From: Thioalkalivibrio sp. ALJ3
GTDB lineage: Bacteria; Pseudomonadota; Gammaproteobacteria; Ectothiorhodospirales; Ectothiorhodospiraceae
NCBI RefSeq assembly: GCF_000377205.1
Contig: NZ_KB897905.1
Location: 124,001 to 188,000 of the forward strand
DNA length: 64,000 nucleotides
Direction: 5' to 3'
Part shown: positions 1 through 64,000 of the stretch, in pieces
How positions within the stretch are numbered: the stretch's first letter is position 1
Layout of the letters: the number at the start of each line of letters is the position of its first letter
Notes under the pieces: generated by a model
What the model was told of the DNA's origin: nothing
Seen by the model: only the letters and a program-made list of their open reading frames with translations
The model's database searches: none
Translations under genes and position numbers: made by a program

Positions 1-42
1 AGGCTCGTGAAGATCCGGCGTTAGGCGGGTCAAGCGGTGCAC

Positions 43-672
43 TCAGGGCAGGAAGTCGCCACGGTCGAGAAAATGCAGGGTCTCACGGGCAACGGTCGCA
101 TCGAACAGCATCCCCGTATGCGAAACCGGCAGCGTCAGGTGCCGCGAGACATCCGGGCCGCGCGTCTCGTCCACCGCAACGAAGCCGTCATGCGGGGGCG
201 GCATATGCGCGAACAGCGGCGCCGGCCCGATCGCGCGGCTACCGGCGATCATCCCGATCTCGCGCCCGCGCAGGATCGGGCTGCCGCCCAGCAGACCGCG
301 ATCCAGTGCCGCTCCCAGCCACCAGCGGCCGAGCCGGTTACGCGCCAGGCGCGCGGCGACGCGGCTGCCCGCCAGCGGCGAGCCCAGCATCACGATGCGG
401 CCAGGCCGCTGGACCGGGGCCACGGTAAACAGATGGCGCACGATGATGCCGCCAAGGCTGTGGGCCACCAGGTGCACCAGGTCTCCAGGGACTTCCTCGA
501 CGAAGGCGGCGAGAGAACGGGCCGCCTGTTCCGGGGTCTGTCGGCGCGAGGCGTAATGAAAACGGTGAACCTCCAGCCCGCCCGCACGCAGCCGGCGTTC
601 GAGCAACGCCAGTTCCAGACCCGGCATATGCCAGCCATGGACGGTGACAACGCTGGCGCGCATGCCGGCCAC
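43..672 (-). CDS. alpha/beta-hydrolase (lipase/PGAP1-like)
   Basis: A 209-residue predicted alpha/beta-hydrolase. The N-terminus carries a VHGW oxyanion-hole strand, and residues around 68-73 read AHSLGG, the nucleophile elbow with the catalytic Ser. Candidate acid and His residues lie in the C-terminal third (HDGF, SHTG). This layout matches short lipase/esterase-like proteins that act on small acyl esters or membrane lipids; the substrate cannot be read from sequence. There is no signal peptide or membrane segment, so it is probably cytoplasmic. It begins 14 bases after the aspS stop on the same strand and is probably the last gene of the fmdB-DUF502-aspS unit. Confidence 0.8.
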   Translation of the reverse strand: MAGMRASVVTVHGWHMPGLELALLERRLRAGGLEVHRFHYASRRQTPEQAARSLAAFVEEVPGDLVHLVAHSLGGIIVRHLFTVAPVQRPGRIVMLGSPLAGSRVAARLARNRLGRWWLGAALDRGLLGGSPILRGREIGMIAGSRAIGPAPLFAHMPPPHDGFVAVDETRGPDVSRHLTLPVSHTGMLFDATVARETLHFLDRGDFLP

Positions 673-685
673 GGCGGAGAGACGC

Positions 686-2470
<1,785 letters not shown>

Positions 2471-2571
2471 TGCGCTGTTCCAGCCGAAGGGCACGCCCGC
2501 GGAGGGCCTGCACGGTTAGTCGGGAAAGCGGGGCAAACTCCGCGCCTGCGCCCGCGAAAAGGCCGGAAATC

Positions 2572-3222
2572 TTACGATTTGCCCTGCTCTCGCGCAACCG
2601 GAGCCGGGGCCTCGGCGGGGCTCGACATCGGCGTAACCACGCCCATGGACATCACGAACTTGAGCCCGTCCTCGACCGTCATGTCGAGTTCGACTGCCTC
2701 CTCGCGCGGGACCAGCAGCACGAAGCCGGAGGTGGGGTTGGGCGTGGTCGGGACGAACACCGTGATCACGTCGCGCTCGGTGCGCTCCTGCACCTCACCG
2801 GCACCCGTGCCGGTCATAAAGCCCACGGACCACAGCCCCCGACGCGGGTACTCGATCATCACCACCTTGCGAAAGGCCTGGCCACCATCGGCCAGCACCG
2901 TCTCGGTGAGCTTCTTGACCGCCCCGTAGATCGAGCTGACCAGCGGGATGCGGTGCACAATGGACTCGCCCAGCGAGACCAGCTTGCGGCCGACGATATT
3001 GGCCACGATCACGCCGGTGACGAACACGACCACGATGGCGATCACGATCCCGGCACCGGGGATCGAAAATCCGAGCAAGGCCTCCGGCCGCCAGGCCGGC
3101 GGCAGGAGGAGGATGGTGAAGTCCAGCAGGTCGACCAGCAGCTTGATGATGAAGCCGGTGACGATCAGCGGCAGCCAGACCAGCAGCCCTGCAATCAGGT
3201 AGCGGCGCAGGGAGACCAGCAT
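2572..3222 (-). CDS. DUF502 family membrane protein
   Basis: A 216-residue DUF502 protein. It has two hydrophobic segments, about residues 8-38 and 52-75, followed by a soluble domain with the family-typical signatures VGRKLVSLGE, IPLVSSIYGAVKK, VPTTPNPTSGF and the PREEAVEL helix. The tail is Pro/Ala-rich and low in complexity. The function of the family is not established. Its start is three bases after the fmdB stop and aspS follows 101 bases downstream, so the three are probably co-transcribed. Confidence 0.9.
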   Translation of the reverse strand: MLVSLRRYLIAGLLVWLPLIVTGFIIKLLVDLLDFTILLLPPAWRPEALLGFSIPGAGIVIAIVVVFVTGVIVANIVGRKLVSLGESIVHRIPLVSSIYGAVKKLTETVLADGGQAFRKVVMIEYPRRGLWSVGFMTGTGAGEVQERTERDVITVFVPTTPNPTSGFVLLVPREEAVELDMTVEDGLKFVMSMGVVTPMSSPAEAPAPVAREQGKS

Positions 3223-3225
3223 CGA

Positions 3226-3522
3226 TCAGGTGCCGGCCGCCGCCGCTTTGGGGGTCGCCTCGGGCTTGCCCGGTGCTGCGGACGCCGTCTTGCCGGAGTC
3301 ATTGCTGGCGCCACCGCTATCTTTCAGATTGCGCTTGCCATCCTTCTTGAAGTCGGTTTCGTACCAGCCGCCGCCCGCCAAGCGAAAGCCGGCGGCGGAG
3401 ACCTGCTTGGTCAGGGCCTCGGCGCCACACTCGGGACAGGTGGTGGCCGGCGGATCGGAGATCTTCTGCAGGAGCTCGGAGATCTCGCCACAGTCCTTGC
3501 ACTGATATTCGTATATGGGCAT
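3226..3522 (-). CDS. FmdB-family zinc-ribbon regulatory protein
   Basis: A 98-residue protein that begins MPIYEYQCKDCGE and has a second knuckle CPECGAE near residue 34. The two CxxC pairs form the FmdB/CxxC_CXXC_SSSS zinc ribbon. The motif LAGGGWYETDF follows, and then a Lys/Ser/Ala-rich low-complexity tail typical of FmdB proteins upstream of DUF502-aspS. The biochemical role of the family is unclear; FmdB was named as a putative regulator. It is the first gene of the minus-strand unit and is divergent from the dsrE-like gene across 175 bases. Confidence 0.9.
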   Translation of the reverse strand: MPIYEYQCKDCGEISELLQKISDPPATTCPECGAEALTKQVSAAGFRLAGGGWYETDFKKDGKRNLKDSGGASNDSGKTASAAPGKPEATPKAAAAGT

Positions 3523-3594
3523 GCGTGTATTCCTCGGCTACGCGTCCGCGACAACGTCCGCAACAAAACGGTTCGAGGCGTATTATGCGGGCGT

Positions 3595-3604
3595 TTCCCG
3601 GGAA
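3595..3604. other. 10-bp perfect palindrome between fmdB and dsrE-like genes
   Basis: TTCCCGGGAA lies in the 175-bp divergent region, about 94 bases before the dsrE-like ATG and 73 bases before the fmdB ATG. A TATTAT hexamer at 3581-3586 is a possible -10 element for plus-strand transcription. A palindrome in a divergent promoter could be a regulator site, but 10-bp GC-rich palindromes also arise by chance here. Confidence 0.25.
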
Positions 3605-3697
3605 TAAAAGGCCTTTCCCGGTCCCAGTATTGCGCCCGTGGCGTACAGCGTCGATCATTCGCCCCATACACGCACGCACTGCCCGCAAGGACCTGTC

Positions 3698-4075
3698 ATG
3701 GCCGAAAAGATCGTGATCATGCTGCTGAACCTGGATCTGGACCGCCCCGGCACGCTGGGCGCCCCGTTCTTCCAGGCGACCGTCGCGGCCGCGATGGATC
3801 TGGAAGTCGAGATGTACTTTGCCGCCGGTACCACGCGCCTGCTGCGTCAGGGCGTGGCAGACAAGATCTATCCCGGCGAGGCTCGAGAGAAGTCGGTCTA
3901 CAGCTTCATGCAGGATGCCCACGAGGCCGGCTGCCGCTTCTACGCCTGTGCCGGCGCAATGGACGAGAACGGTCTGACCCTGGACAACGCGATCCCCGAG
4001 CTGGACGGCATGCGCGGCGGTGGCGCCTTTATCGGCGAGGTCGTCGAGGACGGCGTGGCCACCCTGACCTACTGA
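3698..4075 (+). CDS. DsrE-family protein
   Basis: A 125-residue DsrE/DsrF-like protein, begun at MAEKIVIM because an AAGG ribosome-binding site lies just upstream and the family fold starts with this beta-strand. The fold signature is a beta strand, a helix rich in Ala (FFQATVAAAMDLEVEMYF), and a single conserved Cys in YACAGAM near residue 91, the position of the persulfide-carrying Cys in sulfur-relay DsrE-like proteins. In sulfur oxidisers such proteins traffic sulfane sulfur, but DsrE-like proteins also occur elsewhere, so the role here is inferred. A GTG-started SDR gene follows after 10 bases. Confidence 0.85.
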   Translation: MAEKIVIMLLNLDLDRPGTLGAPFFQATVAAAMDLEVEMYFAAGTTRLLRQGVADKIYPGEAREKSVYSFMQDAHEAGCRFYACAGAMDENGLTLDNAIPELDGMRGGGAFIGEVVEDGVATLTY

Positions 4076-4085
4076 GTCGGGTCCG

Positions 4086-4940
4086 GTGAGCGAGCCCCAA
4101 ACCCGTGCTGTCCTGATTACCGGCTGCTCCAGCGGGATCGGGCTGCACACTGCCCGTGCTCTGCGCGAGCGCGGCTATCGTGTGTTTCCTACCGCCCGGC
4201 GCGGCGAGGATGTGGCGCGCCTGAAGAAGGAGGGCTTCGAGGCCCTGCAGCTGGACCTGGACGACTCCGCCAGCATTCGCAGCGCGGTCACCGAGACCCT
4301 GCACCGGACCGACGGCCACCTCTACGGACTCTTCAACAACGGCGCATACGGCCAGCCCGGCGCAGTGGAGGATCTGAACCGGGCCACCCTGCGCGCCCAG
4401 CTCGAGACCAACGTACTCGGCTGGCTGGAGTTGACCAATGCGGTGCTGCCAGCGATGCGCCGCGCTGGCGAGGGACGGATCATCCAGAACTCCTCGGTAC
4501 TCGGCTTTGCCGCTCTGCGCCTGCGTGGGGCCTATGTGACCTCCAAGTTCGCGATCGAGGGCATGAGCGACACCCTGCGCCAGGAGCTGCACGGCACGGG
4601 TATCCACGTGAGCCTGGTCGAGCCCGGCCCGATTCGCAGCGCCTTCCGCGCCAACGCCCTGAAGGCCTTCCGCCGCCACATCCACCGCGAGCACAGCCCC
4701 TGGGCCGAGACCTACCGCGCCGCCGAGGCGCGCATGGCCAACGCCGAGTCGGACGCCCCGTTTACCCTCGGCCCGGAGGCCGTCACCCGCTGCGTGGTGC
4801 ACGCGCTTGAGGCCCGCCGTCCGCGGGTGCGCTACCGCATCACCTTCCCGACCAAGCTGTTCGCCTTCCTCAAGTGGCTGCTACCGGCGCGCGCAATGGA
4901 TGCCGTTCTGCGCGGGGTATCGCGCGGGGAGAACCGCTGA
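4086..4940 (+). CDS. SDR-family oxidoreductase
   Basis: A 284-residue classical short-chain dehydrogenase with a GTG start. The Rossmann dinucleotide site TGCSSGIG is at residues 13-20, NNGAYG stands in place of NNAG, the catalytic Ser lies in QNSSVLG, and the catalytic pair is in AYVTSK (YxxxK). The extended C-terminus (about 60 residues after the PGPIRSAF loop) resembles the retinol-dehydrogenase-like SDR group (E. coli YdfG/YbbO type). The cofactor is NAD(P)H; the substrate is not determined. It is probably co-transcribed with the dsrE-like gene and the downstream membrane protein gene. Confidence 0.88.
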   Translation: MSEPQTRAVLITGCSSGIGLHTARALRERGYRVFPTARRGEDVARLKKEGFEALQLDLDDSASIRSAVTETLHRTDGHLYGLFNNGAYGQPGAVEDLNRATLRAQLETNVLGWLELTNAVLPAMRRAGEGRIIQNSSVLGFAALRLRGAYVTSKFAIEGMSDTLRQELHGTGIHVSLVEPGPIRSAFRANALKAFRRHIHREHSPWAETYRAAEARMANAESDAPFTLGPEAVTRCVVHALEARRPRVRYRITFPTKLFAFLKWLLPARAMDAVLRGVSRGENR

Positions 4941-4968
4941 TGCCCGCGCGGCCAGGGGCGGGCGCCGC

Positions 4969-6342
4969 ATGAATCTGATCTTTCTCGCGCTGATTGTGAT
5001 CGCCGTGGCCACGGCCGCGATCCGCGAGTTCCAGTCCACGGACCCCGACGAACAACCGATGCAGGCCCTGTCCGAAGGCGCGATCGACGCCGCCAGCTCG
5101 GCGGTCGAGCTCGCACTCGGGCTGGTCGGGGTCATGGCGCTGTTCCTCGGGCTGATGAAGATCGCCGAGGCCGGCGGCCTGCTCACCGTGCTGGCGCGCC
5201 TGCTGCGCCCGCTGATGGTGCGCCTGTTCCCGTCGGTCCCGCCGGAGCACCCGGCGATGGGCGCGATGATCCTGAACTTCTCCGCCAACATCCTCGGGCT
5301 GGGTAACGCCGCGACACCGTTCGGCATCCGCGCGATGCAGGAGCTGGAGAAGCTGAATCCGCACCCGGGTACCGCGACCAATGCGATGGCGCTGTTCCTG
5401 GCGATCAACACCTCCAGCATCACGCTGCTGCCTACCGGGGTAATCGCGCTACGCGCCTCGCTGGGTTCCGAGGCCCCGGCCGCAATCCTGCCGACCACCT
5501 TGTTCGCCACGCTGTTCGCGACCATCGCCGGCATCACCAGCGCCCTGATCCTGCAGCGCTACTTCCGCAGCCCGCCCCCCACCCGCTCGATCGATGCCGA
5601 TGCCTCTTCCAGCTCCGACGGGCTGGAAGAAACGATCCGGGAAGCCAGCCAGGACAGCACCGAACCAGCGACGGCCGAAAACCGCGAACAGGACAGCGGC
5701 CAGCCCGATCAACAGCCGATGAACATCGAGGTCCCCACCGAGGGCTATCCGGCCTGGGTCTCGATCCTGGTCCTGCTGGGGGTGCTGGCGATCATCCCGC
5801 TGACGATCGTGTATGGCCAGGCAATCGCCCCCTGGATCATCCCGGGGCTGGTCGTCGGCTTCCTGTCCTACGGGGTGATCCGCGGCGTGCCGGTCTACGA
5901 GGTCTTCGTCGAGGGGGCCAAGGAGGGCTTCAACGTGGCCCTGCGCATCATTCCCTATCTGGTGGCGATCCTGGTCGCGGTGGGGATGCTGCGCGAGAGC
6001 GGTGCGCTGGGGATGTTCGTCGGGCTGGTCGGTCCGCTGACGACCCCGTTCGGCCTGCCGGCCGAGGCCCTGCCGATGGCCCTGCTGCGCCCGCTGTCCG
6101 GCTCCGGCGCCTACGGGATCATGGCCGGCATCATGCAAGACCCGGCCACCGGCCCGGACACCCACGTCGGCATCCTCGTCTCCACCCTGCAGGGCTCGAC
6201 CGAGACCACGTTCTACGTGCTCGCCGTGTACTTCGGCGCGATCGGCGTCAAGCGCGTACGCCACACCCTGGCCGCTGCACTGACGGCCGATGCCGTCGCG
6301 GTAATCGCGGCCGTGACCATCGTGGCCATCCTGTTCCTGTAA
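4969..6342 (+). CDS. SpmA/SpmB-like nucleoside-recognition (gate) domain membrane protein
   Basis: A 457-residue polytopic protein with two Gate/nucleoside-recognition domains in tandem, corresponding to Bacillus SpmA and SpmB fused. The N-terminal half carries LGNAATPFGIRAMQEL and NTSSITLLPTGVIALR. A charged Ser/Glu/Gln-rich linker (about residues 205-245) follows, and the C-terminal half carries LRPLSGSGAYGIM and STLQGSTETTFYVLAVYFG. In Bacillus these proteins affect spore maturation. In non-sporulating proteobacteria the function is unknown, with transport suspected. Start chosen at MNLIFLALIVI, the first hydrophobic helix. It ends 21 bases before a convergent small gene. Confidence 0.88.
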   Translation: MNLIFLALIVIAVATAAIREFQSTDPDEQPMQALSEGAIDAASSAVELALGLVGVMALFLGLMKIAEAGGLLTVLARLLRPLMVRLFPSVPPEHPAMGAMILNFSANILGLGNAATPFGIRAMQELEKLNPHPGTATNAMALFLAINTSSITLLPTGVIALRASLGSEAPAAILPTTLFATLFATIAGITSALILQRYFRSPPPTRSIDADASSSSDGLEETIREASQDSTEPATAENREQDSGQPDQQPMNIEVPTEGYPAWVSILVLLGVLAIIPLTIVYGQAIAPWIIPGLVVGFLSYGVIRGVPVYEVFVEGAKEGFNVALRIIPYLVAILVAVGMLRESGALGMFVGLVGPLTTPFGLPAEALPMALLRPLSGSGAYGIMAGIMQDPATGPDTHVGILVSTLQGSTETTFYVLAVYFGAIGVKRVRHTLAAALTADAVAVIAAVTIVAILFL

Positions 6343-6363
6343 CGAGTCTCCCGCGCAGCGCGG

Positions 6364-6570
6364 TCAGTTCGGCGGACCGCCGGGATTGATGTCCTTGTCC
6401 TTGACGATGAAGTAGACACCGATCGCGGCCAGCGCCATCCACAGCACCAGCGCGATCACCCCGAGGTATTCCCACAGGGTGACGAAGAAGAACAGCATCA
6501 GCGCAGCCGCAGCGAGGAAGATGTTGCCGATTACGAAGTTCGAGGGACGGCGGGATCCGTTGTCGGACAT
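6364..6570 (-). CDS. small two-helix membrane protein, unknown
   Basis: A 68-residue protein beginning MSDNGSRRPSN, with an AGGAG ribosome-binding site seven bases upstream. Residues about 11-30 and 34-56 form two predicted membrane helices separated by a short turn; the tail VKDKDINPGGPPN is polar. I do not recognise a family with certainty. It lies 32 bases after the stop of the 72-residue gene upstream and is convergent with the SpmA/SpmB-like gene. Confidence 0.65.
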   Translation of the reverse strand: MSDNGSRRPSNFVIGNIFLAAAALMLFFFVTLWEYLGVIALVLWMALAAIGVYFIVKDKDINPGGPPN

Positions 6571-6602
6571 TCCAGACTCCTGAGGGAACAGCGCGCGAGT
6601 CG

Positions 6603-6821
6603 CTACTGTTTCTTGTAGGGGGCGAAGTCGAACTGTCCGGCGGTCATGTCGTCCCACAGGTCGCTCTGCAGCACGGCCAGCAGCTTGAACAGCCTGCGCA
6701 GGTCCGGGTCATCCATAAAACGCTGGTCCTCGCTGGCCTTCAGGGCCTCGACCAGTGTTGCACACTGCTCGCGGCTGATCCCGAGGACATTCAGGCCCTC
6801 TTCTCCCATCTCGACATCCAT
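6603..6821 (-). CDS. small acidic protein, unknown
   Basis: A 72-residue acidic protein (MDVEMGEEGLNVLGIS start) with predicted helices, a single Cys and a polar C-terminus ending APYKKQ. An AACGGGAG-type ribosome-binding site precedes the ATG. No domain recognised. It is probably transcribed with the small membrane protein downstream. It is separated from the RND pump gene by a strong stem-loop, so it likely has its own promoter. Confidence 0.55.
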   Translation of the reverse strand: MDVEMGEEGLNVLGISREQCATLVEALKASEDQRFMDDPDLRRLFKLLAVLQSDLWDDMTAGQFDFAPYKKQ

Positions 6822-6897
6822 CGGGTAACTCCCGTTCGGTCAAAGCGGAGATTGTAGCGGCTCGCGCGTCGGCAGCGAAAACGCCGGATCCGGACTC

Positions 6898-6927
6898 CGG
6901 CATTGCGCCCGCAGGCGCAATGCCGGT
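6898..6927 (-). terminator. stem-loop terminator after the RND pump operon
   Basis: Perfect 13-bp inverted repeat CCGGCATTGCGCC / GGCGCAATGCCGG around a four-base loop, five bases past the pump stop codon. In the minus direction it is followed by a smaller nested GC dyad and then GTTTTC, consistent with an intrinsic terminator. Confidence 0.65.
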
Positions 6928-6932
6928 GACGC

Positions 6933-9900
6933 CTACGCGCTCTGGGCGCGGATCGCCTCGGTGCGGTTGCGCACGTACAGGTAATACAGCACCGGGATGA
7001 TCACCAGCGTCAGCAGCGTGGAGACGAACACGCCGAAGATGAGCGAGATCGCCAGGCCGGAGAAGATCGGATCGTCGAGGATGAACCCGGCGCCGACCAT
7101 CGCCGCCAGGCCGGTCAGGATGATGGGCTTGGCGCGCACCGCGCCGGCATGCACCACCGCGTCGATCACGTCCACGCCGCGGCGGATCTCGTCGTTGATG
7201 AAGTCCACCAGCAGGATCGAGTTGCGCACGATGATCCCGGCCAGCGCGATCATCCCGATCATCGAGGTCGCGGTGAACTTGGCGTCCATGAAGAACGCAT
7301 CCATGAACGCATGCCCCGGCATCACCCCGATCACCGTCAGCGGGATCGGCGCCATAATGATCAGCGGCACCATGTACGAGCGGAACTGAGCGACCACCAG
7401 CAGGTAGATCAGGATCAGCCCCACCGAGTAGGCGATGCCCATGTCGCGGAAGGTCTCGTAGGTCACCTGCCACTCGCCGTCCCATTTCAGCGAGAAGTTG
7501 TACGGGTTGTCCGGCTGGTTGATGAAGAGCTGCTCGAGCGGCTCGTCATAGGCCATTGGCTTGTCGCGCAGCCCGAAGAACATCTCGAACATGCCGTACA
7601 GCGGGCTGTCCAGCCCGCCGGCCAGATCACCCACCACATAGACCACCGGCAGCAGATTCTTGTGGTGGATCGAGTGCTCGAGGCTGGAATCCACTACGTT
7701 GACGACCTCGGACAACGGCACCAGGGCACCGTTTCGCGCGCGCACCTTGAGCCCCAGCACGGGGTCCAGGCTGCCCTTTTCGGCCTGGTCGAATTCGAGC
7801 CGAACGGGGACCGCGTACTTCACGTTGGAGCCGTAGAGGTAGGTCACGTCCTCGCCGGACAGCGCGGTCTCGATCGCCTGCACCACCGCCTGCTGCGAAA
7901 CACCCAGGCGCGCGGCCCGCTCGCGGTCCACCTGCAGGATCTTCTTCGGCCCCGGGTATTCCACCGAGTCGTCGATGTCGGTGATGCCCTCGGTGTTCTC
8001 GAACACCTCGCGCACCTTCTTCGCGACCTCGATCTGGCCGCTGTAGTCCGGGCCGTAGATCTCGGCCACGATCGGCGACATCACTGGCGGCCCCGGCGGC
8101 ACCTCGACCACCTTCACCGCCCCGCCGTGGTGGTCGGCGATCATGTTGATCGCCTCGCGGACGCCGAGCGCGATGTCGTGGCTCTTGCGCGAGCGGTCAT
8201 TGGCGTGGGTCAGGTTCACCTGGATGTCCCCGACATGACTGCCCTCGCGCAAGTAGTACTGCCGCACCAGGCCATTGAAGTTGATCGGCGCGGCGGTACC
8301 CGCGTAGGTCTGCACGTTGTCGACCTCGGGCACGGTCTTCAGGTAATCGGCCATCTCGGACAGCACCATGGAGGTGCGCTCCAGGCTGGTCCCCTCCGGC
8401 ATGTCCAGCACCACCTGGAACTCCGACTTGTCGTCGAACGGCAGCATCTTCATGACCACCAACTGGAAGTACGCCAGCGAGACGGAACCCAGGATCAGCA
8501 CCAGCGTACCCACCCACAGCGCCAGACGATTGGCCTTCTTGCGCCCGCCAGTCCCCAGGAACGGCATCAGCAGGGTGTTGAAGATCTTCATCAGGCCGGC
8601 AGAGGCACTCTCGCCCTCCGGGGCGTGGCCACCCGCGGCCGGGGCGGCGTGCTCGTGCTGCTCGGCCTGACGCCGCAGGACCTTGTACGTCAGCCAGGGC
8701 GTGACCACATAGGCCACCGCCAGGGAGATGATCATCCCCATCGAGGCGTTGATCGGGATCGGACTCATGTACGGCCCCATCAGGCCGGTGACGAACGCCA
8801 TCGGCAGCAGCGCCGCGATCACGGTAAAAGTTGCGAGGATCGTCGGCCCGCCCACCTCGTCCACCGCGACCGGGATCGCTTCGAGGAACTTCTTGCCACC
8901 CTGGACCATGTGCCGGTGGATGTTCTCCACCACCACGATGGCGTCGTCCACGAGAATCCCGATGGAGAAGATCAGCGCGAACAGCGACACGCGATTGAGC
9001 GTGAAGCCGTAGGCCCAGGAGGCGAACAGCGTGATCGCCAGCGTAATCACCACCGCCACGCCGACGATGAAGGCCTCGCGCCAGCCCAACGCGATCCAGA
9101 CCAGGATCACCACCGAGGCCGTCGCCAGCACGAGCTTCTGGATCAGGGTGTTCGCCTTGTCGTCGGCGGTCGCGCCATAGTTGCGGGTAATCGTGGTCTC
9201 GATACCGTCGGGTATGTACGTCCCGCGCAGCTGCTCGAGCCGCTCGATCAGGGCGTCGGCGATATCCGGAGCATTGGTGCCCGGCTGCTTGGCAATCGCC
9301 ACGGTGACCGCCGGGTGGCTCTCGCCAATACGCGCACGATCCCCGGCGGCCGCACCATGGGCAAAGCGCACATGTTCGGTCGCATACGCCGGGCCCTGGA
9401 TCACCTCGGCGACGTCGGACAGGTAGATCGGGCGGTCGTCGTGCATCCCGACCACCAGCCCGGCGAAGGCCTCGGGCTCGGTGATGAAGTCGCCGGCCTG
9501 GATCAGGATCTCCTGGTCGTCCTGGTACAGGCGGCCGGCATCGCGGGAGAAATTCGAGGCCTGCAGGCTGTCGCGCAGGTCGTCCACCGACAGGTTATAG
9601 GCGGCCAGCGTCTCCGGCTTGAAGCGCACATGCACCACATGATCCGGGCCCCCGACGGTATAGATGTCACGGGTGCCGGGGACGCGCTTGAGTTCGGATT
9701 CCAGGGCATGCGCCACGCGCAACAGATCATGGCCGCCGCGCTCCTCGTCCTCGGTCCATAGCGTTACGTTGACGATCGGGACGTCGTCGATGCCCATCGG
9801 CTTGATGATCGGCTCGCCGACCCCCAGCCCCTGGGGCAGCCAGTCCTGGTTGGAGAACACCTGGTTGTACAGGCGCACGAGCGCTGCCGTGCGGTCCTCG

Positions 9901-10238
9901 CCGACCTCGAACTGAATGGTGATCTGCGCCATGTTGGGGCGCGAGGTGGAATAGATGTCGTCGATGCCCTCGATCTCCGAGAGCACCTGCTCGGCGGGCG
10001 TTGCCACCAGCTGCGCGACCTCCTCGGCGCTCGCCCCGGGGAACGGGATGAACACGTCGGCCATGGTCACATTGATCTGCGGCTCCTCCTCGCGCGGGGT
10101 GACGAGAATCGCGAACAGCCCCAGCAACAGGCCCAGCAGGGCCAGAAGCGGCGTGATCTGGGTTGTCAGGAAGGCCTGGGCGATGCGCCCGGAAATCCCC
10201 ATGCGGCCGGATGCCGCGTCCGTGCTGACATCACTCAT
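6933..10238 (-). CDS. RND-family efflux pump inner-membrane permease
   Basis: A 1101-residue RND transporter (AcrB/HAE-like) powered by proton influx. An N-terminal helix (LLALLGLLLGLFAI) is followed by the first periplasmic porter loop (FPGASAEEVAQLV), and helix 4 carries the conserved Asp pair in ILVDDAIVVVENIHRH near residue 432. A second large porter loop follows, and then helices 8-12 with GIIVRNSILLVDF, where Arg stands at the AcrB Lys940 position. The ATG at 10238 was chosen for its GGTGGG upstream; a GTG two codons earlier is possible. It overlaps the adaptor gene by eight bases, indicating coupled translation. Drug, metal or metabolite specificity cannot be told. No outer-membrane partner gene is adjacent. 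Confidence 0.95.
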   Translation of the reverse strand: MSDVSTDAASGRMGISGRIAQAFLTTQITPLLALLGLLLGLFAILVTPREEEPQINVTMADVFIPFPGASAEEVAQLVATPAEQVLSEIEGIDDIYSTSRPNMAQITIQFEVGEDRTAALVRLYNQVFSNQDWLPQGLGVGEPIIKPMGIDDVPIVNVTLWTEDEERGGHDLLRVAHALESELKRVPGTRDIYTVGGPDHVVHVRFKPETLAAYNLSVDDLRDSLQASNFSRDAGRLYQDDQEILIQAGDFITEPEAFAGLVVGMHDDRPIYLSDVAEVIQGPAYATEHVRFAHGAAAGDRARIGESHPAVTVAIAKQPGTNAPDIADALIERLEQLRGTYIPDGIETTITRNYGATADDKANTLIQKLVLATASVVILVWIALGWREAFIVGVAVVITLAITLFASWAYGFTLNRVSLFALIFSIGILVDDAIVVVENIHRHMVQGGKKFLEAIPVAVDEVGGPTILATFTVIAALLPMAFVTGLMGPYMSPIPINASMGMIISLAVAYVVTPWLTYKVLRRQAEQHEHAAPAAGGHAPEGESASAGLMKIFNTLLMPFLGTGGRKKANRLALWVGTLVLILGSVSLAYFQLVVMKMLPFDDKSEFQVVLDMPEGTSLERTSMVLSEMADYLKTVPEVDNVQTYAGTAAPINFNGLVRQYYLREGSHVGDIQVNLTHANDRSRKSHDIALGVREAINMIADHHGGAVKVVEVPPGPPVMSPIVAEIYGPDYSGQIEVAKKVREVFENTEGITDIDDSVEYPGPKKILQVDRERAARLGVSQQAVVQAIETALSGEDVTYLYGSNVKYAVPVRLEFDQAEKGSLDPVLGLKVRARNGALVPLSEVVNVVDSSLEHSIHHKNLLPVVYVVGDLAGGLDSPLYGMFEMFFGLRDKPMAYDEPLEQLFINQPDNPYNFSLKWDGEWQVTYETFRDMGIAYSVGLILIYLLVVAQFRSYMVPLIIMAPIPLTVIGVMPGHAFMDAFFMDAKFTATSMIGMIALAGIIVRNSILLVDFINDEIRRGVDVIDAVVHAGAVRAKPIILTGLAAMVGAGFILDDPIFSGLAISLIFGVFVSTLLTLVIIPVLYYLYVRNRTEAIRAQSA

Positions 10239-11280
10239 CGGCACCCACCGGCTGGTGTTCCTTCAGGTAGATCGCCGCGTGCACCGGATCCAGCGCCACG
10301 CGCTCGCCCTCGCTCAGGCCACCCAGGATCTCGATATCGCCATCATATGTGCGGCCCACACGCACTTGACGAAAGCGCACCCGGTCCTCGTCGTCGATCA
10401 CGTACACGGCGGTAACCTCGCTGCGATAGACGACGGCCTCGCGCGGGACGGTCAGGCGCTCGACGTCGTCCAGGAAGAACGCCGTCTTCACGAACATGCC
10501 GGGGAACAGACCCAGGTCCTCCTGCTCCGGCAGATTCACGCGGATACGGAAGGTGGAGCTCGCCGGGTCGGCATAGGGGAAGATGGTCAGGCTCTCGGCC
10601 ACGAGCCGCTGGTCGTCATTCAGCAGAACCTCGGCCTCGCGGCGCTCGCGTACCGCGTGGATCAGCCGTTGCGGGATATCCACCTCCACGCGCAGACGGT
10701 CCAGGCTAATCCCCGAGAGCAGCGGCGAGCCGGGGCTGACCGACTCCCCGAACTCCACGTGGCGCTCAGTAACGATTCCGGAAAACGGTGCGAACACTTC
10801 GGTGTAACCCAGCTGCTCACGGGCCTCCTCGACGCGGGCCTCGGCCGAGCGCAAACGCGCCCGGGCCGATTCCAGCTCGGCCTCCGCGCGCTCGAATTCC
10901 GAACGCGATACCACGCCCCGCTCGAATACGTCCTGGATGCGGTTGAACTCGGAGCGTGCCTCGCCAAAGCGGGCACGGGCCTCGGCCAGATCGCCCTCGG
11001 CCTGGCTCACACGCGCCTGCTGCTCGGAATCGCTAATGCGCAACAGCAGCTCGTCCGCCTCGACGAAGTCGTCTACGTCGACGTAGATCTCGCGCACCCG
11101 GCCGGAGGTCTGCGCCGAGATCGTGGAACGCTGCACGGCCTCGACGCGACCATCCAGGATGCGCTCCTGCGCAAGGGCCTGGCGTTCGGCGGTCGCAGTC
11201 TCGAACGGAAAGTCCGCCTGGGCGGCGAACGGCAGTAGCAATAGGGCCCAGAGGGCCGGGCGCATCCACTTGGGTGTCAT
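10231..11280 (-). CDS. RND periplasmic adaptor (membrane fusion protein)
   Basis: A 349-residue HlyD/AcrA-type adaptor. Residues 1-22 form a Sec signal peptide ending AAQA. A lipoyl half-domain (STISAQTSGRVREIYVDVDDFVEADELLLRI), an alpha-helical hairpin of about 60 residues rich in Glu/Ala/Arg, the second lipoyl half and a beta-barrel domain (QRLIHAVRERREAEVLLND) follow. It links the downstream RND pump to an outer-membrane channel. Its promoter region holds a strong -35/-10 pair and an AT-rich dyad. Confidence 0.93.
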   Translation of the reverse strand: MTPKWMRPALWALLLLPFAAQADFPFETATAERQALAQERILDGRVEAVQRSTISAQTSGRVREIYVDVDDFVEADELLLRISDSEQQARVSQAEGDLAEARARFGEARSEFNRIQDVFERGVVSRSEFERAEAELESARARLRSAEARVEEAREQLGYTEVFAPFSGIVTERHVEFGESVSPGSPLLSGISLDRLRVEVDIPQRLIHAVRERREAEVLLNDDQRLVAESLTIFPYADPASSTFRIRVNLPEQEDLGLFPGMFVKTAFFLDDVERLTVPREAVVYRSEVTAVYVIDDEDRVRFRQVRVGRTYDGDIEILGGLSEGERVALDPVHAAIYLKEHQPVGADE

Positions 11281-11326
11281 CGGCTTAAGTTCCTTCCCTG
11301 CTATCGATTCCGGCGGGGCATCTTAT

Positions 11327-11342
11327 ATTAGAGTTTTCTAAT
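11327..11342. promoter_or_regulatory. AT-rich perfect dyad (candidate operator) of the RND operon
   Basis: ATTAGA-GTTT-TCTAAT: six-base perfect arms around a four-base spacer, in an AT-rich island unlike its surroundings. It sits 47-62 bases upstream of the adaptor ATG and directly downstream of the predicted -10, where a repressor would block initiation. Size and AT-richness suit an ArsR/SmtB- or MarR-type regulator, but no regulator gene is adjacent. Confidence 0.55.
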
Positions 11343-11370
11343 TTATACGCCGATTGCGCGCCAAGGGCAA
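11342..11370 (-). promoter_or_regulatory. sigma70-type promoter of the RND efflux operon
   Basis: Read on the minus strand, TTGCCC (11365-11370) and TATAAA (11342-11347) are separated by 17 bases, a good match to -35 and -10 elements. The dyad at 11327-11342 overlaps the start-site region. Confidence 0.55.
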
Positions 11371-11493
11371 CGCCGACGCCAGAAAATACCCTACGGTGAG
11401 TATAGCTATATCTTCAGGCGGCACACCGTGGCCTGCACGGCCCGTCCACTGGCCGTATCATGTGGCGCCTTAGCCAATCGAAGGGGAGCCGAG

Positions 11494-11835
11494 ATGCCGC
11501 TTCTGCGAGTCGAGACCAACGCCACCCTGCCCGACGATGCTGCGGGACTGTGCCAGCGCCTGTCCTCGCAGGTCGCCGAATGGCTGGGCAAACCGGAGGG
11601 CTACGTGATGGTCGCCTGCACGCACAACCCGGCGATGTGCTTCGCCGGCAGCACCGACCCGCTCGCCTACTGCGAGCTGAAGAGCATTGGCCTGCCCGAG
11701 GGCCTGACGCGCGAACTCTCGCGCAAGCTGTGCGATGCGCTGCAGGCCGAACTGGCTCTGGACCCGGCCCGGGTCTACATCGAGTTCGCCGACGCTCCGC
11801 GCCATTTTTGGGGTACCAACGGCACAACGTTCTGA
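11494..11835 (+). CDS. MIF/phenylpyruvate tautomerase-family protein
   Basis: A 113-residue member of the macrophage migration inhibitory factor family. The start at MPLLRVETN leaves Pro2 as the N-terminal catalytic base after Met removal and fits the family length of about 114. Other landmarks are KPEGYVMVAC (helix-strand with Lys33-like residue), the ELKSIG strand and the C-terminal IEFADAPRHFWGTNG. The expected activity is keto-enol tautomerisation; the physiological substrate in bacteria is unknown. A strong AAGGGGAG ribosome-binding site lies upstream. It is divergent from the RND operon and 58 bases before proS. Confidence 0.9.
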   Translation: MPLLRVETNATLPDDAAGLCQRLSSQVAEWLGKPEGYVMVACTHNPAMCFAGSTDPLAYCELKSIGLPEGLTRELSRKLCDALQAELALDPARVYIEFADAPRHFWGTNGTTF

Positions 11836-11893
11836 ATCGTCGCGGCCCGGTGGGCCGTCATTTCTCTCACGCACTTGATAACGGACTGCCCCG

Positions 11894-13603
11894 ATGCGCG
11901 TCTCGCAATTCCCGCTGAACACCCTGAAGGAAACCCCGGCCGACGCCGAAATCGTCTCCCACCAGCTGATGCTGCGTGCCGGCTATGTCCGGCGCCTGGC
12001 CGCCGGGCTGTACACCTGGTTGCCACTGGGGCTGCGCGTGCTGCGCCGGGTGGAGAACATCGTGCGCGAGGAGATGGACCGCGCGGGCGCGCTGGAGGTG
12101 CTGATGCCGGCCGTGCAGCCAGCCGAACTGTGGCAGGAGTCCGGTCGCTGGGACTTCTACGGCGCCGAGCTGCTGCGCCTGAAGGATCGCCACGAGCGCG
12201 ACTTCTGCTTCGGGCCGACCCACGAGGAAGTCATCACCGATCTCGTGCGCCGCGAGATCCGCAGCTACCGCCAGCTGCCGGTCAACTACTACCAGATCCA
12301 GACCAAGTTCCGTGACGAGCGCCGCCCGCGCTTCGGCGTAATGCGCGCCCGCGAGTTCCTGATGAAGGACGCCTACTCCTTCCACCTGGATGCCGCCTCG
12401 CTGGGGCAGACCTACCAGCAGATGCACGATGCCTACTGCCGCATCTTCGGACGCTGCGGACTGGACTTCCGCGCGGTAGAGGCCGACACCGGCGCGATCG
12501 GCGGCAACGCCTCGCACGAATTTCACGTGCTCGCCAGTTCGGGCGAAGACGCGATCGCCTTCTCCCCGGGCGGCTATGCCGCCAACGTCGAGCTCGCCAC
12601 GTGCCCGAAGCCGGCCCAGGCCCCGCCCCCCAGCGGTGAAATGGAAAAGATCGCGACCCCCGGGGTCCATACCATCGAGGACCTGGCGAACTTTCTCGAC
12701 ATCCCGACCGCACAGACCGTCAAGACCCTGGTCGTCGCCGCCTCCGACGAGGTCGATGCCGATCTGGTCGCGCTGGTCCTGCGCGGCGACCACGAGCTCA
12801 ATGCCGTGAAGGCCGAGAAACACCCGTGGGTTGCCGAACCCCTGCGCATGGCCGAGGCGGCCGAGATCCGTGCCGCCTTCGGCGCCGACCCGGGTTCGCT
12901 GGGGCCCGTGGGCAGTCCGATCCCGGTGCTGGCCGATCGGACCGCACTCGGCATGGCCGACATGGTGGTTGGGGCCAACGAGGACGGCCACCACCTCAAG
13001 CACGTGAACTGGGAGCGCGACCTGCCCAGTCCGGAGAGCGCCGATCTGCGCAACATCACCGAGGGCGAGCCAGCCCCGGACGGCTCCGGCCCGATCGAGA
13101 TCCGCCGTGGTATCGAGGTCGGCCACATCTTCCAGCTCGGGGACAAATATTCGCAGGCCCTGGGTGCGCGTGTGCTCGACGAGGACGGCCGCGAACAGGT
13201 GGTGACCATGGGCTGTTATGGCATCGGCGTCTCGCGCGTGGTCGCCGCCGCGATCGAGCAGAACTCGGACGAGCGCGGCATCTGCTGGCCGACAGCGATC
13301 GCCCCCTTCGACATCGCCCTGTGCCCGATAGGCGCCAAGAAGTCCCAGCGCGTGCGCGAGGCCGCAGAGCAGCTGCACGACGAACTGGAGGCCGCCGGCT
13401 TCCAGGTCCTGCTGGACGACCGCGAACAGCGTCCCGGCGTAATGTTCGCCGACATGGAGCTGATCGGCATCCCGCACCGCCTGGTCATCGGCGAACGCGG
13501 CCTAGACGCCGGCGAACTCGAATACCAGGTGCGCACCGCCAGCGAGGCCGAACACCTCCCGATGGACGGCCTGCTCGACGCCCTGCGCGAACGCCTGCAA
13601 TGA
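11894..13603 (+). CDS. proS: prolyl-tRNA synthetase (bacterial type)
   Basis: A 569-residue class II ProRS of the long bacterial form. Motif 1 lies around [20 protein letters not shown], motif 2 around [21 protein letters not shown] and motif 3 near [15 protein letters not shown], and the C-terminal anticodon-binding domain starts at IALCPIG. A YbaK-like editing insertion occupies about residues 230-385 ([24 protein letters not shown]), which removes mischarged Ala-tRNA-Pro. Size is normal. Confidence 0.98.
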
Positions 13604-13715
13604 CCGCTCGGCGGTCACCGCACCTCGTTCGCAGCCAAGGGCGAGGAAGCAGCGGACGCATATCTGGATCGGCGTTCCATTAGATGTCCCGATACGGCAA
13701 CCGTTTGCGCACTAA

Positions 13716-13730
13716 TAACGTAGCGCGTTA
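13716..13730. promoter_or_regulatory. dyad upstream of higBA (candidate autorepressor site)
   Basis: TAACG-TAGCG-CGTTA: five-base perfect arms, 10-24 bases before the higB ATG in a short AT-rich stretch. HigA antitoxins usually repress their own promoter by binding such short palindromes; the assignment here rests on position. Confidence 0.45.
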
Positions 13731-13740
13731 ATATTGATCC

Positions 13741-14022
13741 ATGATCCAGAGCTACCGCGGCAAGGAAGCCGCGCGGCTGGCCCGGGGCGAGAGGGCGCGC
13801 CGGCTTCCCAACGAGGTAACGCACCGGGCACGAATGCGTCTGGCGCGCATCCACGCTGCCACACGCCTCGAGGATCTGCGCCAGCCTCCCTCGCATCGAC
13901 TAGAGGCCCTGAAAGGCGGCCGCGCAGGCCAGCACAGCATCAGGATCAACGACCAGTGGCGCATCTGCTTTGAATGGCGAGACGGTCACGCCTACAACGT
14001 CGAGATCGTTGACTACCACTGA
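13741..14022 (+). CDS. higB: HigB/RelE-family toxin
   Basis: A 93-residue RelE-superfamily toxin of the HigB/killer-protein type, expected to cleave mRNA on the ribosome. Typical features are the N-terminal IQSYRGKEAARLARGE, the central RLARIHAATRLEDLRQPPSHRLEALKG and the C-terminal sheet SIRINDQWRICFEWRDGHAYNVEIVDYH, with the basic and aromatic residues of the active site. The HigA gene follows after 28 bases. The pair sits between proS and the SLC13 permease without mobile-element remnants. Confidence 0.93.
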   Translation: MIQSYRGKEAARLARGERARRLPNEVTHRARMRLARIHAATRLEDLRQPPSHRLEALKGGRAGQHSIRINDQWRICFEWRDGHAYNVEIVDYH

Positions 14023-14050
14023 CTCGACGACCACCACCACGGAGGCGACG

Positions 14051-14350
14051 ATGACAACTCAGCATATCGAGGCCCCGATCCACCCAGGCCAGCACTTGGC
14101 CGAATTCATCGAGGAGGCAGGCATCAGCCAGTACCGCCTAGCGCACGACATCAGCGTGCCCCCCCGTCGAATCAACGAGATCGTGCAGGGCAAGCGCGCG
14201 ATCACGGCGGATACGGCGCTTCGCCTGGGCCGTTATTTCCGCACCTCGCCCGAGTTCTGGATGAACCTCCAGGATCACTTCGAGCTCGATCAGGCCCGCC
14301 AGTCCCTGGGGCCTCGGCTCGAGCAAGAAGTACGTCCACGCGTTGCCTGA
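14051..14350 (+). CDS. higA: HigA-family antitoxin (XRE-type HTH)
   Basis: A 99-residue antitoxin. HPGQHLAEFIEEAGISQYRLAHDI is the start of a helix-turn-helix domain, followed by the recognition helix VPPRRINEIVQGKRAITADTALRLGRYF and the HigA signature TSPEFWMNLQ. The start was set at MTTQHIEAPIHPG, eight bases after a GGAGG site; an in-frame upstream Met would run through a Thr-rich artefactual stretch. It neutralises HigB and probably represses the operon. Confidence 0.93.
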   Translation: MTTQHIEAPIHPGQHLAEFIEEAGISQYRLAHDISVPPRRINEIVQGKRAITADTALRLGRYFRTSPEFWMNLQDHFELDQARQSLGPRLEQEVRPRVA

Positions 14351-14416
14351 TTTAGGCGGCTCCCGCATCGACGACCGTCCCGCCCCAACCGATCCCGACA
14401 AACAGGGCCTCCTCTG

Positions 14417-16279
14417 ATGGAATCGGTCGCCTTCACCCTGGAAATGGGGATCGTGTTCGGGCTGCTGGTCCTGACGATCCTGCTGTTCGTCACCGAGATT
14501 ATCCGGATCGACCTGGCGGCGCTGAGCGTACTGTTCCTGCTCGGCATGGTCGCGCTGGTACCGGGCGTGGCGCCAATCGTCGAGGGGGAGGAACTGTTCT
14601 CGGGCTTCGCCTCGAACGCGGTGATCGCGATCATCGCGGTGATGATTATCGGCACGGGCCTGGACCGCTCCGGGGTGATGAACCGCCTGGCCGACCTGAT
14701 CCTGCGCTTTGGCGGGCACACCGAACGTCGGGTCATGGCCACGACCTCGGGTGCCGTGGGCATCGTCACCTCCTTCATGCAGAACATCGGGGCCGCCGCC
14801 CTGTTCATGCCGGTGATCAACCGCATCGGCGCGGCCGCGCGCATCCCGCGCTCGCGCCTGCTGATGCCGATGGGCTTTGCCGCCATCGTAGGCGGCACGC
14901 TGACGCTGGTCGCCTCCAGCCCGCTGATCCTGCTCAACGACCTGATGCCCGGGCACCTGGACGACTTCGGGCTGTTCGACGTGACCCCGATCGGGCTGGC
15001 GCTGCTGGCCACCCTGATCCTGTACTTCGCAATCCTCGGGCACTGGGTCCTGCCAGCCCGCGAGCCCTGGAGCGAGGACCCGGACGAGAGCCGGGTACAG
15101 ACCACCTCGGCCTGGTTCCGGGACGTATATGGCATGGACTTCGGTGTGCGCGAGGCCCGCCTGGGCGAGGACAGCTCGCTGGCCGGGATGCGCGTGGGCG
15201 ACTTCGAGGCCGCCTTTGACGTGCATGTGGTGGGCGTCACCACCGGCGACGAGACCCGCATCGAGCCCAACCGCGAAATCGAACTGGAACGCGGTGCTCA
15301 CCTGGCCATCCTGGGCCCGGTCACCACGATCGAGAAGACCTGCGGCAACACCGGGACAATCCTCAAGGACAAACTGGACGTATTCGCGCGTGCAATGTCG
15401 GCCCGTTATGGCGGGATTGCCGAGGTGATCGTACCCCCCGGCTCCGACCTGATCGGCCAGACCGTGCGTGACAAGGGTATGCGCCGGACCTACGGCATCT
15501 CCGTACTCCGTATCCAGCGCGGGGACGACCTGATCATCGACGAGGTCCCCGATACCCCGCTCAAGGCCGGCGACACCCTCGTGGTGCATACCCCCTGGGA
15601 ACACCTGCAGGCACTGGAGGATGACCGCGACTTCGTCGTGGTCACCAGCCGCTACCCGCGTCGTCGGCGCGAAGCGCCCGCCAGCCATCGGCCGCTGGCC
15701 GCCCTCGGCTCGCTGGCGCTGGGACTGGGACTGGTGCTGTTCACCGATCTGCCTTTGGCACTGGCCCTGCTGGGGGGTGCGCTGGGGATGATCTTGACCG
15801 GCGTGATCGCGATGGACGAGGCCTACCGCGGTATCAGCTGGAAGACAGTGTTTCTGCTGGCCTCGCTGATCCCGCTGGGGCTCGCGGTGGAGAACTCCGG
15901 CGCCGGCGAATGGATCGCGACCAACGGCATGGCACAACTGGAGGGGATGCCGGTCTGGGTGCTACAGGTCGCAGTGTTCCTGCTGACCACCTTCTTCACG
16001 CTGGTGATGTCGAATGTGGGAGCCACCGTCCTGCTGGTCCCGCTGGCCGTCAGCTTCGCCACCGTCGCCCAGGGTGTGGGCATCGACGCCGATCCGCGGG
16101 TGTTCGCGCTGATCGTGGCGATCGCCGCGTCCAACTCCTTCCTGCTACCCACCCACCAGGTGAATGCCCTGATCATGGACCCGGGCGGCTACCGCGTGGC
16201 CGACTACCTGCGCGCCGGCTCGCTGATGACCCTGCTGTTCATGGTCGTCTCGCTGATGGTGATCAACCTGATCTTCTGA
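14417..16279 (+). CDS. SLC13-family permease with two TrkA-C domains
   Basis: A 620-residue DASS/SLC13-type anion permease. Five to six membrane helices precede a cytoplasmic insert of about 190 residues (210-400) that contains two RCK-C/TrkA-C-like domains (REARLGEDSSLAGMRVGDFEAAFDV; EVIVPPGSDLIGQTVRDKGMR). Further helices close the protein, with the conserved TFFTLVMSNVGATVLLVPLAVS and the loop SNSFLLPTHQVNALIM. Substrates of this group include sulfate and dicarboxylates; the specificity here is not visible. It is followed by the structured palindromic repeat and by convergent dnaQ. Confidence 0.9.
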   Translation: MESVAFTLEMGIVFGLLVLTILLFVTEIIRIDLAALSVLFLLGMVALVPGVAPIVEGEELFSGFASNAVIAIIAVMIIGTGLDRSGVMNRLADLILRFGGHTERRVMATTSGAVGIVTSFMQNIGAAALFMPVINRIGAAARIPRSRLLMPMGFAAIVGGTLTLVASSPLILLNDLMPGHLDDFGLFDVTPIGLALLATLILYFAILGHWVLPAREPWSEDPDESRVQTTSAWFRDVYGMDFGVREARLGEDSSLAGMRVGDFEAAFDVHVVGVTTGDETRIEPNREIELERGAHLAILGPVTTIEKTCGNTGTILKDKLDVFARAMSARYGGIAEVIVPPGSDLIGQTVRDKGMRRTYGISVLRIQRGDDLIIDEVPDTPLKAGDTLVVHTPWEHLQALEDDRDFVVVTSRYPRRRREAPASHRPLAALGSLALGLGLVLFTDLPLALALLGGALGMILTGVIAMDEAYRGISWKTVFLLASLIPLGLAVENSGAGEWIATNGMAQLEGMPVWVLQVAVFLLTTFFTLVMSNVGATVLLVPLAVSFATVAQGVGIDADPRVFALIVAIAASNSFLLPTHQVNALIMDPGGYRVADYLRAGSLMTLLFMVVSLMVINLIF

Positions 16280-16306
16280 CCATGACCGGCCGCGCCGGGA
16301 GGCCAA

Positions 16307-16591
16307 AGGGAAACACTGATCAATGTACACGCTCGCGCTCGAGTCGCTTTTGCGTACGAACAAGGCGCGGTGACTGCCGTGCAGTCATTCTGCACAAGGG
16401 AACCGCAACGCCGTGCGCGCGCAAAAGCGGCCGAGCCCCGTCTCTCAGTAGCTTGTAGGGGTTGGCACCCCAGGTTCCCCGATTCTGCGTTGCGCCGCTT
16501 GCGGGTAGAACCACTACCCGCTGCCCGACGCGCCTTGTCTCGGAAAACCTGGGGTGCCAACGCGAGTGTGTACATTGATCAGTGTTTCCCT
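16307..16591. repeat. structured palindromic element, copy A (285 bp)
   Basis: Terminal inverted repeats of 31 bases (16307-16337 and 16561-16591, one mismatch) begin AGGGAAACACTGATC. Inside are two blocks shared with copy B at 59495-59725: about 16338-16413 and about 16501-16560. Stems seen: GACTGC/GCAGTC (16372-16386) with the alternative GTGCAG/CTGCAC (16379-16395), CAAGGCGCG/CGCGCCTTG (16361-16369 with 16529-16537) and GCGGGTAG/CTACCCGC (16501-16521). A private stem pairs about 16460-16475 with 16546-16561. The centre differs in length and sequence from copy B. There is no transposase and no plausible gene inside. It lies between convergent genes and ends three bases before the dnaQ stop codon. 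Confidence 0.9.
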
Positions 16592-16594
16592 ACG

Positions 16595-17311
16595 TCAGGA
16601 CGAGGTCGCGCGCCAGCGACAGGCCCCACCAGCGGACTCGTCCAGCGTGCGCAGCAGGGCCTCGTGCGCGGCCTGTTCGTCGGCGTCCGGTTCGATCACC
16701 GGTAGGGGCTTGCCGGAGCGCTGCGCGCGCACCGGCGCACCAGCCTCGGCACCACCCTCGCCCCCGGCGTCCAGCCCGAGCGCCACCTGCCCCCCGGTCA
16801 TCGCCAGATAAACGTCCGCCAGCAGCTCGGCATCGAGCAGCGCGCCGTGCAGCGTGCGCCCGGAGGCATCGATCTCGTAGCGCTTGCACAGCGCGTCCAG
16901 CGAGTTGCGCGTGCCCGGGTGCATACGCCGTGCCATGACCAGCGAATCCAGCACGGTGCAGGCCTCCGCCAGCTCCGTCACGGGCGCGGCGTCGCCCAGC
17001 AGGCGCAACTCGTGATTGAGGAAGCCGACATCGAACGGCGCATTGTGGATGATCAGCTCGGCCCCGCGCACGAACTCGATGAACTCGCCGACCACATCGG
17101 CGAAACGCGGCTTGTCGGCGAGGAACTCGTTAGTGATCCCGTGGATCTCGATCGCCCCGGCATCGATCTCGCGATCCGGCTGCAGGTACTCGTGCAGTTT
17201 GCGCCCGGTCGGGCGACGGTTGTCCAATTCCAGGCAACCGATCTCGATGATGCGGTGCCCTTCGCCCGGCTCCAGGCCGGTGGTCTCGGTATCCAGCACG
17301 ATCTGTCGCAT
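16595..17311 (-). CDS. dnaQ: DNA polymerase III epsilon subunit (proofreading exonuclease)
   Basis: A 238-residue DnaQ. The DEDDh exonuclease motifs are present: Exo I DTETTGLEPGEGHRIIEIG, Exo II HNAPFDVGFLNHEL and Exo III HGALLDAELLADVY, with the catalytic His just before the last Asp. The C-terminal tail should bind the alpha subunit. The start at MRQIVLDTETTG matches the family. Its start lies ten bases after the rnhA stop, the usual rnhA-dnaQ order. Its 3' end abuts the palindromic repeat, which may act as transcription terminator. Confidence 0.97.
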   Translation of the reverse strand: MRQIVLDTETTGLEPGEGHRIIEIGCLELDNRRPTGRKLHEYLQPDREIDAGAIEIHGITNEFLADKPRFADVVGEFIEFVRGAELIIHNAPFDVGFLNHELRLLGDAAPVTELAEACTVLDSLVMARRMHPGTRNSLDALCKRYEIDASGRTLHGALLDAELLADVYLAMTGGQVALGLDAGGEGGAEAGAPVRAQRSGKPLPVIEPDADEQAAHEALLRTLDESAGGACRWRATSS

Positions 17312-17321
17312 GGTGACGGTC

Positions 17322-17783
17322 TCAATTCTCGATGGGTTGGCCGGCCAGCAGCGCGTCGATCCCCGCATTGGCCAGCTGGTCCGCGCGCTCGTTCTCCGGG
17401 TGGCCACTGTGACCGCGCACCCAGTACCACTCGATGTCGTGGCGCGCGGCCTGGGCGTCGAGCGCCTCCCACAGGTCACGATTCTTCACCGGGGAGCCAC
17501 TGGCGGACTTCCAGTTACGGCGTTTCCAGCCGGGCAGCCATTCGGTCACGCCCTGCTTGACGTATTTCGAATCCGTGACCAGTTCCACCCTGCAGGGGCG
17601 CTTGAGCGTCCCCAGGGCACGGATGGCGGCCGTCAATTCCATGCGGTTGTTGGTCGTCTCGGGCTCCGCCCCGTGCAGCTCGCGCTCGGTGCCGCGATAG
17701 CGCAGGATCGCGCCCCAGCCACCGGGGCCGGGGTTACCGCGACAGGCGCCATCGGTATAGATGTACACACGCTCTTCATCCAT
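17322..17783 (-). CDS. rnhA: ribonuclease HI
   Basis: A 153-residue RNase HI that degrades RNA in RNA:DNA hybrids. The four catalytic acids are visible: Asp in [11 protein letters not shown], Glu in [10 protein letters not shown], Asp in VTDSKYV and Asp in [10 protein letters not shown], with the His of [10 protein letters not shown]. The basic handle [15 protein letters not shown] is present. Start [12 protein letters not shown]. Its first eight bases overlap the end of the upstream methyltransferase gene. Confidence 0.98.
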
Positions 17784-18540
17784 GGACTGACTTCGATTCG
17801 CTGCGGCTCGAAGTGCGCGAGGATACCAGCCCCGGCCGCAGGCGGGGGCCCGGGCTGGCGAAGCGATACTGCGTAGCCGGACGCAACGGCAGGTCCACCC
17901 GCTTGTGGGCAACCGTCAGGATCACGCTGGCCAGAGGCGGCAACCCCCGACGGGTCCAGGCATCCACCGGGGCCAGCCGCTGCTGCCAGGTTTCGGACAG
18001 ACCGGGAGGCAGCAGACTGAGGCTCCACTGCTCCAGCACCTCCAGATCGGCGGACTCCATGAACTCGCGGTACTGGCGACGCCGGAGCCCCTCGGGCAGC
18101 GGCGAAACCCGAACCCCGCCCTGATCACCCAGCTGCAGGCGGTTGCCCTCCAGCATGAAGATCATGCCCTCCGGCTCCAGTACCCGCGCGGCCTCGGCCA
18201 CCACGGCGGCCGGCAGATCACTGTAGGCACAGGGATGAGCCAGCACGATGCGGCGCGCGCAGTCCGATTCCAGCGGCCAGAACTCCGGCTCCATCAATAG
18301 CCCGGGACGCGAGGAGTCCATGCGCACGATCGGACCACCCAGGGTGTCGGATTCCTCCAGCATCGGGACCGGCGAGAGCTCGATCGCCACCTCTCCGGGG
18401 CCGGGTGCGGCATGTTGCCGAATGCGTTGCAAAAGCCGCTCGCGAACCCGCCGACCCTGCGGCTTCTCGTACCAGTGAGAAAGCCAGCGCAAAAAAGGGT
18501 CTTGGTGATACTCCGAGTGTGGTTTATCCTTCAGCGCCAT
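17776..18540 (-). CDS. YafS-like SAM-dependent methyltransferase-fold protein
   Basis: A 254-residue protein resembling E. coli YafS by content and position. The N-terminus [18 protein letters not shown] and the middle [23 protein letters not shown] fit a class I methyltransferase fold. The glycine-rich SAM motif is weak ([13 protein letters not shown]), as in this family. The substrate is unknown. E. coli has yafS-rnhA-dnaQ in the same order. Its ATG overlaps the ATG of divergent mltD (see findings). Confidence 0.8.
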
Positions 18541-20125
18541 GATGATCCGACCCCGCTCCCGACTACCACTTGGCTTAACCCTGGGCCTGACGACCCTGCT
18601 GGTCTCTGCCTGTAGCCTACACGACTCCGAACGCGCACTGGATACCTCTCAGGTCGACAAGCCTGTGGTGGAGGGTCCAACTCAGGCAGACGTTCAGGCA
18701 GCCATGGAGCGGCAGGCCCGCGAGGCCGCCGACCAGGCCGCGGAAACCGACGACCTCTGGGAGCGTACCCGCCTGGGCTTCGGCTTTACCGATGATCTGC
18801 ACCACGAACGGGTGGAGCAGTACATCGAGCATTACAGCAACAACCCGCGCATCATCCAGCTCTCGACCGAGCGGGCGGAGCCGTTCGCCTACTTCATCCT
18901 CTCCGAGATCGAGAAGCGCGACATGCCGGCCGAACTGCTGCTGCTGCCGATCGTGGAAAGCGGTTTTGCCGCTGAGGCCACATCGAGCGGCCGTGCGGCT
19001 GGCATCTGGCAGTTCATCCCCGCCACCGGTGACCACTTCGACCTGGCACGCGACGAGTGGTACGACGGACGCCGTGACGTCTACCAGTCCACCCTCGCGG
19101 CACTGGACTATCTGGAGGCGCTTCATCAGCGCTTCGATGACTGGTACCTGGCCCTGGCGGCCTACAACTTCGGTCAGGGCAACGTGACGCGGGCGATCGA
19201 ACGCAACGCCGCGCGCGGGGAACCCACCGACTACTGGAACCTGGAGTTGTCCGCCGAGGCAACCGCCTACGTACCGCGCCTGCTGGCCCTGCGCGAGCTG
19301 TTCCTGAACCCCGACGAGCACGGAACACAACTCACCCCGATCGCCAACGAGCCGGCCCTGGAACGGATCGAGCCCGGTCGCCAGGCCGATCTCGCCCTGA
19401 TCGCCGAGATGATCGGGCTTGAGGCGGATGATCTGAAGCGCCTGAACCCTGGCTATCAACGCCACGCGACCCACCCCTCCAACGCCCAGCACCTGTTCGT
19501 TCCGCATGATGCGGCCGAAGCTCTGGAAGTGGCGCTGACCGAACACGGAGAAAACCCGCTGATCCGCTTCCGCGAGTACACGGTGGCCAGTGGCGACAAC
19601 CTCGGTTCCATCGCCCAGCGGGCCGGCACCCGGGTGGCCGTGCTGCGCGAGATGAACGGACTCAACGGCGACAATATCCGTGCGGGGCAGACCCTGAAGC
19701 TGCCGGTCACCGGACAGGAAGACGCCGAGATCCAGGTCGCGGCCGCGGCCGAAGCAGGCGAGCTCGACACCTATGAAATCCAGGAAGGCGACAGCCTGTG
19801 GACGATCAGCGAGCGCACGGGCATGACCATCAGCGAGCTGCGCGCGGCGAACGAGCTTGAGCGCGACGCCATCCTGCGCCCGGGCGATACGTTGCAGGTC
19901 GCCCAGGCCAATGGGGGAAGCTCGTCGGATAACGGCCGCAGCGTGGCCTACGAAGTCCAGCCCGGGGACTCCCTGTCCAGCATCGCCCGTCAGTTCCAGG
20001 TCTCGGTCAGTGACCTGCGTCGCTGGAACTCACTCAACGGCGACGGCATCCGTGCAGGCGAAACCCTGACGCTGTACGTCGCCGAGGCCGACGAAGAGGC
20101 CATTGCACGAGCCCGCGACGTGTAG
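18539..20125 (+). CDS. mltD: membrane-bound lytic murein transglycosylase D
   Basis: A 528-residue lipoprotein murein hydrolase. The signal ends in the lipobox LVSAC (Cys about residue 25). The SLT domain spans about residues 100-260, with the catalytic Glu in LLPIVESGF and the family blocks AAGIWQFIP and LALAAYNFGQGN. Three LysM repeats follow: about 347-390 (YTVASGDNLGSIAQRAG), 413-456 (YEIQEGDSLWTISERTG) and 470-514 (YEVQPGDSLSSIARQFQ). It cleaves glycan strands to 1,6-anhydro products at the outer membrane. A second ATG at 18542 is an equally good start. Confidence 0.96.
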   Translation: MMIRPRSRLPLGLTLGLTTLLVSACSLHDSERALDTSQVDKPVVEGPTQADVQAAMERQAREAADQAAETDDLWERTRLGFGFTDDLHHERVEQYIEHYSNNPRIIQLSTERAEPFAYFILSEIEKRDMPAELLLLPIVESGFAAEATSSGRAAGIWQFIPATGDHFDLARDEWYDGRRDVYQSTLAALDYLEALHQRFDDWYLALAAYNFGQGNVTRAIERNAARGEPTDYWNLELSAEATAYVPRLLALRELFLNPDEHGTQLTPIANEPALERIEPGRQADLALIAEMIGLEADDLKRLNPGYQRHATHPSNAQHLFVPHDAAEALEVALTEHGENPLIRFREYTVASGDNLGSIAQRAGTRVAVLREMNGLNGDNIRAGQTLKLPVTGQEDAEIQVAAAAEAGELDTYEIQEGDSLWTISERTGMTISELRAANELERDAILRPGDTLQVAQANGGSSSDNGRSVAYEVQPGDSLSSIARQFQVSVSDLRRWNSLNGDGIRAGETLTLYVAEADEEAIARARDV

Positions 20126-20226
20126 CCACAACCCGCCACGGGCACTCGGGCAAGAGCCCGGCCGATCCGGGACGTCCGCCGATACCCGGGCGAACGCCCC
20201 AATAGGTGCCAGACGAAGCCGCGGGC

Positions 20227-21654
20227 TCAGGCCGCCTCGCGGCCTCCAGCAGTGTCCGACAGCGCGCGGTTCCACGCGGTCATTCCGCCCACCACGTTGT
20301 ACACCTCGCGATACCCCAGCCGTTGCAGGATGGAACCGGCCACGGTCGAGCGGTAACCACTGCCGCACACCACCGTAACGGCCTCGCTACGGTCGATCGC
20401 GGGAACACCGTCACGCGTATCGGCCACCGGCTGATTGACGGCCCCTTCGGCATGGCCAGCGGTGTACTCGGAGACCGCCCGGACGTCGAGCAGACGGACA
20501 TCACCACGACTCAACGCCTCACGGGCACGGCCCGCGTCCAGCTGAGCCAGGGTCGCCAGGGGCAGGCCAGCCATGCTGTAGGCCCCCATGCCGCCGCGCA
20601 CATAGCCTTCGATGTAGTCGCGCCCGGTGCGCACCAGGTACCGCACGGCCCGTTCGATCATCGCCGGGTCACCATCCTGGTCGACCAGCACGATCGGGGT
20701 GTCATCCGGCGTGACCCAGCCGGCCCAGTTGGCGAACGGACCATCGATGCCGATGCCCAGGGCATTCGGGATGTGGCCGCCACCAAATGCCAGCGGATCG
20801 CGCAGGTCGATCACGGTAATCTCGCCGGACTCGGCACGGCGCGCGACCTCGGAGGGCTCCAACGGCCGGTCCAGACCCGGGAGCGGGATGACCGAACGCG
20901 GGCCCTCGGAGTTGATGCGCTTGTTGCGCGGGTAGAAATCCGGGATGGGCGGCAGGCCGTCCAGCAGCTTAGCCACGAAGGCATCTTCGTCCAGCGCCGG
21001 ATCCAGATACGGATTCGTACGCCGTTCGTAGCCCAGCGTGGACACCGGCCGTCCGGCCATACCGGCCCCGCAGGCGGAACCGGCCCCGTGGCCCGGATGC
21101 ACTTCAACGCCATCGGGCAGATCGCCCAGTTGGTCACGCACACTGGCAAACATCTGGCGCCCCAGCGCCTGCTTGGCCTCGTCGCCGAGCAGGTCCGGGC
21201 GCCCCAATGCGCCGACAAACAGGAAGTCGCCGGTCAGGATCGCGATCGGGTCCTGCTCGGCACGGGCGCCGTCGTACACCATGAACATCAGGTGTTCGGG
21301 GGTGTGCCCCGGCACGTGGCGGGTCTCCAGGCGTACGTTACCCAAACGGATGACGTCGCCGTGGTGCAGGTCCTCGTGCGGGAACTGCACGTGAAAGTGT
21401 TCACCTTCGTCATGTCCGGACAGCAGCAGATGCGCGCCGGTCTTGTCCGCCAGCTCGCGGGCACCGGAGGCGAAATCGGCGTGAATATGGGTATCCATCA
21501 CGTACGCGATGCGGTAGCCATGGCGTTCCGCGTAGTCCAGGTACACATCCACGTCGCGCCGGGGATCCACGACGGCGATTTCGCCGCTGCCCTGGCAACC
21601 GACGACGAAAGAAAACTGGGACAGACCGGTGTCCTCGAAGCGTTCCAGAATCAT
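20227..21654 (-). CDS. CstB-like persulfide dioxygenase-rhodanese fusion
   Basis: A 475-residue three-domain protein. Residues 1-250 are an ETHE1-type metallo-beta-lactamase fold with the iron ligand motif THIHADFASG, the His of VPGHTPEH, the Asp of LTGDFLF and the His of HPGHGAGSACG. Residues 260-365 are a rhodanese fold whose Cys position reads LVDQDG, so it is a pseudo-rhodanese. Residues 370-475 are an active-type rhodanese with VVCGSGYRS. The same order is known in Staphylococcus CstB, which oxidises low-molecular-weight persulfides and yields thiosulfate. AGGAGG precedes the ATG and a large dyad covers the promoter. It takes the place next to mltD where E. coli has gloB. Confidence 0.9.
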   Translation of the reverse strand: MILERFEDTGLSQFSFVVGCQGSGEIAVVDPRRDVDVYLDYAERHGYRIAYVMDTHIHADFASGARELADKTGAHLLLSGHDEGEHFHVQFPHEDLHHGDVIRLGNVRLETRHVPGHTPEHLMFMVYDGARAEQDPIAILTGDFLFVGALGRPDLLGDEAKQALGRQMFASVRDQLGDLPDGVEVHPGHGAGSACGAGMAGRPVSTLGYERRTNPYLDPALDEDAFVAKLLDGLPPIPDFYPRNKRINSEGPRSVIPLPGLDRPLEPSEVARRAESGEITVIDLRDPLAFGGGHIPNALGIGIDGPFANWAGWVTPDDTPIVLVDQDGDPAMIERAVRYLVRTGRDYIEGYVRGGMGAYSMAGLPLATLAQLDAGRAREALSRGDVRLLDVRAVSEYTAGHAEGAVNQPVADTRDGVPAIDRSEAVTVVCGSGYRSTVAGSILQRLGYREVYNVVGGMTAWNRALSDTAGGREAA

Positions 21655-21675
21655 GCCCCCTCCTTCAGGTTCGGG

Positions 21676-21718
21676 TTCGTGCTAATTTCTGACTAATTTG
21701 GTCAGTTATTAGCACGAA
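21676..21718. promoter_or_regulatory. nested inverted repeat at the persulfide dioxygenase promoter
   Basis: Outer arms TTCGTGCTAAT (21676-21686) and ATTAGCACGAA (21708-21718) are perfectly complementary over 11 bases. Between them is a second dyad, CTGAC (21689-21693) and GTCAG (21701-21705), around TAATTTG. The whole 43 bases is almost one palindrome with two mismatched pairs. It ends 22 bases upstream of the start codon, where core promoter elements are expected, and is AT-rich against a GC-rich background. An operator for a sulfide/persulfide-responsive repressor is the likeliest reading; a transcript hairpin is the alternative. Confidence 0.6.
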
Positions 21719-21751
21719 AGTTCCCGAAGGGCCAGATTGAATGGGACTGGA

Positions 21752-23089
21752 TCAGTGATCGCCGGCGGCGCGCGGGATGGTCTCGACGTCGACCTCGGCC
21801 TCCAGCCGCACCGCATCCGGGTCCAGCCCCGCCTCGTCAAACAACTGGCGATAGCGACGCTCGGGCAGACTCAGACGCAGCTGAATACCACCGTCCGGGG
21901 CGGTCTGTTCGGACTCGACTGCCTTTTCCTCGTACAGCCGCGCGCGAAGGCGCCCGGCACTGGCCGGCAATTCGACCCAGCCGCGGAGCATGGACTCGGT
22001 AAAGGTCTCGGCCAGGCGCCGCTCGAGCCGGGCCACGCCCTCGCCGGTGTGGGCCGACAGCCAGAAGGCGTCGTCCGCCATGCCGAACCGGTCCTCCGGC
22101 GCGGCAGCCGGATTCTCGAGGCGGTCGATCTTGTTGTAGATGCGCCAGCACGGCACGTCCTCGGCACCGATTTCCTTGAGTACCTCTTCCACCTGGCGGA
22201 TGCGTGCCTCGCGCTCGGGATCGGCCGCGTCGATCACGTGCAGCAGCAGCGCGGCCTCGCGGGTCTCGGTCAGGGTTGCCTTGAAGGCCGCGACCAGCTC
22301 ATGCGGCAGGTCGCGCACGAACCCGACCGTGTCCGCCAGGATCAGCGACTGGTGCGGAGCCAGGTCCAGCCGCCGCAGGGTCGGGTCCAGGGTCGCGAAC
22401 AGCTGATCCGCCTCGTACACATCGGAGTGCGTCAGGCGGTTGAACAGCGTGGACTTGCCGGCGTTGGTATAGCCCACCAGGGACACGGTGGGGATCTCGT
22501 TGCGCAGACGCGCCTGACGCCCCTGCTCGCGGGTGCGCTCGACTTTCTCCAGGCGTCGTTCGATATGCTTGATGCGCGCGGCCAGCAGGCGGCGGTCGGT
22601 TTCGAGCTGGGTTTCCCCCGGCCCGCGCAGGCCAATGCCGCCCTTCTGGCGCTCCAGGTGAGTCCACCCGCGCACCAGCCGCGTGGCCATGTGCCGCAAC
22701 TGGGCCAACTCGACCTGCAGCTTGCCTTCGTGCGACCGCGCGCGCTGGGCGAAGATGTCGAGGATCAGCCCCGCGCGGTCCAGCACACGGCATTGCAAGT
22801 GACGTTCGAGGTTGCGTTCCTGGCTGGGCGAGAGCGCGTGGTTGAAGATCACCACATCGGCGCCCTGGGCCTCGACCGCGGCGCGAATCTCGTCGGCCTT
22901 GCCGGCGCCCACGAACAGACGGGGGTGCGGGCGGTCGCGTGAACCCCGTACGAGTTCCAGCACATCCGCACCAGCGGAGCGGACCAACTCGTCGAATTCC
23001 TGGACCTGGGCCTCGATATCGGGGTTTTCGCCGATGGCCAGTGCCACCAGCACGGCGCGATCGCCGGCGCTGTCGGGGCGCTCAAACAA
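21752..23089 (-). CDS. hflX: ribosome-associated GTPase HflX
   Basis: A 445-residue HflX. The N-terminal HflX domain contains PHPRLFVGAGKADEI and NHALSPSQERNLE, followed by the linker GGIGLRGPGETQLETDRR. The G domain has G1 GYTNAGKST, G3 DTVGF and G4 NKID. HflX splits stalled or stressed ribosomes. It follows hfq by 34 bases, the conserved hfq-hflX order. The C-terminal extension (about 60 residues after the G domain) is usual for proteobacterial forms. Confidence 0.97.
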   Translation of the reverse strand: MFERPDSAGDRAVLVALAIGENPDIEAQVQEFDELVRSAGADVLELVRGSRDRPHPRLFVGAGKADEIRAAVEAQGADVVIFNHALSPSQERNLERHLQCRVLDRAGLILDIFAQRARSHEGKLQVELAQLRHMATRLVRGWTHLERQKGGIGLRGPGETQLETDRRLLAARIKHIERRLEKVERTREQGRQARLRNEIPTVSLVGYTNAGKSTLFNRLTHSDVYEADQLFATLDPTLRRLDLAPHQSLILADTVGFVRDLPHELVAAFKATLTETREAALLLHVIDAADPEREARIRQVEEVLKEIGAEDVPCWRIYNKIDRLENPAAAPEDRFGMADDAFWLSAHTGEGVARLERRLAETFTESMLRGWVELPASAGRLRARLYEEKAVESEQTAPDGGIQLRLSLPERRYRQLFDEAGLDPDAVRLEAEVDVETIPRAAGDH

Positions 23090-23123
23090 AAAAGACGAAC
23101 CTCCCGCTCATGCTCAAGACACC

Positions 23124-23378
23124 CTATGCCTCCGCTTCAGCGGTAGCGGCCTCTTCGCCCTCGGTATTCATGCGCACCTGGCGGGACGGAACGATGGTCG
23201 AGATCGCGTGCTTGTACACCATCTGCGAGACGGTGCTGCGCAGCAGCACCACGAACTGATCGAAGGACTCGATCTGCCCCTGCAGCTTGATGCCGTTGAC
23301 CAGATAGATCGAGACCGGCACACGGTCCCGACGCAGCGCGTTCAGGAAGGGTTCCTGCAGCATTTGCCCTTTGGCCAT
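23124..23378 (-). CDS. hfq: RNA chaperone Hfq
   Basis: An 84-residue Hfq. It begins [17 protein letters not shown]; Sm1 is [19 protein letters not shown] and Sm2 is [13 protein letters not shown], with the RNA-binding Gln8, Phe39-type and KH residues present. The short Glu/Ala-rich tail is typical of non-enteric gammaproteobacteria. It forms a hexamer that pairs small RNAs with mRNAs. It lies between miaA and hflX as in E. coli. Confidence 0.98.
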
Positions 23379-23469
23379 CAGTGCGTTCCTTGGTTGTTAT
23401 TCTTCATCTCGCCACACGCCGGATGCTCCTCCAGCAAGCCCTGGCGGGGCCTTTCCAGAGAGTAGCACA

Positions 23470-24417
23470 TCAACGATCGAAGTCCGCGTGGCGAACCACG
23501 TTCAACACTTCCGACCGATCGACGGTGGACGCGTTCAATCGCGCATGCAGGGGAAACCGCCGCAGCCCCGTCAGCTGGCGTTTGGCCAGTTGCCGTGTCG
23601 CGGCGATCGCCCGCTCGCGGAACTGCGCAAAGCCGAGCTCCCCCGCCAACCACTGCCAGCCCTGGCGATAGCCCACCGCGCGCTGGGAGGGGTGCTCCGC
23701 CGTCAGCCCCGGTCGCTGCTGCAGGGCCATCAGTTCGTCGACAAACCCGGCCTCCAGCATCGCATCAAAGCGCTGGGCGATCCGTTCGCGCAGGACGTCA
23801 CGATCCTCCGGCCACAGGGCCATCGATACCCAGCCCTTCGGTACGCGGGCCGCCGCACCCTTCTGGAAGCTGGACAACGGCCGTCCGGTCGCCTCGAAGA
23901 CCTCCAGCGCCCGCAGGATACGTTGCGGGTCGTTCGGGTGGATACGCGCCGCCGCCTCCGGATCCACGTTGGCGAGTTCGCGATGCAGAACCAGCCCGCC
24001 CTCCACGTCCAGGCGCGCCCGCACCCGTTCGCGCACCGGAGCCGGCACCTCGGGAATTTCGTCAAAGCCATCCAGCAGGGCACGCAGGTACAGCAGGGTT
24101 CCGCCCACCAGCAGGGCCACCCGACCGCGCGCATGGATCCCGGCGATTACCTCCTCGGCGTCGTGCGCAAAGTCGGCGGCACTGTAGGTGTCCTCCGGAT
24201 CGCGAATATCCAGAAGATGGTGCGGCACGCGGGCGCGTTCCTCCGCAATCGGCTTCGCGGTGCCGATATCCATGCCCCGATACACCAACGCGGAATCGAC
24301 GCTGATAATCTCGCCTTCCAGCGCCTCGGCGAGCGTCAGCGACAGCGCGGTCTTGCCCGAGGCCGTCGGTCCGGCCAGGATCACGACCGGCGGGCGGCCG
24401 GGTCCGAATGTGTCCAC
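23470..24417 (-). CDS. miaA: tRNA dimethylallyltransferase
   Basis: A 315-residue MiaA that adds dimethylallyl to A37 of tRNAs reading UNN codons. The P-loop is AGPTASGKTALS, followed by ISVDSALVYRGMDIGTAKP, HHLLDIRDPEDTYSAADF and GGTLLYLRALLDG, all family hallmarks. A GTG start at 24417 is preferred: it overlaps the mutL stop as TAGTG, and the resulting length equals that of E. coli MiaA. The longer frame reading upstream into mutL gives an implausible Pro/Gly-rich extension. Confidence 0.95.
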   Translation of the reverse strand: MDTFGPGRPPVVILAGPTASGKTALSLTLAEALEGEIISVDSALVYRGMDIGTAKPIAEERARVPHHLLDIRDPEDTYSAADFAHDAEEVIAGIHARGRVALLVGGTLLYLRALLDGFDEIPEVPAPVRERVRARLDVEGGLVLHRELANVDPEAAARIHPNDPQRILRALEVFEATGRPLSSFQKGAAARVPKGWVSMALWPEDRDVLRERIAQRFDAMLEAGFVDELMALQQRPGLTAEHPSQRAVGYRQGWQWLAGELGFAQFRERAIAATRQLAKRQLTGLRRFPLHARLNASTVDRSEVLNVVRHADFDR

Positions 24418-26303
24418 TATCGCCCCCGCAGGAACAAACGATCCAGCGCCTGGTGGTCGAGCTCCACCCAGGTCGGGCGGCCATGGTTGCACTGGCCGGA
24501 ACGCTCGGTCGCCTCCATGTCGCGCAGCAGTTGGTTCATCTCCGGGAGCGTCAGGCGGCGCCCGGAACGCACCGAACCGTGGCAGGCCATGGTGCCGAGC
24601 ACGGCATTCATCTCGCCCTCGGCACGGTGGCTGTAGCCCACGGCCGCGAGATCCGCGAGCACATCGCGCACCAACTGGACGGTGTCACGCCCGCGTAGCA
24701 GCGCCGGGGCCGCGCGCAGGGTCAGCGTCTCCGGCCCCGAACGATCCAGCTCGAAACCCAGGGCACCCAGTACACCGGCATGTTCCTCGGCCAGCGCGGC
24801 TTCGGTGGGTGTCACGTCCAGCGACTCCGGCACCAGCAGGGGTTGCGAGGTGATGCCCTGCGCACCCCACTCGCGCTTGAGCCGCTCATAAGTAATACGC
24901 TCGTGCGCCGCATGCATGTCGACCACGATCAGGCCGTGCGCATTCTCGGCGAGGATAAAGGTCTCCGCGACCTGTCCCAGGGCGAAACCCAGCGGTGGCA
25001 TGCCTGCCGCTCCAGCGTCCTCATCCGCGCTGTCTGCCGCCTCGAATGCCCGGGTCTCGGGCTCGGCCACCGCAGCAGGCCCGCGGAACTCGGCCCAGGC
25101 CGCTCCATAATCCGGTGATCCGCCAGCCGCATAACCAGGGCGCTCGCCCAACCCGGCCGCAGTGGGCCGGTCCTGGGTCCGGTACTCGGGCACGCCCAGC
25201 CCGCTCAGGGCTCGCTCGCGCGGGAAGGCTGCGGTGGCCCGCTCCTGCACCGCCTGAGCGGCCCCGGTGTCAGGCGGCAGATACCCCGGCATCCCGCCAT
25301 CCCCGGGACGGACATCTGCGAGTGCCTTGTGCAGGGCGTGAAAGATGAAGTCGTGCACCATCCGCGACTCGCGGAAACGCACCTCCTGCTTGGTGGGGTG
25401 GGCATTCACGTCCACCTGCACCGGGTCCAGTTCGAGTTCCAGCACGAACATTGGATGGCGCCCGTGGTACAGCACATCCTGATAGGCCTTGCGCACGGCT
25501 GCCGCCAGCACGCGGTCGCGAATCGCGCGACCGTTGACGAAGAAATACTGCTGGTCGGGCTGGGCCCGGGACTGGGTCGGGGCGCCCAGCCAGCCCGAGA
25601 GCTTGAGGCCGGCGCGCTGCTCGTCCACCGGCGTCGCCGCGTCCATGAAGGCCTCGCCCAGCAGGGCGCGCACGCGCTCGGCGGGATCCCCCGCGGCGGG
25701 CAGATCCAGCACTACGCGGTCGTTGTGGCGCAGGGTGAAGGCGACTTCCGGGCAGGCCGCGGCCTGGGTACGGATGACCGTCTCGCAGTGGTTGAATTCG
25801 GTACGCTCGGTACGCACGAACTTGCGCCTCGCGGGGACGTTGAAGAACAGATCCCGAACCTCGACCGTCGTGCCCACCGGGTGCGCAGCCGGCGCCGCCT
25901 CGCGAACGACATCCGATCCGTCGCCGGTGAGGCGCCAGCCGTTGCGCTCGCCCTCCACGGCCGAAGTCATGGACAGACGCGAAACGGACGCGATCGAGGG
26001 GAGCGCCTCGCCGCGAAAGCCGAGGGTGTGCAGGGCCTCCAGGTCCTCCATCGAACGGATCTTGCTGGTCGCGTGGCGGGACAGTGCCAGCGGGAGCTCG
26101 TCGCGATGAATGCCGCAACCATTGTCGCTGATCTGGATCAGGCGGATGCCGCCCTGCTCGAGACGGATCTCGAGGCGGGTCGAGCCCGCGTCCAGGGCAT
26201 TCTCCACAAGCTCCTTGACCACCGAGGCCGGGCGCTCGACCACCTCGCCCGCCGCGATCTGGTTGATCAGTTGCTCGGAGAGTTTCTCGATGGACACGCG
26301 CAC
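24417..26303 (-). CDS. mutL: DNA mismatch repair protein MutL (endonuclease type)
   Basis: A 628-residue MutL. The GHKL ATPase region holds QIAAGEVVERPASVVKELVENALDAG, ISDNGCGI and TLGFRGEALPSI. The variable proline/alanine-rich linker spans about residues 340-440. The C-terminal dimerisation domain has DMHAAHERITYE, which fits the endonuclease pattern D(Q/M)HA(X)2E(X)4E, together with ACHGSVRSG and QCNHGRPTW, the metal-site motifs. E. coli MutL lacks these; Pseudomonas and Neisseria MutL have them. It lies between amiC and miaA, overlapping miaA by one base. Confidence 0.96.
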   Translation of the reverse strand: MRVSIEKLSEQLINQIAAGEVVERPASVVKELVENALDAGSTRLEIRLEQGGIRLIQISDNGCGIHRDELPLALSRHATSKIRSMEDLEALHTLGFRGEALPSIASVSRLSMTSAVEGERNGWRLTGDGSDVVREAAPAAHPVGTTVEVRDLFFNVPARRKFVRTERTEFNHCETVIRTQAAACPEVAFTLRHNDRVVLDLPAAGDPAERVRALLGEAFMDAATPVDEQRAGLKLSGWLGAPTQSRAQPDQQYFFVNGRAIRDRVLAAAVRKAYQDVLYHGRHPMFVLELELDPVQVDVNAHPTKQEVRFRESRMVHDFIFHALHKALADVRPGDGGMPGYLPPDTGAAQAVQERATAAFPRERALSGLGVPEYRTQDRPTAAGLGERPGYAAGGSPDYGAAWAEFRGPAAVAEPETRAFEAADSADEDAGAAGMPPLGFALGQVAETFILAENAHGLIVVDMHAAHERITYERLKREWGAQGITSQPLLVPESLDVTPTEAALAEEHAGVLGALGFELDRSGPETLTLRAAPALLRGRDTVQLVRDVLADLAAVGYSHRAEGEMNAVLGTMACHGSVRSGRRLTLPEMNQLLRDMEATERSGQCNHGRPTWVELDHQALDRLFLRGR

Positions 26304-26433
26304 AACCGTGGACCGCAGAATGGGCCCACAAGCCTAGGGAAATGCGACTCGATTTGCACGTACCGCGCGGGCGTCACTGCACGGACCACGGCGGGACAAA
26401 CCGGAATCCGTGACGGACATCCGCCTGCGGACG

Positions 26434-27801
26434 TCAGGAATCGCGCGGTATTCGCAGGACCTGACCGGCGTAGATACGATCGTCGCGGACATTATTCGCC
26501 GAACGCAGATCGGCCAGCGACAGGCTGTAGCGGTCGGCGATCCCCGAGAGCGTCTCACCGGGGCGAATGATGTGCTGGTCCGGCTGGCCATCGGCGATCA
26601 GCGTGCCCGGACGGGCATGCGTCGAGAAATAGGACCGCAGACCGGTCAGCAGTGCATCCGCCAGCGAGTTCTGGAAGTCCGTGCTGCGCAGCTTGCGCTC
26701 CTCGGACGGGTTGGAGATGAACGCGGCCTCGACCAGGATGGACGGGACATCGGGTGATCGCAGCACCGCGAAGTTGGCCCGCTCGACCTCCGGCTTGCGC
26801 ACCTTGCCCACCCGGTGTAGCTCGGAGATCACGCGCTCGGCCAGCGTGTTGCTTGCCTCGAGGCTGCCGCTCTGAGCGAGATCCAGCAGCACGTTGGTCA
26901 GCGAGTCATCCTTGCCGTTGATCGGCACGCCACCCAAGCGCAAGTCGGCCTGGTTCTCGCGCTGGGCGAGGAAACGGGCGGCCTCGCTGGAGGCCCCGCG
27001 CTCGGAAAGCATGTACACCGAAGAGCCCTGCACGTTCCGATTGGCGATGGCATCAGCATGAATCGACATGAAGACGTCGGCGTCCGCCGCACGGGCGCGC
27101 TCGATGCGCTCGCGTAGCGGCAGGAAATAGTCGCCGGTGCGGATCATCACCGCCTTCATGCCGCGCTCGTCCTTAATGCGCTCGGCCAGGCGCTTGGATA
27201 TCTGCAGGACCACATCCTTCTCGCGAGTCCCGCCGGGACCAATCGCCCCCGGGTCATGTCCACCGTGCCCGGCATCGATGGCGACCACGACATCACGCAG
27301 GTTCTCCTGCGAACGCCCGCGGCGCGGCTCGCCGTTGTCGCGGGATTCCTCGCGGGCCGATTGCGTCGGCGCACCCTCGCGACTGGTCAGGTCCAGCACC
27401 AGTCGATGGGGAGAGTCCTGGGCGGGCATCAACTTGAAGCTGCGCGGTTCGATCGGCTTGCGCAGGTCGAACACCACGCGCAGATCACCGCCATCCCGTG
27501 GTGCGTGGCGAATGGACTCCACAACCGAACGCGGATTGGAACTGACCTTCAGCTCGTCCAGCGCGCGGGCGTTCTTGATATCCACCACCAGGCGATCGGG
27601 CGACTCGAGCTTGAACATCGAGTACTCGGCATCACCATCCATGTCGAAGACCAGGCGCGTCGTGTCGCCATCCACGGACATGCGCACCCGCTCGACGCCC
27701 GTGCGCGCAAGCGCGGGCAGCGGCAGCCCGACCAGCCCCAGGGCGGTCAGGGCGCGCAGCACCTGGCGGCGGCGCATATCCGGAATCGAGCTTTGGCCCA
27801 C
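26434..27801 (-). CDS. N-acetylmuramoyl-L-alanine amidase AmiB/AmiC type
   Basis: A 455-residue periplasmic amidase that cuts septal peptidoglycan stems. A GTG start at 27801 is preceded by AAGGGA; an ATG at 27777 is possible. The signal MRRRQVLRALTALGLVGLPLPALA has an RR pair and mild hydrophobicity, resembling a Tat signal. An N-terminal AMIN domain (about 35-140), a short Arg/Ser linker and an Amidase_3 zinc domain (about 165-390, AIDAGHGGHDPGAIGPGGTREKD and SIHADA) follow. The C-terminal LysM begins HIIRPGETLSGIADRYSLS. It is the amiB-position gene of the tsaE-mutL cluster. Confidence 0.93.
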   Translation of the reverse strand: MGQSSIPDMRRRQVLRALTALGLVGLPLPALARTGVERVRMSVDGDTTRLVFDMDGDAEYSMFKLESPDRLVVDIKNARALDELKVSSNPRSVVESIRHAPRDGGDLRVVFDLRKPIEPRSFKLMPAQDSPHRLVLDLTSREGAPTQSAREESRDNGEPRRGRSQENLRDVVVAIDAGHGGHDPGAIGPGGTREKDVVLQISKRLAERIKDERGMKAVMIRTGDYFLPLRERIERARAADADVFMSIHADAIANRNVQGSSVYMLSERGASSEAARFLAQRENQADLRLGGVPINGKDDSLTNVLLDLAQSGSLEASNTLAERVISELHRVGKVRKPEVERANFAVLRSPDVPSILVEAAFISNPSEERKLRSTDFQNSLADALLTGLRSYFSTHARPGTLIADGQPDQHIIRPGETLSGIADRYSLSLADLRSANNVRDDRIYAGQVLRIPRDS

Positions 27802-27945
27802 GGCGAATCCCTTTTAATTCAGGGGGTCTGCCTACATTGTGGACGCTTTTTCTGGAAAAGCAATAGCAAAATTCGTTCTTTATGAGCGAGATATCGCGGT
27901 TTTTGCGTGTGTCATTGCAACTGATGCCTTGCCCAACAAGAACCG

Positions 27946-27964
27946 CAGCCCCTCTCAGGGGCTG
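27946..27964. terminator. stem-loop in AT-rich gap between tsaE and amiC
   Basis: CAGCCCCT-CTC-AGGGGCTG, a perfect 8-bp stem. On the plus strand it is followed by GATTTG and, ten bases later, a run of six T. It may terminate a plus-strand transcript or, less well, the tsaE transcript. The whole gap 27802-27991 is notably AT-rich and also holds GCTTTT/AAAAGC around 27846-27862. Confidence 0.45.
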
Positions 27965-27991
27965 GATTTGTTCCATTTTTTCATTGGGTTA

Positions 27992-28456
27992 TCAGGATGA
28001 AGGGGCTTGCGCGGCGCGCGCCCGGTAGTTGGAGGCTGCCGCTCCGGAGACATGGAGCATGCGGCCACTCGGCTCGCACGACTCCAGCCGCACCCTCAGG
28101 TCCGGCTCTGGTAGCCAGCCCGCGCCGCGCTCGGGCCACTCGACCAGCCAGAGCGCCTGCTCGCCAAAGGCCTCGCGCACCCCCAGATACTCCAGCTCCT
28201 CCGGGTCCGCCAGGCGATACAGGTCGAAATGCAGCACGCTGCGCCCGTGGAGTTCGTAGGGCTCCACCAGCGTGTAGGTGGGGCTGCGCACGTTGCCCGC
28301 ATGCCCCAGCGCCTGCAGGAAGCCACGCGTCCAGGTGGTCTTGCCCGCCCCAAGATCCCCCTCCAGGTAGACGATCCGCAGGCCTTCCATCCCCGCAAGG
28401 GCCGCACCGGCCCGCTCCGTGGCCGCGGCGTCCGGCAGCCGGATCCCTGCGTTCAC
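27992..28456 (-). CDS. tsaE: tRNA threonylcarbamoyladenosine biosynthesis ATPase TsaE
   Basis: A 154-residue TsaE, the ATPase that works with TsaB/TsaD to make t6A37 in tRNAs. The P-loop is YLEGDLGAGKTTWTRGFLQALG, switch I is SPTYTLVEPYE and the Walker B region is HFDLYRLADPEELEYLG. A GTG start at 28456 overlaps the nnr stop as GTGA and gives the family length; upstream sequence in frame is low-complexity Gly/Arg. The C-terminus is slightly divergent. Confidence 0.93.
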   Translation of the reverse strand: MNAGIRLPDAAATERAGAALAGMEGLRIVYLEGDLGAGKTTWTRGFLQALGHAGNVRSPTYTLVEPYELHGRSVLHFDLYRLADPEELEYLGVREAFGEQALWLVEWPERGAGWLPEPDLRVRLESCEPSGRMLHVSGAAASNYRARAAQAPSS

Positions 28457-29967
28457 GCCCCCTCCTCCCCGGCTGCGGCCGGAAGCGCATCCGCCAGCTC
28501 GCCCGCCAGCAGCCCGCGCCAGCTGCCCAGCCGCGCGCGCAGGGCCTGGCCCGCCGCACAATGCCACGCTGCCCCGATCTCGGCCGCGGCACGCGCCTCG
28601 AGCCCCTGCGCACGCAGTGCGACGATCACCCCCGTGAGTACGTCCCCGCTACCGGGGACCGCCATGCCAGCATGGCCTCCGGTCACGCAGGTCAGCGGCG
28701 CACCGCCAGCGTCGGCGACCAGCGTCCCGGCCCCCTTGAGCAAACACACGCCGCCGAAGCGCTGCGCCAGCTCGAGCACGGCCCCCGGTCGATTTGCCTC
28801 CACCTCCGCCGCCGGACGATTCAGCAGGCGACCGGCCTCACCCGGATGCGGCGTCAGGACCCAGGAATCCGTCTGACGGGGCGTCGCAGCCAGCAGGTTC
28901 AGGGCATCGGCATCCACCACCAGGGGCACCCCCGCATCCGCGACCGCGTGCCACAGGCGGCGCCCCCACTCCTCTGTGCCCAGCCCCGGCCCCGCCGCGA
29001 TCACATCCACCTGACGGGCCAGGTGCAACAGATCGGCCGGCTCGCGCACCGCCCGCACCATGATTTCGGGCCGGTCGGCATTGGCCCAGGCCGCATGGTC
29101 CTCGTGGGTGGCCAGTGTGACCCGCCCGGCCCCGGCGCGCAGGGCCGCCAGCGCCGTCAGACGGGCCGCCCCGGAGAATCCCGGCGCGCCCCCGACCACC
29201 AGCACATGCCCGGCGTCGCCCTTGTGCGCCCCCGGCCGGCGGGCCGGCAGGCGATCCCGCCAGTCCTCCGGGCCCAGGTGCCGGGCCCGCGGCATCACCT
29301 CCCGGGCTATCTGCTCGGGCAGATCCAGCCGCGCCACCTCCACGGTACCCGCGCAGTCCACGCCCGCGCCCGTGTGCAGGCCCAGCTTGTCGGCAATCAT
29401 GGTCACGGTATGCCGGGCGCGCACCGCGGGTCCCGGCACCGCACCGGTGTCGGCATTGACGCCCGAGGGGATGTCCGCGGCCAGCACGGGCCGCCCGGAG
29501 GCATTCAGGCGCTCGACCACCTCGCCGTAGGCGTCGTGGAGCGGCCGCTCCAGCCCGATACCAAACAGACAGTCGACCCACAGGTCGGCGTCCGCCGGGT
29601 CGAAGCCCTCGAGCGGCGCCACCGCGCCCCCGTGCTCGATCCAGCGCCGATGTGCCTGACGACCATCCGACTCCGGGCGCGCACGCGAAGGACCGCCGTG
29701 GAGCCGTACATCCAGGCCGGTCTGCGCGGCCAGTCGCGCCAGCACGTAGCCGTCGCCCCCGTTGTTGCCGGGGCCACAGAGGATGCCGAGTCGGCGCACA
29801 TCGGGCCAGTGAGCCCTGACGGCCGCCAGAAGGGCCGCCCCGGCGCGCTCCATCAACTCCCCGGGCGCGATCTCCGGCAGGGCCATTCCGGCCGCATCCA
29901 GCGCCCGCATGCCCTCGCTGTCATAGAGCGCGCTGGTCAGGGGGATCACCCCGGGTCCATCATTCAC
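28453..29967 (-). CDS. nnr: bifunctional NAD(P)HX epimerase/dehydratase
   Basis: A 504-residue YjeF-type enzyme that repairs hydrated NAD(P)H. The N-terminal epimerase domain (about 1-215) has RRLGILCGPGNNGGDGYVLARLA and WVDCLFGIGL; the C-terminal dehydratase (about 225-504) has HKGDAGHVLVVGG, AAGPGLG, DADALNLLA and the ATP-site block GSGDVLTGVI. A GTG start at 29967 (V-N-D-G-P-G) fits the family length; the frame upstream is the complement of queG. Only 18 bases separate it from divergent queG. Confidence 0.94.
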   Translation of the reverse strand: MNDGPGVIPLTSALYDSEGMRALDAAGMALPEIAPGELMERAGAALLAAVRAHWPDVRRLGILCGPGNNGGDGYVLARLAAQTGLDVRLHGGPSRARPESDGRQAHRRWIEHGGAVAPLEGFDPADADLWVDCLFGIGLERPLHDAYGEVVERLNASGRPVLAADIPSGVNADTGAVPGPAVRARHTVTMIADKLGLHTGAGVDCAGTVEVARLDLPEQIAREVMPRARHLGPEDWRDRLPARRPGAHKGDAGHVLVVGGAPGFSGAARLTALAALRAGAGRVTLATHEDHAAWANADRPEIMVRAVREPADLLHLARQVDVIAAGPGLGTEEWGRRLWHAVADAGVPLVVDADALNLLAATPRQTDSWVLTPHPGEAGRLLNRPAAEVEANRPGAVLELAQRFGGVCLLKGAGTLVADAGGAPLTCVTGGHAGMAVPGSGDVLTGVIVALRAQGLEARAAAEIGAAWHCAAGQALRARLGSWRGLLAGELADALPAAAGEEGA

Positions 29968-29985
29968 GTTTCTTGCCCCGATCGT

Positions 29986-31137
29986 ATGATTGCCGAAATC
30001 GTGCCTGAGCCTCTCGATCCACGCCAATGTCACGCGCTGGCCGAACAGATTCGGGCCTGGGGCCGCGAACTGGGCTTCCAGGCGCTGCGCATCGCGCCCG
30101 CCACGGTCCCGGAGGCGGATCGCCAGCACCTGGACCGCTGGCTGCAGCAGGGCTCGCACGGCGAGATGGGCTGGATGGCCGAACGCGCCGCACTGCGCCA
30201 CGACCCCGCACAACTGATGCCCGGCGTACAGCGCGTGATCAGCGTGCGCATGGACTACTTTCCTCCGCGCACCCGGCGCCCGGCCATCCAGTTGGCCGAA
30301 CGGCACCGCGCCTATGTCTCCCGCTACGCCCTCGGCCGCGACTACCACAAGCTGATCCGCAAGCGCCTGACCGAACTGGGCCGACGCATCGAGGCCGCGG
30401 CAGGGCCGCACGGCTATCGCGCCTTCACCGACAGCGCGCCCATCCTGGAAAAGGCCCTGGCCGCCCGCGCCGGGCTCGGCTGGATCGGCAAGAACACCAA
30501 CCTGCTCGCCCGCGAGAGCGGCTCCTGGTTCTTTCTGGGCGAGCTGTTTACGGACCTGCCGCTACCGGTGGACGATCCGGTTGGCGAACACTGCGGGGCG
30601 TGTACCGCCTGTCTCGACATCTGCCCGACGCAGGCCTTCCGCGGGCCCTACGACCTGGATGCCCGACGCTGCATCTCGTACCTGACCATCGAGCTGAAGG
30701 GCTCGATCCCCGAAGAGCTGCGCCCGCTGATCGGCAACCGCATCTATGGCTGCGACGACTGCCAGCTGGTCTGCCCGTGGAACCGCTTTGCCGAGGTCTC
30801 CGCCGAGCCCGACTTCGTCGCCCGCCACGGACTGGATGCCGCCAGCCTGGTGGAGCTGTTCGGCTGGGACGAGACCACCTTTCTGCAGCGCACCGAGGGC
30901 ATGGCCATCCGCCGCATCGGCCACGAGCAGTGGCTGCGCAATCTGGCGGTCGCCCTGGGCAATGGCCCGGCTTCGATTGACGCCGAGACGGCCCTTCGCG
31001 CTCGCGCCGACCACCCCTCCGCGCTGGTACGTGAACATGTGGACTGGGCGCTCGGGCAACTGCGCAACCGTCGTGAGCACCCATCCCCGCCGCCCTCGGC
31101 GGACCACCTTTCCCGTCTCACAAAGGCTCCCCAATAG
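29986..31137 (+). CDS. queG: epoxyqueuosine reductase
   Basis: A 383-residue QueG that catalyses the last step of queuosine synthesis on tRNA (epoxyqueuosine to queuosine). It is a cobalamin and iron-sulfur enzyme. The DUF1730 domain includes MDYFPP and SRYALGRDYHKLIRKRL, and LGWIGKNTNLL follows. The two 4Fe-4S motifs are CGACTACLDICPTQAF and CDDCQLVCPWN. The C-terminal HEAT-like segment carries RIGHEQWLRNLAVALGN. The start at MIAEIVPEPLDP gives normal length. Confidence 0.96.
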   Translation: MIAEIVPEPLDPRQCHALAEQIRAWGRELGFQALRIAPATVPEADRQHLDRWLQQGSHGEMGWMAERAALRHDPAQLMPGVQRVISVRMDYFPPRTRRPAIQLAERHRAYVSRYALGRDYHKLIRKRLTELGRRIEAAAGPHGYRAFTDSAPILEKALAARAGLGWIGKNTNLLARESGSWFFLGELFTDLPLPVDDPVGEHCGACTACLDICPTQAFRGPYDLDARRCISYLTIELKGSIPEELRPLIGNRIYGCDDCQLVCPWNRFAEVSAEPDFVARHGLDAASLVELFGWDETTFLQRTEGMAIRRIGHEQWLRNLAVALGNGPASIDAETALRARADHPSALVREHVDWALGQLRNRREHPSPPPSADHLSRLTKAPQ

Positions 31138-31251
31138 ACCGGCACGCAGGCAACGGCAACCGTGGCTTGCCAGCACAACCGCGACAGGTGACACTCGGGA
31201 GCCGACTCCTTTTTCTGCCCGACATCTCACGAAAGGACGCACCCTGTCGCC

Positions 31252-33684
31252 ATGCCCGATCACCCGGACAGCACCCGCTTTCAGCGCCTGTTTGAACAGG
31301 CCCCGGAGGCACAACTGGTGCTCAACTGCACAGGCAGCGTCGTCGCGGCGAACCAGGCCGCGGTACACCTGCTGGGTTACTCACAGGACGAGCTGACCAC
31401 CGGCATCCACATCACCGAACTGGATCTCGAAGCCACACAGGCCGACGTCGACCGCTCGCACGGCCGACCGGACGAGCGCCTGCCGGCCCGCTTCGAGAGC
31501 CGTTTTCGCCGTCGGGACGGAGACGAGTTTCCGGCCGAAATTCATATCAACGCGATACACACCGGCGACGACATCGAGGTTCTGACCACGGTCCGCGACA
31601 TCACTCGACAACAACAGGCAGAACAGGCCCTGCGCGAGGTGGAGACGCAACTGTCGGCCACTATTCGCCACGCCCCCCTGATCTTGTTCGGACTGGACCC
31701 CAATGGAGTTTTCACACTGTCCGAGGGGGCCGCCCTGAACAGTCTGGGCCTGACCCCCGGCGAGGTCGTCGGACAGGACGCTCGCATCCTGTACGCCGAC
31801 TATCCGGCCATCCTGACCGCGATCGATCGCGCCCTTGCCGGAGAGCGCTTCCAGAGCGAGGTCCGCGTCGGCGAGAGCCACTTCGCCATCGCCTGGATGC
31901 CGATGGAGGTTACCCAGTCATCACAACAGGGTGTCCTCGGCGTCGCCTGGGACATCACCTCGCTGCGTGCAGCCGAGGCGAGTACCGCCTCGGAGCGGGA
32001 TCGGCTCCTGACCACACTGCACTCGATCCGCGACGGCGTACTCACCGCGGACACCACCGGACGCCTGACCTATCTCAACCCCTCGGCCCGCGACCTTCTG
32101 GGCGTGGATGCCACGGCGGTGCAGGGCCAGCGCCTCGACGAGGTACTGGAGCTCGAGGACACGCATACCGGCCACCGGGTCATGAACCCGGTTACGCAGT
32201 GCCTGGAAACAGGCATGACCCTCGAATCGCCGGAGCGGGTGCTGCGGCGTCGAGATGGGGCCGCCCGCGTGGTACGCCTGCTGGTCTCGCCCCTGCGCCG
32301 CCCGGACCACCACAGTGAAGGCGTGGTGGTCGTGCTGCACGATCACACCGAGCTGTGGCGGATGACCCAGCAACTGAATCACCAGGCGACCCACGACGAA
32401 CTCACCGGCCTGTGTAACCGGCGCGAATTCGAACGCCGACTGGACGAGGCCCTGCGTACCCTGGAAGAGGGCGATACGCCCCACGCGCTGTTCTACATGG
32501 ATCTGGACCAGTTCAAGATCATCAACGACACCTGCGGCCACCAGGCCGGGGATGCACTGCTGCGCGAGTTGGCCGACCTGCTGCCGACGCATATCCGCGA
32601 CAGCGACACCCTGGCGCGGCTTGGGGGCGACGAGTTTGGCCTGCTACTGACGCACTGCCCGGTGGGGCGTGCGGAGGCCATCGGCAAGAAGCTCCTGACG
32701 ACTGCCCAGGGCCTGCGTTTCTCCTGGCAGGACCGCCGCTTCGATGTGGGCATGAGCATCGGCCTGGTCCCGATCGAGGGCGCCGGCCAGAACCTCCCCG
32801 AGGTGCTCAGCCAAGCCGATTCCGCCTGCTACGTGGCCAAGGATCTCGGGCGCAACCGGCTCTACACCTGGAAACCCTCCGACCAGATCCTGCGTCGGCG
32901 TCATGGCGAGATGGAGTGGGTCGGGCGCTTGCGCACCGCGCTGGAGGAGGCCCGGTTCGTCGCCTACGCGCAGCCGGTCAAGCCCCTTGGCGGCACCGAC
33001 CTGCCGCTGGACCATGCCGAGATCCTGCTGCGTCTGCACGGCGAGGACGGCACCCTGATCGCCCCGGGTGCCTTTATACCGGCCGCCGAGCGGTACCACC
33101 TGATGCCCGAGATCGATCGCCACGTGGTCGAGCTCGTGTTCAGCCAACTGGCCGATCACCGGGACCAGAACCCGGATCATGCCCCAGTCGTGGTGTCGAT
33201 CAACCTGTCAGGGCAGTCACTGGCGCAGGACGGGATGCTCGAGTTCATTACCAGCCGCATGAGCCAGTTCCGCATTCAGGCACAGCAGGTCATCTTCGAG
33301 GTCACCGAAACCGCTGCGATCAGCCATCACGACCGCGCGCAGGGGCTGATTCGCGCATTGCGCTACATGGGCTGCCGCTTCTCCCTGGACGACTTCGGCA
33401 GCGGGCTGTCCTCGTTCGGCTATCTGAAGAACCTGCCGGTCGACTTCCTCAAGGTGGATGGCAGCTTCGTCCGCGATATCGCGACCAACGCCGTCGATGC
33501 GGCGATGGTCACCGCGATCCACCGCGTCGGCCATGTACTCGGGCTGCGCACCATCGCCGAGTGCGTGGAATCCGAGGAGACCATGGATCACCTGCGCGAG
33601 ATCGGGCTCGACTTCGTACAGGGCTATTACCTGGCCAGGCCGATTCCGCTGACCGATTACCTCAGCGATCTTTGCAGTTCCTGA
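31252..33684 (+). CDS. PAS-GGDEF-EAL cyclic-di-GMP turnover protein
   Basis: An 810-residue cytoplasmic signalling protein without membrane segments. PAS-like domains lie at about 8-120, 130-245 and 255-370. A GGDEF cyclase domain (about 375-545) has an intact RLGGDEF near 458 and an upstream RDSD that fits the inhibitory I-site RxxD. An EAL domain (about 560-805) has its signature as HAEILLRL. The other catalytic residues are present: Asn of SINLSGQS, Glu of FEVTETA, LDDFGSG, Lys of FLKVDG and AECVES. Both activities are therefore possible. It is transcribed alone. Confidence 0.93.
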   Translation: MPDHPDSTRFQRLFEQAPEAQLVLNCTGSVVAANQAAVHLLGYSQDELTTGIHITELDLEATQADVDRSHGRPDERLPARFESRFRRRDGDEFPAEIHINAIHTGDDIEVLTTVRDITRQQQAEQALREVETQLSATIRHAPLILFGLDPNGVFTLSEGAALNSLGLTPGEVVGQDARILYADYPAILTAIDRALAGERFQSEVRVGESHFAIAWMPMEVTQSSQQGVLGVAWDITSLRAAEASTASERDRLLTTLHSIRDGVLTADTTGRLTYLNPSARDLLGVDATAVQGQRLDEVLELEDTHTGHRVMNPVTQCLETGMTLESPERVLRRRDGAARVVRLLVSPLRRPDHHSEGVVVVLHDHTELWRMTQQLNHQATHDELTGLCNRREFERRLDEALRTLEEGDTPHALFYMDLDQFKIINDTCGHQAGDALLRELADLLPTHIRDSDTLARLGGDEFGLLLTHCPVGRAEAIGKKLLTTAQGLRFSWQDRRFDVGMSIGLVPIEGAGQNLPEVLSQADSACYVAKDLGRNRLYTWKPSDQILRRRHGEMEWVGRLRTALEEARFVAYAQPVKPLGGTDLPLDHAEILLRLHGEDGTLIAPGAFIPAAERYHLMPEIDRHVVELVFSQLADHRDQNPDHAPVVVSINLSGQSLAQDGMLEFITSRMSQFRIQAQQVIFEVTETAAISHHDRAQGLIRALRYMGCRFSLDDFGSGLSSFGYLKNLPVDFLKVDGSFVRDIATNAVDAAMVTAIHRVGHVLGLRTIAECVESEETMDHLREIGLDFVQGYYLARPIPLTDYLSDLCSS

Positions 33685-33798
33685 CCGGGCTTGAACCCTG
33701 GCCTGACGCCTCAACCCTTCAGATAGCCAACGCTTTCGCCTTGCCGCGGGCAAGCTGTTAGCGTGCGCCCATTCTCAACTGATCAACCGTGGGACCCC

Positions 33799-34590
33799 AT
33801 GCCGTATTCGGAAGAACAGATCACCTCGACCCATCGCTGGTCGGACAAAACCTTTAGCTTCAAGACCACGCGCCCGGAAGGCCTGAAGTTCAAGAACGGG
33901 CAGTTCGTGACGCTGGGGCTGCGCCCCGAGGGCAAGCTGATCCCGCGCGCCTACTCGATCGTCTCCGAACCGGAGGCCGAGGAATTGGAGTTCCTGAGCA
34001 TCCACGTGCCCGATGGCGCACTGACCAGCCGCCTGGCCCAGGCTGGACCGGGCGATTCGGTCTGGATCAACACCAAGGTCACCGGTTCGCTAACCTTCGA
34101 CTACGTGCAGCCCGGACGCACCCTGTACATGCTGGCCACGGGGACGGGGCTGGCCCCGTTCATCTCGCTCATCCGCAGCCCGGAGCTGTTCGAGCACTTC
34201 GAAAACGCAGTGCTGGTACACAGCGTGCGTACCGTCGAGGAGCTGGCCTACCGCCAGGAGATCGAGTCGCGCATCAGCGACCGCCTGCGCTACGTGCCGA
34301 CGGTGACGCGCGAGAACCACGACTTCGCCTGCCCGATCGCACAGCAGCCGTATGACAACAACCAGCGCGGGGCCGACATGTTCCGCTCCGGCGAGCTGTT
34401 CCAGATCCTCAGCCTGCCCCCGGCGGATCCGGAGCACGACCGCGTGATGCTCTGCGGCAATCCGGCGATGAACCGCGAAATGAGCGAGTGGCTGGTTGAA
34501 CACGGCTGGACCCAGACCAACTACAAGGGGGTCGGCAACTTCACCGTGGAACAGGCCTTCGTGACCACGATGTCCGACTCGGACGACTGA
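33799..34590 (+). CDS. fpr: ferredoxin--NADP reductase
   Basis: A 263-residue FAD-dependent reductase of the bacterial Fpr class, which shuttles electrons between NADPH and ferredoxin or flavodoxin. The FAD motif is RAYSIVSEP, followed by LATGTGLAPFISLI for the nucleotide-binding fold and MLCGNPAMNREMSEWLVEHG for NADP. The C-terminus NYKGVGNFTVEQAFV is typical of subclass I. The start was set at MPYSEEQITSTHRWSD. It is convergent with the DnaJ-related gene, whose stop codon begins at the next base. Confidence 0.94.
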   Translation: MPYSEEQITSTHRWSDKTFSFKTTRPEGLKFKNGQFVTLGLRPEGKLIPRAYSIVSEPEAEELEFLSIHVPDGALTSRLAQAGPGDSVWINTKVTGSLTFDYVQPGRTLYMLATGTGLAPFISLIRSPELFEHFENAVLVHSVRTVEELAYRQEIESRISDRLRYVPTVTRENHDFACPIAQQPYDNNQRGADMFRSGELFQILSLPPADPEHDRVMLCGNPAMNREMSEWLVEHGWTQTNYKGVGNFTVEQAFVTTMSDSDD

Positions 34591-35196
34591 CTATTTCTGA
34601 GCCAGTAGCACCCAGCGCGCCGCATTGATCCGCTGCAGGGCGGCCGTATCACCACCCCGGTCGGGGTGGTGGCGCTGCGCCAGGCGACGGTACTGCTGCC
34701 GGATCGCATCCGCATCGACCGGATCCTCCAGCCCCAGCACCTCGAGCGCCTGTTCACGCCGCTCGTCGCATGCCAATTGCGACCAGAACTCGCCCAGCAG
34801 TGCCTCCACCGCGGCCGCGTCCATCCCCTCCAGCCGCGTCAGATCCAGGTAGTAGCTCCGCAGGGGGTCAGCCCGAGCGGGCACCCCGGATGCCGTGTCC
34901 ACCGCCCGTAGCGGCTCGATCCCGATATCCAGACAGTGGATACGCAGCCATTCGCCCCCCTGCGCCAGCACATCGCGCAGCCGGTACAGGCAATGGAACA
35001 GCAGGAAATGGGTCTGGAACAGGCTCAGCGGCTCCTGCAGGCGCGCCACGGCGAACGGCTCCACCCCCTGATCGTGCAGTTGCGCAATCAGGGCATGCTC
35101 GGTGCATCCCCGAGGGTTCGCACGCAGGGACTCCAGCACCCGTTCCAGCAGCGCCGCGTCCACCGGCGAACCGGCCGGGCGATCCCCATTGCTCAT
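34591..35196 (-). CDS. DnaJ-related domain protein
   Basis: A 201-residue protein with an N-terminal DNAJ-related domain (about 10-125; TEHALIAQLHDQGVEPFA, LFQTHFLLFHCLYRLRD) and a C-terminal J-domain (about 145-201) with the HPD motif in QRHHPDRGGDTAALQRINAA. It should stimulate an Hsp70 partner; the client is unknown. The start overlaps the ychJ stop by four bases, which supports co-translation and excludes the longer antisense-like extension. Confidence 0.88.
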   Translation of the reverse strand: MSNGDRPAGSPVDAALLERVLESLRANPRGCTEHALIAQLHDQGVEPFAVARLQEPLSLFQTHFLLFHCLYRLRDVLAQGGEWLRIHCLDIGIEPLRAVDTASGVPARADPLRSYYLDLTRLEGMDAAAVEALLGEFWSQLACDERREQALEVLGLEDPVDADAIRQQYRRLAQRHHPDRGGDTAALQRINAARWVLLAQK

Positions 35197-35600
35197 GCGC
35201 CTGGAAACTCCCCGTCGACATAGACCCAGTGCCCGTCCTCGCGGCAAAAGTGGCTGCGCTCGTGCAGGCGCACCCCCTGGCCGCGCACCCGCGAACGGGC
35301 GACGAACTCGACCCAGCCCTCCCGATCCTCCGGCCCACCTGCTTCGGTCGCGCGGATCGTCAGACCGAGCCAGCGCTGATCGGGCTCCAGCGACAGGGAT
35401 TCGGGGCGTGTCGCGGTAGCCCACGTAACCAGCAGGTAGTCCTCGCGACCCTCCACGAAGGCAGCGTAGCGCGAGCGCATCAGCGCCTCCGCCGTCGGGG
35501 CCACGGCCGTGCCGTCCAGATACCGCCCGCAGCAAGCCGTACGGTCCAGCCCGGATCCACAGGCGCATGCGTCCCCCTTCCTGCGGCTGGCCTTGCCCAA
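35193..35600 (-). CDS. YchJ-family SEC-C motif protein
   Basis: A 135-residue YchJ-like protein. A Cys cluster CACGSGLDRTACCGRY lies near residues 12-27, and HFCREDGHWVYVDGEFPG closes a cystatin/NTF2-like fold with YAAFVEGREDYLLVTW. A second Cys ligand near the C-terminus would complete a zinc site. The molecular function of YchJ is not established. Start MGKASRRKGDACACG. Forms a two-gene unit with the DnaJ-related gene. Confidence 0.88.
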   Translation of the reverse strand: MGKASRRKGDACACGSGLDRTACCGRYLDGTAVAPTAEALMRSRYAAFVEGREDYLLVTWATATRPESLSLEPDQRWLGLTIRATEAGGPEDREGWVEFVARSRVRGQGVRLHERSHFCREDGHWVYVDGEFPGA

Positions 35601-35741
35601 GCGATATCCCCCCTACGTCTGCGCCCCCAGCATGCCCGAGCCATTGCCCCGGGTCGAACCCGCACTTGTTGGGAAAAAATTCCCAAAGCTGGCCTTCCGC
35701 GCATGGAAACGTTAGGTTGCGAAGGCCTCCTGGAGAAACCA

Positions 35742-36587
35742 ATGGCCAACATCCTGATCATGGGCTGCGGCGATCTCGGCTGCGGGGTCGGAGAACGACT
35801 CGCTGCTGCCGGGCATTCGGTCTGGGGCCTGCGACGCCAGCCTGAGCGCATCCCGGAACCGATCCGGCCGCTGGCCGGCGACTTCGCCTGCGCGGACGCG
35901 CTGCCACCACTCCCCCCGGCGCTGGATACCGTCTATTTCATCGCTACCCCGGGCGAGTTCACCGAGGAGGCCTACCGCCGCGCCTATGTCGACGGTCTGC
36001 GCAACACCCTCGCCGCGCTGGAGCAGGGACATCAGCGGCCGCGCCGCATCGTGTTTGTCTCCAGTACCTCGGTGTTTGGCGCCGACGACGGCCGCTGGGT
36101 GGACGAGACCAGCCCCGCCGAGCCCACCCGCTTCTCCGGACGCTGCCTGCTGGAAGCCGAGCAGTTGCTGGCCGACAGCGCGTTTGCCGGCGTGGTCGTA
36201 CGCTTTGGCGGCATCTATGGGCCGGGGCGCGAGTACCACCTGCGCAAGGTCCGCGAGGGCGTGCGCGGCCAGCACGAAGCACCGGTCTGGACCAACCGCA
36301 TCCACCGCGAGGATTGCGTGGGTCTGCTGACCCATCTGTTTCATCTGGACACCCCCGAACCGCTTTACCTGGGCGTCGATGACGCCCCGGCGTTGCGGCA
36401 TGAACTGCTCGGCTGGCTGGCGCAGAAGTTGGCGATCGATCCGCCGGGGACGCCGCCGATGCCGGCCGGTGATGTTCGCGGAAAACGCTGCCGCAACGAC
36501 CGGCTGCATGCCAGTGGTTATCGACTGCGCTACCCCGACTACCGCACCGGCTATCGTGCGCTGCTCGACCGGCTCGCCACCACCTGA
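35742..36587 (+). CDS. YeeZ-like NAD(P)-dependent epimerase/dehydratase
   Basis: A 281-residue extended/atypical SDR. The Rossmann motif at the N-terminus is ILIMGCGDLGCGVGERLAAAG, followed by VFVSSTSVFG and VVVRFGGIYGPGREYHLRKV. The usual Tyr-x3-Lys is absent (SGRCLLEAEQ at that place), as in the YeeZ/SDR_a group. NHREDC-like residues appear as RIHREDCVGLL. The substrate is unknown. A GGAG precedes the ATG. It starts 141 bases from divergent ychJ. Confidence 0.86.
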   Translation: MANILIMGCGDLGCGVGERLAAAGHSVWGLRRQPERIPEPIRPLAGDFACADALPPLPPALDTVYFIATPGEFTEEAYRRAYVDGLRNTLAALEQGHQRPRRIVFVSSTSVFGADDGRWVDETSPAEPTRFSGRCLLEAEQLLADSAFAGVVVRFGGIYGPGREYHLRKVREGVRGQHEAPVWTNRIHREDCVGLLTHLFHLDTPEPLYLGVDDAPALRHELLGWLAQKLAIDPPGTPPMPAGDVRGKRCRNDRLHASGYRLRYPDYRTGYRALLDRLATT

Positions 36588-36758
36588 GCCACACCCTCAC
36601 GCCTTTCAGACTAGGCATGGTTCGTCGGCTGGTGTTTACGGTGGCTTCGTCCAGCCGCCTGCCTTGTTGTGGCAGGCCTTGGTTCGGCATCCGGTGTTTA
36701 TGTGCCTTCGGTCCGCACTCTGCCATGCGCTCACTCGCGAGCGCGCGCCGGGGGGCAG
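36588..36758. other. non-coding stretch after yeeZ-like gene
   Basis: First part of the 397-base gap between the epimerase and fur genes. I see no credible gene: the open frames show no domain or codon pattern. Partial repeats of GGTTCG and GTGTTTA occur at about 36618-36710, suggesting a decayed repetitive segment. Confidence 0.4.
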
Positions 36759-36845
36759 GTAGGATGCGGATGAGCGCAGCGAATCGCATCAGGGGGTTGC
36801 CCCAGCATCGGCATGGTGCGTTTCGCTACGCTCAACGGACCCTAC
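36759..36845. repeat. imperfect palindromic intergenic repeat (GTAGG...CCTAC)
   Basis: The left half starts GTAGGATGCGG and contains TGAGCGCAGCGAA; the right half contains TTCGCTACGCTCA and ends GGACCCTAC. The halves are imperfect reverse complements across 87 bases. This resembles the REP-like GTAGG(G)TGCG...CGCACCCTAC palindromes common between genes in proteobacteria. Only one copy is visible in the window. Confidence 0.6.
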
Positions 36846-36984
36846 AGCTAGGGGCTTATGGCAGGCGCTGGAACACCTTCTGTTTGGCACTTCCCTCCCC
36901 GATATTAGCCCTTGTGGAGGGCGTGACAGGCCGGAGCGGGACCAGCCACGAGACGGCCGGACCGGGAAACAGCGTGAGGGCGGG

Positions 36985-37410
36985 TCAGACCGGGCGGTGG
37001 GGGCAGGCGCTGTCGCTGCAGTCGCCGTACAAAACCAGGGCGTGGTCCTTGATGGAGAAGCCGTGCTGGCGTGCGATCTCGCGCTGGCGAGTCTCGATGG
37101 TTTCGTCGAAGAATTCTTCCACGCGGCCGCACTGATTGCAGACGATGTGATCGTGGTGCCCGCCACGCTCCAGCTCGAACACGGCCTGGCTACCTTCCAG
37201 ATGCAGCCGGCACACCAACCCCGCCGCCTCGAACTGGGTCAGTACGCGGTAGACCGTGGCCAACCCGATCTCCTCGCCGGAGTCGAGCAGCTCGCGGTAG
37301 ATGGCCTCGGCCGTCAGGTGACGCGTCTCGGAGTTCTCGAGGATCTCCAGAATCTTCATCCGCGGCAGCGTGACCTTGAGCCCCGCTTTCTTGAGATCGC
37401 TTGTTTCCAT
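36985..37410 (-). CDS. fur: ferric uptake regulator Fur
   Basis: A 141-residue Fur repressor that uses ferrous iron as corepressor. The winged helix holds GLKVTLPRMKILEILENSETRHLTAEAIYRELL and ATVYRVLTQFEAAGLV. The metal sites are in FELERGGHHDHIVCNQCGRVEEF and the distal Cys pair in GDCSDSACPHRPV. Start METSDLKKAGLK matches the family. Divergent from bamE, a common arrangement. Confidence 0.97.
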   Translation of the reverse strand: METSDLKKAGLKVTLPRMKILEILENSETRHLTAEAIYRELLDSGEEIGLATVYRVLTQFEAAGLVCRLHLEGSQAVFELERGGHHDHIVCNQCGRVEEFFDETIETRQREIARQHGFSIKDHALVLYGDCSDSACPHRPV

Positions 37411-37510
37411 CCTTCGATTCCCGTCACCGGATTGCTTGAGAGCATCCGGACGCTTTGGTGTACCATGCGCGTTCAACGGCCCATCCGACTTCTGGGGACC
37501 CGCCGGCTCG

Positions 37511-37873
37511 ATGATCAAGATTCTCATTTCTATTGCCGTGGCTGCAAGCTTGCTCAGTGCCTGCAGTGGCTTCAACCAGTTCCGCCTCGACGTACAGCAG
37601 GGCAACGTCATCGACGCGACACAGGTGGCCCAGATCCAGCCGGGCATGACCCGGCAGCAGGTCCGCTTTCTGATGGGGTCGCCACAGATCGACGGCGCGT
37701 TCAAGCGCGAAGACCGCTGGGACTACGTCTACTATCGCCGACCCGGCATCGGTCCCACGGAGCAGCGCCGCGTAACGGTGTTCTTCGAGAATGGCGTGGT
37801 CAGCTATGTCGATTCCGACGTGCCGCAACCGGTCGCGCTGGACGAATACCCGGTCGACATCGACGACAACTGA
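37511..37873 (+). CDS. bamE: outer membrane protein assembly factor BamE
   Basis: A 120-residue SmpA/BamE lipoprotein of the BAM complex. The signal ends in the lipobox LLSAC (Cys about 18). The mature part has the family blocks QGNVIDATQVAQIQPGMTRQQVRFLMGSPQ and RWDYVYYRRPG, then VTVFFENGVVSYVD. The start ATG at 37511 follows a GGCTCG spacer. Divergent from fur; the two starts are about 100 bases apart. Confidence 0.97.
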   Translation: MIKILISIAVAASLLSACSGFNQFRLDVQQGNVIDATQVAQIQPGMTRQQVRFLMGSPQIDGAFKREDRWDYVYYRRPGIGPTEQRRVTVFFENGVVSYVDSDVPQPVALDEYPVDIDDN

Positions 37874-37888
37874 TCGCAGCCGGCCGGA

Positions 37889-38338
37889 TCAATCGCTGGC
37901 CGAATCGTTTCCACCCTCGGTTTCGCCCTCCTGCTTCTGGCCTGCAGGTTTTGCGGAAGCCTGATCGTCCCCCTTCTGCGCGCCCCCCTTGCCGGGCTTT
38001 TTCCGATTCTTGCCGGCCCGCTGACGACGGACCTCTTTCGGGTCGGCAATCAACGGGCGGTAGATTTCGATGCGGTCCCTGGGGCGCAGCACCGTGTCGC
38101 GACGGGTGAGCTTGCCAAATATCCCGACCTTGGCATTGTCCAGATCGATCTCGGGAAACTGCGCGTCGATCTCCGATTGCCGCAGGGCGGCGTCTACGGT
38201 CGTCCCCTCGGGCACGACCAGTGGCAGGATCACCTGGCGGTCGGGGCGCGCATAGGCCACCTCGATGCGGATCGTGCCCTCCCCCGACTCGGGGCTGACC
38301 GCCTCCGTATCATCGGCCACCGTGGACCTCGCGCGCAC
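37889..38338 (-). CDS. rnfH: RnfH-family ubiquitin-like protein
   Basis: A 149-residue protein with a beta-grasp RnfH domain (about residues 20-100): IRIEVAYARPDRQVILPLVVPEGTTVDAALR, then IDLDNAKVGIFGKLTRRDTVLRPRDRIEIYRPLIADPKEVRR. The tail is Lys/Gly/Glu-rich and low in complexity. The function is unclear. It follows ratA with a 29-base overlap, the conserved ratA-rnfH order; an internal later start would shorten that overlap. Confidence 0.9.
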   Translation of the reverse strand: MRARSTVADDTEAVSPESGEGTIRIEVAYARPDRQVILPLVVPEGTTVDAALRQSEIDAQFPEIDLDNAKVGIFGKLTRRDTVLRPRDRIEIYRPLIADPKEVRRQRAGKNRKKPGKGGAQKGDDQASAKPAGQKQEGETEGGNDSASD

Positions 38339-38753
38339 GCCGTACGAAGGCGTCGACGAAAGAGTTGGCCAGCTGATGGAAGATCGGCCCGATCGCGAAT
38401 GACATCAGGCGGCTGGCGAATTCGAACTCCAGCTCCAGCGAGATTCGCGTCTGGCCGTTTTCCAGGTCGGTAAAGCGCCAGGTGCCGTGCAGGCGGCGAA
38501 ACGGCCCGTCGACCAGATGGATATCGATGCGCTCGGGGCGTTGCACACGATTGCGGGTGGTAAACGACTTGTGCAGGGCGCCCTTGGCCATCTCGATGGT
38601 GCCTTCCACCTCCTCGTCGTTGCGCATGCGCGCACGCGAACTCCGACAACCCGGCAGAAACTGGGAGTAGGAATCCACGTCATTGACGAGGTCGAACATC
38701 TGCTCGCGGGTGTACGGGACCTCCGCCGAGCGCCGAACTGTCGAGGACATCAA
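38310..38753 (-). CDS. ratA: RatA/COQ10-type START domain protein
   Basis: A 147-residue polyketide-cyclase/START protein: RSAEVPYTREQMFDLVNDVDSYSQFLPGC at the N-terminus, then FTTRNRVQRPERIDIHLVDGPFRRLHGTWRF and FANSFVDAFVRRA-type C-terminal helix. E. coli RatA was described as an inhibitor of ribosome subunit joining, while homologues bind quinones; either role is possible. Its start overlaps the end of the NSS transporter gene by four bases. Confidence 0.93.
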   Translation of the reverse strand: MMSSTVRRSAEVPYTREQMFDLVNDVDSYSQFLPGCRSSRARMRNDEEVEGTIEMAKGALHKSFTTRNRVQRPERIDIHLVDGPFRRLHGTWRFTDLENGQTRISLELEFEFASRLMSFAIGPIFHQLANSFVDAFVRRAREVHGGR

Positions 38754-40108
38754 ATAAGCTCCACCGCGCGCAGGAACACAAACAGGATGGCGATCGGGGC
38801 TACGAAGCGCACCAGGAAATACCAGATCTGGTACAGCCCCCCGAGTTTCATGCGCAGCTCGGACTGGACCGAGCGCTCGGTCATGCGCCAGCCCACGAAT
38901 ACCGCGATCAGAAACCCGCCCAGCGGGAGCAGGATGTTAGCAGTCACATAGTCCAGCAGGTCCAGGATCCCCATGTTGAACAGGGTGTAATCGGACCAGA
39001 CGTTCAGCGACAGCAGTGCGCCGATCCCCAACAGCCAGGCGGCGATGCCGATGCTGGCGCTCGCGGCCACGCGCGTCATGCCGATGTTCTCCACCAGGTA
39101 GGCGACCGCCGGCTCGATAATGGAGATCGACGAGGTCCAGGCCGCGAAGACCAGCAACACAAAGAACATGGTCCCGAAATAGAGCCCACCCGGCATCTCC
39201 GCGAACGACAGCGGCAGCGTGACGAAGATCAGGCCCGGGCCCTGCTCGGGCGAAAGGCCCGCGCCCAGCACGATCGGAAAGATCGCCAGCCCAGCCATGA
39301 TCGCCACTAGGGTATCGGCCCCCACCACGGTTGCCGACGTCCGCGCGATCGAGGCCTCGCTCTGCAGGTAGCTGCCATAGATCATGATCGCGCCCATGCC
39401 GAGGCTCAGCGTAAAGAACGCCTGCCCCATCGCCAGCAGCACCGCGTTGGCCGTCAGCGCCGAGAAGTCCGGGTACAGCAGGAACTCCAGCCCCGCGATA
39501 AAGTGCCCTTCCACCATCGCGTAGCCGACCATCACCACCAGCATCACGAACAGCAGCGGCATCAGGATGGTCACGGCCTTCTCCAGACCGGACTGCACGC
39601 CGCGCGCGACCACCATCGCGGTCATCACCATGAAGATCGTATGCCAGGCCAGCAGGGCCTCGGGATTAGAGAGCAGGCCATCGAACATGGCCTCCGAGCC
39701 ATCCGCATCCAGCCCCATGAAACCGCCCGTGCCGGACTTGAACACATAGGACAGCGACCAGCCGGCCACCACGCTGTAGAACGACAGGATCAGGAACCCG
39801 GCGAGCACACCGATCCAGCCGATCATGCCCCAGCCTCGGCTCAGCCCCTCCTCGCGCGCCAGCGTCACCATCGTGTTGATCGGGCTCTGGCGGCCGCGCC
39901 GGCCCAGCAGGATCTCGGCCATCATCACCGGCAGCCCGATCAGCAGGATGCAGCCGAGGTAGACCAGCACGAAGGCCCCGCCCCCGTTGTCGCCCGCGAT
40001 ATAGGGAAAACGCCAGATATTGCCGAGTCCGACAGCCGACCCGGTGGCCGCGAGGATAAAGGCCAGGCGGGTCGTCCACTGACCGTGGATGGAAGTCGTG
40101 GCAGGCAT
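38750..40108 (-). CDS. sodium-dependent transporter (NSS/SNF family)
   Basis: A 452-residue LeuT-like neurotransmitter:sodium symporter with about 11 helices. TM1 is AFILAATGSAVGLGNIWRFPYIAGDNGGGAFVLVYL, the unwound Na+/substrate-binding segment; TM6 is ALLAMGQAFFTLSLGMGAIMIYGSYL. The start at MPATTSIHGQW has AAGGAG at the right distance. It imports an amino acid or related amine with sodium, which suits a haloalkaline habitat. It is placed between smpB and ratA, genes that adjoin in E. coli. Confidence 0.93.
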   Translation of the reverse strand: MPATTSIHGQWTTRLAFILAATGSAVGLGNIWRFPYIAGDNGGGAFVLVYLGCILLIGLPVMMAEILLGRRGRQSPINTMVTLAREEGLSRGWGMIGWIGVLAGFLILSFYSVVAGWSLSYVFKSGTGGFMGLDADGSEAMFDGLLSNPEALLAWHTIFMVMTAMVVARGVQSGLEKAVTILMPLLFVMLVVMVGYAMVEGHFIAGLEFLLYPDFSALTANAVLLAMGQAFFTLSLGMGAIMIYGSYLQSEASIARTSATVVGADTLVAIMAGLAIFPIVLGAGLSPEQGPGLIFVTLPLSFAEMPGGLYFGTMFFVLLVFAAWTSSISIIEPAVAYLVENIGMTRVAASASIGIAAWLLGIGALLSLNVWSDYTLFNMGILDLLDYVTANILLPLGGFLIAVFVGWRMTERSVQSELRMKLGGLYQIWYFLVRFVAPIAILFVFLRAVELI

Positions 40109-40342
40109 CAGCGGCTCCTTGTTGGTTGTACCCGTTCCTGCATACGGCGCAGCCATATCGATTCGCGAACAACGGCGCGTGGCGGCACAAGCGGGGCTTC
40201 GAGTCGCCCGGAATTGTGGGGCACGCTTACCGTGGGCTCAACTGTGCGCGGCAAACGCTGACCCGTGACGCGAACGCGAACCTGTACGTTATGCGTGTTC
40301 CCCTCGGCTTTCGTCCCGCGCGTGCAGTACACTGCGCGGGCC

Positions 40343-40822
40343 ATGGGAAAGCCAAAAAAGAAAAAGGATGCCGGTTCCAACACCATCGCGCTGAACCGCA
40401 AGGCGCGCCACGATTTCTTTATCGAGGACCGTCTGGAAGCGGGGCTGGAACTGCAGGGCTGGGAGGTCAAGTCCATGCGGGCCGGGCGCGCCCAGCTCAG
40501 CGAGGCGTACGTGCTGCTGCGCAAGGGCGAGGCGTTCCTGTTCGGGGCTCACATCACCCCGCTACCCACCGCCTCCACCCATATCAACCCGGACCCGAGT
40601 CGCACGCGCAAGCTGCTGCTGCACCGCTCGGAGATCAACCGCCTGATCGGCGCGGTGGAACGCAAGGGCTATACCCTGGTCCCCATGGCCCTGTACTGGA
40701 AGCATGGCCGCGCCAAGCTGGAGATCGGCCTGGCCAAGGGCAAGAAGGATTTCGACAAGCGCGCCGCCAAGAAGGACAAGGACTGGCAGCGCGAGCGTGC
40801 GCGCATCCTCAAGAGCGGCTGA
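40343..40822 (+). CDS. smpB: SsrA-binding protein SmpB
   Basis: A 159-residue SmpB, partner of tmRNA in ribosome rescue. Blocks: [92 protein letters not shown], and the basic tail [18 protein letters not shown] that reaches into the decoding centre. The start at MGKPKKKKD is standard. No ssrA gene is visible next to it. Confidence 0.98.
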
Positions 40823-40843
40823 GGGAGAAACCGAGGCGCGGCA

Positions 40844-41146
40844 TCACTCGGTCGGATGGGGCCGGCCCTTCCTCCACCAGTGGCGAGTCAGCCAGCCCAG
40901 TTTCGTCACCGCCAGCACCCCCGCTGTCAGCGCCTTGACGGGCCGCAGCAAGCGCAGCCCGCGCAGCTGGTCCACCGCGAACCCCAGCAGAAACGCCCTG
41001 GGAATCATCTCCGGTGACCCCAGACGCTGCAGCGCGTGCCACCAACCGGTGGCACGCACATCGTCGCGCAGTTCGTCGACCTCGCCATGCAGCCGCAGGC
41101 GCAGTTCGCGAGCACGGCCCCGCAGGCCCAGCCAAGTGCCAGCCAT
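40844..41146 (-). CDS. YqjK-like small protein
   Basis: A 100-residue basic protein starting MAGTWLGLRGRARELRL, with an amphipathic Arg-rich N-terminus and a Leu-rich middle (RAFLLGFAVDQLRGLRLL, VKALTAGVLAVTKLGWL). By content and order it corresponds to E. coli YqjK downstream of yqjD-yqjE. It starts two bases after the YqjE-like stop and is convergent with smpB. Function unknown. Confidence 0.6.
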   Translation of the reverse strand: MAGTWLGLRGRARELRLRLHGEVDELRDDVRATGWWHALQRLGSPEMIPRAFLLGFAVDQLRGLRLLRPVKALTAGVLAVTKLGWLTRHWWRKGRPHPTE

Positions 41147-41148
41147 GG

Positions 41149-41562
41149 CTACTCGGTATCCCGGCTCTCGGGCCGTGCAACCAGATTCCGCACCAGGGCA
41201 CGCGTCTCCGGGTAGGTCATGCCGTGCAGCAGCCGGCCAATGCCACGCGCAACCAGCCACGCCAGCACACCGGTCAGCGCCGCCACGATCACCAGCGACA
41301 ATGCCGGCGACACCCCCGCATAGGCCTGCAGCAGCATCACCACGGCCGCGACCAGCGCCAGCCACACCGTGACCACCAGTAGCCCCAGCACCACCGCAAA
41401 CACGATGACCCCCACCGCATTGCGCACCAGTTGCCGGGTCTCGGTCCCCAGCAACTCGCGCGAATCCCCCAGGATACGGCCGAGGTCCTGCATTACGTCC
41501 CCGGGGTCGGCGGTATCGGAATCCGGTCGCTCGCGCGCCGGCCCGTCGTCCTGCGCCGCCAT
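41149..41562 (-). CDS. phage holin/YqjE-family membrane protein
   Basis: A 137-residue protein of the PF07332 YqjE type. A polar N-terminus with DLGRILGDSRELLGTETRQLVRNA is followed by two hydrophobic helices (about 50-75 and 80-105), and then an amphipathic LHGMTYPETRALVRNL. The family was named holin-like but is chromosomal and of unknown function. It starts three bases after the YqjD-like stop. Confidence 0.82.
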   Translation of the reverse strand: MAAQDDGPARERPDSDTADPGDVMQDLGRILGDSRELLGTETRQLVRNAVGVIVFAVVLGLLVVTVWLALVAAVVMLLQAYAGVSPALSLVIVAALTGVLAWLVARGIGRLLHGMTYPETRALVRNLVARPESRDTE

Positions 41563-41565
41563 GGC

Positions 41566-41883
41566 CTACTTGCGGCGGGTCAATGCCGAGAACAGGGTCC
41601 CGGCCACAAAGGCCAAGCCGATCGCGGTCAGCGGGTTGTCGCGTACGTAGTTGCCGACCACGCGCAAGACGTCCTCGGAACTCTGACGCGCCTTCTCCGC
41701 CCGTTCGCGAACCTCTTCATCCGCGTGCGAAAGGCCCTCGCGGATGCGTTCCTCGGCCGTACCGGCATGTTCCGCCACGCGGTCCACGGCCTCATGGGCC
41801 TGGGCCGCCACGCGTTCAGTGGTGGAGGCGTCAAGCTCCGCTTCATCCTGCTTCTTCGCACTGCTGCTTTTCGTCGTTGCCAT
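41566..41883 (-). CDS. YqjD/ElaB (DUF883) membrane-anchored protein
   Basis: A 105-residue DUF883 protein: a long charged helical region (AQAHEAVDRVAEHAGTAEERIREGLSHADEEVRERAEKARQSSEDVLR) followed by VGNYVRDNPLTAIGLAFVAGTLFSALTRRK, the C-terminal tail anchor. E. coli YqjD binds ribosomes at the membrane in stationary phase. It begins 12 bases after the AI-2E transporter stop and heads the YqjD-YqjE-YqjK-like trio. Confidence 0.88.
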   Translation of the reverse strand: MATTKSSSAKKQDEAELDASTTERVAAQAHEAVDRVAEHAGTAEERIREGLSHADEEVRERAEKARQSSEDVLRVVGNYVRDNPLTAIGLAFVAGTLFSALTRRK

Positions 41884-41895
41884 TACACGTACTCC

Positions 41896-43116
41896 CTATC
41901 GCGGGTCTGGTTCATCTTCCGACCCCTCCCCCGCGGAATTGGTTGCAGGGTCGTCGAAACCACTCAACCCCGTCAGAATTTCCGGGTCTTCCTCAATCAC
42001 CTCCGAGGTATCCACCAGGGCCGTACTCCACTTGACCCTGAAGTGCTTCCAGAGGCTGGCCACAAACGCCGACAACGGCACAGCCAGGATCATGCCGATA
42101 ATGCCGCCCAGCGCCGTCCCCCAGAAGAAGATCGAGATCACGACAATCGCCGGATGCAGCCCGGAGCGATCCGCCATGATCTTCGGCGTCAGCAGCCAGC
42201 TCTCGATCAGTTGCACCACGGCAAACACCACGAGCACCAGCGCAACCAGGGTCAATCCACCGCCCTCAGGCTGGAGATAGGCCACCGGAAGAGCCAGCGT
42301 CAAGCCGACGATCGTCCCCAGATAGGGCACGATATTGAGAAACCCCAGCATCAACCCGAACAGGATCGCCGCCTGCAGGCCGATCAGCGAGAACCCGGCG
42401 GCCAGCAGAACCCCCATGATCAGGGCAATCACCACCTGCCCCTGGAAGAACGCCGTCACGTAACCGACAAACAGGCGGCCCAGGAACATCAGCTCACGCT
42501 GGGTCTGGGGCCGAAAGACCGACAGGACCTCGCGCCCGCCCTCCTTCAGGCGTTCCCCCGACAGCAGCGCAAAGAACAGATACAAGGGCACAAAGGCCAG
42601 CCCGACAACCACCGTCACGTAGTGCATCAACTGCGAGCCCACACCTTCCAGGTTCGGCATGATGCTCTGGAGATCCAGGTCCTCCAGCATCGAGGCCACG
42701 CGCTCGGTCGCGTTAGGGAAATTGCGCGAGAATGACTCGTAGGCATTCTCCGCCAGTTCCGGGGCACCCTTGATGAACTCCTGAACCTGATGGCTCGCTG
42801 TGGGCACCACCAGTACCGCGACGACCACCAGCGCAATCAACACCACACCGAACAGCGAACTCACCGCCCCCATCCGCGAGAATCCCGCAATCCGCTGCAG
42901 CCAGCGCACCACCGGGTAGAGGATCAGGCTCAGCACCCCGGCCACCGACAGCGGCAGCAACAAGGCGTAGAAAAACGACACCACCTGCGCCAGCAACCAG
43001 ACCAGCAGAGCCACCAGTCCGGTCAACGCCATAAACGCAGCCAACACGGCGACATAGCGAAACAGGGTCCGCTCGAAGGCGCTGAACTCGATGCTCGACT
43101 TGGGCTGGTCTTCCAC
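41896..43116 (-). CDS. AI-2E/PerM-family transporter
   Basis: A 406-residue polytopic protein of the AI-2E transporter superfamily, with about eight helices and a large loop (about 115-170, FIKGAPELAENAYESFSRNFPN). The family motif regions FVPLYLFFALLSGERLKEG, GLMLGFLNIVPYLGTIVGLTLALPVA and LTPKIMADRSGLHPAIVVISIFFWGTALGGIIGMILAVP are clear. Members export small molecules or act in Na+/pH homeostasis; actual AI-2 transport is not implied. The C-terminal tail is acidic. It is the probable first gene of a four-gene unit with the yqjD-E-K trio. Confidence 0.9.
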   Translation of the reverse strand: MEDQPKSSIEFSAFERTLFRYVAVLAAFMALTGLVALLVWLLAQVVSFFYALLLPLSVAGVLSLILYPVVRWLQRIAGFSRMGAVSSLFGVVLIALVVVAVLVVPTASHQVQEFIKGAPELAENAYESFSRNFPNATERVASMLEDLDLQSIMPNLEGVGSQLMHYVTVVVGLAFVPLYLFFALLSGERLKEGGREVLSVFRPQTQRELMFLGRLFVGYVTAFFQGQVVIALIMGVLLAAGFSLIGLQAAILFGLMLGFLNIVPYLGTIVGLTLALPVAYLQPEGGGLTLVALVLVVFAVVQLIESWLLTPKIMADRSGLHPAIVVISIFFWGTALGGIIGMILAVPLSAFVASLWKHFRVKWSTALVDTSEVIEEDPEILTGLSGFDDPATNSAGEGSEDEPDPR

Positions 43117-43130
43117 GAGGAACTCGCCTT

Positions 43131-43143
43131 AGGGAAACACTGA
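43131..43143. repeat. solo terminal word of the palindromic element
   Basis: AGGGAAACACTGA, identical to the first 13 bases of copy A, lies in the AI-2E transporter/valS gap without a matching partner arm. Probably a remnant or coincidental match. Confidence 0.35.
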
Positions 43144-43358
43144 GGGGTTAGATTGACCCTAACGACCCGGGCATCGTCTGCCACGGCGCACACCGCTATT
43201 TCAGGCACTGGATCACAAAAACTTCCCGCATCGCCGTACCTGCCCTTCGCAGCCGGCGAACCAACGCCATCGCAAACCACGGAAGCCGAATTCCCACCGC
43301 CGCATTGAAGCGCCATGCCGAACGGGGTCCGCACCGGGCGATCCGCGCGCGGCGTCGT

Positions 43359-43364
43359 TATAAT
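43359..43364 (+). promoter_or_regulatory. putative -10 element of valS
   Basis: A perfect TATAAT 42 bases before the valS ATG, in an otherwise GC-rich 289-base gap. No good -35 hexamer is seen 16-18 bases upstream, so an activator or relaxed -35 is assumed. Confidence 0.45.
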
Positions 43365-43405
43365 GCGCGGCTTTCGCCCATTCCGACCCGAGCGCGCCCG
43401 CGATC

Positions 43406-46183
43406 ATGGACAAGAGCTTCGACCCGAAAAGCATCGAGCAGACCCAGTACGAACGCTGGGAGGCCGCGAACATCTTCGCGCCGCCGGAATCGGGCGAGGC
43501 CAGCTACTGCATCCTGCTGCCGCCGCCGAACGTGACTGGCACCCTGCACATGGGGCATGCGTTCCAACACACCCTGATGGACACCCTGATCCGCTATCGG
43601 CGCATGCACGGCGAACGCACCCTGTGGCAGGGCGGCACCGACCACGCCGGGATCGCCACCCAGATGGTGGTCGAGCGCCAGCTCGCCGCCGACGGCAAGG
43701 GCCGCCACGACCTTGGGCGTGAGAAGTTCCTCGACGCCGTCTGGGACTGGAAAGCCGAGTCCGGAGGCACCATCACCCGCCAGATGCGCCGACTGGGCGA
43801 TTCCATGGACTGGTCGCGCGAGCGCTTCACCATGGACGAGAACCTGTCCGCGGCGGTGCGCGAGGTCTTTGTGCGCCTGCATGAGGAGGGCCTGATCTAC
43901 CGCGGCAAGCGCCTGGTCAACTGGGACCCGGTGCTGCACACCGCGCTGTCCGACCTTGAGGTGCTGTCGGAGGAGGAAAGCGGCCACCTGTGGCACTTCC
44001 GCTACCCGCTGGCCGACGGCTCCGGGCACCTGACCGTTGCGACCACCCGCCCGGAAACCATGCTGGGCGATACCGCCGTGGCGGTGCACCCGGAGGACGA
44101 GCGCTACCGGCACCTGATCGGCCAGACGATCAAGCTGCCACTGGTCGGGCGCGAGATCCCGATCATCGCCGATGACTACGTCGAGGCCGAGTTCGGCTCC
44201 GGCTGCGTGAAGATCACCCCGGCGCACGACTTCAACGACTACGCGATGGGCCAGCGTCACGACCTGCCGGTGATCAACATCCTGACCATCGACGCCTGCC
44301 TGAACGACAACGTACCCGAGGCCTATCGCGGCCTGGACCGCTACCAGGCGCGGCAGAAGGTCGTCGACGACCTGGACGCACTGGGGCTGCTGGAGAAGAT
44401 CGACGATCACAAGCTGATGGTCCCGCGCGGCGACCGCTCCGGCACCGTGGTCGAGCCCTACCTGACCGACCAGTGGTACGTGAAGGCCGGCCCGCTGGCC
44501 GAGCCGGCGATCAAGGCGGTGGAGGACGGCCGCATCCGCTTCGTGCCGGAGAACTGGTCCAAGACCTACTTCGAGTGGATGCGCAACATCGAGGACTGGT
44601 GCATCTCGCGCCAGATCTGGTGGGGCCACCGCATCCCGGCCTGGTACGACAGCGATGGCCACGTCTTTGTGGGCCGTTCCGAGGACGAGGTGCGCGAGAA
44701 ACACGGCCTGGGCACCGACGTGGCCCTGGAACAGGACGAGGATGTGCTGGACACCTGGTTCTCCTCCGCGCTGTGGCCGTTCTCCACCCTCGGCTGGCCG
44801 GAGCAGACGCCTGAGCTGCGCGACTTCTACCCGACCAGCGTGCTGGTCACCGGCTTCGACATCATCTTCTTCTGGGTCGCCCGCATGATCATGATGGGCG
44901 AGCACTTCATGGGCGACGTGCCCTTCCGCGAGGTCTACGTCACCGGCCTGATCCGCGACTCGGAAGGCCAGAAGATGTCCAAGTCCAAGGGCAACGTGAT
45001 CGACCCGATTGACCTGATCGACGGCATCAGCGCCGACGACCTGGTGGCCAAACGCACCCAGGGCCTGATGCAGCCGCAGATGGCCGCGAAGATCGAGAAG
45101 ACCACGCGCAAGGCCTTCCCCGACGGCTTTCCCGCGTTCGGCACCGATGCCCTGCGCTTTACCCTGGCGGCGCTGGCCACCACCGGGCGCGACATCAAGT
45201 TCGACCTCGGCCGTATCGAGGGCTACCGCAACTTCTGCAACAAGCTGTGGAACGCCTCGCGCTTCGTGCTGATGAACGTCGAGGGGCAGGACTGCTCGGC
45301 CGCCGCCGACACGGCGGAACACCGCACCCTGGCCGATCGCTGGATCCTCGACCGCCTGGCCGCCACCGCCGCGACCGCCACGCAGCAGCTTGATGCCTAC
45401 CGCTTCGACCTCGCCGCGCAGACGCTGTACGAGTTCACCTGGCACGACTACTGCGACTGGTACCTGGAGCTGACCAAGCCGGTACTGAACGACGACGCCA
45501 CACCGGATGCGGTCAAGCGCGCCACGCGAAATACGCTGGTCACCGTGCTCGAGGCCCTGCTGCGCCTGCTGCACCCGGTGATGCCGTTCATCACCGAGGC
45601 GATCTGGACCAGTGTGAAGCCGCACGCCGGGATCGGCGACGACGTCGAGTTCCTGGTGCAGTGCCGCTGGCCGGCGCAGGACGGCTTCCCGCGTGATGCC
45701 ACCGCCACCGCCGAGCTCGACTGGGTCAAGGACTTCATCACCGGGCTGCGCCGCATCCGCGCGGAGATGGACATCGCCCCGGGCAAGCCGCTGCCGGTGC
45801 TGGTCAAGAACTGGAGCGAGGCCGACCAGGAGCGCTACACGCGCCACCGCGGCCTGCTGGAGTTTTTGGCGAAGCCCGAGAGCGTCACCTGGCTGGATGC
45901 GGCCGACGAGGCACCAGAGTCGGCGATGGCGCTGGTCGACGACATGCAGCTGCTGATCCCGCTGGCCGGGCTGATCGACAAGGATGCCGAGCTGGCACGC
46001 CTGGACAAGGAGATCGGCAAGCTCGACAAGAACCTCGAGCAAAGCGAGAAGCGCCTGTCCAACGAGAGCTTCGTCGACCGTGCCCCGGCCGAGGTGGTGC
46101 AGAAGGAACGCGACCGCGTCGCCGAGATGCAGGCCACCCGCGAACAGCTCGCCGACCAGCGCGAACGCATCCGCGCGATGTAG
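43406..46183 (+). CDS. valS: valyl-tRNA synthetase
   Basis: A 925-residue class I ValRS. The HIGH motif is [18 protein letters not shown], the CP1 editing domain starts around [20 protein letters not shown], and KMSKS is at [14 protein letters not shown]. The anticodon-binding domain follows, and a C-terminal coiled coil of about 65 residues ([22 protein letters not shown]) grips the tRNA elbow. Length is close to the E. coli enzyme. It is monocistronic and convergent with the YdcF-like gene. Confidence 0.98.
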
Positions 46184-46208
46184 CGACGGCGACCGCTACT
46201 GCAGGGAA

Positions 46209-46994
46209 TCAGCTGATCCGGTCGAGCATCCCCTGATGGCGGATCAGCCGGGCGAACAACCGCCCTGTGTGATACCAGTGCAGCATCCAGATTTCCCGCG
46301 CCAGCCGCAGTTGCGGTACCCGCGGCGAATGCTCGGCAGGGCAGGGACAGACCTCGAGCCCCACCCCGCGCGCAATGGCCACCGCCCGGGGCAGATGGAA
46401 GCGACTGGTCACGAGCACGCAGCTCGGCAGGCGGCCGCCAAGGCGCTGGGCCAGGAGATCGCGGGCGTTTTTCAGGTTCTCCAGGGTGTGGCGAGAGTCC
46501 TCTTCACAGAAGATACGAGAGGCCGGGATGCCGCGCCGGCGCAGAAAGGCGGCCCCCGCGGCCGACTCGCTGGGCCCTTCCGGTGAGGTATACCCGCCCA
46601 GCAGCAGAACGCGGGCCTCCGAGTCGCGGCGCAGCAGGCGCAGGGCCCGCAACAGGCGCAAGCGGTAACCCGGTCCAGGGCAACTCTCTTGTAACTGCTG
46701 CCCCAGGACGATGATCCAGGGCGCCCGCCCCGGACAATTCAGGCTCCGAACCCACAGATGCATGCGCGCCCACAGCGCGAGCCAGCTAAGCCCCGCCGTC
46801 AGCACAATGACCAGATTGGACAGCCCAAAGGTCAGCAGCCCGTCCGGCCCGACGCGCCGCAGCCCTACCCGACCGCCGATCACGACTTGCCCCCCATACT
46901 TGCCCCCTGGCGATTCGCTGGCGGTCGACTTGTCGCGTCCCATGAGAGCACCCACTCTGCCGGCCCGCCCTGCAAAACCGCTTATTCCCTGCAT
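46209..46994 (-). CDS. YdcF/ElyC-like DUF218 protein
   Basis: A 261-residue protein with one membrane helix (about residues 55-80) and a DUF218 domain: IIVLGQQLQESCPGPGYRLRLLRALRLLR, VLLLGGYTSPEGPSESAAGAAFLRRRGIPASRIFCEEDSRHTLENLKNAR and VLVTSRFHLPRAVAIARGVG. Family members (SanA, ElyC) act at the envelope. The start is uncertain: the first ATG is at 46994, and another at 46943 gives a more usual length. Confidence 0.8.
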   Translation of the reverse strand: MQGISGFAGRAGRVGALMGRDKSTASESPGGKYGGQVVIGGRVGLRRVGPDGLLTFGLSNLVIVLTAGLSWLALWARMHLWVRSLNCPGRAPWIIVLGQQLQESCPGPGYRLRLLRALRLLRRDSEARVLLLGGYTSPEGPSESAAGAAFLRRRGIPASRIFCEEDSRHTLENLKNARDLLAQRLGGRLPSCVLVTSRFHLPRAVAIARGVGLEVCPCPAEHSPRVPQLRLAREIWMLHWYHTGRLFARLIRHQGMLDRIS

Positions 46995-47043
46995 TTGGAG
47001 GGTACCACGCCCCTCTGGGGTTGCGTATCATCGGCCCCGGGCC

Positions 47044-47106
47044 GGGAGGTGCACGGCGCGCCCAGCACCTCCCAAAGGGAAACAATGAGAGTTTCCCCAG
47101 GGAAAC
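47044..47106. other. tandem stem-loops before the polyene cluster
   Basis: Stem 1 is GGGAGGTGC (47044-47052) with GCACCTCCC (47065-47073). Stem 2 is GGGAAAC (47077-47083) with GTTTCCC (47091-47097), followed at once by another AGGGAAAC (47099-47106). They lie 35-97 bases before the carrier-protein GTG. Options are an attenuator, a bidirectional terminator for upstream transcription, or a remnant of the palindromic element, whose ends share AGGGAAAC. Confidence 0.45.
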
Positions 47107-47140
47107 ACTTTCGGATTCCGCCGCTACTTAGGGGAGAGAC

Positions 47141-47413
47141 GTGGCATCACAAACCGCAATGGAACAGGAAGTCGCCCGACTGATCGTCGACAGCCTGAAT
47201 CTCGAAGAGGTCAGCCCCGAGGACATCGAGCCGGAGGCCCCCTTGTTCCGCGAGGGCCTTGGGCTGGACTCGATCGATGCCCTGGAACTGGCACTGGCCA
47301 TCTCGCGTGCCTATGGCGTGCAGATCCGCTCCGATGACGAGAACAACCGCCAGATATTCGCATCCTTGCGGGCCCTGACCGCCCATATCGAGGCGCATCG
47401 ATCCACGTCGTGA
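47141..47413 (+). CDS. acyl carrier protein of the aryl-polyene-type cluster
   Basis: A 90-residue ACP that should carry the growing polyene on phosphopantetheine attached to Ser in GLGLDSIDALELALAIS (about residue 45). A GTG start follows GGGGAGAG. It opens a unidirectional 12-gene unit whose reading frames mostly overlap. Cluster homologues in E. coli and Vibrio carry two ACPs (ApeE, ApeF); only this one is present here. Confidence 0.92.
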   Translation: MASQTAMEQEVARLIVDSLNLEEVSPEDIEPEAPLFREGLGLDSIDALELALAISRAYGVQIRSDDENNRQIFASLRALTAHIEAHRSTS

Positions 47414-48021
47414 ACGCTCGCCTCACCGCCGGGGTAGCACTGGGCTACCCGGTGGCCGTGATCGCAGGCAGCTTCCTGGACGTGCCGCAACTTCCACTGG
47501 CCTGGCTCGCGCTGATTGCCCTGGTCGTGGCGTGGCCAGCCCTGCCCATGATCGGGCGCGTGGCAATGGCACTGGCGCTGGGCGCCCTGGTGGTGCTCCT
47601 GGGCACCGAACCGGCCGGCAAAGGGCTGATCTACGCGATACCGGTACTGATTCAAGGGGCGCTGGCATGGCTGTTCGCCCGCTCGCTGCGTCCGGGCAAG
47701 ACACCCCTGATTACGCAGTACGCCCTGGCGTTGGGGGCCACGGACAGCCAGGAAGTGCGGCGTTATACACAGCGGCTGACCGTCGCCTGGGCCCTGTTGT
47801 GCGGTGGGCTCGCCCTGCTGTCGGCGGTCCTCGCGATAGCGGTGTCCACCACCACCTGGGCCCTGTTCGCAAACGGGATCAATTATCTGTTCCTTGCGGC
47901 CCTGTTCGTGCTGGAATATCCGTTACGGCGCTGGTTTCTGCGCGATGAGCCCCGGGCGGGTTTGCTGCCCTATCTCACCGCATTGGCGCGCGCCGACCAT
48001 CGTCGCATCCTGAGGCAATAA
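47410..48021 (+). CDS. COG4648 polytopic membrane protein (ApeG-like)
   Basis: A 203-residue protein with about five to six hydrophobic segments, starting GTG and overlapping the ACP stop by four bases. Conserved-looking parts are PLITQYALALGATDSQEVRRYTQRLTVAWALLC and the C-terminal FVLEYPLRRWFLRDEP. Proteins of this type sit in aryl-polyene clusters between the ACP and the AMP ligase. Their biochemical role is unknown. Confidence 0.8.
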   Translation: MNARLTAGVALGYPVAVIAGSFLDVPQLPLAWLALIALVVAWPALPMIGRVAMALALGALVVLLGTEPAGKGLIYAIPVLIQGALAWLFARSLRPGKTPLITQYALALGATDSQEVRRYTQRLTVAWALLCGGLALLSAVLAIAVSTTTWALFANGINYLFLAALFVLEYPLRRWFLRDEPRAGLLPYLTALARADHRRILRQ

Positions 48022-49358
48022 TGAGGGACTCGAACACGCCAGCGCTGCTCGCCGATCATTCCACGCCACTCGCCTGGGTGGCAGGGCGCGGCGTATCGCG
48101 TGCCGCATTTCTGGCAGACGTTCGAGCCCTTGGCCAGCGCATCCCGGCCGGCGGGGCTCACTTCAACCTGTGCGAGAACCGCTATCGCTTCACGGTCGCG
48201 TTTGCCGCGATCCTGTTGCGCGGGGGCACCAACATCCTCCCGCCCAATCGAGCCCGCCAGACCCTGAGCGAAATTGCCGAGCGGCATCCCGGCGCCCATG
48301 CCCTGGTGGACGAGCCGGATCTTCCGATCCGCATGCCGGTCATCCCGGTGACCGAGGACGGGACACGGCCCGCCCGCGACTCGGCCATACCCGCGATCCC
48401 GGCGGACCAGCTGGCCATTCACGCCTACACCTCCGGCAGTACAGGTCACCCCACGGCCCACAGCCGCCGCTGGGACAGTCTCCACATCGTGACCCAACAG
48501 GCCCTGCAACGCTTTGGGCTGGACGCCGATGGCGGAACGCTGGTGGGTACCGTACCTGCGCAACACATGTACGGCCTGGAATCCACGGTGCTGTATGCCC
48601 TGCTCGGCCCCTGCACACTGCTGGCCGACCGTCCGTTCTTCCCGGACGACATCCGCCGGGCCCTTGTCGACCACGCGCCGGCGAATCTGGTCACCACCCC
48701 GTTCCATCTGGATGCCTGCCTGCGCGCGGGCCTGGCCTGGCCCAGGGCGGCGCGCGTACTCAGCGCCACCGCCCCGCTGGAGCGTGAACGGGCACAGTCC
48801 GCGGAAACGCTGTTCGGCACAACCGTCCGCGAGATCTACGGCTGCACCGAGGCCGGCGCGATCGCCAGCCGCGAGACTGCACGGGAATCCCTCTGGACAG
48901 TCTATGACGGCATCCGGCTAACCACGCTGGACAGCGATCAGGTCGCAGTACAGGGACCTCAGCACCCGATGCCGGTACCTTTGCCCGACCGCATCGAGCT
49001 GGAGGATGCCCAGCACTTTCGCATGTGCGGACGCCTGGCGGACCAGCTCAATATTGCCGGCAAACGCGCTTCCCTCACCGAACTCAACCGTCGCCTGAAT
49101 GCCATCCCCGGCGTACGGGATGGCGTGTTCATTCCGCCCGATCCGGAGCGGACAGGCGGAACCGCACGCCTGGCTGCGATCGTCGTGGCGCCCGAACGCT
49201 CCGAGGCCGAGATCCTGACCGCACTCGCGGAAACCACGGACCCGTTGTTTCTCCCGCGTCCCCTGATCCGCGTGGACACCCTCCCTCGCAGCGCGACGGG
49301 CAAGGTGCCGCGCCAGGTCCTGCTGGATCTGCTGGACCAGCACAGCCAGTGCGCCTGA
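48021..49358 (+). CDS. AMP-dependent acyl/aryl-ACP ligase (ApeH-like)
   Basis: A 445-residue ANL-superfamily adenylating enzyme. The P-loop is AYTSGSTGHPTAHSRRWDS, the adenine motif is EIYGCTEAGAIASRE, MCGRLADQLNIAGKRAS is the hinge and SATGKVPRQVLL contains the C-terminal catalytic Lys. It is shorter than ordinary acyl-CoA ligases, like cluster-specific ligases. It probably activates an aryl carboxylate starter (a 4-hydroxybenzoate-type acid is known for related pathways) and loads it on the ACP. The substrate is inferred. Confidence 0.87.
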   Translation: MRDSNTPALLADHSTPLAWVAGRGVSRAAFLADVRALGQRIPAGGAHFNLCENRYRFTVAFAAILLRGGTNILPPNRARQTLSEIAERHPGAHALVDEPDLPIRMPVIPVTEDGTRPARDSAIPAIPADQLAIHAYTSGSTGHPTAHSRRWDSLHIVTQQALQRFGLDADGGTLVGTVPAQHMYGLESTVLYALLGPCTLLADRPFFPDDIRRALVDHAPANLVTTPFHLDACLRAGLAWPRAARVLSATAPLERERAQSAETLFGTTVREIYGCTEAGAIASRETARESLWTVYDGIRLTTLDSDQVAVQGPQHPMPVPLPDRIELEDAQHFRMCGRLADQLNIAGKRASLTELNRRLNAIPGVRDGVFIPPDPERTGGTARLAAIVVAPERSEAEILTALAETTDPLFLPRPLIRVDTLPRSATGKVPRQVLLDLLDQHSQCA

Positions 49359-49361
49359 ACC

Positions 49362-49688
49362 ATGACATCGATCACCGCCACCCGCCGCATCCCGGATAGC
49401 CACCCGTCACTGCCCGGACACTTCCCGGATCAGCCCGTCGTGCCCGGGGTGGTCATCCTCGACACGGTGGATGCGGTCGCGCGCGAAAGCGGTCTGGGCT
49501 CGGTGGCCGCCCTGCCGCGAGTGAAGTTCCTGGCGCCGCTCCTGCCGGGCGTCGAGTTCCGTGTGGAGATCGACTCACCCGGGACCAGCGGCCTGTGTGC
49601 GTTCCGCGTCGTCCGCGACGGCCCGGAGACCCCCGAAGTCCTGTGTAGCGGACAGCTAAGGCTGCGCGACGGCGGTCAATCGGCATGA
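49362..49688 (+). CDS. FabZ/ApeI-like 3-hydroxyacyl-ACP dehydratase
   Basis: A 108-residue single hotdog domain. IPDSHPSLPGHFPDQPVVPGVVILD holds the catalytic His of the HFPxxPVxPG motif. The rest of the sheet is LPRVKFLAPLLPGVEFRVEID. In aryl-polyene synthesis such a subunit (ApeI) is reported to pair with a second hotdog protein (ApeP) to remove water in each cycle. The stop overlaps the acyltransferase start by four bases. Confidence 0.88.
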   Translation: MTSITATRRIPDSHPSLPGHFPDQPVVPGVVILDTVDAVARESGLGSVAALPRVKFLAPLLPGVEFRVEIDSPGTSGLCAFRVVRDGPETPEVLCSGQLRLRDGGQSA

Positions 49689-50584
49689 GCCGCGGGTGGT
49701 TCAGCCAGGGGGAGCGAGGATCCCCCCTGGCCCTGCGCATCATCCTGTGGGTCGCCTTGCATCTCGGCCGGCCGGCCGGACGTGTGCTGCTGTATCCGAT
49801 TACCGCCTATTTCCTGCTGTTCGCTCCCAGGTCCCGGGGTTACAGCCGGGATTATCTGCGCCGGGTGCTCGGGCGCGAACCGCGCCTGCGCGAAATCGCC
49901 CGTCACTTCCACAGCTTCGCGTCGGTGATCCTGGACCGCGTCTTCCTGCTGGCCGGCAAGGATGACTGCCTGGACCTGCATGTCTACGACCGCGAGATCT
50001 TTCTGGAACATGTCGAAAGCGGCCGCGGTGCCCTGCTGCTGGGGGCCCACCTTGGCAGTTTCGAGGCCTTGCGGGTGCTGGCGGTCGGCAAACACGACTT
50101 TCCGGTTCGGGTCCTGATGTACCGCGACCACAACCAGCGCATCACCCAGCTGCTGGAGGCGCTCAACCCCCAGGTCGCCGCATCGGTCATTCCCCTGGGC
50201 GAGATGGAAACCCTGCTGCACGCGCGCGACTGCCTGGAGCAAGGAGGAATTGTGGCCACCCTGGCCGATCGCGTGGCCGAGAGCGACAAGATGATCGAGT
50301 GCCGGTTTCTCGGGGGCCGGGCCTGGTTTCCCCAGGGTCCCCTTCTTCTGGCAGCCGTGCTGAAAGTCCCGGTTATCCTGTGCTTTGGGCTCTATCGCGG
50401 CGGCAATCGCTACGATATCGTCTTCGAACGCTTCGCCGATTCCATCGAGGCGCCCCGCGGCCAACGCGAGGCCGCACTGGCCGAATGGGTCCAGCGCTAC
50501 GCCGATCGCCTCGAGGCACGTGTGCGCGAAGCCCCGTACAACTGGTTCAACTTCTATGACTTCTGGAATGACTCGTCCCGCTAA
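49685..50584 (+). CDS. LpxL/HtrB-like acyltransferase
   Basis: A 299-residue lauroyl/myristoyl-acyltransferase-type protein with an N-terminal hydrophobic anchor (about 15-45, LPITAYFLLF region). ALLLGAHLGSFEALRVLAV fits the catalytic H-x4-D/E motif. KVPVILCFGLYRGGNRYDIVFERF and NWFNFYDFW complete the fold. In aryl-polyene clusters a homologous enzyme probably attaches the polyene or a fatty acid to a lipid carrier at the inner membrane. Confidence 0.87.
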   Translation: MSRGWFSQGERGSPLALRIILWVALHLGRPAGRVLLYPITAYFLLFAPRSRGYSRDYLRRVLGREPRLREIARHFHSFASVILDRVFLLAGKDDCLDLHVYDREIFLEHVESGRGALLLGAHLGSFEALRVLAVGKHDFPVRVLMYRDHNQRITQLLEALNPQVAASVIPLGEMETLLHARDCLEQGGIVATLADRVAESDKMIECRFLGGRAWFPQGPLLLAAVLKVPVILCFGLYRGGNRYDIVFERFADSIEAPRGQREAALAEWVQRYADRLEARVREAPYNWFNFYDFWNDSSR

Positions 50585-51185
50585 GCCTTGCTTCCGGCAC
50601 CTGCTCGGCGTCCGTGCACTGGTCCTGGCGGTGCTCCTCCTGGCCTGCCCGCTGTTCGCAAAGGCGGAGACCTCTGGCGACACGCTGGACCAGATCCTGA
50701 AGGCACTGGCCGACGATCCACCCTCGCACATCGACTTCCGCGAGACCCGCGAAGACCCCCTGCTCGAATTTCCCGAGACCCGTACCGGTACGCTCGTGTT
50801 CGAACCACCGGACACCCTGGAGCGCCGGATGGATGGCGACGGCGGCGAACGCGTGCGTATCGAAGGGCGCCAGGTGATCGTGGAACGTCGAGGTTCCAGC
50901 CGCGAGGTGGACCTGGACGAACAGCCAGGCCTGGCCGCCTTCGCCGCGCTGTTTCGCTCCCTGGCCAAGGGGGAGCGCGAGGGGCTGGAAGAACACTTCG
51001 AGGTCGCGACAGAGGGCACCCTGGCCGCCTGGACGCTGGAGCTTACCCCGCGTGACCGGGCCCTTCGTCGCATGATCCTGGGACTCGAGCTCCAGGGCGA
51101 GGACGGCGCACTCCTGCGCCTGGATACCGAAGAATCCGGAGGGCGCCGCAGCCGTATGCAACTCGATCCCCAGGGCGGCGACTGA
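50568..51185 (+). CDS. LolA-like outer membrane lipid carrier
   Basis: A 205-residue periplasmic protein. The signal peptide (about 1-34) ends LFAKAE. The mature domain has HIDFRETREDPLLEFPETRTGTLVFEPPDTLERRM, the LolA-type half-barrel, and EHFEVATEGTLAAWTLELTPRD. The start ATG at 50568 overlaps the acyltransferase end by 17 bases. It probably ferries the polyene lipid across the periplasm. The neighbouring MMPL pump supports a dedicated export path. Confidence 0.86.
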   Translation: MTRPAKPCFRHLLGVRALVLAVLLLACPLFAKAETSGDTLDQILKALADDPPSHIDFRETREDPLLEFPETRTGTLVFEPPDTLERRMDGDGGERVRIEGRQVIVERRGSSREVDLDEQPGLAAFAALFRSLAKGEREGLEEHFEVATEGTLAAWTLELTPRDRALRRMILGLELQGEDGALLRLDTEESGGRRSRMQLDPQGGD

Positions 51186-51188
51186 TCA

Positions 51189-53573
51189 GTGCCGCGCCGT
51201 TTCGCCCTCTCACCGGGACCGGCATTCTGGCTGATCGGACTGTTGATCGCGGCGGGGATCCTGCTGTGGCGCGGCGAACTGGTGACCGACCTGCAGGGTT
51301 TTACCCCGGAACCGGTCACCGAGAGCGGAGTCGCCCTGGATCCCGGGGGCGGTCCTGCCGGACGAATCCTGCTGATTGGCATCGAGGGCGGCGATAGTGA
51401 CACACGCGCGGATGCCAGCGACCACCTGGTGCGAGTGCTGCGCGACGACCCCACAGTCGCAGAGATCCGCAACGGACGCCTCGACCCGGACGATCCCGCC
51501 CTGGATTTCCTGCTCGAGCACCGCTATCTCCTGAGCCCCGAGGTCACCCCGGAGCGCTTCTCCGTCGAGACCCTGCGCGCGCAACTGGAGGAACGCCGGG
51601 AGGACCTGGGAAGTGCCGCTCCGCTGATGCCCCGGGAGCTGATCGGCCGGGACCCCACGGGCGAATCGCTGGTGGTACTGGAGCAGCTCGGCCAGGCCGG
51701 AGGCGCGGGGCAGCGCGACCGCCACGGCGTCTGGGTTGACCCGGATCGTGACCGCGCCCTGCTGGTTCTGCACAGTGCGGCGGACGGCATGGACCTGGAT
51801 GGTCAGGAATCGCTCCTGAAGGCGCTGGACAGGGCCTTCGCCGAGTACGCGGACGATCTGGACCTGCTCGTCGCGGGTCCTGCGGTGATCGCAGTCGAGT
51901 CGCGCGGGCGCATCCGGGGCGAGATCACGGTTTTCAGCCTGGCCGCGAGCCTGGCCCTGGCCACGCTCCTGCTGGTCGTGTTCCGCCACCCCCACCCGGT
52001 CTGGCTCGCGGCCGTTCCGCTGGCCACCGGTATCCTGGCCGGTGCGGCAGTGGTGACGCTGGTGTTCGGTCATCTGCACGGGATCGCGCTGGCATTCGGG
52101 ATCACTGTGCTGGGCATCGCGCTCGACTACCCGTTGCACCTGTTCGCGCACGGCCGACAGCCGCCGAGTGACGGGATGCACGGAGTCGCGCGCGAGCTGT
52201 GGCCGGCCATTGGTCTGGGCGCCGGGAGCACCGTACTGGTCTACGCACTGATGGCAATCACGGGCTTTTCCGGCATGGCCCAGCTCGGGCTGTTCGTGCT
52301 GACCGGGGTCGGCGTGGCGGCCATCACCACGCGCTGGGTGCTGCCCCGCCTGATGCCTAAGACACTCCAGCGCGATGGTGTGCCCCCGGCCCGACTGCGG
52401 GTACCGACCGCCCTGACGCAGCCGCCCCTGACGGTACGCTGGGTCCTGGCAGCCGCTGTTCTGGGGGCCCTGGTGGTCATCGCCAGCACCGACCCGTTCC
52501 CCTGGGAGGACAACTTGGGCGCGCTGCACCCGGTGCCGCAGGAGCACATCGACCGCGACCGCGAACTGCGCCATGCCCTGGGCCTTCCGGATATCCGCCA
52601 TGCCCTGCTGATCACCGCTCCGGACCCCGAGCGAGCGCTGCAGACCGCCGAGGCGCTGAACCCGGGCCTTGAAGATCTGCGCGACCAGGGGACGCTGACG
52701 GACTACGACCATGCGGCCCAGTCCCTGCCGAGCCAGACCCTGCAGCGCACCCGCCAGGATGCCCTGCCCGCCGCGGACACCCTGCGCGAACGACTGGACA
52801 CCGCGCTAGACGGGCTGGGCTTTCGCGCGGACGCCTTCGACCCCTTTCTGGAGGACGTAGCACGCACGCGCGAGCTGGAACCGCTGACCCCGGAGACGCT
52901 GCCGGAAGGGCCGCTGCGCCAGACGACAGGCACCCTGCTGATGCCAGACGAGGAGCGCGGCGACTGGACGGCCTGGGTGCGCCTGAGCAGCGTGGAGGAT
53001 GCGACGGAGGTGAGGCAGTGGCTGCAACGGGAACCGCTGGCGGACCTGCCCGACCTGACCGAGGTGAGCGTGCAGCATATCGATTTTCTGCGTGCCTCGG
53101 AGGATCTGGTCATCGGGTTCCGCGATCAGGCGCTGGAACGACTGGCGCTCGGCGTGGTGGCCGTGGCACTGCTGCTGCTACTGGTCACCCGTGCACCCGG
53201 GCGCAGCCTGCGCATCCTGACAGCAGTGGGCAGCGGGCTGATCCTGACCGTGGCCGCATTGATTCTGCTCGGGATCCCCTTGTCCCTTTTCCACCTGATT
53301 GCGCTGCTGCTGATTGTGGGGCTCTGCCTGGACTATGCGGTGTTCTTCAGTCGTCCCCTGAAAGACAAGCAGGCGAGGCAACTTACCGCTGCCTCGGTCA
53401 GCATTTGCGCGCTGTCCACTTTGGCCGTGTTTGGTCTGCTGGCCATGTCCAGCCTGCCGGTACTGCGCGCCATGGGCCTCACCGTAGTGCTGGGCGTGGT
53501 ATTTTCCTTTCTCGCAGCCGCGCTTCTGGCGCAGCCCCCCCGGTCACGCCGTACAGTAGTCACCAACCCCTGA
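51189..53573 (+). CDS. MMPL/RND-type exporter of the polyene cluster
   Basis: A 794-residue transporter with a GTG start and about 12 helices. Helix 1 (FWLIGLLIAAGILLW) precedes a periplasmic loop of about 220 residues. The MMPL core LALATLLLVVFRHPHPVWLAAVPLATGILAGAAVVTL and ITVLGIALDYPLHLFAHG carries a conserved Asp-Tyr-Pro. The second half (about 420-780) repeats the layout with LLIVGLCLDYAVFFSRP. Substrate transfer to the outer membrane with the LolA-like protein is inferred. Confidence 0.9.
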   Translation: MPRRFALSPGPAFWLIGLLIAAGILLWRGELVTDLQGFTPEPVTESGVALDPGGGPAGRILLIGIEGGDSDTRADASDHLVRVLRDDPTVAEIRNGRLDPDDPALDFLLEHRYLLSPEVTPERFSVETLRAQLEERREDLGSAAPLMPRELIGRDPTGESLVVLEQLGQAGGAGQRDRHGVWVDPDRDRALLVLHSAADGMDLDGQESLLKALDRAFAEYADDLDLLVAGPAVIAVESRGRIRGEITVFSLAASLALATLLLVVFRHPHPVWLAAVPLATGILAGAAVVTLVFGHLHGIALAFGITVLGIALDYPLHLFAHGRQPPSDGMHGVARELWPAIGLGAGSTVLVYALMAITGFSGMAQLGLFVLTGVGVAAITTRWVLPRLMPKTLQRDGVPPARLRVPTALTQPPLTVRWVLAAAVLGALVVIASTDPFPWEDNLGALHPVPQEHIDRDRELRHALGLPDIRHALLITAPDPERALQTAEALNPGLEDLRDQGTLTDYDHAAQSLPSQTLQRTRQDALPAADTLRERLDTALDGLGFRADAFDPFLEDVARTRELEPLTPETLPEGPLRQTTGTLLMPDEERGDWTAWVRLSSVEDATEVRQWLQREPLADLPDLTEVSVQHIDFLRASEDLVIGFRDQALERLALGVVAVALLLLLVTRAPGRSLRILTAVGSGLILTVAALILLGIPLSLFHLIALLLIVGLCLDYAVFFSRPLKDKQARQLTAASVSICALSTLAVFGLLAMSSLPVLRAMGLTVVLGVVFSFLAAALLAQPPRSRRTVVTNP

Positions 53574-53611
53574 CCCCACCGCCAGAAGTCCCGCCAATCG
53601 CAGCCCGCCGA

Positions 53612-54796
53612 ATGAACCCACTGGTAATCTCCGCCCACACCCTGACCTCCGCCACCGGAACCGGCCGCCAGGCCAATGCCGATGCACTGCGCAAAGGGAA
53701 CAGCGGGCTGCGCGCCTGCGACCTGGAATCCGTGCGTCTGGACACCCACATCGGGCGCGTGGCAGGCGTCGAAGGCATCGCGCTGAAGGATCGGCTCGCC
53801 CCGTTCCAGTGCCGCAACCACCAACTGGCCGAACTGGGGCTGCGTCAGGACGGCTTTATCCAGGCAGTCGAGGCCGCCCGGGCGCGCTACGGTGCCGGAC
53901 GCATCGCAATCCTCATGGGCACCAGCACCTCGGGCATCGCGGCGACGGAGCAGGCCTACCACCGCCGCGACCCGGCTACCGGGGAGCTGCCGCCGGACTA
54001 CGACTATCAGCACACGCAGAACATGTTCTCGCTGGCCGATTTCGTCGCCACTCGGCTCGAACTGCGGGGGCCGGCAATGGTGACCTCCACGGCCTGTTCG
54101 TCCAGCGCCAAGGTCTTCGCTGATGCGGAACGCTTTATTGCGGCGGGGCTTTGCGACGCCGCCGTGGTCGGCGGGGTCGACAGCCTCTGCGGGATGACCC
54201 TGCATGGATTCAATGCGCTGCAGCTCGTCGCACCGGGCCCCTGTCGGCCGCTACACGCCGAGCGCGCAGGGATTTCCATCGGCGAGGCCGCCGGTTTCTT
54301 CCTGCTGGAGAAGGCCGACAGCGGCGCGGCGGGCCCCAGACTGATCGGCTACGGCGAATCCAGCGATGCTCACCACATGTCCGCGCCGCATCCGGAAGGG
54401 CTCGGCGCGGCACGGGCCATGGAGCAGGCCCTCCAGCGTGCCCGACTGCCCGCGGAGGGGATCGACTACGTACTCATGCATGCCACCGCGACCCCGGCCA
54501 ACGATCGCTCCGAGGCGCGCGCCCTGGTACACCTGTTCGGCGCGGACAGTCGCGCCACCGGCACCAAGGGCCTGACCGGCCACACCCTCGGCGCGGCCGG
54601 CGCGGTCGGGGTCGCTCAGGCGCTGGCAAGCCTGGAGCGGGGCTTCGTACCCGCCACGGCGGGACTGGACCAGCCAGACCCGGAACTGCAACTGGACGCC
54701 CGCATGACCGCCGAGGAGCGCGACATCCGCCATGTACTCGTAAACGCATTCGGCTTTGGTGGCAACAACTGCAGCCTGCTGCTGGAGGCCGCATGA
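53612..54796 (+). CDS. beta-ketoacyl-ACP synthase (ApeO-like)
   Basis: A 394-residue condensing enzyme. The catalytic triad is present: Cys in VTSTACSSSAKVFADAE, His in LMHATATPANDRSEA and His in TGTKGLTGHTLGAAGAVG. The C-terminal FGFGGNNCSLLLEA is normal. It extends the chain with malonyl units and is expected to act as a heterodimer with the chain-length factor encoded directly downstream, with which it shares an ATGA overlap. Confidence 0.92.
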   Translation: MNPLVISAHTLTSATGTGRQANADALRKGNSGLRACDLESVRLDTHIGRVAGVEGIALKDRLAPFQCRNHQLAELGLRQDGFIQAVEAARARYGAGRIAILMGTSTSGIAATEQAYHRRDPATGELPPDYDYQHTQNMFSLADFVATRLELRGPAMVTSTACSSSAKVFADAERFIAAGLCDAAVVGGVDSLCGMTLHGFNALQLVAPGPCRPLHAERAGISIGEAAGFFLLEKADSGAAGPRLIGYGESSDAHHMSAPHPEGLGAARAMEQALQRARLPAEGIDYVLMHATATPANDRSEARALVHLFGADSRATGTKGLTGHTLGAAGAVGVAQALASLERGFVPATAGLDQPDPELQLDARMTAEERDIRHVLVNAFGFGGNNCSLLLEAA

Positions 54797-55569
54797 AGGT
54801 CGACATTGCGGCCGTGGGCCTTCTGGGCCCCGGATTCGACGATTTCGCTTCGGCACGCCCCGTTCTCGCCGGGCACGAGGCCTATGTACGGGCACCCGCG
54901 AAGATCCCTCCGACCAGCCTGCTGCCGGCCAATGAACGCCGCCGCACCACGGACACGATTCGGCTGGCGCTGAAGGTCGCGGAGGAGGCTACGGCCGATT
55001 GCGATCGCAGCCAGTTGCGCTCGGTGTTCGCCTCGTCCTCCGGGGACATGGACATCATCGACCGCATCTGCGATGCCCTGACGCAGCCGGAACCCATGGT
55101 CTCGCCGATGCAGTTCCACAACTCGGTACATAACGCGCCGGCCGGCAACTGGTCGATCGCGACGGGGAATCCGGCTCCGGCAACGGCCCTCTCCGGCTTC
55201 GATGCGACGCTGGTGGCGGGGCTGCTGGAGGCCGCCACACTACTGCAGGCTGACGGTGGCAAAGTCCTGCTGGCCGCCTACGATGTCGCCTCCATGGCCA
55301 CGTTCCGGCGTGTACGGCCCATCACCGAGCCCTTTGCCGTCGGCCTGCTACTGGCCCCCGCGGGTGACGGGCGCCCCACGCTCGAAATGGCCCTGGGAGA
55401 AAGTGGCGATCCCACCCCCTGCCGCCAGGACGCGCTGGAGGCCCTGCGCGGCACCAACCCAGCCGCCCGTGCCCTGCCCCTGCTGGAGGTGCTCGCGCGC
55501 GGCGAAGGTGGCCATGTTACGCTTGCCGCGCCGCTGGGACGATCGCTGGAGATTCGCGTCACGCCTTGA
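54793..55569 (+). CDS. ketosynthase chain-length factor (ApeC-like)
   Basis: A 258-residue ketosynthase-like protein lacking the catalytic Cys-His-His: the equivalent region reads SVFASSSGDMDIIDRICDAL and FHNSVHNAPAGNWSIATGNPAPATALSG. Length and pattern fit the PF13723-type partner that forms the KS-CLF pair with the upstream ApeO-like protein and sets polyene length. Located between the KS and the frameshifted dehydratase gene. Confidence 0.88.
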   Translation: MKVDIAAVGLLGPGFDDFASARPVLAGHEAYVRAPAKIPPTSLLPANERRRTTDTIRLALKVAEEATADCDRSQLRSVFASSSGDMDIIDRICDALTQPEPMVSPMQFHNSVHNAPAGNWSIATGNPAPATALSGFDATLVAGLLEAATLLQADGGKVLLAAYDVASMATFRRVRPITEPFAVGLLLAPAGDGRPTLEMALGESGDPTPCRQDALEALRGTNPAARALPLLEVLARGEGGHVTLAAPLGRSLEIRVTP

Positions 55570-55610
55570 TCTCCGCATTCTTCCTTAACAACGGATCAGG
55601 ACGATCCCAC

Positions 55611-56056
55611 ATGAAGGCCGCCACTCCCCAACTGAACCACGAGGCGATCTGCCGCATGCAGGCGCGATGTGTCTGCTGGAGTCCGTGCTCGAATGGGACG
55701 AGCAGGCGATCCGTTGCCGCGCCACCGGCCACCGCGCCCCCGACAACCCCCTGCGTAACGCAACCGGGCTCCCGGCCCTGGCGGCGCTCGAGTACGGCGC
55801 CCAGGCGATGGCCGTGCATGGCGCCCTGCTGGCCGACACCGGGCCACCAAAGGCCGGCTTCCTGGCCGCGGTACGCAACCTGCGCGTACACCGCGCTCTG
55901 CTGGACGACCTGAGCGCGGATCTCGACATCACGGCCCGCAGCGTGATGTCGGATCGCAACAGCTCCATCTATGATCTCGAGGTGTCGGCCGACGGCGAGC
56001 CCGTCCTGTCCGCGCGGGCGACCGTGATCCTGCAACCGGAGGACAGCCCGGCATGA
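55611..56056 (+). pseudogene. ApeP-like hotdog dehydratase, apparent 1-base frameshift
   Basis: The N-terminal frame starts at ATG 55611 (MKAATPQLNHEAI) and the remainder continues in another frame as LPHAGAMCLLESVLEWDEQ. One missing base between 55649 and 55650 (ATC-TG instead of ATC-nTG) would join them into the pattern expected for this family, EAI-L-PHAGAMCLL. The downstream frame is open to 56056 with an ATG at 55667, so a 129-residue protein lacking about 20 N-terminal residues could be made by reinitiation. The 3' part (LEYGAQAMAVHGALL) is intact. Either a true mutation or a sequencing error; function uncertain. It overlaps the ketoreductase start by four bases. Confidence 0.75.
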
Positions 56057-56775
56057 GCCATCGCGCACTGATCACCGGCGCCAGCGGCGCCATCGGACAG
56101 GCCATCGCGCGGGCGCTCGCCAGTACCGGCTGCGAGGTACTGCTGCACGCACACCGCAACCCCGAGCCCGCCCGGGAGCTGGCCGATCAGATCCGCTCCG
56201 ACGGGGGGCAGGCCGATGTCCTGGTCTTCGATATTACCGATGCCGATGCCGCACGCGCGCAGCTGGAACCCGTCGCAGCCGCACAGCCCGTGCAGGTCCT
56301 GGTGCACAACGCGGGCGTGCACGACGATGCCCCCCTGGCCGGCATGAGCCCCGAGCAATGGGCCCGGCCGATCGATGTCGCGCTCAACGGGTTCTACAAC
56401 GTGGTGCAGCCGCTACTGCTGCCCATGATCACCACCCGCTGGGGACGTGTGATTGCGATCTCCTCCGTGGCCGGCGTGGTCGGCAACCGTGGCCAGGCCA
56501 ATTACGCCGCGGCCAAGTCGGGACTGCACGGTGCCATCCGCTCGCTGGCGCAGGAAGTCGGGTCACGCGGCATCACGGCCAATGCGGTGGCCCCGGGAAT
56601 CATCGAAACTTCGATGAGCGAATCCAGCTTCGACGCCGAAACGATCAAGCGCATGGTGCCCGTGCAGCGCGCCGGACGTCCCGAAGAGGTCGCCGGACTG
56701 GTGGCCTATCTGGCCTCCGAACAGGCCGGCTATGTCTCCGGGCAGGTGATCGGTATCAATGGCGCACTGGCCTGA
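56053..56775 (+). CDS. 3-ketoacyl-ACP reductase, FabG/ApeQ-like
   Basis: A 240-residue classical SDR. The cofactor motif is ALITGASGAIGQAIARAL, VHNAGVHDDAPL follows, the catalytic Ser is in IAISSVAGVVGNRG and YxxxK is QANYAAAKSGLHG. PGIIETSM and the C-terminal YVSGQVIGINGALA complete a FabG-type fold. It reduces the ketoacyl-ACP in each elongation cycle. An ATGA overlap joins it to the dehydratase frame. Confidence 0.93.
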   Translation: MSHRALITGASGAIGQAIARALASTGCEVLLHAHRNPEPARELADQIRSDGGQADVLVFDITDADAARAQLEPVAAAQPVQVLVHNAGVHDDAPLAGMSPEQWARPIDVALNGFYNVVQPLLLPMITTRWGRVIAISSVAGVVGNRGQANYAAAKSGLHGAIRSLAQEVGSRGITANAVAPGIIETSMSESSFDAETIKRMVPVQRAGRPEEVAGLVAYLASEQAGYVSGQVIGINGALA

Positions 56776-56784
56776 GTCGAGCCG

Positions 56785-57525
56785 ATGGCGGTCGTCCACG
56801 CCCTGATACCGGCCCATAACGAGGCACCCACGATCGCCACCGTGGTCGCGGCTACTCGTCCCCACGTCGACCGGGTGATCGTGGTCGACGATGGCTCGCG
56901 GGATGACACCGCCGACCGGGTCCCATCCGAACCCGGGGTCGTGGAGGTCCTGCGTTTAGCGCGAAACCGCGGCAAGGCGAACGCGCTGTGGACTGGTATG
57001 CAGCACGCCCTGGAACAGGGGGCGGATGCCGTGGTCACGTTGGATGCGGATGGCCAGCACGATGCCTCGGAGATACCGAACCTGATCGCCGCCTGGCGCA
57101 CCCACCCCGACCATCTGGTAATCGGGGCGCGGCTCAAGGGGCGGGAAGCCACGCCCCCTCTGCGTCTGTTCGGCAACCGGACCGCCGACTTCTGGATTGG
57201 CTGGGCCTCGGGACAACCTCTGCACGATTCGCAGTCCGGCTTTCGCCTGTATCCGGCATCGCTACTGCGACGGCTCACGTTGCCCCATGACGAGCGCCGC
57301 AGCTTTGTATTCGAGAGCGAGGCCCTGATCGAGGCCGAGCGCCTGGGGTTCCCGGTCACCCTGGTTCCCGTACGCTGCATCTATCCGGATCAGCACCGCG
57401 CAAGCCATTTCCGGGCCGCCACGGACACCCTGCGCATTATCCGGATGGTCGCCCTGCGCCTGCTTGCACGCGGTTTGCACCCACTCGGCCTGCTGCGGCA
57501 TCTGGGGCTGCTTCGCCGGCCCTGA
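56785..57525 (+). CDS. family 2 glycosyltransferase, last gene of cluster
   Basis: A 246-residue GT-A glycosyltransferase: ALIPAHNEAPTIATVV, VIVVDDGSRDDTADR and AVVTLDADGQHDASEIPNLI carry the nucleotide-sugar and metal-binding acids. There is no strong membrane anchor except perhaps the C-terminal LRLLARGLHPLGLLRHLG. Homologues in aryl-polyene clusters are thought to modify the head group or help attach it to a lipid. It follows the ketoreductase by nine bases. Confidence 0.9.
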   Translation: MAVVHALIPAHNEAPTIATVVAATRPHVDRVIVVDDGSRDDTADRVPSEPGVVEVLRLARNRGKANALWTGMQHALEQGADAVVTLDADGQHDASEIPNLIAAWRTHPDHLVIGARLKGREATPPLRLFGNRTADFWIGWASGQPLHDSQSGFRLYPASLLRRLTLPHDERRSFVFESEALIEAERLGFPVTLVPVRCIYPDQHRASHFRAATDTLRIIRMVALRLLARGLHPLGLLRHLGLLRRP

Positions 57526-57634
57526 AAGTCACGGAACAGTCGGATTCTTAAATCTTTTTCTCGGGACAGGCGTGGCAATTCGCAGCCACGCTGCCTACAC
57601 TGCGAAGTGATCATTCATCATCAAGGACGACACT

Positions 57635-58030
57635 ATGTCGACAAGACTCCTGCTGGTCCTTTTCGTGGCTGGCGTGCTCCTGCTGGCAGGCTGCCGCGGC
57701 ACCGCCCCGGTGCAAGACGTCAGCGACACCACGGTGACCGACGTGCACGGCGAGCGCCCGAGCGCGGAGCAGATGCAACAGGCCATCCGCAACGCCGGCG
57801 CGGCACTCGGATGGGAGATGAGCGAGGCCGACCCCGGTCTGCTGGAAGGCCGACTGGCGCTGCGCGACCACGTCGCGGTGGTCGAGATTCCCTACCGGGA
57901 TGGGGAGTACAGCATCCGCTACAAGGATAGCTCGAACCTCAACTACGAGGATGGTCGCATTCACCCCAACTACAACAACTGGGTGCAGAACCTGGACAAC
58001 CAGATCCGCGCGGAAGTCTCGGCCCTCTGA
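57635..58030 (+). CDS. small lipoprotein, unknown
   Basis: A 131-residue protein whose signal ends in LLLAGC (Cys about 20). The mature part has SAEQMQQAIRNAGAALGWEMSEADPGLLEGRLALRDHVAVVEIPYRDGEYSIRYKDSSNLNYEDGRIHPNYNNWVQNLD, a compact beta-rich domain found in small gammaproteobacterial lipoproteins. No function can be assigned. A perfect terminator follows, and it is separated from the polyene cluster by 109 bases. Confidence 0.85.
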   Translation: MSTRLLLVLFVAGVLLLAGCRGTAPVQDVSDTTVTDVHGERPSAEQMQQAIRNAGAALGWEMSEADPGLLEGRLALRDHVAVVEIPYRDGEYSIRYKDSSNLNYEDGRIHPNYNNWVQNLDNQIRAEVSAL

Positions 58031-58055
58031 CCCCCACCCTCCCCAGGGAAACCCA

Positions 58056-58081
58056 AAAGGCCGGGCTCATGCCCGGCCTTT
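58056..58081 (+). terminator. intrinsic terminator after the small lipoprotein gene
   Basis: AAAGGCCGGGC-TCAT-GCCCGGCCTTT: 11-bp perfect stem, four-base loop, A-rich before and T-rich after, 26 bases past the stop. It works in either direction. Confidence 0.85.
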
Positions 58082-58143
58082 GATCAATCCGCCCATCCGA
58101 AACACCCGGTAGCAGACGCAACGCCTCCCATCCCGTCCTCTGT

Positions 58144-58629
58144 CTAGTCGTCACGTGGGCGCGACGCCCGGCTGTCGGTGTCGGAGGATTCACGGTAGTC
58201 GCTCTCATAGCGCCGGTCGGGCCCCTCACCCTCCGGCTCCGAGTCACGTTCACGATGGTCGCGGCCTTCGCCATCGCCATAGTCGCGATTCGGCACGTTC
58301 GACAACAGGCGTCCCGCGCGATCCTCCAGGCGATCCCGCGTGGGCTTGTCCGCCAGCTCCCCCGCACTCTGCGCGAGGTGGTGATAGAGGTCGCGATACG
58401 AGCCCGCCATCGTCGCGAACAGGGTGGCCGTCCGATCGAAGTGGTCGTTGACCTGACCCCGATAGCGCGTCAGTTCCTGCATGCGCCGATCCAGTTCCTC
58501 CTCCAGCTCGCGTATGAGTTTGCGCTCATCGCTGGTCACACGGCCCACCCAGAAACCCACCAGGCCAGCCACCACGATCGCCAGAATCCCAAGGGCCGTC
58601 CACAGCCCGACTGCCGTCTGATCTTCCAC
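58144..58629 (-). CDS. zapG: ZapG/YhcB-family (DUF1043) membrane protein
   Basis: A 161-residue protein with an N-terminal helix (LWTALGILAIVVAGLVGFWVGRV) and a coiled coil (ERKLIRELEEELDRRMQELTRYRGQVNDHFDRTATLFATMAGSYRDLYHHLAQSA), ending in a charged disordered tail. YhcB/ZapG takes part in cell division and envelope growth. A GTG start at 58629, six bases after GGAAGG, is preferred over an ATG 42 bases upstream. Confidence 0.9.
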   Translation of the reverse strand: MEDQTAVGLWTALGILAIVVAGLVGFWVGRVTSDERKLIRELEEELDRRMQELTRYRGQVNDHFDRTATLFATMAGSYRDLYHHLAQSAGELADKPTRDRLEDRAGRLLSNVPNRDYGDGEGRDHRERDSEPEGEGPDRRYESDYRESSDTDSRASRPRDD

Positions 58630-58824
58630 TGTCACCTTCCACGAGGAAACACGAAGGCCATTGTGCCGCACGACTACGGTGAACGCACTCGCTGCCCCCC
58701 GCCGCTGCCGTGCTAATCTCCTTCGACGCGAACTACGTCAACGGAACCCACCCAACCTGGCGAGGGGTACATGTTCGATCAACTGCCGAAACCGTCGATC
58801 GACGCATCCGAAGGACGCTGAACG

Positions 58825-59430
58825 ATGAGCCGGATGAAGACCGCGGGCTGGACACTCCCGATCCTCATTATCGGCCTGGCCGGGCTCCTGTCCGGCTGCG
58901 CCCCCACCACGCTCAAGGCCCCGGCCGCCCCCGAGGATCCGGTCATCGTGGCCGTGCTGGACCATGGCCGCCATTCGAGCCTGGTCATCCCCAGCGATCC
59001 ACCCGGGCACTGGTTGCGCTATTCCTATGGCGACTGGTCGTTCTACGTGGAACGCGAGACGGGACCCGGTGCGATGCTCGCAGCCGTGTTTGCTTCGACC
59101 CCGGCTGCACTGGGCCGCCAGGAGCTCGAGGGTGTCAACCTGAACGCAGCCGTGCGGGGCGGACTGCGGGTTCCGCTGGAGGACATCCACCACATCGAGG
59201 TCCCGGCCACGCGAGCACGCGCTCTGGTCGAAAAACTGGAGGCGATATGGGAGGACGGTGCCGACGAGCGCGTCGACTCGGACACCTGGGGCATGAGTTT
59301 CGTTGGTCACCCGGATGCCTACACGCTGCGACACAACTCGAACCGCGTGGTCGCGCAGTGGCTGGAGAGCCTGGATGTCGAGGTTTCGAGGAAACCGATA
59401 CTGTCGAACTGGCGGGTCGAGGTCCCTTGA
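58825..59430 (+). CDS. lipoprotein, possibly DUF2459-like
   Basis: A 201-residue protein with a lipobox GLLSGC (Cys about 25). The sequence HGRHSSLVIPSDPPGHWLRYSYGDWSFYVE and the C-terminal RHNSNRVVAQWLESLDVEV recall DUF2459 proteins (HGWHTGIVL..GWGD..FY and NTCN..WTA), but with the Cys replaced; the match is weak and made by eye. Function unknown. It is convergent with dacB; the palindromic repeat copy B lies between them. Confidence 0.6.
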   Translation: MSRMKTAGWTLPILIIGLAGLLSGCAPTTLKAPAAPEDPVIVAVLDHGRHSSLVIPSDPPGHWLRYSYGDWSFYVERETGPGAMLAAVFASTPAALGRQELEGVNLNAAVRGGLRVPLEDIHHIEVPATRARALVEKLEAIWEDGADERVDSDTWGMSFVGHPDAYTLRHNSNRVVAQWLESLDVEVSRKPILSNWRVEVP

Positions 59431-59494
59431 TCCAGATCCCCGGCCTGTGGCATGGCACGAAGCTGCCCTCAAACGGCCTGCGGGCAACCTTGTG

Positions 59495-59725
59495 CTAGGG
59501 AGACGCTGATTTAATCGCGCGTCCGCGCTCGAGTCGCTTTTGCGTGCGAACAAGGCGCGGTGACTGCCGTGCAGTCATTCTGCACAAAGGAGCCGCAACG
59601 CCGTTCCCGCGCCCGTTTTTGATCAACAACGGGCGGGTAGAACCACTACCCGCTACACGACGCGCCTTGTCTCGGAAAACAGGGGGCACCAACGCGGACG
59701 TGCAATTAAATCAGCGTCTCCCTAG
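59495..59725. repeat. structured palindromic element, copy B (231 bp)
   Basis: Same orientation and inner blocks as copy A. The arms begin CTAGGGAGACGCTGATTTAAT and are complementary over 32 bases with two mismatches, yet about a third of their positions differ from copy A. Shared stems: GACTGC/GCAGTC (59562-59576), CAAGGCGCG (59551-59559) with CGCGCCTTG (59661-59669), and GCGGGTAG/CTACCCGC (59633-59653). The middle here is a small stem GCCCGTT/AACGGGC (59610-59634). TA flanks GGGAG...CTCCC on both sides. The right arm contains the dacB stop codon (59722-59724). Confidence 0.9.
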
Positions 59726-61188
59726 AGGCCGTGCACCCATTCCAGGACGGCGTCCTGGAGGTTCCGCCCATGCCCAATGTGCGCCCGTGAGCCGTTCACC
59801 ATCACCGCGACGATCACGTCGTCGCCGCTGGAGGTGCGGACATATCCCGCCACCGCCGAGACCTCGTTGATGTGGCCGGTTTTCAGGTGCATCTGTCCGC
59901 GCAAATCACCATTTCGGAAGCGGTTACGCAGGGTTCCATCCAGTCCTGACAGCGCCAGGGAGGATTGGAACTCGGGACGGTGTGGGTGCTTCCAGCCCGC
60001 CTCAAGGATCTCGCCGAGTTGGCGCGCGGTCATGCGGGCATCGCGACTGAGACCCGAGCCGTTGTCGACCACCATGCCGCCGACATCCACGCCCATGTCG
60101 CGCAGCGAATTGACCAGGGCCTCGCGCCCCTTCTCCATCGTTGCGGGCGGGCCCTTCTTGCGCGCCCCCAGGGTGAGCAGCAGGTGATCGCTCATCACGT
60201 TCGAGCTCCACTTGTTGGAGACCCGGATCAGATCCGACAGGGGCCGCGAACGGTGGCGCACAATCGGCTCATCGTGCAGCACGGGCAGCACACCCGTACG
60301 CACCGTACCCGCCAATTCACCCCCCCACTGATCCCAAGCCATGCGGAACATCTCGGCATGATTGGCCTCCGGAGTGAGCACCGAACGCAGCATCTCGTAG
60401 TTGCCGCAATTCACTGGATACTGTCCGGAGAAGGTCACCCGCTGGGCGTCCTGATCGACATTGAACCGGATCCCCCTTTGCCACTCGCCGCAACCACCGC
60501 GCGTCGGTTGCAGGCGGTTGACGACCTCGAGCCCGGGCAGGGGTGGATCGACCACCACATCGATGCCGTTGCCGCGGCGTTCGGGACGCACATGGAAGCG
60601 CTGGGCATTGGAATTCACATGCAGGGCATACGGCAGCTGGTTGTACGCCCGCAGTGGCTGGCGGTTGAAGTCTCCAGGGTCCCCATTCGGGAGCTGGAAG
60701 TGGCTGGCATCCAGGATCACATCGCCCTCGATGCGCTTGAGCCCGGTACGGCGCAACTCGCCGATCATGCTCCAGTATTCCTCGCTCACCATGCCCGGGT
60801 CGCCCGTCCCGCGGATCACCAGGTCGCCGCGCAGCACACCGTCCTGAACAGGGCGGGTGGCCCAGATCTCGGTTGTCCATGTGTAGTTCGGCCCCAACTC
60901 GTGCAGGGCCGCCAGCGAAGTGGCCAGCTTGACCGTCGAGGCCGGGTTAAAGGGGGTGTCTGCGTTGAGCCGGGCGAGAACGGCGCCGTCCGGGACACGC
61001 TGCACCCAGAGGCCCACCGAGGCGGGAGACAGACCTTGAGCCTGAATGGCCCGCTGCAGGGGCGATGGCAGGTGTTCGAACTGCGCCTGGGCCGGCGAGC
61101 CGACCAGCAACAGAGTCAAACACAGGATCCAGAAAAACGAAGTCCGGCGGAGCCACCGTCGGGAACCCCAGAAAAGACTCATGCGCAT
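59722..61188 (-). CDS. dacB: D-alanyl-D-alanine carboxypeptidase/endopeptidase (PBP4)
   Basis: A 488-residue class C penicillin-binding protein. The Sec signal (about 10-35, FFWILCLTLLLVGSPAQAQ) is followed by the SxxK motif in NPASTVKLATSLAALHEL. A long inserted domain precedes the SxN motif in VSNKWSSNVMSDHLLL, and KTG is in HLKTGHINEVSAVAGYV. It trims and cleaves peptidoglycan cross-links in the periplasm. The start was taken at ATG 61188; an ATG at 61230 is less likely because it adds a non-hydrophobic leader. Its stop codon lies inside the right arm of the palindromic element. Confidence 0.95.
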   Translation of the reverse strand: MRMSLFWGSRRWLRRTSFFWILCLTLLLVGSPAQAQFEHLPSPLQRAIQAQGLSPASVGLWVQRVPDGAVLARLNADTPFNPASTVKLATSLAALHELGPNYTWTTEIWATRPVQDGVLRGDLVIRGTGDPGMVSEEYWSMIGELRRTGLKRIEGDVILDASHFQLPNGDPGDFNRQPLRAYNQLPYALHVNSNAQRFHVRPERRGNGIDVVVDPPLPGLEVVNRLQPTRGGCGEWQRGIRFNVDQDAQRVTFSGQYPVNCGNYEMLRSVLTPEANHAEMFRMAWDQWGGELAGTVRTGVLPVLHDEPIVRHRSRPLSDLIRVSNKWSSNVMSDHLLLTLGARKKGPPATMEKGREALVNSLRDMGVDVGGMVVDNGSGLSRDARMTARQLGEILEAGWKHPHRPEFQSSLALSGLDGTLRNRFRNGDLRGQMHLKTGHINEVSAVAGYVRTSSGDDVIVAVMVNGSRAHIGHGRNLQDAVLEWVHGL

Positions 61189-61307
61189 CGAAGCCACCAC
61201 CCCGCAGCGGACACCGTATCGACACGACAATAGTCACCCGCCATGGGAAGACTGGCAAGCCCCAAACGAACACAAACCCGGGCAGGCCAGGCAACCTCGA
61301 GATCGTC

Positions 61308-62273
61308 TCAGGCGCGTTCGAACGGAAAGTCGATGACCTGCTCGATACGCTCCGCGCCCAATAGCTGCATCAGCAGGCGATCCACCCCCAGCGCGACACC
61401 GGCACATTCCGGTAGACCCGACTCCAGCGCGGCCTCCAGATGGGCATCCGGCTGGGGCAGCGTCTGGCCTCGCTGGCGACGCAGGGCCTGGTCACGCTCG
61501 CGCCGCTCGTGAAACTGGCCGGGGTCGCTCAATTCGTGGTAACCATTGGCCAGCTCCAGCGCACCCCAGTACACCTCGAAGCGCGCCGCGAGCCGGACGT
61601 CATGCTGACAAGGGCGCGCCAGCACCGCCTGGCTCTCGGGATAGTCAAACACCACCGTGAGCCGGGCGCCGGGAAACCCCGGCGCAATCACCAGGCTGAT
61701 CAGGAGATCCAGCCAGGCGTCCCGATCCAGCACCCCCTGAATCTCCATCCCATGCTGCACCGCGACAGCCTGCAGCTCGTCGGCATCGGCCACCAGAGGA
61801 TCCACTCCCAGATACTGCTGGAACAACGCCTGGTAAGAGATCTCGCGCAAGCGGGTCGGGCGTCTCCAGCTCGCGTCCAGGGCCGCCTGGCTCATGATCA
61901 GCGCCACCACCTCGCGCGCCAGGCGGCGGTGGTCCATCCCGTGGCGATACCACTCCAGCAGCGTAAACTCCGGATTGTGACGGGGCCCGGATTCGCCGCC
62001 CCGAAAGACGCGGGCAATCTGGTAGATGTCAGGCGCGCCATCGGCAAGCAGACGCTTCATCGGGTATTCCGGCGAGGTCTGCAGGTAGCCGCTGGCACCG
62101 TCCGGGCTGGTCGCGGTCCAGCTCTCGACCATCGGGTCCAGCGGCGCCCCGTGGCTCAGGATCGGGGTTTCCACCTCGAGCACATTGCGTGCAGCAAAAA
62201 ACCCGCGCAGGCCCGCCAGCAACCGCGCGCGCGCCTCCCGGGCCGCCGCGGCGCCCGGTCGCCAGTCGGTCAT
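61308..62273 (-). CDS. epmA: elongation factor P--(R)-beta-lysine ligase
   Basis: A 321-residue EpmA (PoxA/GenX), a class II LysRS paralogue without an anticodon-binding domain. Class II motifs: FFAARNVLEVETPIL, QIARVFRGGESGPRHNPEFTLLEWYR and GVALGVDRLLMQLLG. It attaches beta-lysine to Lys34 of EF-P. Start MTDWRPGAAAARE, 20 bases from the efp stop. Together with efp and divergent epmB it forms the EF-P modification set. Confidence 0.97.
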   Translation of the reverse strand: MTDWRPGAAAAREARARLLAGLRGFFAARNVLEVETPILSHGAPLDPMVESWTATSPDGASGYLQTSPEYPMKRLLADGAPDIYQIARVFRGGESGPRHNPEFTLLEWYRHGMDHRRLAREVVALIMSQAALDASWRRPTRLREISYQALFQQYLGVDPLVADADELQAVAVQHGMEIQGVLDRDAWLDLLISLVIAPGFPGARLTVVFDYPESQAVLARPCQHDVRLAARFEVYWGALELANGYHELSDPGQFHERRERDQALRRQRGQTLPQPDAHLEAALESGLPECAGVALGVDRLLMQLLGAERIEQVIDFPFERA

Positions 62274-62292
62274 GCCCGGCCTCCCGCGACGA

Positions 62293-62856
62293 TCAGACGC
62301 GCGAGACGTACTCGCCGGAGCGGGTATCGACCTTGACCGTCTCCCCTTCCTCGACGAACAGCGGGACCTTGACCACAGCACCGCTCTCCAGCGTTGCGGG
62401 CTTGGTACCGCCCTGGGCGGTATCACCGCGTACGCCCGGGTCGCACTGGGTAATCTTCATCTCGACGAAGGCCGGGGGCACCACCGACAGCGGCTCGCCG
62501 TTCCACAGGGTTACGGTGCAGACATCCTGTTCCTTCAGCCACTGACCGCAGCCACCCAGCGCCGCCTCGCCGACCGCGTACTGTTCAAAGGTATCCGGCA
62601 CCATGAAATGCCAGAACTCGCCATCGTTGTAGAGATACTGCATCTCGGTATCCATGACATCGGCCGCCTCGACCGACTCCCCGGACTTGAAGGTCTTTTC
62701 CAGCACCCGCCCCGTGCGCAGGTTGCGCAGCTTGACGCGGTTGAAGGCCTGGCCCTTGCCCGGCTTGACGAATTCGTTCTCGACGATGGCCTGCGGGTCG
62801 CCATCCAGCAGGAGTTTGAGACCGGCCTTGAATTCGTTGGTACTGTAGGTTGCCAT
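62293..62856 (-). CDS. efp: translation elongation factor P
   Basis: A 187-residue EF-P. The modification loop reads [11 protein letters not shown], so the beta-lysylated residue is Lys34. The three beta-barrel domains are recognisable ([55 protein letters not shown]). It relieves ribosome stalling on polyproline. It is transcribed with epmA and is divergent from epmB. Confidence 0.98.
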
Positions 62857-62917
62857 TGCGCGTCAGTCCTCAAGCGATTGCGTGGCGCGGACACGACCGC
62901 CCACAAACGAGCCCGCC

Positions 62918-63982
62918 ATGTCCACAAAGCCCGTCATGATAACGCGCACGCCGCGGGGAACCCAGCCGATCCAGCGGAACCCGGCGGAGCGCCTCACCCC
63001 CGCCTGGCAGCAAGCCCTCGCCAGCGCGATCCGTGACCCGGAAACCCTGGCCCGCGAACTGGAGCTGGAGCCGGACCGCCTGCCCGGTCTGCACGCCGGC
63101 CATGCCCTGTTTCGCGTGCGTGTCCCGAGAAGCTACCTCGCGCGCATGCGCAAGCGGGATCCACACGACCCCCTTTTACTCCAGGTCCTGCCGCAGAATC
63201 GGGAAACCGAGGAGCATCCGGGATTCGTGGCGGATCCGGTGGGCGACCACGACGCCCTGGCCGCACCTGGCCTCGTGCACAAATACCACGGTCGTGTTCT
63301 GCTGCTGACGACCGGGGCCTGCGCAGTGCACTGTCGCTACTGTTTCCGCCGCGAGTTTCCGTATAGCGAACACAACGCATCGCAACAGGACTGGTCGCCG
63401 GCTCTCGCCTACATCAAGGCCGATGCATCGATCCGCGAGGTTATCCTGAGCGGTGGCGACCCGCTGTCGCTGTCGGATCGCCGCCTCGCCGACCTGGCTC
63501 AACGCCTGGAGGCCATTCCCCACCTCGAGCGCCTGCGCATCCACACGCGGCTGCCGGTCGTCCTGCCGGAGCGGGTGGATGACCAGCTGCTGGACTGGCT
63601 GGGCAACGGACGCCTGCATCATGTGCTGGTCCTGCATGCCAACCACCCACGAGAATTTGCCGAGCCGGCCGCCCCGGCCCTCGCGCGTCTGCGCGAGTGC
63701 GGCATTGCACTGCTGAACCAGGCGGTTCTGCTGGCCGGGATCAACGATGATCCCGACACCCTCTGCGAACTCCAGGAGGCCGGCTTTCGCCACGGGATCC
63801 TGCCCTATTATCTCCACCTGCTCGATCGTACGCGGGGGACCGCTCATTTCGAGGTCCCGGAACGGCGTGCGCTGGAGTTGCACCAGGCCATGCATGCCCG
63901 GTTGCCCGGCTATTTGGTACCGCGTCTGGTCCGCGAGATCCCGGGGGAACCCGGCAAAACGCCATGGTGGACCAAGATGTGA
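62918..63982 (+). CDS. epmB: EF-P beta-lysylation protein (lysine 2,3-aminomutase-like)
   Basis: A 354-residue radical SAM, PLP-dependent enzyme that makes (R)-beta-lysine from lysine. The radical SAM cluster motif is TGACAVHCRYCFRREFPYSEH (Cys-x3-Cys-x2-Cys), followed by ILSGGDPLSLSD and RIHTRLPVVLPERV. The PLP lysine is expected in the C-terminal part. The ATG at 62918 was chosen over an upstream GTG at 62882. It ends 18 bases before the window edge. Confidence 0.96.
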   Translation: MSTKPVMITRTPRGTQPIQRNPAERLTPAWQQALASAIRDPETLARELELEPDRLPGLHAGHALFRVRVPRSYLARMRKRDPHDPLLLQVLPQNRETEEHPGFVADPVGDHDALAAPGLVHKYHGRVLLLTTGACAVHCRYCFRREFPYSEHNASQQDWSPALAYIKADASIREVILSGGDPLSLSDRRLADLAQRLEAIPHLERLRIHTRLPVVLPERVDDQLLDWLGNGRLHHVLVLHANHPREFAEPAAPALARLRECGIALLNQAVLLAGINDDPDTLCELQEAGFRHGILPYYLHLLDRTRGTAHFEVPERRALELHQAMHARLPGYLVPRLVREIPGEPGKTPWWTKM

Positions 63983-64000
63983 AACCGAAAGCACTCCAGT

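Follow-up and report, generated by a model that had tools for sequence, protein, structure and literature searches.

An IS5-type MITE family of Thioalkalivibrio with covarying arms and exchangeable cores

Two palindromic sequences in the genome of Thioalkalivibrio sp. ALJ3 raise the question of how the arms of an inverted repeat can stay complementary to each other when about a third of their positions differ from one copy to the other. Both lie in the stretch that we analyzed, 64,000 nt of contig NZ_KB897905.1 (positions 124,001 to 188,000; hereafter the window), at the places given by the original prediction (copy A at 16307–16591, copy B at 59495–59725), and their limits could be refined to 16309–16589 and 59499–59721 (Table 1). 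The bases just beyond these refined limits are those of a 4-bp target duplication, which is intact in copy B (CTAG/CTAG) and decayed in copy A (AAAG/CTAC). As predicted, left and right arms are complementary, with one mismatch in copy A and two in copy B over the outer 31 positions, and the arms of A differ from those of B at 11 of 31. The inner sequence that the copies share is 94% identical over 89 bp and 83% over 92 bp.

Table 1. Features of the two element copies, in window coordinates
Feature	Position	Strand	Basis
Element copy A, class A arms, canonical orientation	16309..16589	+	ends, cores, orthologous sites
Copy A, left 4-bp target duplication position, decayed (AAAG)	16305..16308	.	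YTAR duplication from 149 sites and sequence
Copy A, right 4-bp target duplication position, decayed (CTAC)	16590..16593	.	
Copy A, left arm, GGAAACACTGATCAATG..., IS-left-end type	16309..16337	+	
Copy A, right arm, 1 mismatch to left arm	16561..16589	-	
Copy A, hairpin unit 1, closed by CGCTTTTGCG/CGCAAAAGCG	16345..16429	+	
Copy A, hairpin unit 2, closed by GCACCCCAGGTT/AACCTGGGGTGC	16465..16557	-	
Element copy B, class B arms	59499..59721	+	
Copy B, left target duplication, CTAG	59495..59498	.	
Copy B, right target duplication, CTAG	59722..59725	.	
Copy B, left arm, GGAGACGCTGATTTAATC..., IS-right-end type	59499..59527	+	
Copy B, right arm, 2 mismatches to left arm	59693..59721	-	

The body of the element is a nested palindrome, in which two related hairpin units, mutually inverted (unit 1 aligns with the reverse complement of unit 2), lie within the long inverted-repeat arms. 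In copy A, unit 1 holds the motif GTGCAG-TCATT-CTGCAC and the length-variable tip 1, and unit 2 holds the length-variable tip 3. Each of the three tips is either short or ∼15 bp longer, which gives total lengths near 270, 285, 300 and 315 bp; compared with the usual 270–315 bp, copy B is internally shortened. When folded as single-stranded DNA, both copies were much more stable than expected from dinucleotide shuffles, with z = −12.3 for copy A and z = −9.9 for copy B; of 200 shuffles, none reached the stability of the real sequence.

Extent and mobility of the family

The element had been described as a two-copy one, which proved far too low. In a pattern scan of the ALJ3 genome, the core pattern alone had 59 matches and the end pattern 152, and the pattern read backwards had none. 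The ALJ3 genome therefore holds at least 59 copies, and there are dozens per Thioalkalivibrio genome. Across the 58 genomes that we searched (ALJ3 and its relatives), further copies were present in congeners, such that 16 of the 30 Thioalkalivibrio genomes, ALJ3 counted, carry the element; no relative outside the genus gave a match. Similarly, when a 33-base core pattern was run against GTDB species genomes, the matches listed came from Thioalkalivibrio strains alone (ALJ21, ARh2, ALJ16, ALE31, AL 2 and others). Element lengths cluster at 270–315 bp, with arms of 31 bp and no coding capacity. As far as could be seen, this is an IS5-derived MITE family of Thioalkalivibrio that is apparently new as a family: no description of it was found in the literature searched, which covered few subscription journals.

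Copies with either class of arms are inserted at YTAR with 4-bp direct duplications (CTAG, TTAA, TTAG, CTAA). The duplication was defined on 149 sites, and in class B the identity of the direct repeats was 0.85–0.96 within the 4 bp and ∼0.4 just outside. Furthermore, we found the precise empty sites that had been suggested as a check, at orthologous positions in congeners where the flanks are well conserved (for example, copies L058 and L071 compared with L235 and L186). These data show that the element has inserted many times, duplicating YTAR, in one part of Thioalkalivibrio. Of the explanations offered at the outset, a non-autonomous element with terminal inverted repeats (MITE) is thus the one that the data bear out, given the short length, the 31-bp arms, the dispersed copies, the 4-bp duplications, the empty sites and the lack of a transposase gene. 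The first empty sites had suggested a parent of the IS630/Tc1-mariner type with a TA duplication, which is ruled out by the non-palindromic 4-bp duplications TTAG and CTAA among the targets; the DDE_3 loci, where no matching pair of ends was found around the gene, count against an IS630-like parent as well. At one locus (L107/L082 in genome G012), an IS630-type (DDE_3) transposase gene directly adjoins an IS5-family copy.

A search for an insertion sequence (IS) with matching ends was successful. Several congeners carry a 1.2-kb IS, inserted at CTAG, in which an IS5-family transposase is flanked by ends like those of the element; its 323-aa transposase frame matches NF033581 (IS5 family, E = 2e-95). 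The ends of this IS are GGAAACGCTGATCAATGG and GGAAACACTGATTTATT, the left one reading ...CTGATCAATG and the right one ...CTGATTTAAT, and the terminal ∼18 bp of the element are common to it. YTAR is the documented target of IS5 (PMC10359306), and we infer that an IS5-family transposase mobilised the element in trans. The claim that no transposase lies near the two copies was correct, and no DDE_3, DDE_Tnp_1 or matching IS5 transposase was found anywhere in the ALJ3 assembly. However, six of its contigs (C1, C2, C3, C7, C8 and C9 of G000) start or end inside or right beside an element. The repeat evidently breaks the assembly, and an unassembled transposase copy in this genome is therefore possible. 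Among the IS copies of congeners, two appear to stand head to tail, one beginning at the end of the other (L092, ∼1313–2518), and in another case an element copy and the IS adjoin at one and the same CTAG (L094, ∼999–2518).

Comparison with this IS clarified the nature of the two arm classes. Over positions 3–20, class A arms match the left end of the IS at 16 of 18 positions and the right end at 13, whereas class B arms match the right end at 16 and the left end at 12, so that one and the same core carries either doubled left or doubled right ends. When arms were typed by diagnostic positions, 81 sites had two left-type arms, 46 had two right-type arms and none had one of each, the remaining sites being undecided on at least one arm. 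Four copies with seemingly mixed arms proved to be either shifted by indels or spurious end pairs. The proposal of two related subfamilies was therefore true but incomplete, as the arm types are the left and the right end of one IS.

Covariation of the arms

Whether the two arms vary independently was set beforehand as the decisive check, and on 145 sites they covaried. We used one copy per site and shuffled the right arms among copies within a class (5000 shuffles), excluding from the mirrored counts positions 1 and 2, which are part of the target duplication. Class A (97 sites) had 126 mirrored variants compared with 31.5 ± 4.1 after shuffling (maximum 47), and class B (48 sites) had 46 compared with 14.4 ± 2.9 (maximum 27), in a test that leaves the relatedness among copies in place. 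The excess held for the arm positions in common with the IS as well as for those beyond. Many of the mirrored variants are private: at positions 6, 12 and 18, just one left arm and one right arm deviate, and in each case both come from one copy. This analysis supports the suggestion that a copying mechanism matches one arm to the other.

Using decay of the target duplication as a proxy for age, which is all it can be, we found 0.80 mirrored variants per copy with a decayed duplication versus 0.26 with an intact one (p = 0.0009); for one-sided variants, the values were 0.78 and 0.66 (p = 0.41). An inherited G/A mismatch between left and right arm is present at position 25 in 39 of 97 class A copies and at position 23 in 20 of 48 class B copies. 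Since this mismatch is kept in ∼40% of copies, transposition itself does not reset the arms, which rules out a reset at each transposition.

Rapid correction in place is ruled out as well, because orthologous arms differ mostly on one side: nearly all differences at orthologous sites were one-sided, with one or two credible cases of a mirrored change in place. Two loci were discounted here, as they inflate the in-place one-sided and mirrored counts (L009, with a one-base arm insertion, and L151, with a different insertion near the site). Few in-place changes from mismatch to match were seen, most of them at position 25, for which conversion from other copies is a further possible source. The rarity of mirrored changes in place implies a process that is slow compared with species divergence; it also implies that many mirrored variants may come from donors whose arms already matched. 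We read arm-to-arm copying as slow and as continuing over the life of the element lineages; inheritance from matched donors contributes, and in this sample is not fully separable from copying.

Exchange and inversion of the cores

The inner part of the element behaves differently from its arms. Between orthologous copies, arms differ by 0.028, cores by 0.066 and flanks by 0.068; between class A copies at non-orthologous sites, the values are 0.13 for arms and 0.10 for cores. Of the 65 copies for which an orthologue exists, 59 have that orthologue among their nearest arms (28 with ties), whereas 15 have it as their nearest core. The nearest non-orthologous core was in the same genome in 24% of cases versus 11 ± 3% expected; mean distances gave no indication of a genome-wide homogenisation of class A cores (0.104 within versus 0.103 between genomes). 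At 21 of 25 sites common to several species, the three tips are in differing states between species. One apparent shared site (L290/L295) was removed as a chance match in a gene.

Cores were also found in reverse. At two sites (L006 and L065), the arms are unchanged and the entire core between them is inverted; at a third (L055), only hairpin unit 2 is inverted in place. In sequence, the flipped cores lie nearer to copies from other sites than to the orthologous ones and may therefore be inverted ectopic conversions rather than simple inversions; conversion in inverted register from a second copy explains them as well as simple inversion does. A CCTGG marker, considered as proof of a simple inversion of unit 2 at L055, was rejected because it is present at several sites. 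Together, these comparisons show that arms are fixed to their sites and that cores are exchanged and inverted. Such a separation of site-fixed, self-matching arms from exchangeable cores is unusual, and it is well supported here.

Mechanism, alternatives and related systems

We consider it probable that the element is an IS5-family MITE in which arm-to-arm copying homogenises the arms and conversion between dispersed copies exchanges the cores. An IS5-type transposase would move the non-autonomous element in trans to YTAR targets. After or between transpositions, the patterns suggest, synthesis or repair may sometimes template one arm on the other, candidate routes being template switching (within a hairpin or from one sister strand to the other) and gene conversion from arm to arm. 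Any mutation that arose in a single arm would then be either erased or copied to the opposite arm, and the arms would thus covary without selection on pairing. In the extreme, such copying could have made the elements with two left ends (class A) and those with two right ends (class B). Conversion between dispersed copies may separately replace a core or invert it in place, and the outer arms, lying beside unrelated flanks, would remain with the site. It has been reported that template switching between inverted repeats yields both arm homogenisation and spacer inversion (PMC8604942), and that it can create and maintain hairpin stems (PMC8794818). A stronger version, in which the element is a two-part entity whose site-fixed arms are an address and whose cores are cassettes, exchanged about as fast as nucleotides are substituted, by a dedicated or transposase-assisted process at the arms instead of ordinary homologous recombination, seems to us very doubtful.

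The covariation could also be a legacy, if the copies descend from many donors with arms already matched and nothing changes in place. At a given site, the mirrored variants are mostly common to all species; most in-place differences affect one side only, and subfamily variants at positions 15 and 16 recur at many sites, all of which would fit. However, this shifts the problem to the donors, as matched private variants still require transfer from arm to arm; moreover, as the target duplication decays, mirrored variants become more frequent and one-sided ones do not, and transposition hands on the mismatches at positions 25 and 23 unchanged. We therefore regard this explanation as unlikely. Selection on arm pairing, with compensatory changes in a structured RNA (a terminator or an RNase III substrate) or in a DNA hairpin, is quite improbable, even though the fold is very stable, the inner stems pair too and both copies in the window sit between convergent genes. 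The arm mismatches would be G-U in an RNA in 53 cases versus A-C in 40 (p = 0.21), with 46 neither, and can therefore be explained without selection on an RNA stem. The structured RNA or terminator that had been proposed finds no backing elsewhere either: no Rfam family reached its gathering score in the window, and the 117 copies with both neighbours called (23 +−, 27 −+ and 67 tandem, by crude gene calls) had no bias towards convergent genes.

Two further alternatives concern the origin of the element. If two IS subfamilies, unrelated and with different palindromic ends, had each picked up the same core, two discrete arm classes on one core would be accounted for. In the IS copies examined, however, a single element carries a left end like class A and a right end like class B, and none of them has two A or two B ends; this origin is highly unlikely. 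The chance that the element is of the REP/BIME type, mobilised by a RAYT (HUH) transposase as also suggested originally, is smaller by far. It is palindromic and present in high copy number, and GTAG-type REPs have been reported from other Thioalkalivibrio (PMC3733652), but the 4-bp YTAR duplication, the long terminal repeats and the matching element with a DDE transposase are all absent from REPs, and ends and duplication are of the IS5-family type. The GTAG REPs are high-copy palindromes of the same genus, yet they are 20–40 bp long, lack a target duplication and have unrelated ends (PMC3733652).

For an IS5-family MITE with the proposed arm copying and with core exchange, other known systems offer partial parallels. 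IS5-family IS and the MITEs derived from them (NF033581) share the 4-bp YTAR duplication and the ends GGAAAC...; like such MITEs, the element lacks coding capacity, and a matching full-length IS is present in congeners. In contrast to these, both arms of the present element copy one IS end and reach ∼12 bp past the IS terminal repeat. Its body, moreover, is a nested palindrome, and its parent IS was not found in the ALJ3 genome. The Correia repeat enclosed elements of Neisseria (CREE/NEMIS), whose target is TA, are also short, high-copy, hairpin-forming MITEs. They differ in their ends, their genus and their target, and in the literature searched we found no description of core exchange with site-fixed arms for them; in-place inversion is reported for them in work cited in a MITE review (PMC10969869). 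Template-switch mutagenesis of quasipalindromes resembles our case in homogenising imperfect inverted-repeat arms and inverting spacers (PMC8604942, PMC8794818), but it is a mutational process rather than an element, and here it would have acted on ∼150 dispersed insertions of one element.

The processes involved are of known kinds, and the useful part is a system for measuring them. With its many copies per genome, shared and empty sites and a proxy for age, the family is a natural measuring system in a bacterial genus: the rates at which palindrome arms are homogenised, loops invert and dispersed copies convert one another are measurable in it. It is also a natural record of the way in which palindromes are kept intact by DNA repair and replication. 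When paired positions covary, this is normally taken as proof of a selected RNA structure. The ∼145 independent insertions, with strong covariation and no sign of selection on RNA, are a clear warning for such tests.

Reduced forms of the element were also observed. Arms-only palindromes of 24–30 bp, with the core absent, are present at the L065 site in G025 and ARh2 (L200 and L199), where other species have a full copy, and they therefore look like deletion products; further ones are found at L122:1140, L127:1601 and 5056, L128:4788 and L133:2882. Within the window, two element-type ends stand back to back at 47076–47112 (AGGGAAACAATGAGAGTTTCCCC), followed by a further partial end, forming an arms-only mini palindrome of the family, and a single element-type end lies at 43131 (AGGGAAACACTGAGGGG), its partner absent. 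On the minus strand at 13599–13644, a decayed piece of hairpin unit 1 (∼78–80% identity) is located directly at the end of a prolyl-tRNA-synthetase-like gene.

Follow-up and report, generated by a model that had tools for sequence, protein, structure and literature searches.

A candidate IscR-type operator within a nested palindrome upstream of a persulfide dioxygenase gene in Thioalkalivibrio

In most descriptions, persulfide dioxygenases (PDOs) are under the control of persulfide sensors. In Thioalkalivibrio sp. ALJ3, the gene for a predicted enzyme of this kind (pdo) is preceded by a 43-bp nested palindrome, and the locus raises the question of which part of this element is conserved and which regulator would bind it. 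The analysis started from the window, i.e., the whole 64-kb stretch of DNA, and was extended to other genomes of the genus and the order.

The palindrome and the gene it precedes

The palindrome reads TTCGTGCTAAT-TT-CTGAC-TAATTTG-GTCAG-TT-ATTAGCACGAA, with perfect outer arms of 11 bases enclosing an inner dyad, CTGAC-N7-GTCAG (Table 1); the nested layout given in the preliminary description was recovered at the same place, as was its closeness to the ribosome-binding site, with 21 bases between the dyad and the ATG, AAGGAGG among them. A repeat search describes the element as 21-nt arms, 86% complementary, around a 1-nt spacer. When all centres of the 64-kb window were scanned for dyads with 21-base arms, it ranked best with 18 of 21 pairs, followed by a runner-up with 16, and the maxima of 15 first-order Markov simulations of the window were 15–16 pairs. 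The outer-arm pattern occurs at one place in the window, in none of 100 dinucleotide shuffles, and at a single place across the 2.63-Mb genome of the strain. With one genomic place only, the full palindrome was ruled out as a repeated operator; of the further genomic copies that had been sought, it has none, whereas its inner box recurs before iscR, which heads iscS and iscU and is itself preceded by cysE.

The pdo product is a metallo-beta-lactamase (MBL) protein with two rhodanese stretches. Its MBL match is barely above the Pfam cut-off (24.3 vs 22.7 bits), and it aligns over nearly its full length with 3tp9 and 3r2u, the latter of which we take to be a staphylococcal protein. By this combination of MBL and rhodanese domains over nearly the full length, the predicted product is of the CstB type. 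The gene lies downstream of hflX in five of eight orthologous loci; in the other three, hflX was not found near pdo (1.5 kb upstream; 5 kb for locus L032, the twin of G014). Because the box described below stays at pdo while hflX adjoins it in only five of the eight loci, the element keeps with pdo.

Table 1. Features of the pdo upstream region, in window coordinates
Feature	Coordinates	Strand	Basis or remark
pdo, CstB-like persulfide dioxygenase-sulfurtransferase (MBL + rhodanese), predicted, 475 aa	20227..21654	-	domain matches; alignment with 3tp9 and 3r2u
Ribosome-binding site AAGGAGG	21659..21665	-	read from sequence
43-bp nested palindrome	21676..21718	.	outer arms 21676-21686 / 21708-21718; inner dyad 21689-21705
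Candidate IscR type-1-like box, 25-mer ATTTCTGACTAATTTGGTCAGTTAT	21685..21709	+	iscR-site matrix 25.4 bits; pattern matches
Candidate -10, CCAAA, within the box and 16 nt downstream of GGAACTT (inferred)	21697..21701	-	
Conserved GGAACTT block, upstream of the box; candidate -35 of ECF/RpoE type	21718..21724	-	GGAAC shared by all eight orthologs
hflX, same strand, upstream of pdo, outside the element; start codon uncertain	21752..23089	-	

The inner dyad and the boxes of iscR promoters

Genes with 72–100% identity to pdo are present in 8 of the 47 genomes of the order, and two more genomes hold only a homolog of 37% identity; close orthologs (72 and 76%) sit on two Thioalkalivibrio contigs. 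GGAAC precedes all eight orthologs and GGAACTTT seven of them. Downstream of GGAAC and in fixed register, the inner dyad is kept in seven of the eight orthologous promoters, in the shared form of an AATA-N-YTGAC-N7-GTCAR-like dyad. This conservation upstream of homologous genes argues for the earlier proposal that an operator lies over the pdo promoter. In the eighth ortholog (G009), the upstream region is alignable but decayed and the box is lost (-5.5 bits); the iscR box of that genome is weak as well, at 17.0 bits. No box above 7 bits was found within 250 bases upstream of any of 11 distant pdo homologs (36–55% identity). Since the box is absent from all 11 distant homologs and lost in one ortholog, a link between IscR and pdo would be a family-level trait. 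Three homologs of 54–56% identity (L166, L167 and L168) have a different upstream sequence in common, GTTGAGAAACT ... CTGATA-N-ATTCCCAAG-N-CACGCTTATT, and it contains no box of the IscR kind.

The box was scored with a 25-position matrix built from 20 typed iscR sites, 18 of them distinct; L077 (G009), L121 (G033) and iscR genes that had no upstream sequence in the set were left out. The window box gives 21.4 bits on the strand opposite to that in Table 1, and the next site in the window reaches 7.0 bits. The iscR sites themselves score 24.7–43.1 bits in training and 19.1–42.4 bits when each is left out in turn. The seven pdo boxes, at 22.2–33.4 bits on the better strand, fall within the leave-one-out range; two of them lie under the lowest training score of 24.7, which counts against their assignment to IscR.

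Pattern searches led to the same class of promoters. With two mismatches allowed, a pattern derived from the dyads at pdo returned 13 distinct places in 30 genomes of the genus, namely six at pdo, six at iscR and one other. A degenerate box pattern, composed after both the iscR and the pdo boxes were known, gave 40 rows, or 35 distinct places, in the 47 genomes, and its reversed control gave 0. Three of these places (G060:C52, G061:C39 and G065:C1:3490965) fall outside the 32 that were examined, which comprise 23 before IscR-type genes, 6 before pdo and 3 elsewhere. Since the pdo boxes were already known when these patterns were written, the matches at pdo are not independent; the independent part of the search is what else it finds, namely iscR promoters. 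In the strain's own genome, with three mismatches allowed, the box stands only at iscR (C3:84598-84622) and at pdo. Fifteen of the 23 IscR-type genes belong to the genus of the strain and share 77–100% identity with its IscR. The other eight belong to genus g5, where seven are about equally near to the paralog IscR2 (62–66%) and to IscR (60–62%), and the gene of G033 is closer to IscR2 than to IscR (74 vs 56%). The three places elsewhere comprise one in G011 and two in genus g5 that precede a QueD-like frame; in L124 and L144 of that genus, at about 1495–1525, an IscR-like site stands before this frame, and a dxs-like frame lies nearby.

Compared with the boxes that precede iscR in its own genus, the conserved inner dyad is, by its letters, the box of iscR promoters. 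The conserved part of the palindrome, just downstream of GGAACTTT, is thus probably a type-1-like operator for IscR, the [2Fe-2S] regulator of the Rrf2 family. Like the type 1 operators known from E. coli iscR, it combines YTGAY-N7-GTCRR with ATA...TAT-like flanks and an A/T-rich middle, a likeness drawn from the same-genus iscR boxes. It differs from them in preceding a persulfide dioxygenase gene, in having a GGAACTT block in place of the iscR-type -35, and in the 11-base arms added in the window species. The cluster ligands C92, C98, C104 and H107 are present in the strain's IscR, which scores slightly below the NCBIfam cut-off (203.4 vs 207.55 bits). In the accessible part of PMC11475020, S40, Y41, E43, Q44 and R59 of E. 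coli IscR are named for contact with type 2 sites, and all five residues recur at identical positions in the IscR of the strain.

Promoter elements, outer arms and competing readings

The RpoE promoter in its E. coli form has a GGAACTT -35 and a TCnnA-like -10 at a spacing of about 16. Within the genus, GAACTT-N16-TCCA precedes rpoE in 12 of 12 loci (L103–L114) at the same distance to the gene, as expected for autoregulation. In the pdo promoters, CCAAA lies 16 bases beyond GGAACTT (G036 has CTAAT there, and neither block is intact in G009), a fitting distance; rpoE has TCCA at this place, and the imperfect match to the RpoE -10 counts against the assignment. The pattern GGAACTTT-N14-16-YCNAA has one genomic match, at pdo, and carries little weight because its reversed control also gives one. 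GGAACTT/GGAACTTT probably serves as the -35 of a putative promoter of ECF/RpoE type that the box overlaps and whose transcription start would lie inside the dyad.

Perfect outer arms occur in one of the eight species, that of the window; the arms of its relatives pair in part, with different letters, each species having 7–11 pairs with its own arm among 16 outer positions. The earlier remark that the element exceeds a usual site in size and perfection therefore holds for the window species and not for its relatives. The proposal that two dimers bind or that a transcript hairpin forms fares less well, as the conserved part is a single box of one-dimer size. For six lineage representatives, own-arm pairs sum to 52, compared with an average of 44.2 for the full set of re-pairings; the observed value is reached by 6 of 720 re-pairings in fixed register and by 17 of 720 with gaps, or, when the window species (G000) is omitted, by 6 and 17 of 120, respectively. 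The complementarity is a weak sign of compensatory change, and it would fit structure, protein contacts or template-switch mutation alike.

This weak excess of pairing within over between species, together with a stable predicted fold, at -20.7 kcal/mol in the window species, between -10.9 and -14.0 in six orthologs and -5.3 in G009 (values that stand without a shuffle control), is what a leader RNA hairpin acting in attenuation, processing or stability has in its favour. Such a role appears improbable, however, because the inner dyad keeps its sequence beyond what pairing alone would require. Moreover, a start set by GGAACTT would land within the dyad, so that the right-hand arm alone would be transcribed and the leader hairpin could not form; as for a start further upstream, a search of 21600-21900 gave no sigma-70 promoter, and no conserved block was seen by eye upstream of GGAAC in the pdo orthologs. 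Rfam gave no match at E values up to 1 in 601 bases around the dyad, and no intrinsic terminator was detected at the dyad, a single terminator-like site lying at 21619-21634, inside pdo. Template switching at replication can make imperfect palindromes more perfect, and it is quite conceivable, although we would not presume it, that the outer arms are a mutational by-product of this kind. The restriction of perfect arms to one of the eight species compared, with relatives pairing partly in other letters, speaks for such an origin, which is compatible with an operator; it leaves the conserved core unexplained. We treat the 11-base arms as a species-level extension and claim no function for them.

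The identity of the binding protein was considered in the same way. The genome encodes two IscR-type paralogs, the second of which, IscR2, is encoded beside purF, scores above the cut-off (210.5 bits) and shares the cluster ligands of IscR while having boxes of its own; an NsrR-like gene is also present, at 147.2 bits against a cut-off of 182. Upstream of IscR2 (L094:3760-4000, on C2 of the strain's genome) stand two tandem boxes, ATTATTCCTGAC-N7-GTCAGG, both copies of which recur in many genomes of the genus, with a single copy in others. The box at pdo could belong to IscR2, since YTGAC-N7-GTCRR is common to the IscR2 boxes, an IscR2 matrix gives the window site 22.6 bits and the seven pdo boxes 19.0–25.2 bits (in G014, 24.7 vs 25.0 for the IscR matrix), and in genus g5 the genes that the box precedes are about equally close to both paralogs or, in G033, closer to IscR2. 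We nevertheless regard this as unlikely: the own-genus IscR2 boxes have ATTATTC before the dyad, where the pdo and iscR boxes have AATAC or AATAA, none of the 32 examined box places lies before IscR2 in the genus of the strain, and each of the seven pdo boxes, taken on its better strand, scores 0.3–13.6 bits higher with the IscR matrix than with the IscR2 matrix. These comparisons favour IscR over IscR2 as the putative binder.

A sulfide or persulfide sensor had initially been suggested as the regulator, and a search for ArsR- and CsoR-family genes had been proposed. It yielded three ArsR-family genes (PF01022), none of them on the contig of the window, and 0 matches to the CsoR family (PF02583) in the strain's genome, compared with matches in 6 of 14 control genomes. 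CstR is a member of the CsoR family, and the lack of a CsoR match in the genome speaks against a CstR operator. It might still be supposed that the outer arms are the site of an ArsR-type sensor akin to BigR or SqrR, or of FisR, and that the inner dyad is incidental, given that one of the three PF01022 genes is fused to rhodanese and adjoins a second PDO gene, and that PDO genes elsewhere are under BigR- and CstR-type sensors according to the accessible part of PMC9995734. We consider this very improbable, as the sequence of the outer arms is not conserved across orthologs and has no second genomic copy, whereas the conserved part is an IscR-like box. With three ArsR-family genes in the genome, an additional sensor besides IscR may nevertheless exist.

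At the second PDO locus (L100:1525-5254; C3:13524-17253 in the strain's genome), the ArsR-rhodanese gene is followed by the second PDO gene and by an MFS transporter gene; this gene order recurs in L013–L017. In all six of these loci, an IscR-like site of 14.2–20.5 bits (18.2 bits for L100:2057-2081) lies between the ArsR-rhodanese gene and a divergent gene. The latter encodes 150 aa with no match to a Pfam or NCBIfam family, and a homolog with 88% identity stands downstream of the box site in G011. The site may serve either the ArsR-rhodanese operon or the divergent gene. The matrix scan covered 41 loci and 265,659 bases and recovered the known boxes of the pdo loci L032 and L033; because unrelated loci in it reach 10–19 bits (18.8 in L048), scores under about 20 bits are no evidence alone. 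The site scores lower than the boxes at pdo, but it would agree with a broader link between IscR and PDO, in which both PDO loci may answer to IscR.

A proposed link between iron-sulfur status and persulfide clearance

In the model that we infer from sequence, which extends to binding, repression, signal, sigma factor and purpose, IscR carrying its cluster would occupy the box and shut off the pdo promoter, and loss or oxidation of the cluster under iron shortage, oxidants or high demand would release the repressor. The isc operon and pdo would then rise together, and persulfide made or released during Fe-S assembly or damage would be oxidised by the dioxygenase, so that control of pdo would be linked to the persulfide made by IscS. 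According to the accessible part of PMC12594620, binding to type 1 motifs is specific to [2Fe-2S]-IscR, with repression by this form known for the site class, and once the cluster is oxidised, binding is weaker and isc is derepressed; pdo would, by analogy, follow isc in this.

Among known systems, the cst operon of Staphylococcus aureus (CstR-CstB) shares the MBL-rhodanese architecture of the enzyme, and differs in that no CsoR gene was found in this genome and that the site here is IscR-like. BigR/Blh and SqrR, which are of the ArsR type, resemble the present case in regulating PDO-sulfurtransferase genes and in the ArsR-rhodanese gene beside the second PDO; with all three PF01022 genes off the contig of the window, they are set apart by gene location. 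A link between IscR and a persulfide dioxygenase was not stated in the open-licence literature, among the matches listed; PMC10509353 has both terms solely among its references.

If the model is true, sulfane-sulfur detoxification would be tied to Fe-S assembly, a process that itself runs on persulfide from IscS. We put forward, tentatively, that in this haloalkaliphilic sulfur-oxidiser family IscR switches PDO, with persulfide clearance wired to Fe-S status and co-regulated with cysteine desulfurase, that both PDO loci may answer, and that the outer arms of the nested palindrome give the operator a further layer at the level of the species. In the accessible part of PMC6382920, a role of PDO in the sulfur oxidation of Thioalkalivibrio is doubted because sulfide:quinone reductase was seen in two strains only. 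The IscR-like box suggests a testable role for PDO in these bacteria, in which iron-sulfur status, rather than persulfide itself, may switch pdo.
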